From: a virus
DNA length: 23,531 nucleotides
Virus record (IMG/VR): IMGVR_UViG_3300042991_000226
Location: 1-23,531 of that record
Direction: 5' to 3' (one strand)
Shown: one piece after another, positions 1 to 23,531 of the stretch
How the letters are laid out: every line of letters begins with the position of its first letter
How positions within the stretch are numbered: the stretch's first letter is position 1
Notes under the pieces: generated by a model
Database searches by the model: none
What the model was told of the DNA's origin: nothing
The model's input: the letters and a program-made list of their open reading frames with translations, nothing else
Program-made: the position numbers and the translations under genes

Positions 1-163
1 CTTCAATTACGAGATCAGGCATATCATCCTCCAGAGTGAGCAGGTATTCATCAACAAGGATGGTTGCAATTCCGCCTTCCTGTGCATTCAGATGTTCCCA
101 GGCATCGTAGCTGCCAGCAGGGGTAAGGCTGCTGGTACTTGTTAACGTTTCCCAAGCGTCCAT
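1..163 (-). CDS. Partial gene, likely tail-fibre-associated protein (N-terminal 54 residues)
   Basis: Reading begins at ATG 163-161, two bases after the TAA of the preceding gene, and stays open to the window edge. The visible residues start MDAWETLTSTSS and contain the four-residue motif DAWE twice, at residues 2-5 and 20-23, so the N-terminus may be a short repeat. The rest is acidic (LTLEDDMPDLVIE). I recognise no family. Its position as the last gene of a fibre/adsorption module suggests a small virion or fibre-related protein, but that is inference from context. The C-terminal part lies outside the window. Confidence 0.6.
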   Translation of the reverse strand, partial: MDAWETLTSTSSLTPAGSYDAWEHLNAQEGGIATILVDEYLLTLEDDMPDLVIE

Positions 164-165
164 TA

Positions 166-924
166 TTATTCAACGTATCCAGACACTCTTACTCGTTGGC
201 TAACAAGATGGGTTAGATTATCCCGAATTACTATTTGGAGTTCATCATTGGTCGCGCCATCCAATCTAAAATATTGACCTGTATCTGTGATTTTCCACCT
301 TGCTGCAACAAATTCATTGCCAGTACCAAAAGCGTGATGATTAAAGTCTACCACCATCGAAGCAAGGTCAATATGGGATTTGATAGCACAATTAAAAAGT
401 GGAGTGACTACACCATTGATAGATTTTTGAAATAACATACCGTTTGTTAAAGGGACACCTCCATTATTCCCCCAACCAGAAGAATCAAAAGCCCCAGAAT
501 CTTCAATAGTAAGCATCCACCAGGCGAATCTATATACTTCTGTTAGTGGTGGTTTAATTCTGAATACTACGGGAGTAACCGAACCATCCACATTCATATT
601 GATACTACCCGTTCCGTCCCCAACGGTATCGGCTTGCCTACAGATAATAGCTTTTTGTGGGCCTGTAAATGTATTGTTTGAATCATCAACAGTTATAGTT
701 CCACTTACGGGTTGAGTTGCTGGGAAGTTTGAAACTGCAACACTCCCACTAACCGGCTGAGTCGCTGGAAAGTTTGTCACTGCAACATTTCCACTAACTG
801 GTTGAGTTGCCGGAAAGTTTGAAACTTCGTGCTTCAATATTTGAGGATCAATATCAGTTCCCGCGCCGGATGCACTCAAATATTTAGTTGTTCCTGTTGA
901 GTCTTTTACCGTTAAATTAGCCAT
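166..924 (-). CDS. Virion-associated protein with NFPATQPVSG repeats
   Basis: A 252-residue protein. Residues 36-75 hold three copies of NFPATQPVSG spaced 15 residues apart (linkers NVAVT and SVAVS). This repeat is a familiar low-complexity spacer in phage and prophage structural proteins. The remaining ~170 residues look like a beta-rich globular domain (for example FRIKPPLTEVYRFAWWMLTIEDSG), consistent with a head or tail decoration or a fibre-tip domain; I cannot assign an activity. The start ATG directly follows the TAA of the preceding gene, and an AGGAG lies 8 bases upstream of it. No catalytic motif is visible. Role in adsorption is inferred from position. Confidence 0.75.
   Translation of the reverse strand: MANLTVKDSTGTTKYLSASGAGTDIDPQILKHEVSNFPATQPVSGNVAVTNFPATQPVSGSVAVSNFPATQPVSGTITVDDSNNTFTGPQKAIICRQADTVGDGTGSINMNVDGSVTPVVFRIKPPLTEVYRFAWWMLTIEDSGAFDSSGWGNNGGVPLTNGMLFQKSINGVVTPLFNCAIKSHIDLASMVVDFNHHAFGTGNEFVAARWKITDTGQYFRLDGATNDELQIVIRDNLTHLVSQRVRVSGYVE
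700..819 (-). repeat. Tandem coding repeat, 45-bp unit (NFPATQPVSG)
   Basis: Almost three direct 45-bp units encode NFPATQPVSG plus a 5-residue linker. The protein repeats are identical over 10 residues while the DNA differs at synonymous positions, so the protein sequence appears to be under selection and the repeat is not a very recent duplication. Confidence 0.85.
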
Positions 925-2100
925 TTATATTACTCCTATTAAGTAAGAATTGTCCGCGTCATCGAAACTTAGCGAATCATCAAACGCAGGCTGTGATCCT
1001 GACCGAGTATAACCCCAAACCGCTGACGCAATCTCATCTCCATGAACCAACTTAGAATGATCAACGACAGCAGCTCCAGTAGTATTATTTACCAAATCCC
1101 CTGTCCCTGAAATATCCCACCCCCCAGCAGTGATACTTGAATCTAATTCGCAATAACCGGTAAAGTTAATACTGGAATATACTCCATCAGTATTACGATT
1201 GATTATTTTTATATTCCCTGCCCAGTTTCTAATAATCAGTGGCACAGCGCCATTGGCACAGTCTATCACAACAGATTGGTTAGTATATGATGCTGAATAA
1301 CAATTTAGAAGAATGGCCGGAAACATCCCACTTAGTGTCACTGGGGCTTCAGTGAAAGCGCATTCATGGAAAATTCCACTAAAATAATTTACGCCGTTGA
1401 CATAGCAATCTCTCAATAGACACTCGCCATCAAGGTACCCCGATACTTGGATGTCTCTAAATTCGCAACGAGTCAATACAGCAGATGATTCAAGAGTAAT
1501 ACTGCTATTGGCCGCGTTTATGCCTTTCAAGGTAAACCCAGTAAGGTCAACATTGGCAACATTCAGATGGCCAATCACATATATAGTAGTGAACCCCCTA
1601 TAGTTAGCTACAATTTTTGCATCAGTCAGATTATTACCAGGCCGCAGAGGCGTACATGCTGGATAAGCAGTACCGCTAAAACCATTTACTTCATCAACAG
1701 TTACAACCCCGTTAAATATGCCGTGCTGGATCTCGGACATTTGCACCAAACCAGCAGAGTTGTGGGGAGCAACTTGAACACTTGATAAATTAGTCTTGGT
1801 GAGAATATTGTTGTTTGAGCCGATGAGATTGCAAACCCAGCCGCCGCCAGTATCATCAAAAGTAATCGTGTAAGGAGTAAGGATTTCTATGATACGAGCA
1901 TATTCAATGCCGTCCAGAATAACCGAAGTCCTGTGGCTATGGGTATCAGTAAAGCTCATACCGATAACATCGTCTTCTCTATCCTTCAACGCTCGCCTAA
2001 ACAAGTCGGTATTAAGGTCGTAAATAACCCCACCAGCCCAAGTCATAAAGGAGTCCGTCTTGTAAATTGTGATTATGCCAGTGGGCCAATCTATATCCAT
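925..2100 (-). CDS. Putative tail fibre / virion protein with beta-helix-like segment
   Basis: A 391-residue protein starting MDIDWPTGIITIYKTD directly after the TAA of the coiled-coil gene, with AAGG close upstream. Residues from about 150 carry a GTAYPACTPLRPGNNLTDA motif followed by RGFTTIYVIG, a combination I associate with phage virion and fibre proteins. Roughly residues 175-330 show short repeating strands with Asn/Ser/Cys turns (LTRCEFRDIQVSG, LLRDCYVNG, FHECAFTEAP), typical of a right-handed beta-helix. The C-terminus contains EIASAVWG, a motif seen near the ends of some fibre-type proteins. Likely role: receptor-binding or fibre subunit. Enzymatic activity (depolymerase) cannot be asserted. 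Confidence 0.7.
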   Translation of the reverse strand: MDIDWPTGIITIYKTDSFMTWAGGVIYDLNTDLFRRALKDREDDVIGMSFTDTHSHRTSVILDGIEYARIIEILTPYTITFDDTGGGWVCNLIGSNNNILTKTNLSSVQVAPHNSAGLVQMSEIQHGIFNGVVTVDEVNGFSGTAYPACTPLRPGNNLTDAKIVANYRGFTTIYVIGHLNVANVDLTGFTLKGINAANSSITLESSAVLTRCEFRDIQVSGYLDGECLLRDCYVNGVNYFSGIFHECAFTEAPVTLSGMFPAILLNCYSASYTNQSVVIDCANGAVPLIIRNWAGNIKIINRNTDGVYSSINFTGYCELDSSITAGGWDISGTGDLVNNTTGAAVVDHSKLVHGDEIASAVWGYTRSGSQPAFDDSLSFDDADNSYLIGVI

Positions 2101-2322
2101 TTACCTTGCCCCCGCTTCGTACAGTTGAGCTTGAAGTAAAGCCACCTTCTGATTAAGACCATTCACCTGTTGAGTAAGTTGAGTAACTGCCATCATTAGG
2201 TCTTCCACCCTTTGCGCATCAGCAGATCGCTTGCTCTCAAAATGGTTCAGGGCAGTGAATATAGCCTCAATGTTTCTTGTGGCGGCAATTACCCGCCCAT
2301 CGTATTCAGAATCATATGCCAT
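2101..2322 (-). CDS. Small coiled-coil protein between two fibre genes
   Basis: A 73-residue protein. Residues ~15-68 form one continuous predicted coiled coil with heptad-spaced hydrophobics (IEAIFTALNHF, VEDLMMAVTQLTQQVNGL, VALLQAQLYEAG). Its start overlaps the TAA of the upstream fibre gene (TAATG) and its own stop abuts the next fibre start, so it is probably translated coupled to them. A function as oligomerisation adaptor, connector or fibre chaperone is plausible. No named family recognised. Confidence 0.7.
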   Translation of the reverse strand: MAYDSEYDGRVIAATRNIEAIFTALNHFESKRSADAQRVEDLMMAVTQLTQQVNGLNQKVALLQAQLYEAGAR

Positions 2323-5300
2323 TATTCGTCACTCAATAACAAGGCTGTAAGGGAAACACCAAGAGCCGTGTCTATTGTACCAGAAATAGGGCCGGTTTTA
2401 TAATAAGGGGCGGATGTTGATTTTCTGGCCCATCCACTGACAGGTTGATCTACAGAGAAAATCTTGTTCATACTTATTTGTCCGTTCGCATCGGTTGTAC
2501 CGTACAACGCCGTCCAAGTAGAGGTTATTGTCCCTGTTGGGTTACTCCCTGGTGCGCTTCCCATTGTATAGGTGTACTGGTCAACGGACGTTACTACTAT
2601 CGCATAAACCCCATTGTTGGCGTCAAGAGAAGCCCCGTCGATAAGAATCTTATCATCTGACAACATCCCATGGGCAGTGTGCGCTACTGTTGCAGTCGTT
2701 CCCGAATTGGTAATAGTTACCGTTTCTTGATACGGAAGATCACCTGTTGCGTCCTTGGCATACAGAGCCACCGCAGCACTTGATATTGGAGTCCCTGTGT
2801 CTGTTGTGACGGTTACTGTTGCGTCCACCCCAGGGTCCAGCGGGTAAAGATCAGCACTCTGCGCCGCCGCCGTGGTAATGGTGCCCATCATCAAATAAGT
2901 TATCGGCGTGGTGTTGGCTGTGGTGGTGGTAATCCTGATTTTGAGCTTGACCCCGATAGCAGGGTCAACCGTCAAGGCCGAGAGGTTTGTGCCATTCAAT
3001 GCCAGCCACGAGCCACTATATCCTGCCCCCGTATCAGCCTGAAACTCAAGCGAGTAGTTACCAATCGTCCCACCACTCATAATAGCAGCAGTATTGAAAA
3101 ACCCCGTATGGCCTTTGGCAAAGTAGGGCATTTCCCAAATACATTGGTTGCCGACCGTGGCCATTAGCAACCCACCAGAAGAGTTGAACTTCGCCGTGCC
3201 TGATACCATTGAAAACTGGCTGGTCGTCTCGGTAGTTGGTTCGTTGAAACATAGCAGGAGCCGTCCGTAATCAGTTGCCATAAAGAAATCAATAAAATGT
3301 GTTCCGTACACAGACGCCTGACCAGAGGTACTGTTTACTTCTTGACACCCCTTGAGTTCAGCATTCAAGACAGCATGGCCAATAGAGAGGATCACTTTCG
3401 ATGAATAAGCATACATCCCCGCCATCATCTGCTCATAGAGCATACCCTTGTCAGAGTTGGTAAAGGTACAAGGGGCCGTCCGGCACTTATCAAGAAAACA
3501 TCTTTGTACCTTTATGCCCCTATTGTTCCCTCCAGTACTGCACACGTAGGGACACCCATAGGCGTTTGGTGCCCAACCTCCGCCCGATAATGGTGTGTTG
3601 TAAGTCCCTATATTCCTGAACTTCACGCCAGATGCCGCTGTTGCCGCAACAACATAGGCCGCAGGGTGACAGTCCAGTATCGTGCCATTAAACCCGAATG
3701 TTATCCCATCAACTACGCAGTCATAGCACCCCGCACCGATGGAGATAGCCCCATATGCGGACGTTATATTCGTCCGCCCATTATATCTGTCACAGTGATC
3801 TAAATCGGTAACAATCACCTTTGACGAGGTTGCTATAATTAAATTGTTAATATTTCGGAAGTTACTGAGGGTTATATTGTCACTGTAGCTGATACTGCAA
3901 GAGTTGCCAGAAGACCGCGCATACTGAATGATCCCCCCTTGAACACCGTCAAGAGTTATATCTTTACAATAACCAATGTAAATAGCATGGTCTGACGAAC
4001 TCGGTACATTCCCGCGTTCAAACCTGCTTCTTTTTACCAAGCCGCCAGCAAAGTTTGAGCTTAAATTGAGTGCGTAAGTATCAAGTGCCCCATACATCCC
4101 AACTGCCAACCCTTCTACATCTATCGCCGTTGCTGACTCACTGATGACAGCAGTATCGAAGACAAAACAATTTTTCAGCCTCAGCAAATATGATTGTGCA
4201 AAATTGAAATACCCACTTGTACAGTACAGATACTCAAGATCAACCGCACCCGCTGAGGTTGTTGTCCACTCAGGGCGAGTTCCCAATGTTGCGTTAGGTG
4301 CCGTATTTGTCGCTCTCGCTGCCGTGGCAACCTCCGTCAGGATGACATTTGGGATCCAGACCTTGCAACCGGCAGGAGCAATGTGCCCGATAGTCCGCTT
4401 CATCGTCACATTGCTTGACGCTATTGCTACCGAATGGGCAAAATTAATTCGGTAGTTATTGGCATCGACAACGGTCTTGATCGTGTACTGTCCATCATCC
4501 CCTGCTCCGCTGGTAAAGTCAAGATAGACTTTATTACCAACTGCCAAGCCGTGGGCGGTGAAATTGATTGTCAGGGAATGGAGAACCGAGACATTACCAC
4601 TGGTAATAGCTACTATGGAAGGGTACTTAATGGCGTAGGTGGTAGCGGCAATATAAACGGCATACATCCCGTCACTTCCTGTGCCTGATGTAAAGGTACA
4701 ATAAACCATCTCCCCAATATTTTGGAGATGCGAGGCAAAGGTAATGGTTATTCCAGGCCTTGATGTTACGTTGCCAGCCGTGCCTGAACCAGTCAGATCG
4801 ACAGTGAAATGATATGGGCTGATAACGGTAACAGTGTAAATCCCGTCATAGGATGTTGCCCCACCAGAGGTGAAATCAAGTCCGGTCTGTTGTCCAGTCT
4901 CAAGAAAATGCCCTGCGGCGATGTAACAGGTAACCTTGTTATCCGCCCATGTGTAAGTACACGACTGAGAGATACCGGCATAGGTTGATGCTTGAGCGGC
5001 AAGCGAGGCATAGGTGGAAGCCTGTTGATACGCTTCACCCATCTGCATAATACCACCGGCAATAGCTTTGAGGAATTGCTGTCGCTTGTCCGTATCTCCG
5101 AACGCCTCACCAATATGTTGGTGTGCCCATCCATTCGTAGCCCCGTTCAGCGCAGGCCATGCGGTATAGTCATCATCTGTATCAGCCGAGCCAGACGCAT
5201 TCTCCACAAACGCACCAGGCGCAAACATAGCCGTGGAGCCATTTGTCGGAATCTGGAACTGCTGGCCAACTGTCCCGTCTGTAGTCCCAAGATAGAACCG

Positions 5301-5822
5301 CCCGCCCCGTGAAGTATGTTTCCCAAGCCTTGGGACAGTGAAGTTAGCCGCTGCATCAGCGGCAACCTCCATCCAGCTTAACACGTCGGCACCTGTGGCA
5401 GATGCGCCAATGCCAGTCAAGGCCCCAGATGCAAAGGCACCACCTGTTACCTCGCGGAACTTGATAAACCCAGATACCGGCATTGCCGAACCGACCGCAG
5501 TAGGAGCGACGGTCTTCGAGGCCCAAACGCCAAGAAGATAGCCACTCACTCCGCCCTGCGTCACAGATGTACCGATAGCTGGGACGTTGCCAGTCCCAGA
5601 GTCAAAATCAACCTGCCGGATATTCTGGCCGTCCCAGATAAGCTCGCCCTCAGTGATCGTCTGCGAGCCGATACTCCCCGTCATGGATGCGGGGGCATTG
5701 GCATGGACACGGGTGTCAGTGCGTGTTGTCAGACTTGCCGATGCGCCGTTGATCGTCATCGTCTCGCCAGGAGTGCGAGCAGTCCCACTGTCAAGATATG
5801 TAGGGGTGGTTATAGTTGCCAT
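2322..5822 (-). CDS. Large tail fibre / adhesin-like virion protein with tandem repeats and beta-helix
   Basis: A 1166-residue protein, the largest complete gene here. Residues 1-150 are Thr/Ser/Gly-rich beta sequence. Residues ~297-476 hold three divergent ~60-residue repeats, each with a core like FTSGxGxDGxYT (DFTSGGATSYDGIYT, TFTSGTGSDGMYA, DFTSGAGDDGQYT) and ending in a GNVT or SSNVT-like strand. Residues ~530-900 have a right-handed beta-helix pattern (DITLDGVQGG, NITLSNFRNI, SSKVIVTDLDHC). A further repeat-like unit (TAHGMLSDDKILIDGA) occurs near the C-terminus, which finishes with DQPVSGWARKSTSAPYY and SDE. This architecture fits a host-recognition fibre or tailspike, but no glycosidase or lyase signature is evident. 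The start directly follows the preceding TAA. Confidence 0.75.
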   Translation of the reverse strand: MATITTPTYLDSGTARTPGETMTINGASASLTTRTDTRVHANAPASMTGSIGSQTITEGELIWDGQNIRQVDFDSGTGNVPAIGTSVTQGGVSGYLLGVWASKTVAPTAVGSAMPVSGFIKFREVTGGAFASGALTGIGASATGADVLSWMEVAADAAANFTVPRLGKHTSRGGRFYLGTTDGTVGQQFQIPTNGSTAMFAPGAFVENASGSADTDDDYTAWPALNGATNGWAHQHIGEAFGDTDKRQQFLKAIAGGIMQMGEAYQQASTYASLAAQASTYAGISQSCTYTWADNKVTCYIAAGHFLETGQQTGLDFTSGGATSYDGIYTVTVISPYHFTVDLTGSGTAGNVTSRPGITITFASHLQNIGEMVYCTFTSGTGSDGMYAVYIAATTYAIKYPSIVAITSGNVSVLHSLTINFTAHGLAVGNKVYLDFTSGAGDDGQYTIKTVVDANNYRINFAHSVAIASSNVTMKRTIGHIAPAGCKVWIPNVILTEVATAARATNTAPNATLGTRPEWTTTSAGAVDLEYLYCTSGYFNFAQSYLLRLKNCFVFDTAVISESATAIDVEGLAVGMYGALDTYALNLSSNFAGGLVKRSRFERGNVPSSSDHAIYIGYCKDITLDGVQGGIIQYARSSGNSCSISYSDNITLSNFRNINNLIIATSSKVIVTDLDHCDRYNGRTNITSAYGAISIGAGCYDCVVDGITFGFNGTILDCHPAAYVVAATAASGVKFRNIGTYNTPLSGGGWAPNAYGCPYVCSTGGNNRGIKVQRCFLDKCRTAPCTFTNSDKGMLYEQMMAGMYAYSSKVILSIGHAVLNAELKGCQEVNSTSGQASVYGTHFIDFFMATDYGRLLLCFNEPTTETTSQFSMVSGTAKFNSSGGLLMATVGNQCIWEMPYFAKGHTGFFNTAAIMSGGTIGNYSLEFQADTGAGYSGSWLALNGTNLSALTVDPAIGVKLKIRITTTTANTTPITYLMMGTITTAAAQSADLYPLDPGVDATVTVTTDTGTPISSAAVALYAKDATGDLPYQETVTITNSGTTATVAHTAHGMLSDDKILIDGASLDANNGVYAIVVTSVDQYTYTMGSAPGSNPTGTITSTWTALYGTTDANGQISMNKIFSVDQPVSGWARKSTSAPYYKTGPISGTIDTALGVSLTALLLSDE
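4395..4934 (-). repeat. Three tandem ~60-residue coding repeats in the fibre gene
   Basis: Residues ~297-356, 357-415 and 416-476 of the 1166-aa protein can be aligned by eye. Each has a hydrophobic strand, a G-x-x-V/T segment, (D/T)FTSGxxxxDGxY, then an aromatic strand and a G/S-NV(T/S) end. DNA identity is low, so these are old duplicated domains. Boundaries are approximate. Confidence 0.6.
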
Positions 5823-7562
5823 TTATTCGTCCGACTGCCTGAGTACCGATATTGAACCGCCAGCAGAACTAAAGGTACCAGTTCCCTCAAACGTCTTTAT
5901 TGGCGTGGCTTTACCATCACGAATACGCCCAAACAAAGAACGATCCGAATGATAAGTTGCCAAATAACTGGCAGAAGTGGCATCGGCCAGCTTGTCGATA
6001 TAACTGATATAAACGTCATTGTCGACTGCCGCTGTAGGACAACCAGAACAGCCGGTAAAGGTAATCGTGGAAGCCTGAACAGTGACCCCCGTATAAGGGA
6101 TTCGGTAATAGATACCATCATCACCTTCAACACGAATTGTCCCGGTAGTCGGTGTATCTGTAGCAGACTGTGTACCAGTCCCAGGAGTCTCTGTTCCAAC
6201 CTTCGCAACAACAGAAACTGAAGCTCCAGTAATGGCTGTACTTAACAAGAACTGACCAGAATCAATATCGGTACTTCCAGCGTTCTTCAATCCAAGGAGA
6301 ACATAGTCTTCTGTCGAAACAACACCATTTACATAGAATATCTGATTATTAGGCGGATTGCGTTGAACTCCATCAAGAGCTGTGATCTTATCATTGCTGG
6401 TAAGATCATCAGTTTCAACACCAAAACCATAGCCGCCGAGAAGAGCAGAACCAGTAGATTGCCCACAAGATGGGAAGCTCAAAGTACGTTCCGTCATTGT
6501 TGAGATAGTAGCAGATGCAGCATCCGGTACAGTCTGTGAGATGGTGTTGGTAGCAACAGGCGGCGCACCAGTAAGCATCTGCACCCACATAACACCAGAA
6601 CCATCATCCGCTAAAATCTGTGCAGTGCCTCCACTGCTGAATGTTACAGGATTGCTGTCATCAAAAACACCTGTGAGAGAAGCATATGCAACTTGATGAG
6701 TGACGCCCCGAAACAATTCACCGTTCAGACCATAAACTGTGGAAGCCGACGCCTGACGCTGCAACCACTTGATGCGCTCATAGAAATTATTTATCGAGCG
6801 AGTCGGCTTATTGACATTCCATTTTGAGTAATAATATTCGTTGGTTGTATTGGCATCAATGTCAATGGCATTATACCCTTCTGTAGTCAGGGTGATATCT
6901 GTCCATGTGGCTACTGTTGCCTCAGCAGTGAGATTATTATTGTCAGCAGCATAGTTAAGGGCGATAACATTGTTACCACGAGCAGAGCCATTTACAAGAA
7001 ATTCTGAATAGGTATATCCAAAAACACGGGTCTGCCCAAGAACCCTTCTCAAGTCAATATCTACTCCAGCACTCCGTACTTTCAGCAAGAAACGGGATGC
7101 GATTCCTTTTGTAAGATCACGATTCAATCCCTTGGTTGTTTCACCACTGGGGACAGTATTCCAGAAGTCATTGACAACAACAGCCCCATTCTGCACAACC
7201 TGAAGATCGCAACCCTCACCAGCGATCAGAGCAAAACCATCATAAATATCATCACCACTGTTCATAATGACCGAACAGTCATAAAGATGTTCAATCAACG
7301 TCTCAGTGAGTGTGTACCCGTTCAACATCTGGATAATCTGGTCAATGCCGTTTCTCTGGGATGGCGTCAACTTCGTCATATCCATATAATCGCCAGAAGC
7401 CCCAGAAGCTTGAGCGTCATCCGCCAAGCTACCAAGCCACCTGTGTAAATAAATACCTGTGTAGTATCCAGCTGCTGCTACTCCATGAGCCGTTCCAACA
7501 TAGGTGATAACCTTTGTTGCTTTATCTACTGTTACATCTGCTGCAATGTCTTCATATGCCAT
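5823..7562 (-). CDS. Putative virion/tail structural protein (579 aa)
   Basis: First gene of the fibre module, with a strong AAGGAG eight bases before its ATG. It starts MAYEDIAADVTVDKATKVIT, and a region around residues 40-130 (GSLADDAQASGASGDYMDMTKLTPSQRNG, ending NDFWNTVP) precedes a long beta-rich body with no hydrophobic segments or signal peptide. The C-terminal third is Gly/Thr/Ser-rich, including GTGTQSATDTPTTGTIRVEG. It ends in SDE, as does the next protein. No enzymatic motif is visible. Size and position ahead of the large fibre suggest a baseplate-to-fibre connector or a fibre itself; the exact role is unknown. Confidence 0.65.
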   Translation of the reverse strand: MAYEDIAADVTVDKATKVITYVGTAHGVAAAGYYTGIYLHRWLGSLADDAQASGASGDYMDMTKLTPSQRNGIDQIIQMLNGYTLTETLIEHLYDCSVIMNSGDDIYDGFALIAGEGCDLQVVQNGAVVVNDFWNTVPSGETTKGLNRDLTKGIASRFLLKVRSAGVDIDLRRVLGQTRVFGYTYSEFLVNGSARGNNVIALNYAADNNNLTAEATVATWTDITLTTEGYNAIDIDANTTNEYYYSKWNVNKPTRSINNFYERIKWLQRQASASTVYGLNGELFRGVTHQVAYASLTGVFDDSNPVTFSSGGTAQILADDGSGVMWVQMLTGAPPVATNTISQTVPDAASATISTMTERTLSFPSCGQSTGSALLGGYGFGVETDDLTSNDKITALDGVQRNPPNNQIFYVNGVVSTEDYVLLGLKNAGSTDIDSGQFLLSTAITGASVSVVAKVGTETPGTGTQSATDTPTTGTIRVEGDDGIYYRIPYTGVTVQASTITFTGCSGCPTAAVDNDVYISYIDKLADATSASYLATYHSDRSLFGRIRDGKATPIKTFEGTGTFSSAGGSISVLRQSDE

Positions 7563-7639
7563 TTTCTATTCTCCTTATGCAAATTTAATAAATTACTTAT
7601 GGAAAATCAAAAATTCGTTTTCCCATACATCTATACCAT
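7563..7639 (-). promoter_or_regulatory. AT-rich gap with imperfect hairpin upstream of the fibre module
   Basis: This is one of the few real gaps between genes. It contains an inverted repeat at 7598-7627 (TATGG-AAAA arms, one bulged G, 11-base loop) and then an AT-rich run leading to the AAGGAG of the 579-aa gene. The loop has no following U-tract, so a strong intrinsic terminator is unlikely. A weak TTGATT ... TAAATT pair with a 17-base spacer could be a promoter for the fibre module, but the match is poor. Confidence 0.3.
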
Positions 7640-7984
7640 TTACCTATGCCCCTGGTGCTCCAACGAAAAGTGATTCATGTCTTCGACGATTCTTGTGGCA
7701 CCGCCAAGAGAATCCCAATAGTCGTGCAATTCACTATGGAATTCATTCCGGAACCCTTTAACATCAACGAAGTTCAGGTCTCTGGCCAGCTTTAGTTTAT
7801 GGCAAGAATTAGCAGCGCCATATCCCATCTTCACACCTATCTCTCCATGGAGACGCGGGTCACGGTACGCATCGCCGCCAGTGACATAGATGCCTTCTCG
7901 CTCGGCTATCTCAGCAGCCTTGGCGAGAAGTTTTGATTCCATCTTGAGGAATCGAAATTGTTTTTGTGATAGCGTTTCTGTCAT
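7640..7984 (-). CDS. M15-family peptidoglycan peptidase (endolysin or virion lysin)
   Basis: A 114-residue protein with the complete LAS/M15 metallopeptidase signature. H62 and D69 are spaced H-x6-D in the segment SCHKLKLARDLNF, and D102-M-N-H105 supplies the catalytic acid and third zinc ligand in EDMNHFSLEHQGHR. YWDSLGG before the last motif is also typical. Family members cut the L-Ala-D-Glu or D-Ala-containing peptide bonds of peptidoglycan. There is no signal peptide, membrane segment or wall-binding domain, so export would need a holin; the 66-aa gene at 9809 is the candidate. The start overlaps the stop of the 64-aa gene by ATGA. The gene ends the lysis/accessory block, just before the fibre module. 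Confidence 0.88.
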   Translation of the reverse strand: MTETLSQKQFRFLKMESKLLAKAAEIAEREGIYVTGGDAYRDPRLHGEIGVKMGYGAANSCHKLKLARDLNFVDVKGFRNEFHSELHDYWDSLGGATRIVEDMNHFSLEHQGHR

Positions 7985-8175
7985 TTCAGTTCCCTGTGTG
8001 GAGTATCACCCTTAGTTACATTATAGATGGCTCTATTCGCCGAATCAATGGCAACGTCATAGGAATAGTTGCCCGACACGGTACGCCTTTTTGCATGTTC
8101 GAGGTGGTTGATGCAATTCTGCAACTGACCGACGAGATATTTTATTTTCTCATGCGAATCTTTTTCTTCACTCAT
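7981..8175 (-). CDS. Hypothetical small protein (64 aa)
   Basis: Starts MSEEKDSHEKIKYLVGQLQN and overlaps the upstream stop and the downstream peptidase start by four bases each, which supports translation. The composition is charged and probably helical: an N-terminal helix with HLEHAKRR, then a Tyr/Asp-rich stretch (YSYDVAIDSANRAIYNV). No cysteines, membrane segment or recognised family. Its position immediately before the lysin could mean a lysis regulator, but this is conjecture. Confidence 0.6.
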   Translation of the reverse strand: MSEEKDSHEKIKYLVGQLQNCINHLEHAKRRTVSGNYSYDVAIDSANRAIYNVTKGDTPHRELK

Positions 8176-8357
8176 GCCCCATTCTCCGTACTTAATCCTG
8201 GTTCAATTTCATGCTCCACCGTCACGCAAGATGGCTGATGACGGCAGCGCAGACAGCATCCATGCACCCTTATACATTCAGCATTGTCTGCCGTATCAAA
8301 CCATCTTTTATCGCACGACGGACACCTTACCATCTCATAGTGGATTGTCTCAGTCAT
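8172..8357 (-). CDS. Small zinc-ribbon protein (61 aa)
   Basis: I start the protein at ATG 8357-8355 (MTETIHYEMVRCPSCDKRW). The longer frame beginning MKWMM would overlap the upstream gene by about 60 bases, while this start overlaps it by only eight. It carries CPSC near residue 12 and CLRC near residue 35, with three other Cys close by, the pattern of a single zinc ribbon. It ends in a 4-base overlap with the next gene. Function unknown; such proteins are common phage accessory factors. Confidence 0.65.
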   Translation of the reverse strand: MTETIHYEMVRCPSCDKRWFDTADNAECIRVHGCCLRCRHQPSCVTVEHEIEPGLSTENGA

Positions 8358-8577
8358 TTGCAATGTCACTCTCCCAAGGGCCACCAGCACGTTTCTCATC
8401 ATCCATTTCATCTGTCAGCCGGATCGACTCATCCCGCAAACGAACCCTCTCCTTGTTAATTCTCGCCATGTCCCTGCGGAGTTTTTTGCACCTCGCATAC
8501 ATGCACATTGCACCGCCGTATGCTTCATGGGGATAGGATTTTGCGTTGTAATATTTATTGTTGACCCAAACCATCAC
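8350..8577 (-). CDS. Hypothetical small charged protein (75 aa)
   Basis: Begins at GTG 8577 (8 bases after a GGAGG inside the upstream gene's end) or at the adjacent ATG 8574; spacing slightly favours GTG. The N-terminal third is aromatic (VWVNNKYYNAKSY), followed by a strongly charged helix (LRRDMARINKERVRLRDESIRLTDEMDDE), likely a coiled coil. Two Cys flank the helix start. No recognised family. It overlaps the following zinc-ribbon gene. Confidence 0.6.
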   Translation of the reverse strand: MMVWVNNKYYNAKSYPHEAYGGAMCMYARCKKLRRDMARINKERVRLRDESIRLTDEMDDEKRAGGPWESDIAND

Positions 8578-8585
8578 TTCACACC
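8565..8585. repeat. 21-bp direct repeat, copy 1
   Basis: CCCAAACCATCACTTCACACC matches 9068-9088 at 20 of 21 positions, including a perfect 16-base core (8570-8585). It spans a gene junction: the end of the 75-aa Cys-rich gene and the start of the next. Confidence 0.8.
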
Positions 8586-8806
8586 CCTCCAGTCACCTTG
8601 TTTGAGATGTATTTATTATAACTGACCCCCTGCTTTTTCCCTTTTCCGTGTAGGTCTGTAACTTTGGGAGTAGCCTCGCTTTTCCAAGGAGCTTCTCTAT
8701 TCCCGCCGCAAAGTTGTGGACACCCTGTCCTGCCACAAGTACACGGATGCTCATAGTCATTGTAATCAAATTTTACCATTTTTTCCCTCTTTAGCCTGAC
8801 GCCCAT
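8579..8806 (-). CDS. Small Cys-cluster protein (75 aa, or 66 aa from the internal ATG)
   Basis: Two ATG codons have acceptable SDs: 8806 (GAGGG, 6-base spacing, abutting the preceding stop) and 8779 (AGAGGG, 5-base spacing, giving MVKFDYNDYEHP). The conserved-looking part starts at the second, so the shorter protein may be the real one. A compact Cys group (HPCTCGRTGCPQLCGG) suggests a metal-binding knuckle. The C-terminus is Lys-rich. Family unknown. With the 73-aa gene it lies between the 21-bp repeats. Confidence 0.6.
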   Translation of the reverse strand: MGVRLKREKMVKFDYNDYEHPCTCGRTGCPQLCGGNREAPWKSEATPKVTDLHGKGKKQGVSYNKYISNKVTGGV

Positions 8807-8815
8807 CACCAACCC

Positions 8816-9037
8816 TCAGACCATCATCCACTCTCCGATTAAGTTTTTCACAATAAAACCTGGTTTTGAACTCCACTCATAGGGGAGCTGCGGGACAGCT
8901 TGCAGATGTCTTCCAAGTCCTACTTGCGGATCTTGATAATATTCCACTTTCATAACCACCCCATTAATCTCGTTTGTACGAAACCAAAAATATCCTTCTT
9001 CTTCAGGTGGTTTTCTGCTCCACACTGCTTGTTTCAT
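8816..9037 (-). CDS. Hypothetical phage protein (73 aa), WSRKPPEEEGYFWFR type
   Basis: A strong GGGAGG seven to eight bases before the ATG supports the start MKQAVWSRKPPEEEGYFWF. The N-terminal W-x-x-K-P-P-x-E-x-G-Y-F-W pattern recurs in small uncharacterised phage proteins, where the rest forms a small beta sheet. The C-terminal half ends LIGEWMMV. No catalytic or metal-binding residues. Function unknown. Confidence 0.65.
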   Translation of the reverse strand: MKQAVWSRKPPEEEGYFWFRTNEINGVVMKVEYYQDPQVGLGRHLQAVPQLPYEWSSKPGFIVKNLIGEWMMV

Positions 9038-9067
9038 TTTTCTTCCTCCCTTTTTATTTTTAAACCT

Positions 9068-9088
9068 CCCAGACCATCACTTCACACC
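9068..9088. repeat. 21-bp direct repeat, copy 2
   Basis: CCCAGACCATCACTTCACACC, one mismatch from 8565-8585. It covers the 3' end of the secreted Fn3-like gene and the start of the gap that follows. A weaker partial match (CAGACCATCA) lies at 8817-8826. Confidence 0.8.
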
Positions 9089-9430
9089 TGGAAAGGCCAA
9101 GAAAGATTCAACACCGGGCAGAGGCACGATAATACATACTTCCTTTGACATTGTAGACTTATTTCCTTTTGAGTCAAACGCCTCCATGGTGAAGCACATA
9201 GACTGCCCGATAACTAACGGCATCGAATGGAAACAGTCTCTCTTTGTTCGATCCGTAACCGTCACAAGAGGCTCAGTCTTGCCAACTTGATAAATATTGA
9301 AACCAGAATGAATCGCATAATCCCCATACTCCCACTGAAAATTTATCCCCTTATAGGGAGACGGGTCTTCGGCTTGTGCAAATATAGGTATCATAAAGGC
9401 AAAGGCTGTAGCCAGCATTACTCGTTTCAT
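9077..9430 (-). CDS. Secreted or periplasmic Fn3-like protein (117 aa)
   Basis: Starts with a convincing Sec signal peptide: MKR, a hydrophobic core VMLATAFAFMIPIF and an AQA cleavage site near residue 20. The mature ~97 residues look like one fibronectin-type III/Ig-like sandwich (FQWEYGDYAIHSGFNIYQ, then MCFTMEAFDSKGNKS), with three Cys. Similar exported single-Fn3 proteins occur near phage lysis genes, but their role is not established; envelope modification, superinfection exclusion or spanin-like help at lysis are possibilities. No lipobox is visible, so it is probably soluble. An AGGA lies upstream of the ATG. Confidence 0.65.
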   Translation of the reverse strand: MKRVMLATAFAFMIPIFAQAEDPSPYKGINFQWEYGDYAIHSGFNIYQVGKTEPLVTVTDRTKRDCFHSMPLVIGQSMCFTMEAFDSKGNKSTMSKEVCIIVPLPGVESFLAFPGVK

Positions 9431-9434
9431 ATTG

Positions 9435-9812
9435 TTATCCTATATTCGTAGTTATTCCATAAACTCGCAAGCCAGCATATCGAACCTTGGCCTGCAACCA
9501 ACCCATCCCATCTTCACGGCACAGGTCAAAATAGAGCTTATCCGCTGCCGGTCTGACAGATACAGGCAGCAAGCCTTGTGCTATCAATCTACATAAAGCG
9601 TCATGAAAAGCGGACGCCCTCATACACGCCGGCGTGTCCTGAACAAATGAGCTACCATTCCACCTAAAGGCTTTCCATAAGGTCAGGCGACCATCAGGCG
9701 TCAGATCGATGTACTCCATTTCGGCATAATGATCTTTTATCTCCGTCTGAACAGAGATGCTCGGCTCATCAAGAAAATACATATGAGGATTTTTGGATGT
9801 TAAAAACTTCAT
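9435..9812 (-). CDS. DUF1353-type phage protein (125 aa)
   Basis: Resembles the DUF1353 family: an N-terminal beta region, then LWKAFRWNGSSFVQDTP, and the core MRASAFHDALCRLI followed by RPAADKLYFDLCREDGM. The HD dyad in FHDAL and the later AD and D are the conserved positions I expect. Members are common near holin and lysin genes of tailed phages and have no experimentally settled function; an enzymatic role has been suggested only from the conserved His/Asp. The start overlaps the holin-like stop by ATGA, so the two are probably translationally coupled. Confidence 0.75.
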   Translation of the reverse strand: MKFLTSKNPHMYFLDEPSISVQTEIKDHYAEMEYIDLTPDGRLTLWKAFRWNGSSFVQDTPACMRASAFHDALCRLIAQGLLPVSVRPAADKLYFDLCREDGMGWLQAKVRYAGLRVYGITTNIG

Positions 9813-10009
9813 ACCTTCTTCGCAAGCCCCCGGCTGATCGCGTAAGAGCCACCTGAGATCACTGCTACGAGTCCACCGATGATTTGACTCGACGCATCCC
9901 CTAATACCTCACCCTGATCCGGGGAAATAACTCCAGTCAGCATACACAATGCCAGAATCTGCCCAACTAACGTTACCAAAAACTCTCTTTCCAGCCACTT
10001 TGAATTCAT
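9809..10009 (-). CDS. Holin-like small membrane protein (66 aa)
   Basis: The second of two nearby ATGs is chosen because AAGGAG sits six bases before it. Two hydrophobic stretches are visible: FLVTLVGQILALCMLTGVI (about residues 10-28) and IIGGLVAVISGGSYAI (about 43-58), joined by a polar turn with PDQGE, and the C-terminus is basic (RGLAKKV). The size, two-helix topology and basic tail fit a class II-type holin. No specific family could be confirmed, and the second segment is only moderately hydrophobic. Confidence 0.6.
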   Translation of the reverse strand: MNSKWLEREFLVTLVGQILALCMLTGVISPDQGEVLGDASSQIIGGLVAVISGGSYAISRGLAKKV

Positions 10010-10071
10010 TTCATTCTCCTTTTAGTCCAGTTTTTCGTTCGACTGCCTGTCTTTGTTTGCTCGTAACTTCT

Positions 10072-10266
10072 TCAATCCCAGAACTCTCCCTTTGCCCTGG
10101 CATGTGGGGTGATTGGATAATTTGCCCCGCACCGTGGACACTTAAACGTCCCCTGTGCTGGAGTCCACTTGTCACTGTCTGTCTCAGTCGAAAGCCCACA
10201 CTCTGCACAGACGATCTGGTACAGCATCATATCCTTCGGTGTGGCGATACAAGTATGACATTTCAT
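10072..10266 (-). CDS. Small multi-CxxC zinc-binding protein (64 aa)
   Basis: Begins MKCHTCIATPKD and has three CxxC pairs: CHTC near residue 3, CAEC near 20 and CPRC near 43. The last two could form one zinc ribbon with the first as an extra knuckle. The start overlaps the upstream stop by ATGA and follows a GGAG at close spacing. DNA/RNA binding or redox use is possible, but nothing in the sequence decides it. The 62-base gap to the holin-like gene has no convincing gene. Confidence 0.65.
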   Translation of the reverse strand: MKCHTCIATPKDMMLYQIVCAECGLSTETDSDKWTPAQGTFKCPRCGANYPITPHARAKGEFWD

Positions 10267-10496
10267 TTATTCTCCTGTCTCTTTTTGCCCTGCCATTCCG
10301 GCTTTAGATGACCATAATCCCGTGGCTCAGTCACCGGCACCTCACGACGGCCACAAAGATCACATTTGCCAAGGTGGTATGTCGCAAACCCGCTACTTGA
10401 ATTGCGCCCGTGCTCAATCCCGCATTGGATGCAAATCCATGCCGGGTACTCTTCGCCCGGCGCACCCTGCCCCGGCTTATTCTTATCAATAATCAC
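10263..10496 (-). CDS. Zinc-ribbon phage protein with VTEPRDYGHLK motif (77 aa)
   Basis: I place the start at GTG 10496-10494 (MIIDKNKPGQGAPGEEYP), because a GAGG lies six bases before it and the longer frame upstream overlaps a better-supported 28-codon zinc-ribbon gene in another frame. The protein has CIQC near residue 27, CDLC near residue 50, and a C-terminal VTEPRDYGHLKPEW. This Cys pairing plus TEPRD(Y/F)G recurs in uncharacterised phage miniproteins. It ends in ATGA overlap with the next zinc-binding gene. Confidence 0.7.
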   Translation of the reverse strand: MIIDKNKPGQGAPGEEYPAWICIQCGIEHGRNSSSGFATYHLGKCDLCGRREVPVTEPRDYGHLKPEWQGKKRQENK

Positions 10497-10572
10497 AATC
10501 CACCTCGTAGCCACAACACGGACATTCCGTCGCATTTGGGGCCAGTCGGCACCCACAGTTTTGACAGATCAT
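10486..10572 (-). CDS. Zinc-ribbon microprotein (28 aa)
   Basis: The frame from ATG 10572-10570 to TGA 10488-10486 encodes a protein starting MICQNCGCRLAP and containing ECPCCGYEVDC. Its C-Q-N-C-G ... C-P-C-C-G spacing is that of a canonical minimal zinc ribbon, unlikely by chance in 28 residues. GAGG lies five bases before the ATG, and the ATG overlaps the stop of the 32-aa frame (AAATGA). Its end contains the SD of the 77-aa gene. Likely part of a coupled chain of miniproteins; function unknown. Confidence 0.65.
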   Translation of the reverse strand: MICQNCGCRLAPNATECPCCGYEVDCDY

Positions 10573-10667
10573 TTCCACCTCAAATTCTGCCGGCGGTATC
10601 GCCGCATGTTTACAAGGATGTATTGATAATCTTCCCAATCCTTTGCCCGGTAGAGACAATTCAGCAT
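10569..10667 (-). CDS. Possible basic miniprotein (32 aa)
   Basis: Lies in the 103-base space between the membrane/coiled-coil gene and the zinc-ribbon microprotein. It starts at ATG 10667, eight bases after the preceding TAA, reads MLNCLYRAKDWEDYQY, and ends with a strongly basic tail (MRRYRRQNLRWK). The stop overlaps the next ATG. It has no clear SD of its own, so translation may depend on coupling. The case rests on fit to the gap and composition. Confidence 0.4.
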   Translation of the reverse strand: MLNCLYRAKDWEDYQYILVNMRRYRRQNLRWK

Positions 10668-10675
10668 TATTTGAG

Positions 10676-11164
10676 TTAACATGCCTCTTCCCTTGCCATC
10701 TTCTTCAGGCATTCGGTTATCTCATCCATTCGTGCGTCCCATTGCGCCATTCGCTCAATTATATAGTCATGCTCTCGCTTATTCTGAGCCATAAGATTTT
10801 CAAATTTCTCCGCCCAGAGATTCTGGGTGCCTTCGCAGAATTGCTTTGGGGTCATAAGGGTTAAAAGCTCTTTCATATCTTCTTTGTGCTGGTGCCTCAT
10901 CTCCATAAGGTCTTCTTTATGCTGGTTGTCCCGGTCAGTAATGCGTCCGTGAGCAGCTGCCGACCGTTCTTTCAAGCTATTATGTAACTCCTGAATATCT
11001 TTGTTGTACTCGCTTTTAATATTTTGAATCTCATTTCGATAATCACTCTTGATATCCGCCAGTTCTTTCTGTATTGACTGAAGCTCGCGGCGGAATGCGT
11101 AAAATGCAATTCCAAATAAGAGGGCCATAAAGCCCTGGACTGCAAACTCTGGTAGTGTTATCAT
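10676..11164 (-). CDS. Single-TM coiled-coil protein (162 aa)
   Basis: Residues ~8-23 form one hydrophobic helix (FAVQGFMALLFGIAFYAF), immediately followed by basic FRREL, and then a long charged coiled coil to about residue 110 (LQSIQKELADIKSDY onwards). The positive charge after the helix predicts an outside N-terminus and a cytoplasmic coiled coil, the reverse of an i-spanin such as Rz, so I do not call it a spanin. It may be a lysis regulator or membrane organiser. ATGA overlap with the preceding broken frame, and GAGG seven bases before the ATG. Confidence 0.65.
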   Translation of the reverse strand: MITLPEFAVQGFMALLFGIAFYAFRRELQSIQKELADIKSDYRNEIQNIKSEYNKDIQELHNSLKERSAAAHGRITDRDNQHKEDLMEMRHQHKEDMKELLTLMTPKQFCEGTQNLWAEKFENLMAQNKREHDYIIERMAQWDARMDEITECLKKMAREEAC

Positions 11165-11325
11165 TGACCAGCCTCATGTTTTGGTGTTGAGGGCCAGATT
11201 CTCTTGATGGCCGTTATCGCGTCGTTGGAAAACAATACAAATATATACAGACGGGTAACATAATCTCATAACCTGTCCCAAGTCTTCACTGTTACCAGTA
11301 TGTGCTTTAAATTAACAGGCTTCAT
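11161..11325 (-). pseudogene. Small gene frame interrupted by an in-frame TGA
   Basis: From ATG 11325 the frame reads MKPVNLKHILVTVKTWDRL, meets TGA at 11268-11266, then continues in the same frame for 34 codons (beginning DYVTRLYIFVLF, with IKRIWPSTPKHEAGQ at the end) to a TGA that overlaps the ATG of the 162-aa gene. The upstream ATG overlaps the TGA of the 186-aa gene. Both ends therefore show the coupling used across this operon, which suggests one ~54-residue gene broken by a nonsense change (for example CGA to TGA), a sequence error, or readthrough. The second half holds a hydrophobic stretch. No family recognised. Confidence 0.5.
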
Positions 11326-11882
11326 GTTGACTCTATTAGCAGTCTTCCTAATGGTTCTGTGGCCCAGGTAGCGTTTATTAATGGTTGGGCATGAATAGTG
11401 ACTTTGTTCTCGACAAGACTATCTAAGAGAAAATTCATCTCTACCCCTATGAGGATTGTAGCTTTAGGGATGATTAAAGTCAATTTCTTTTCTTTAGAAT
11501 AATAACACCCTACAACTTCCACTCTTAAAGATAAAACAGAACCCGGTACCAATTGAAAGGATTCATCAGATGGAGACCCCCCACCTACAGTTATTCCGGT
11601 AGAGGTACCCAGCATGTTTTTTATATTCCAGTTGTCAAAACTGTTCACTACGGCGGATACCACTAATGAGTGGTTCTTATACCCAACCAACTCTGTATGA
11701 GTGCAACTTCCTGTAGATATAGTTCTATAAATAGGCTCCGCTGTTTTTATGAAGGATGTTTCTGATTGGAAACCTATAGAGTTACTTGATGTTAGTACTG
11801 GGATATAAGAATCAACATAGCCCAGGTGTGGGGCTATTCTAACGTCGGCAAGCCCCATAAGAACGGAATTAGCATTCGCCAT
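11322..11882 (-). CDS. Tail-tube-like virion protein (186 aa)
   Basis: Starts MANANSVLMGLADVRIAPHL after AGAGG. The layout resembles tail tube proteins: an N-terminal LADVRIAPHLGYVDS strand pair (compare the usual DVKxNGxDLGYT), a middle amphipathic part (SAVVNSFDNWNIKNMLG), and a C-terminal set of strands KKLTLIIPKATILIG followed by an FLLDSLVENKVTIHAQPL-like block. No sequence identity was measured. A tail tube gene usually lies before the tape measure; here the gene follows the hub, so it may be a paralogue, a tail-tip ring or a decoration protein. Alternatively it is unrelated to tail tubes. Confidence 0.5.
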   Translation of the reverse strand: MANANSVLMGLADVRIAPHLGYVDSYIPVLTSSNSIGFQSETSFIKTAEPIYRTISTGSCTHTELVGYKNHSLVVSAVVNSFDNWNIKNMLGTSTGITVGGGSPSDESFQLVPGSVLSLRVEVVGCYYSKEKKLTLIIPKATILIGVEMNFLLDSLVENKVTIHAQPLINATWATEPLGRLLIEST

Positions 11883-11932
11883 TTCAACCTCTAAAGTATA
11901 ATTTGAACCAAAAACTCTACAAAATTTAAGCC

Positions 11933-14206
11933 TTACACCCTCACTAAAATATCCTCCAAATTAGCCCTGCTTTCGATCCCATCCAGCCTTGCCTTTAATA
12001 ATATCGTCAAATCAGTATTTACTCTTGGAGGGGTAAACCCACTGTCGGCCTGCTCCATCGCTATTGTGTAGGTCCAGGCGTTTTCAGCAATAGCGGAGGG
12101 GATAACCTCAGTGCGTAATAGGTTGTTGGTCTCGCCATAGATCATTATGATATACTCAGTCCCAACCACCGGCAGAACGCCTGCCGTGTTATTTGGTATC
12201 AGGAGACTCACCGTCTCGGTCTGGTGGTTTGTTGACGACCAGGTGAGACTTACATCCGACGTGCTCGGCAGGGTGGAATGTGTATAGTGCCCTTCTATGT
12301 CGTACACCGGCGTTGACCCCGGTAAATTGAAATTCCTCGGGCGGTGGGGGCGCATCATCCGGCCTGTCAGCACCACATTATCAATGTCGGCGTCAGCTAA
12401 CGGCAGTGTACCCAGTGCTGTTGTTGGCAACATCTTTGTCAACACGTCATCCCCTACAAATCGGTCTTCTACGTCACACGCCTTATAGAAACAATCGCAT
12501 AGTACCCACACGGGCGTTCCTACAAGGTGCGAGATGGGCGCCGTGTCCACCATTCCGCGCAGGACGCTCACCTGGTCGAGCCCGCCAGTTTGGTCGTACA
12601 CGATACTCTGCACACCAACAATCTCTTCACTACTCCCATCACCAATACAAAAGAATGTCTCCCCCGAGGTCACCTGGAGAGAGATGCCGTTTTGGGTTAG
12701 ACCCAGCGGGATCACCTCCGTACTCCAGTGGAGGTCCGCCGGCAGCAACAGCCGTTTTGAAAACATGGCTTTTGCCCTATAATCATATTCCAAGGCGCTT
12801 CCGTTATCCTTGGCATAGAGCGAGAATTTAACGGCGTCCTGGGATGGTGACGTGCAGTACGCAGTTATCCTGGTGGATGTGCTGACGAGGTCTTCCGTTA
12901 CGGCTGTGGAGTCCCCCCACCGCCGCGTGAACTCCCACCAGGTTATCTCCCTGACCACTCTATACGGTGAATTTGCAGGGGGGTGTATGGGATCTATCCA
13001 GCCACTGCCACCGGGGTCGGAGAACGTCACTGTCCCCAATGAAAATATATCCCTCACACCTTTGATAAGGATACTATTGTCCGTAAACTCCTTGTATTCG
13101 ATCTCGGAGACCCGCATTACCATATCTACGATGCCCAACTCTGCCCACGAAAATTTGAACAAATCCCCTATATCAAGGCTATACTGTGTCCGGTTGACAA
13201 CAATTTCAACCGCTGACAACGGTGTACATGCCTGCGTCAATTCCCGCCCTGCCACCTTTACAGCAAGCTCGGCGTATGATATCCCGTGGAATTGCAGGAT
13301 AGAGTGCTTCACCGCGCCATCCATCCTGGCAAGACCTGACGTGTCCTGCACCGTTACCGACGTAGCCCTGTTCTCTCTATCAATATACTCAATCGTCACC
13401 TGATTCACCGCTTCGGTGACAGAGGATGCCGCATAGGACACAAGGTCAATTATATTGGATTCATTCAAGACAAGACACATAGACGTGTCTTCCTGCCTGA
13501 GCAATTTCAACACCATCTTGCTCTTGATTTGTGAAAAGAAACACACCGCACCTATGTGAGAGGCTACCCAACCAATGAAATCATTTATAGTCTTATCGGC
13601 TGTCCATACAAAGGATAAGCCAAACCCTTCACCATAGAGCGTAGCCGCCGCGAGCAGAAAAGACGGATTGTCAATTTCTGATTCTGGCAGACCGAGTCCC
13701 CCCCATGTGGTGTTTGTCAAGCATTCACGGATAATGTGTGCGGGGTTCATGTCTAACTCGATGGCTGCCATAGTGGGCTCCCACCCGGTACTCGTCCGCG
13801 TTGCCTTGATCTTCCAGGGTTTTAGATATGTATTGTTGGCGGAAACGTATGATTTATTGAGTACCAATCCAAAGAGTCCACGGTACGCAGGTACATCCGC
13901 ACCGAGAACGGACGCCAGGTAAGGGTTGACACCTTGGGTAGATAACCCGAATTCAATATCAACGTTGGAGGCGGATGATGCTGAATCAAGGGAAGTTGAT
14001 ATTCCCCCCTCTCGGTCATCCCCGCCGAAAAGCTCCCAGTCACCTATCTTGATTTTAGAGTTTTCTGATACTGAACCGTTCCACGCTAACCGTTCACCTG
14101 CATAAATCTCACGCAGGGTATCAACCGCCACGCAAAACACCAGATGTAAACCACACTTATACCGCCACCCTACCTCCGCGCAGCTTTCACTTGTCTTGCT
14201 GCCCAT
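11933..14206 (-). CDS. Central tail hub / J-like host-specificity protein (757 aa)
   Basis: A large protein after the BR0599 and PVLFGTR genes, where J-type hub proteins are found. Recognisable pieces: an N-terminal region (ERLAWNGSV, DWELFGGDDREGGI), a middle phage-tail domain of the PF13550-like type (NPAHIIRECLTNTTWGGLG, LHLVF and then CFFSQIKSKMVLKLL, TPLSAVEIVVNRTQYSLDIGD, FKFSWAELGI), and a C-terminal beta-rich half including VQSIVYDQTGGLDQVSVLRG. It should form the trimeric tail-tip hub below the tape measure and carry or dock receptor-binding parts. A GGAG precedes the ATG with its TGA-containing spacer. The final ~60 residues end in SRANLEDILVRV. Confidence 0.8.
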   Translation of the reverse strand: MGSKTSESCAEVGWRYKCGLHLVFCVAVDTLREIYAGERLAWNGSVSENSKIKIGDWELFGGDDREGGISTSLDSASSASNVDIEFGLSTQGVNPYLASVLGADVPAYRGLFGLVLNKSYVSANNTYLKPWKIKATRTSTGWEPTMAAIELDMNPAHIIRECLTNTTWGGLGLPESEIDNPSFLLAAATLYGEGFGLSFVWTADKTINDFIGWVASHIGAVCFFSQIKSKMVLKLLRQEDTSMCLVLNESNIIDLVSYAASSVTEAVNQVTIEYIDRENRATSVTVQDTSGLARMDGAVKHSILQFHGISYAELAVKVAGRELTQACTPLSAVEIVVNRTQYSLDIGDLFKFSWAELGIVDMVMRVSEIEYKEFTDNSILIKGVRDIFSLGTVTFSDPGGSGWIDPIHPPANSPYRVVREITWWEFTRRWGDSTAVTEDLVSTSTRITAYCTSPSQDAVKFSLYAKDNGSALEYDYRAKAMFSKRLLLPADLHWSTEVIPLGLTQNGISLQVTSGETFFCIGDGSSEEIVGVQSIVYDQTGGLDQVSVLRGMVDTAPISHLVGTPVWVLCDCFYKACDVEDRFVGDDVLTKMLPTTALGTLPLADADIDNVVLTGRMMRPHRPRNFNLPGSTPVYDIEGHYTHSTLPSTSDVSLTWSSTNHQTETVSLLIPNNTAGVLPVVGTEYIIMIYGETNNLLRTEVIPSAIAENAWTYTIAMEQADSGFTPPRVNTDLTILLKARLDGIESRANLEDILVRV

Positions 14207-14208
14207 GC

Positions 14209-14415
14209 TCAGGTCTCCACGGTTTCATCTTCTTTTTCTTCTTGACGGACAAGTTCGACAAGTTTTTGAACCATGCCGTCTTCTACATCCTCCGCGCCCG
14301 GGAGTCCATCCCGCAAAAAGTCACTCCATGTAACGCCGCGAGCTTCCAGCCATTTCTTCGTCCCACGGTTGCAATAGCCCAGGGCCTTGATATGTCTATA
14401 TCTTATTGTAGTCAT
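14209..14415 (-). CDS. Small tail-module protein, YRHIKALGYCNRG type (68 aa)
   Basis: I start at ATG 14415 (MTTIRYRHIKALGYCNRGTK); a start 10 codons earlier would overlap the preceding gene. The motif RxRHIKxLGYCxRGxxxWxxxxGxxWSDFLxxG is a recurring signature of a small conserved phage protein next to tail-tip genes; here it reads KKWLEARGVTWSDFLRDGLP. The C-terminus is very acidic (RQEEKEDETVET). Predicted cytoplasmic, possibly a tail-assembly helper or a small adaptor; no established function. No good SD is visible. Its stop lies two bases before the hub's ATG. Confidence 0.7.
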   Translation of the reverse strand: MTTIRYRHIKALGYCNRGTKKWLEARGVTWSDFLRDGLPGAEDVEDGMVQKLVELVRQEEKEDETVET

Positions 14416-14416
14416 G

Positions 14417-14440
14417 ATTAGGACGACATTTAGGATGACA
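14417..14440. repeat. Short 12-bp near-tandem duplication at a gene junction
   Basis: ATTAGGACGACA and TTTAGGATGACA lie in tandem (two differences). On the coding strand this duplicates the final codons of the 81-aa gene, giving ATG-Ser-Ser-TAA twice in frame. Confidence 0.6.
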
Positions 14441-14675
14441 TGCACTTGATGATTGGCTCTACCTCGACATCACCATACCAGACGCAGTTTGATTCACTCA
14501 AAAACCGTGTTCCAAATAGCACCGGCACCGGGCTGGCCGCATCAATTTCAGGCGTTGACAGCTCGCCCGGTACCGGTTCTTCAGAAACTTGCGTGGCCCC
14601 GGAAGGACGCATCAAAACAGCGACAAGGATAGAGATTATCAGCAGGACGATTTGAAAAATAAGTAAAGGATTCAC
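14430..14675 (-). CDS. Membrane-anchored PVLFGTR/WYGD tail-tip protein (81 aa)
   Basis: Starts at GTG 14675, overlapping the TGA of the BR0599-type gene, with AAAGG five bases upstream. Residues 3-22 form a hydrophobic helix (PLLIFQIVLLIISILVAVLM); after a polar linker come PVPVLFGTRFLSESNCVWYGD and VEVEPI. The VLFGTR...WYGD motif marks the beginning of many J-type tail hub proteins and also occurs as a separate small gene in transposable siphoviruses. The helix predicts membrane insertion or a hydrophobic plug before assembly. It probably works with the 757-aa hub. Confidence 0.75.
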   Translation of the reverse strand: MNPLLIFQIVLLIISILVAVLMRPSGATQVSEEPVPGELSTPEIDAASPVPVLFGTRFLSESNCVWYGDVEVEPIIKCMSS

Positions 14676-15469
14676 ACCAGCCCCTTTCCTACAAAAGGAT
14701 TTGATGGTGGGAGAAAAGGCAACCCACCAAAATTTAATAAGTTGTTAAACTCCTTACACGCGGCCACCGTCTTCTTGCAACCTGGCCATAGGATGACGGT
14801 ATCGCCAACTGCCAGGTCTGGCAGACTATCAATAACAGTCACGACACCTCCTGCGTATGCTGCAATCAGCCGGTAGTGACCGTCATACAGGATGTGTCCC
14901 CCGACAAAGTACCCATCTACAAAGCCACCACTCGGGGTGATCGTTATCGTAGCCCCGGAAATAGCAGATGCCGTTAAACTGTACGTATAGATGGCCTTGT
15001 TGAGCCGACACGCCTCGTCCCCAAAAAGCACATGGGGGCAAGTCACCTGGTATGGTCGTCGCAGGCCACTCCTGACCATCACCGATGCGATTGAGTCCGC
15101 CACCAGAGTCGCCACAGCTCCAGCCCATTTACAACCGACCACCTTACCCTTCCAGATTACTGACCCCTCGGTATCTCCATAATGCAGCCTGGTAATGGTG
15201 ACAACCATTACAGCAGGCAGAAGGCCAGTGCGGAATGGCATGGAAACACTGTCATTACCAGCCACATCTATCTGTAATGCCGAGCGGTTAAGATCATTGC
15301 CCCGCGAAAACCCACTGCGGGAGATAAACACCGGAACGAATGTCTCCCCCCCATAGATGACGATATGGTCGGCACTGGTATATTGCCACACCTCCACCCC
15401 CATGGTGAAGGTGTACAGCTCCAGTGGCTTGCTATCGGTTATGCTCTGTTCCCTGCTTAAAAAACCCAC
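14672..15469 (-). CDS. BR0599 / DUF2163-type tail-tip protein (265 aa)
   Basis: Start GTG 15469 is supported by GGAGGGAGGG just upstream. The N-terminal domain (LELYTFTMGVEVWQYTSAD) and the middle match the DUF2163-like fold; the C-terminal domain carries CPHVLFGDEACRLN, then GCKKTVAACKEFNNLLNFGGLPFLPPSNP, the BR0599 hallmark. Cys residues at the ends of both motifs may bind iron or another metal, as proposed for the related gene-transfer-agent hub protein. It belongs between the distal tail ring and the central hub. The C-terminus overlaps the next gene. Confidence 0.85.
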   Translation of the reverse strand: MGFLSREQSITDSKPLELYTFTMGVEVWQYTSADHIVIYGGETFVPVFISRSGFSRGNDLNRSALQIDVAGNDSVSMPFRTGLLPAVMVVTITRLHYGDTEGSVIWKGKVVGCKWAGAVATLVADSIASVMVRSGLRRPYQVTCPHVLFGDEACRLNKAIYTYSLTASAISGATITITPSGGFVDGYFVGGHILYDGHYRLIAAYAGGVVTVIDSLPDLAVGDTVILWPGCKKTVAACKEFNNLLNFGGLPFLPPSNPFVGKGLV

Positions 15470-15485
15470 TATGTCCCTCCCTCCA

Positions 15486-17048
15486 TTAGGGCAATGCCAC
15501 CACCGTCACCTTGACCTCAATCGCCGTGGGTGAAAACCAGTTGATCTCCACCGTGTCACTATCCAGCCGCACCAACTCCAGCCAAGCCGACCGTTCGACC
15601 GTCGCCTCGCTGATCGCAAATGGCAAGGGTGTGTCGAGGGTCAACTGTTCATGGCCTTCGATGGTTGCCATGACTCCTGTTATATGCGCCCGGAACACTG
15701 TCCCATCTCTTGCTACAAATTCAAGATCCATCCGCGCGGGATTTTCGTAGGAAAATACCTCATAACCCATCTGCTGGATGACAATAATCTGCGCACCGAT
15801 GGCGGCCTCCCCTATGATCTTCACATCTACCGCCAGGGTCGGCAACCAGAAAGGCTTAACCCGCCCGGAAAGATCAGAGAGAAAGAAGAAAAAATCGTCC
15901 ACCGCCTCCCGCCCATCAATCAGAAATGATGCCGACCTGCTCAAGACTGGCTCGTCAGATCGCGCCATAACCGATATAATACCGGTATCGTTGTCAAGCA
16001 GCGTCCAGGCGTAGTCAACACCCTCTTCATCTTCACTCCAGTTAGCCGAATACGGGCAGACAAAATCACTGCGATAGTATTCAGGTGTTTCTCTGGGCGG
16101 ACGACGCGTCTCATCCATAGGGACTGCTGTTATCTCCAGCGCCGCCACATCGCTGGTAAGCCGCCTGATCTTGCGCGACTCGGTCACCATGTAATAGCGG
16201 CAGGGGGCCACAAATGTCCCCGCCGGCCAGCCCTCAGTCAATGCTTGGTTGAGTACCAGGTAATCATCAGCAATAGCAAAGATAGTTCGTAACTCATAAT
16301 GGTTATAAGCGTCCCAGATTGCGAATACGCCCTCCACCACGAAATCCCGATCCAGGGTGTTGACAGGGATAGTATCCATCCCGGGTGGTAACGCCGTCGC
16401 CAACGTCTGCACATCCTGGGGCACGGGTATCAGCAACAGCCGCTCCCTCCGCCCAGTGATAATGTTCTCGGCGACCCGCCGCTCGTTACCACTCACGATC
16501 CACTTGAATTGCACCGAGTGCCGAGGGTGGTTACGCAGTTCAATCCTTTGCTCGGTACGATCCCAGGCCACCAGGACATCACTCAACCAGGAAAACGATT
16601 CTTTCAACCCGTCCGACCAGTCGTGCGACGAAAACAAAAAGCCCACGTCCGTGTTTATGGTTGCAGCCCTCGTGCCAACAAGTTCCAGCGTCGGGTCAAA
16701 ACCGCAAGCCGATTCAAAGACCAGAAATGCATCGAAGACAAGCGGCCCGGTAATCCCGATGGTAATGACGACCCGAACCGAGGTCATGGCAGCTATGGTG
16801 ACAGGCGGGACAATGTCCCAGGTAATCCCGTCGGCTTCGCTATCATGGCCGACACCGGTAATCACCAGGGGAGCGGTCTTACTCCCGTTCCACAACCACA
16901 CCACCTGTTTTTGTTCTTTGGCCACCCGCCCGAGGTCTTTAATGGGCGGGGCAAACGGGGTGAAGTCGAAAGCGGCGTAATTGGTCGCCCTGGCCGACAG
17001 CCCTGTCATTGGTACGTAGCTACTTGGTACTACCATTCCCAATGCCAT
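15486..17048 (-). CDS. Distal tail / tail-tip structural protein (520 aa)
   Basis: A 520-residue soluble, beta-rich protein with no membrane segment. Two internal patterns fit tail-tip proteins: SWLSDVLVAWDRTEQRIELR followed by NHPRHSV, and FLSDLSGRVKPFWLPTLAVD (compare the GR-x-pFWLPS-x-xD signature near the end of distal tail proteins in the DUF2460-like group). The C-terminus has a conserved-looking LELVRLDSDTVEINW strand. It lies directly before the BR0599 protein, the usual order, and should contact the tape measure end. TAGG lies upstream of the ATG. The exact family name is not certain. Confidence 0.7.
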   Translation of the reverse strand: MALGMVVPSSYVPMTGLSARATNYAAFDFTPFAPPIKDLGRVAKEQKQVVWLWNGSKTAPLVITGVGHDSEADGITWDIVPPVTIAAMTSVRVVITIGITGPLVFDAFLVFESACGFDPTLELVGTRAATINTDVGFLFSSHDWSDGLKESFSWLSDVLVAWDRTEQRIELRNHPRHSVQFKWIVSGNERRVAENIITGRRERLLLIPVPQDVQTLATALPPGMDTIPVNTLDRDFVVEGVFAIWDAYNHYELRTIFAIADDYLVLNQALTEGWPAGTFVAPCRYYMVTESRKIRRLTSDVAALEITAVPMDETRRPPRETPEYYRSDFVCPYSANWSEDEEGVDYAWTLLDNDTGIISVMARSDEPVLSRSASFLIDGREAVDDFFFFLSDLSGRVKPFWLPTLAVDVKIIGEAAIGAQIIVIQQMGYEVFSYENPARMDLEFVARDGTVFRAHITGVMATIEGHEQLTLDTPLPFAISEATVERSAWLELVRLDSDTVEINWFSPTAIEVKVTVVALP

Positions 17049-17052
17049 GTGC

Positions 17053-17346
17053 CTACAACCTCACCAGCAAGACTGCACATTGTTCCCAGGGGAACATCCC
17101 CGAGGAGGCCATTGTATTAAGACCTGTGTTCCAGTGGACTATATCAATAGGCTCATTGTGGGTAAGACTTCCAGAAGGAGTCGGCACTGTGGCGCTGGGG
17201 ATATATGGAAAATCACTGCTGGCGGGGGACGCCAGTATTGCGTCCCTAAGTCTTGCTGGCAGGTAGGAGTAGGCAATATATGGCAAGACAAATAAATTGC
17301 CATAAATAGTACCGTGGATAAGGAGTAAGGAGTGCTCGTCAGACAT
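17053..17346 (-). CDS. Hypothetical tail-module protein (97 aa)
   Basis: Begins MSDEHSLLLIHGTIYGNLFV seven bases after the previous stop and ends four bases before the 520-aa gene's start. The hydrophobic N-terminal part (LFVLPYIAYSYLPARL) is followed by a Ser/Pro-rich middle and a C-terminal WNTGLNTMASSGMFPWEQC. Not clearly transmembrane. Function unknown; co-transcription with tail genes suggests a small virion or assembly protein. Confidence 0.6.
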   Translation of the reverse strand: MSDEHSLLLIHGTIYGNLFVLPYIAYSYLPARLRDAILASPASSDFPYIPSATVPTPSGSLTHNEPIDIVHWNTGLNTMASSGMFPWEQCAVLLVRL

Positions 17347-17353
17347 CTACAAT

Positions 17354-17680
17354 TCACGCCCGCAACAGCTTCCAGGGGAATATCCGCCCCGTGCCCGTGG
17401 TCTGGGTCAGGGTACAAATGATCTCAACATCTACCGGAACTGGTATAGAGTACTTATGTGGCTCGGTCTGCTCTCCGACAACTTCTGTCTTGTACGCCGT
17501 GGTGGAAACCCCCGTGACCAGTCTCTTGGTCTTTATTCGCAGAAACACGGTATCCCCAGCAAGCATATTGGTGGTGTCCACAAGCAGGACATAGATACCA
17601 ATGCCTGTCTGCTGCGTCAATGAATGCTCGGTAGAGATTACCGCCGTCTGATCGCCGTATGCTATTGAAAGTAGTCCCAT
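17354..17680 (-). CDS. Small tail-module protein (108 aa)
   Basis: GGAG six bases before ATG 17680 supports the start MGLLSIAYGDQTAVISTEHS. The chain is a run of beta strands (IGIYVLLVDTTNML, DTVFLRIKTKRLV, VEIICTLTQTTG) ending FPWKLLRA, similar in layout to small beta-sandwich proteins found just before tail-tip genes in tailed phages. No motif to indicate an enzyme. It may be a tail-tip or fibre-attachment subunit. Confidence 0.65.
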   Translation of the reverse strand: MGLLSIAYGDQTAVISTEHSLTQQTGIGIYVLLVDTTNMLAGDTVFLRIKTKRLVTGVSTTAYKTEVVGEQTEPHKYSIPVPVDVEIICTLTQTTGTGRIFPWKLLRA

Positions 17681-17681
17681 T

Positions 17682-18521
17682 TTATGCTCCTAATTTAACC
17701 AGTAAAGTATGATTTTTCGGGATGCCATACCTCCCCTCGATTACGATGTACTCGCTGCCGGAAATATTTATTATTTCTTTGTCCACATACACATCCCCGC
17801 CTCTGATCCTATACACATTGGGTATAAAGCCTAACGGATGCCAGACCGTTGCAGTGAGTGAATTAGCCTGACATAGTGGGATTGGAAATGGAATAATGGC
17901 GGCATTAAAGGTGTTTGGTTGGGATATCCCCAAGTTGGATACGCTGTTGGTATAGTCATCATTAACGGCTAAACCAATAAGCCGATTGACCCCGTTTGAA
18001 GATTTGGCTGTCCATTGCCCGTTGACATAAACAAAGGCTATGTCCCCTATCGTAGGCCCAAACGTGTCATTGGCAGCGCTGCTGGCTAAGACAAAGTTTT
18101 TTACAAAAATACCATCTGCCCAAACCCCCACTTTATCCGTGATATTACCCATATACATTGTTGCCCTATTTGGGAATAAAGGGGCAGCCCACCATTTGAC
18201 CACCATAATACCGATACAAGAGATTAAATATATAATATCTCCGACAATAAATTGGTCGTAGTAGATGGAAGTTAGAGAGGTGTTTGGCTGGGTGCTATTT
18301 GTGGCTCCGCTGTCGTACCCCGTACAACCGTACAGGGCAATCTGACTAGAGCTATTATACGCGAGCAGATCAAAATGGGCGACCCCCTTATGAATATGCA
18401 AACGGTAGTTTGTCCCCTCAGAGTACAGATCAACTGTCCAGCCGTTAGCTTCTGCAAACAGCTTTAATCTGGCAATCGCATCATTAGCCGTGGTGAAGGT
18501 AAATTCTTCAAAATATGCCAT
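17682..18521 (-). CDS. Tail protein, paralogue of the 287-aa protein (279 aa)
   Basis: Begins MAYFEEFTFTTAND and contains FAEANGWTVD at residues 22-31, which matches FAVANGWVVD at 21-30 of the 287-aa protein. Both are beta-rich virion-type proteins of nearly equal length with a Tyr/Trp-rich middle (here IGIMVVKWWAAP). The ancestral gene probably duplicated in tandem. Unlike almost all neighbours, no Shine-Dalgarno lies before ATG 18521; the bases upstream are AT-rich and come from the end of a TnpB element. Expression may therefore be reduced, or rely on upstream read-through transcription. Role: probably fibre or tail-side structural protein. Confidence 0.7.
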   Translation of the reverse strand: MAYFEEFTFTTANDAIARLKLFAEANGWTVDLYSEGTNYRLHIHKGVAHFDLLAYNSSSQIALYGCTGYDSGATNSTQPNTSLTSIYYDQFIVGDIIYLISCIGIMVVKWWAAPLFPNRATMYMGNITDKVGVWADGIFVKNFVLASSAANDTFGPTIGDIAFVYVNGQWTAKSSNGVNRLIGLAVNDDYTNSVSNLGISQPNTFNAAIIPFPIPLCQANSLTATVWHPLGFIPNVYRIRGGDVYVDKEIINISGSEYIVIEGRYGIPKNHTLLVKLGA

Positions 18522-18522
18522 A
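18512..18522. repeat. 11-bp direct repeat at the right side of the TnpB element
   Basis: AATATGCCATA, identical to 19851-19861. On the coding strand it reads TATGGCATATT and contains the start codon of the 279-aa gene. Confidence 0.8.
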
Positions 18523-18533
18523 GTTGTAAATTT

Positions 18534-18547
18534 TATAGTTATCTATA
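18534..18547. repeat. 14-bp inverted repeat
   Basis: TATAG-TTAT-CTATA forms a short AT hairpin between the putative omega-RNA end and the start of the 279-aa gene. Its loop (ATAA on the coding strand) equals that of two omega-RNA hairpins nearby. Confidence 0.5.
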
Positions 18548-18550
18548 GAA

Positions 18551-18690
18551 TTTGATGGCTTATGCCACTTTTTAGACGCTTCAACGAAACTTGCCATTGT
18601 GATAACTGGTCTTACTGTTTCTCTGCGTCCGTTAGGCACAAGCAACTCCTTGTGCCAGAAGCCTTATGGCTTCATTCTTAATGTTAATTG
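18551..18690 (-). ncRNA. Putative omega-RNA (TnpB guide RNA) scaffold
   Basis: Overlaps the last ~20 codons of tnpB and runs into the right end. Reading the minus strand there are three hairpins: GAAGCC-ATAA-GGCTTC (18673-18658), GGCACAAG-GAGTTG-CTTGTGCC (18656-18635) and TGGC-ATAA-GCCA (18567-18556), the last followed by TCAA, which resembles IS605-type right ends. In known TnpB systems the guide is the ~16-20 bases just beyond this end. The 5' limit is not visible. Confidence 0.55.
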
Positions 18691-19744
18691 AAGCGTTCAA
18701 ATCCCTTGAGATTCTTACGCCGCAATCACAAACCCAAGACCTGTCTGATAGAGCCAAGTCTTTCTTTATAACGCCACAACAGCTACAAAGTTTTGAGGAT
18801 GGAAAGAACTTTCCAACTTTCTGTACAGTTCTACCGGCCCACTCTGCCTTGTAACTCAAGAAAGAAACAAATTGAGACCATCCAGCGTCAGAAATTGCTT
18901 TTGAGAGCTTTCTGTTTTTTACCATACCAGAGATATTCAAGTCTTCCAACCCAATGACTGAATAAGTATTAACAATCATCCTTGAGACTTCATGGTGAAA
19001 ATGCTTTCTTTGATTTCTGATTTTTTCATGCAACAAAGCCACTTTCAGCCTTGCTTTCCTTCTTCTGGTTGAGCCTTTCTTCTTTCTTGAAAGAGACTTC
19101 TGAGCCTTCCGTAATTCAGCTTGACTCTCACTGAAGAACTTTGGATTAGAAATCTCTGTACCATCGCTTAAAACAGCGAAGGTTTTAATACCAACATCAA
19201 TTCCGACCACTGAGTCTGTTACAGGGAATGGTTTGGATTTGAGTTCTTTAACCAGAACCGAAACGAAAAACTTCCCTGACGGATCTTTAGAAATTGTCAC
19301 AGACCTGTAGTTACAATCTTTGGGTGGTCTGTGTTCCGCAATTACAACCTTCATCCGACCAATCTTCTCCAGTCTAAGGAAGTTATTTCCTAAATTAAAT
19401 TTCTGAGAAGGTAGAGAGTAAGATTGTCTTAAACTTTTTGACTTGAACTTTGGTCTTCCAACTTTCTTCTTTCTGGTCTTTGAAAAGAATTGCTTCTTAA
19501 ACTCAAGGAAATTATTGAAAGCACTCTGCAATGCTGCGGCAGAAACTTCCGACATCCAGTCAAACTTCTTCTTAATCTCTGTGGAAGACTTAGGGAACTC
19601 CGCCTTCTGATCAACTGGAGAATTAAATGCTTCAGTACAAGCATTCCAAACTACACGACAACAGCCAAAAGTCTTATTGAGCAAGACTTCCTGGTCTTCA
19701 GTCGGGTAAATTCTGTATTTGTAGGCTTTAAAAATCTGCATCAT
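18632..19744 (-). CDS. tnpB: TnpB RNA-guided nuclease (OrfB of IS200/IS605)
   Basis: A full-length 370-residue TnpB starting MMQIFKAYKYRIYPTEDQ. The RuvC-like site looks intact: D183 in GIDVGIKTFAVL, E267 in SVIGLEDLN, D348 in ISRDLNASINI. A zinc finger lies between the last two motifs with C320/C323 and C339/C341 (KLCSCCG ... SWVCDCG); the second pair is C-x-C rather than C-x2-C. TnpB uses an omega-RNA from the element's own right end to cleave DNA next to a TAM and helps keep the element. Its ATGATG overlaps the stop of a 39-codon frame that starts upstream. No TnpA partner is present, so mobility would need one in trans. Confidence 0.92.
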   Translation of the reverse strand: MMQIFKAYKYRIYPTEDQEVLLNKTFGCCRVVWNACTEAFNSPVDQKAEFPKSSTEIKKKFDWMSEVSAAALQSAFNNFLEFKKQFFSKTRKKKVGRPKFKSKSLRQSYSLPSQKFNLGNNFLRLEKIGRMKVVIAEHRPPKDCNYRSVTISKDPSGKFFVSVLVKELKSKPFPVTDSVVGIDVGIKTFAVLSDGTEISNPKFFSESQAELRKAQKSLSRKKKGSTRRRKARLKVALLHEKIRNQRKHFHHEVSRMIVNTYSVIGLEDLNISGMVKNRKLSKAISDAGWSQFVSFLSYKAEWAGRTVQKVGKFFPSSKLCSCCGVIKKDLALSDRSWVCDCGVRISRDLNASINIKNEAIRLLAQGVACA

Positions 19745-19860
19745 TTAAGATTTTGATAAGTTTTTCTGTCAGCCTTCTCGTTCTGCGTCTGCCATAAAGC
19801 CTTGTGGTGAAAGAAGTTACAAGACTTATGAAATCCTGCATAAGTTGTATAATATGCCAT
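19741..19860 (-). CDS. 39-codon leader frame, likely displaced start of the 279-aa gene fused to the IS left end
   Basis: ATG 19860 reads MAYYTTYAGFHKSCNFFHHK and stops in the TGA that overlaps the ATGATG of tnpB. The ATG has an SD (GAGG, ten bases upstream, inside the end of the 287-aa gene), and its first ten bases are identical to those of the 279-aa gene. The rest looks like IS left-end sequence. It is probably a by-product of insertion that now couples tail translation to tnpB, rather than a functional protein. Confidence 0.45.
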   Translation of the reverse strand: MAYYTTYAGFHKSCNFFHHKALWQTQNEKADRKTYQNLK

Positions 19861-19861
19861 A
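19851..19861. repeat. 11-bp direct repeat at the left side of the TnpB element
   Basis: AATATGCCATA, identical to 18512-18522. See the mobile element for interpretation. Confidence 0.8.
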
Positions 19862-20725
19862 TTAATTCATCCTCAATGCACAGAAGTCCCCTATTGCTGA
19901 TCTGCTACAATCTTGAAATGTCATGTAATTTATACCACCCACCGTGATAATGTTCTCTGACGACTGATTATACCCACTCACATAGAACAAACCTTCTATC
20001 GCCCCGCATATGTCTGCAACCGCGCTATATGTTTTCATTTTTTTTACATACAACTGCTCCAGCATATAGTGCCCGTCTATTGATGCTGCCAAATTAAGGT
20101 GGAAATAATTGGTGAAGGAAGCTACCTCCACGATAGAGGGAGCGCCGGTATAGCCGGTTCTGATAGGGACCCAGTCCCCGCCGGGAACACAAAACATACC
20201 GCCGATTTTGGTATATGCTATACAATTCCAGTATGCGGAGCGGTTTGCATTGGTATAATTTTCAGTTTTTATGTCGCCGCTGCCCCCTATCAGCAGGGGA
20301 TAAGGGTATTGGTTTTCCGTTCCAGGGACGGTCAATAGTCCCAGGTGGACATGCTGGAAGGTTGAGCCCACCTTGACAACAACAATGATTCTTCTCGGTG
20401 TGGCAACCATCCAATATGGGATTGGCTGATTCCAAAAGTAGCCAATAGCGTTATCCAGTCCAGACGACAGTGGCATGACGTCATAGGTTCTTCCTGCCCT
20501 ATAGGCCCAGGCGCCATTCAAAACCCAGTTGTAACAATCAGTGGGTACGTTCTCATAGGTGGCCACTCCCACGTAAATCTCGTCCAGGCCGGACAACCCT
20601 GTTCCGTGCATGAACACCTTGTCGGCAGTCTGTTCATCCACCACCCAGCCGTTGGCCACGGCAAAGGTCACCATCAAGGCCAAAAGGTCTTTATATCCGG
20701 ATGCTGTTCCACTTGTGTAAGCCAT
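19862..20725 (-). CDS. Tail protein, paralogue of the 279-aa protein (287 aa)
   Basis: Begins MAYTSGTASGYKDLLALMVT and contains FAVANGWVVD at residues 21-30, followed by a beta-rich body with motifs common in a family of tail-associated phage proteins: NQPIPYWMVATPRRIIVVVKVGSTF and YPYPLLIGGSGD. These features suggest a virion structural or fibre-like subunit assembled near the tail tip. GAGG eight bases before the ATG supports the start, 13 bases after the tape measure stop. Its stop precedes the TnpB insertion. Exact function unknown. Confidence 0.7.
   Translation of the reverse strand: MAYTSGTASGYKDLLALMVTFAVANGWVVDEQTADKVFMHGTGLSGLDEIYVGVATYENVPTDCYNWVLNGAWAYRAGRTYDVMPLSSGLDNAIGYFWNQPIPYWMVATPRRIIVVVKVGSTFQHVHLGLLTVPGTENQYPYPLLIGGSGDIKTENYTNANRSAYWNCIAYTKIGGMFCVPGGDWVPIRTGYTGAPSIVEVASFTNYFHLNLAASIDGHYMLEQLYVKKMKTYSAVADICGAIEGLFYVSGYNQSSENIITVGGINYMTFQDCSRSAIGDFCALRMN
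19871..19874 (-). promoter_or_regulatory. Orphaned Shine-Dalgarno (GAGG) of the 279-aa gene
   Basis: GAGG in the last codons of the 287-aa gene, ten bases before ATG 19860. In the uninterrupted operon it would have served the 279-aa gene; now it serves the 39-codon leader ahead of tnpB. The 279-aa gene has no equivalent. Confidence 0.45.
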
Positions 20726-20738
20726 ATAATAAACCTCA

Positions 20739-23531
20739 TTAACCAGTTATTGACCGAAGAGTTGAACCGTTGCGGCGCAAAATATTCATCAAAATAGTCT
20801 CCCCCTCATTAGTTTTTAAATAATCCCCTACAAGATTTTTGTCAAGAACATTCACTATTTTAAGTTTAGTATCCCCCCCTTTGAATACTGTAGGCTCAGG
20901 AGGGGCGGAGATGCCCCCTCCGTCTGCGTAGCCTGTCTTAGCAGGGGTAGGAGTAGCAGACTTAGGAAATTGCATACTATAGGCGTTTTTAGGGAAACTC
21001 AAAGTTCTGATAGCTTCCATAAAACCTAAACCATAATGTTGCACTGCTTTTACTGGTTGCATGAACTCCCCTGCTGTAGCCATTATGGGGATATTATCTT
21101 CTTTCGGATGTCTGCTGTACCCTCTAATTTTACCACCAGGAGCGTACTTGCCTATAGACCCGCCATCGGCCTTGCCAGCTGCCGGTACCTCACCACCGCC
21201 GCCGAAAGCCATGGTACGTAAGGCGTTGAAAATCATTTGTTGCATTATCATACGGGCGAGTTCTTGAAGGAAAGTCCGAGCAAAATCCTTAAATGCCTCA
21301 CCCGCGGACTTGGAACCATCAGCAAATGCCATAAACGCATCTGTAAGGCCGCTGGCCATGGCGTTCATAATATCGCCGACCATGGCGGCGGTAGATTCAG
21401 CCAGGGTTGGAACTGTTGCTACCCAATCCTCCAACCCGAGTTTCATCGTAGCAAAAACATCATCGCTCGACAGCACCATCCGGCGGTTGCTCTCTTCCAT
21501 GGTAATAGCATTGGCATCAGCGGCTCTTTTCACTGCGGCCTGGTATTCTTCGACGGAAACTCTTCCTCTGCGCCAATTATTTTCCGTATCACTAAGATTA
21601 GCTCCAGCAGCAGCTTTCTCCTGCCAAATAGCATCCAGTTTTAATTGCAATATCCGCCTTTGTGTAGCAGCCTCCATGTTTATTATTTCTACATGTGCAG
21701 CACCACGAATAGCAATTTCTGAATCTAATCCTTTTTGCACCAGAGCAATACTTTCTTCTGTCCGTTCTATATCTGTGGCACTTGCTTGGGAGGATAGGGA
21801 TGCTTCATAAGAAGCCAATTTCCCCTGCAATGCTATTATCGCAGTATTACTATCCTCCCATTCTTGTTTTTTGTCCGCTAACTGTTGTTGGAGGAATCTA
21901 AGAGATTCCTGTCCCATCTTCCTTTCAGCTTCCCCTATAGCAGTTATTCTTGCATACTCTGTTGGTAAAGATTCTGCTCTGGCTCTCTCTAATTCAAGTT
22001 CATTCATTATCTCGGAAGAAACCGCTAACGCATTTGCTTCGGCAACTTTTTTGATTAACTGGGCTTCTTCTTCTGCTGCTCTCCTGGCTACCTCTAACCG
22101 TCTATTTGTATACTCCGCGAATTTTTCTGCTGATTTACCACCAGCAGTATCTATCTCCTCAATATTAGCAACCCTGAAATCAGTTAATTTTCTATCTGCT
22201 TCTTCCTGTTTCTTATAGGCATTGGTAGTATCAGTAGCAGATACACCACTATTTGGTTCCTTTTGCAGCTTGAGCAAAAATTCGTAATTGGCTGTAGCTA
22301 ATTCCGCTTGTTTCCTATAAGATTCCTCGGTAAGTCTAATATCCTCTTTGTCGTAGGCTTCTCTGGATATTTTTTTAGCAAGTAGTGCATCTGCATTTAA
22401 CTTCTGGGAATGGGATAAGCTGGTTTCTTCTGTCTCATTTGCTTTTTTAAAGTTATTGGCTAATTCCTTTGGATCAGTGGCATTCTTCATCGCCAACTGT
22501 CTCGCTGTTGTGTACTCTTCCAAAGCGTCAATACTTGCTTTTTGTTGGGCGGCTACATCCCCGAGAATTGCAGCTTTCTTCAACTTAGAATCCAGTATTT
22601 CTTGCGCTTTTATGCTTTTACGTAACTTAGACTGGGCTTGCCCAGAACTATTAACTTCCGCCAACTGTAATGCGGATGCTTCCCGTTGCAACTGCAAGTC
22701 ACGCTCATAAAATTCTTTGTTTATCCTTATCAGTTCTTCTTTATTCTCGGTAGAGTTTATGCTACCAGATAGTGCCGCTATCTCCTTCTCTTTTTGTAAT
22801 ATGTTCTCATTCGATCTTTGGGCTATAGCTTCCTTGGCTTCATTATATTTTCGGAAATCTTCAAGTTCTTTGGCACTCAAAGTCCTCCGCAGTTCATCTA
22901 TTGCAAATTGCTCCCTTTCTATGGCTGCAAGAGTTTCAGGAGTATTGGATTTTCTCTTATTTTGTTCTGCGCCCCAAGTTTGTGGTAGCCCGATATTTGC
23001 AGAGGATGCAGCTTGCTTGCCTAATTCTATTATCTCTTTCAGAGCATCAATAGCCAACTGGGAGTCAAGTTTTACTTTTCCGGTAGCAGCAGCAATGGCT
23101 AAAATCTCGTCCACAGTCATGGACATATCAATAGCTCCCATTTGTAGCAATAGGTCTAATTCTGCTTTTGCCTCCGTATTCGTTGACGCTAAAGACTCCT
23201 TGAGTTTTTTCCCTGTAGCAGTGGAGGAAACACCAACTTCTTCAACGGCAAGTTTCAGGTCTTTGTATGTAGTGGTCCCATCAGCTACCCCTGCCAATAC
23301 ATCCTTTAATTTCTCCTGAGTATAAACAGTCTTGTGTAAACTTTTGGCATGGTTCTCCATAGCGGCTACAAAACCATTAGCTTTATTTGTGACAAAAGGT
23401 AAAATATCTGCTATATTTTTTAATGCCTTAGTCCCTACCCATTCCAGTGACTTTCCAAAACTATTTACGGTTGTCCCTGCTCTACTAAACCATCCAGCAC
23501 TTTCCTCCAACACTTCTATAGAAGCAGAAAA
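20739..23531 (-). CDS. Tape measure protein, C-terminal 930 residues (5' end outside window)
   Basis: The frame is open to the window edge, so the N-terminus is missing and GTG 23513 is only an internal codon. The visible part starts FSASIEVLEESAGWFSRAG, continues with a long helical, Lys/Glu/Ala-rich coiled-coil body (about 200-700 residues from the edge), and ends with a lambda-family tape measure tail: AFKDFARTFLQELARMIMQQ, a Gly-rich part (FGGGGEV, KADGGSIGKYAPGG), DNIPIMATAGEFMQPVKA with VQHYG, and the final KIVNVLDKNLVGDYLKT. It sets tail length and passes through the tail tube with DNA at infection. No lysozyme or peptidase domain seen in the visible part. Confidence 0.88.
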   Translation of the reverse strand, partial: FSASIEVLEESAGWFSRAGTTVNSFGKSLEWVGTKALKNIADILPFVTNKANGFVAAMENHAKSLHKTVYTQEKLKDVLAGVADGTTTYKDLKLAVEEVGVSSTATGKKLKESLASTNTEAKAELDLLLQMGAIDMSMTVDEILAIAAATGKVKLDSQLAIDALKEIIELGKQAASSANIGLPQTWGAEQNKRKSNTPETLAAIEREQFAIDELRRTLSAKELEDFRKYNEAKEAIAQRSNENILQKEKEIAALSGSINSTENKEELIRINKEFYERDLQLQREASALQLAEVNSSGQAQSKLRKSIKAQEILDSKLKKAAILGDVAAQQKASIDALEEYTTARQLAMKNATDPKELANNFKKANETEETSLSHSQKLNADALLAKKISREAYDKEDIRLTEESYRKQAELATANYEFLLKLQKEPNSGVSATDTTNAYKKQEEADRKLTDFRVANIEEIDTAGGKSAEKFAEYTNRRLEVARRAAEEEAQLIKKVAEANALAVSSEIMNELELERARAESLPTEYARITAIGEAERKMGQESLRFLQQQLADKKQEWEDSNTAIIALQGKLASYEASLSSQASATDIERTEESIALVQKGLDSEIAIRGAAHVEIINMEAATQRRILQLKLDAIWQEKAAAGANLSDTENNWRRGRVSVEEYQAAVKRAADANAITMEESNRRMVLSSDDVFATMKLGLEDWVATVPTLAESTAAMVGDIMNAMASGLTDAFMAFADGSKSAGEAFKDFARTFLQELARMIMQQMIFNALRTMAFGGGGEVPAAGKADGGSIGKYAPGGKIRGYSRHPKEDNIPIMATAGEFMQPVKAVQHYGLGFMEAIRTLSFPKNAYSMQFPKSATPTPAKTGYADGGGISAPPEPTVFKGGDTKLKIVNVLDKNLVGDYLKTNEGETILMNILRRNGSTLRSITG

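What the first reader, a model, noticed from the sequence alone, without database searches (positions are those of the whole stretch)
18512..19874. TnpB element has detached a tail gene from its ribosome-binding site
Seen: the 11-bp sequence TATGGCATATT occurs at both edges of the tnpB region. The left copy has a GAGG in the previous gene's end, at operon-like spacing; the right copy, which carries the real start of the 279-aa gene, has no SD. If one repeat copy and everything between is removed, the 287-aa stop, SD and 279-aa ATG join in the same compact way as the other genes. Known IS200/IS605 insertions do not make target duplications, so the 11-bp repeat is unusual and needs explaining.
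Basis: partly seen in the sequence, partly recalled or inferred. Interest (0 to 1): 0.72.

Follow-up and report, generated by a model that had tools for sequence, protein, structure and literature searches.

The report
Truncated TnpB element inside phage gene start
In this phage fragment, a broken mobile element carrying an RNA-guided DNA cutter (TnpB) sits exactly on the start of a tail-region gene, has probably taken over that gene's ribosome-binding site, and carries a guide that matches relatives of the phage that lack the insertion.

Summary
The 279-aa gene has lost its SD.

The family assignment and the "target duplication" do not hold. The sequence just inside the left copy encodes the last ~37 codons of an IS607-type serine transposase, LMQDFISLVTSFTTRLYGRRR… (NF033518, E = 5.8e-5). 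Relatives L003 and L004 carry IS607 tnpA upstream of tnpB. The transposon's left end and most of tnpA are therefore missing, and the left junction is a truncation, not a transposon end. The right end looks genuine: TAAAATTTAYAACTAT is shared with L004.

I read the repeat as a scar. The left copy is uninterrupted empty-allele sequence running about 9-10 bp past the insertion point, joined illegitimately to tnpA. The right copy is target sequence behind the transposon's AACT(A).

Inferred consequences: the stolen SD and ATG start a 39-codon ORF ending in ATGA on the tnpB start, so TnpB may be translationally coupled. The guide (22/22 match in L002) would cut element-free relatives. The left copy keeps a 9-nt seed match, so TnpB might bind it without cutting.

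New variant of a known kind.

The parts
19851..19861 (-). Left copy TATGGCATATT: original start region of the tail gene, still behind its SD; start of a 39-codon ORF
   Evidence: matches the empty-site relative L002 continuously; anti-SD energy -6.0
18512..18522 (-). Right copy TATGGCATATT: real start of the 279-aa gene; first T (or TA) belongs to the transposon right end, the rest is target
   Evidence: RE end TAAAATTTAYAACTAT shared with L004
19871..19874 (-). GAGG Shine-Dalgarno of the tail gene, now feeding the left copy
   Evidence: Sequence; same GAGG in L002
19728..19844 (-). C-terminal remnant of IS607-type serine transposase tnpA (LMQDFISLVTSFTTRLYGRRRTRRLTEKLIKILNDADF*), overlapping the tnpB start
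   Evidence: NF033518 transpos_IS607 E=5.8e-5, profile 163-185 of 187; alignment to L076 and L004 TnpA
19741..19860 (-). 39-codon ORF from the left-copy ATG, ending in ATGA on the tnpB start codon; possible translational coupling
   Evidence: Sequence (frame 0); function inferred
18632..19744 (-). tnpB, 370 aa, ISDra2-like RNA-guided nuclease with RuvC D-E-D and zinc-finger cysteines present
   Evidence: Pfam PF01385/PF07282/PF12323; NF040570 315 bits; aligned to ISDra2 TnpB 8h1j
18521..18680 (-). Right end and putative omega RNA scaffold (end of tnpB to the right copy); the 5' limit is approximate
   Evidence: Fold -45.2 kcal/mol, z -5.4; 3' end conserved with L004
18499..18520 (-). Predicted guide TGGCATATTTTGAAGAATTTAC (tail-gene start)
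   Evidence: 22/22 in empty-site relative L002 behind AACTAATA; 14/22 with 9-nt seed at the left copy; boundary inferred
17682..18521 (-). 279-aa tail-region gene displaced from its SD
   Evidence: 75% identical to L002 278-aa protein, dN/dS 0.19, ORF intact
19862..20725 (-). 287-aa upstream gene, distant paralog of the 279-aa gene
   Evidence: 80% identical to L002, 23% to the 279-aa protein
18508..18639 (-). Small ORF (GTG, 43 aa) behind AAGGAG that reads across the right-copy ATG and stops 11 nt after it; candidate reinitiation route for the 279-aa gene
   Evidence: Sequence and frame 0; speculative

Best explanation
This is a tnpB plus right-end (omega RNA) remnant of a composite element: an ISDra2-like TnpB paired with an IS607-type serine transposase. 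Its right end is a real transposon end, abutting the tail gene's start. Its left end is a break inside tnpA; the transposon's left end and roughly 150 codons of tnpA are missing. The 11-bp repeat is not a target duplication. The left copy is plain empty-allele sequence that continues about 9-10 bp past the insertion point and was then joined to the interior of tnpA. The right copy is the same target sequence lying behind the transposon's conserved AACT(A). The simplest route is illegitimate, one-sided recombination between an empty phage genome (left) and an occupied one (right), possibly provoked by TnpB cutting the empty allele, whose start region it is guided to. As a result the native SD and ATG now start a 39-codon ORF ending in ATGA on the tnpB start, so TnpB is probably translated by coupling, while the 279-aa gene starts without an SD. 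Shown: empty site, tnpA remnant, missing left end, intact nuclease residues, guide match. Inferred: the recombination route, coupling, cutting of relatives, weakened tail-gene translation.
For: Empty site with one copy in L002; joined flanks align gap-free. tnpA C-terminal codons begin at 19844, 7 bases inside the left copy. L003 (91% TnpB) has tnpA N-terminal sequence in front of tnpB with a different internal deletion. L004 has a complete IS607 tnpA overlapping tnpB. RE terminus TAAAATTTAYAACTAT shared with L004 at the same place; only 3 of 300 random pairs gave a 15-mer that close. tnpB start has no SD (+2.2) while the left copy has one (-6.0). TnpB aligns over its length to ISDra2 TnpB; omega RNA region fold z -5.4. 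Guide matches L002 22/22. IS607 and IS200/605 transposition make no target duplication (PMC6188088; PMC8612924).
Against: Only one empty-site relative and no intact copy of this exact element were found, so the left breakpoint cannot be placed to the base and the two-allele recombination is not seen directly. L002 is 75-80% identical, not a sister strain. The LE/RE ends of L004 rest on a terminal inverted repeat of modest strength (5 of 500 shuffles) and no empty site. TnpB of ISDra2 cuts 15-21 bp from the TAM, whereas the left copy keeps only 9-10, so trimming must be assumed. The ATGA overlap could be chance (about one frame in three).
Confidence: 0.6

Rival explanations
1. True 10-11 bp target duplication: a linear tnpA'-tnpB-RE fragment was captured in a staggered double-strand break and the overhangs were filled in, giving one copy on each side.
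For: Overlap of 10-11 bp has P of 2.5e-6 to 9e-6 by chance; the left end is a truncation, as end-joining capture would give.
Against: The right end ends at a conserved transposon terminus, not at a random fragment end; no known enzyme here leaves 10-11 base overhangs at this place; TnpB cuts further downstream, at 15-21 bp from the TAM.
Confidence: 0.2
2. Clean IS607 insertion by crossover at GG (or TA) inside the start codon region, then deletion of LE and tnpA; the left CATATT is leftover element sequence that matches the target by chance.
For: IS607 elements recombine at GG dinucleotides and ATGGCATATT contains GG; the upstream tnpA is IS607-type.
Against: With GG given, 9 further matching bases have P about 3e-5, and six on the right alone 2.6e-4; in L004 the RE terminus is followed by AC, not GG.
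Confidence: 0.12
3. Two gene starts existed before: a third tandem paralog of the 287/279 genes began with ATGGCATATT and was replaced by the element.
For: The 287- and 279-aa proteins are distant paralogs, both starting MAY.
Against: L002 has exactly one start, with the 287 stop, SD and 279 ATG joined; bases after the left copy encode tnpA, not a tail protein.
Confidence: 0.03
4. Assembly chimera of an empty phage genome and a tnpB-bearing one.
For: The window is a fragment from a metagenomic virus collection; the left junction is illegitimate in form.
Against: An 11-base repeat is shorter than usual assembler k-mers; the right junction is a natural transposon end; frames at the left junction end neatly on tnpB.
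Confidence: 0.05

Closest known systems
ISDra2 TnpB / reRNA (IS200/IS605 family)
   Same: TnpB aligns over residues 6-366 with the D-E-D triad and zinc finger; the best-scoring family-specific TnpB model is IS200_TnpB (366 bits, below its 425 cut-off); structured right end followed by a guide from the flank; TTAAT before the target resembles the ISDra2 TAM TTGAT.
   Different: No Y1 transposase; the upstream remnant is a serine transposase.
IS607-family elements (serine transposase TnpA + TnpB)
   Same: tnpA remnant in the IS607 model, tnpA/tnpB overlap as in L004.
   Different: Left end and most of tnpA missing; GG at the exchange site not supported by L004; TnpB scores far below the IS607_TnpB cut-off (188 against 350 bits).
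TnpB-driven transposon homing / plasmid gene drive (PMC8612924, PMC11870625)
   Same: Guide matches the element-free allele of a related phage, including the whole target stretch.
   Different: Phage tail operon, no working transposase, activity untested.
TldR, TnpB-like nuclease-dead repressors (PMC13418256)
   Same: A short seed match next to a TAM-like sequence exists at the element's own left copy; TldR guides as short as 6 nt repress.
   Different: Here the RuvC residues are intact and the site is its own operon.

Membership tests
TnpB RNA-guided nucleases | OrfB_IS605/RuvC and zinc-finger domains above curated cut-offs | tested here: met
   PF01385 109 bits, PF07282 78, PF12323 58; NF040570 315 against 100
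TnpB RNA-guided nucleases | D-E-D catalytic residues | tested here: met
   Alignment to ISDra2 TnpB 8h1j: GIDVGIK, LEDLN and RDLNAS positions kept
TnpB RNA-guided nucleases | Omega RNA with guide from the right flank, RNA-guided cutting | not testable with these tools
   Strong fold (z -5.4) and 22/22 guide match in L002 only
IS607 family | Serine-recombinase TnpA | tested here: inconclusive
   Only a 37-codon C-terminal remnant in the window (NF033518 E=5.8e-5); complete tnpA in the 47% relative L004
IS607 family | Both transposon ends present | tested here: not met
   tnpA codons lie 7 bases inside the left copy; no left end
IS607 family | Exchange at GG without target duplication | tested here: inconclusive
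   GG lies in the target, but the RE terminus in L004 is followed by AC
IS200/IS605 family | Y1 (HUH) TnpA | tested here: not met
   Remnant upstream of tnpB is serine-type
TldR repressors | Inactivated RuvC | tested here: not met
   D-E-D intact

The most novel reading that the evidence does not exclude
The duplicated left copy is a built-in regulatory site. It keeps a TAM-like TTAAT and 9-10 bases of guide match, enough for the TnpB ribonucleoprotein to bind but not cut, right at the start it stole from the tail gene. Nuclease-active TnpB would then restrain its own operon while still cutting element-free sister phages, an immobile RNA-guided homing gene with built-in autoregulation.
Probability: 0.06. 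Interest if true: 0.8.

Novelty: new variant of a known kind. Interest (0 to 1): 0.42.

Why it matters
If right, it shows how a TnpB that has lost its transposase can persist in a phage by taking over a structural gene's translation start, with a guide aimed at relatives lacking the insertion. It also gives a concrete caution: a perfect 11-bp repeat around a tnpB gene need not be a target duplication. The empty site and the guide match make the homing idea in phages directly testable.

Tried and rejected
Plain IS200/IS605 insertion: rejected because of the serine-transposase remnant. GG crossover with the left CATATT as element sequence: kept only as a weak rival because the extra match is improbable. 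Search for the RE pattern AAATTTACAACTATGG in viral contigs gave 62 stretches, none next to a TnpB related to this one. Close TnpB copies in bacterial genomes: none. 12 further viral TnpB relatives at 37-41% lack a detectable serine transposase motif upstream and did not help to fix the ends. More empty-site relatives: only L002 again. Empty site for L004: none found. An idea that L004 and L076 fix a TA exchange core was dropped: the L076 ends were not better than shuffles, and joined L004 flanks give more than one plausible reading. Rfam: no hit. Tail proteins 279, 287 and 108: no Pfam hit.

Full report
Check of the observation. TATGGCATATT occurs exactly twice in the window, at 18512-18522 and 19851-19861 on the minus strand. 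Read on that strand, the 287-aa gene ends ...GAGGATGAATTAA T ATG GCA TAT T, and after 1339 bases the 279-aa gene starts ...AAATTTACAACT ATG GCA TAT TTT GAA. Anti-SD energies are -6.0 at the left copy and +1.6 at the right copy, while all other starts tested except tnpB's own (+2.2) lie between -3.2 and -11.9 kcal/mol.

Empty site. One relative, L002 (IMG/VR 3300042991_000086), encodes the 279-aa protein at 75% and the 287-aa protein at 80% identity and has no insertion: GAGGATGAACTAATATGGCATATTTTGAAGAATTTAC. The two window flanks, joined only for comparison, align to it over 240 bases with no gap, with two mismatches in the 56 bases up to the end of the repeat. Chance overlap of 11 bases at a junction is about 2.5e-6.

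What the insert is. tnpB encodes 370 aa with OrfB_IS605, Cas12f1-like_TNB and HTH_OrfB_IS605 domains, closest among solved structures to ISDra2 TnpB apart from a designed variant, with catalytic D-E-D and zinc-finger cysteines in place. Among the family-specific NCBI models it scores best with IS200_TnpB (366 bits, cut-off 425) and much lower with IS607_TnpB (188, cut-off 350). Yet its neighbour is not a Y1 transposase. The bases from 19844 read LMQDFISLVTSFTTRLYGRRRTRRLTEKLIKILNDADF* and overlap the tnpB start; they match the end of the IS607 transposase model (NF033518, positions 163-185 of 187, E 5.8e-5) and align with complete IS607 TnpA of L076 and L004. L004 (47% TnpB) carries a complete IS607 tnpA overlapping tnpB. 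L003 (91% TnpB over 253 residues) carries the N-terminal part of the same kind of transposase in front of tnpB, with a different internal deletion. The element is therefore a composite: ISDra2-like TnpB, IS607-type TnpA, with tnpA broken independently in the two closest copies.

Ends. tnpA coding sequence begins within 7 bases of the left copy, so the transposon left end and about three quarters of tnpA are missing. The right end is different: TAAAATTTAYAACTAT is shared by the window and L004 about 100 bases after the homologous tnpB C-terminus, where 3 of 300 random pairs gave a 15-mer as close, and the region folds strongly (z -5.4), as an omega RNA should. After AACTAT the two elements diverge (GGCATATT against ACACTAAA), which places the right boundary at AACT or AACTA and gives no support to a GG exchange in this subfamily.

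Explanation of the 11 bp. The right copy is T or TA from the transposon terminus followed by the target (A)TGGCATATT. The left copy is target sequence that is continuous with the upstream flank, as in L002, and runs about 9-10 bases past the insertion point before tnpA begins. A clean insertion cannot give this, and IS607 and IS200/605 elements make no duplications (PMC6188088; PMC8612924). A junction between an empty genome on the left and an occupied genome on the right gives it without coincidence. TnpB cutting of the empty allele, 15-21 bases from the TAM, is a possible trigger, but trimming must be assumed; this step is inference.

Consequences. The left-copy ATG, behind the native SD, opens 39 codons that end in ATGA on the tnpB start; tnpB has no SD of its own. 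Coupling of tnpB to the stolen start is likely but inferred. The 279-aa ORF is intact and was under purifying selection relative to L002 (dN/dS 0.19, 287-aa gene 0.21), but its present start has no SD. A 43-aa ORF behind AAGGAG reads across that ATG and stops just after it, and might allow reinitiation; this is speculative. The predicted guide TGGCATATTTTGAAGAATTTAC matches L002 at 22 of 22 positions behind AACTAATA, and the left copy at 14 of 22 with a 9-nt seed behind AATTAATA. This fits homing against element-free relatives (PMC8612924, PMC11870625) and leaves open binding without cutting at the left copy, since related nuclease-dead TldR repressors act with guides as short as 6 nt (PMC13418256).

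Limits. One empty-site relative, no intact copy of this element, no reads. The phage group is poorly sampled: the 279-aa protein has no match in 50,697 phage records, and the 287-aa protein only matches of about 29% at best, mostly in Pseudomonas phages.

Noticed in passing
L003 3700-4010 (IMGVR_UViG_3300000234_000139): Nearest TnpB copy (91%) also has a broken IS607 tnpA, with a different internal deletion, and hardly any room for a left end behind a dCMP-deaminase-like gene; tnpB seems to outlive tnpA in these phages.
   Followed up: partly
L004 3340-5230: Complete IS607 tnpA plus ISDra2-like tnpB between two phage genes; its left end seems to supply the stop codon of the upstream gene, and the downstream gene starts TTG GCT with repeated GTSGSS motifs.
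   Followed up: partly
window 17682-18521 and 19862-20725: The 279-aa and 287-aa proteins are distant tandem paralogs (about 23% identity), both starting MAY with a shared FAxANGW motif.
   Followed up: partly
window 18508-18639 (minus strand): AAGGAG followed by a GTG-started 43-aa ORF running through the omega RNA region and stopping just past the 279-aa start codon.
   Followed up: partly
L002 6360-6806: Gene with near-exact tandem repeats of HSLLLLAEEDNTNTVLK where the window homolog (17053-17346) has one unit only.
   Followed up: no
window 166-924 (minus strand): 252-aa protein begins with repeated NFPATQPVSG units.
   Followed up: no
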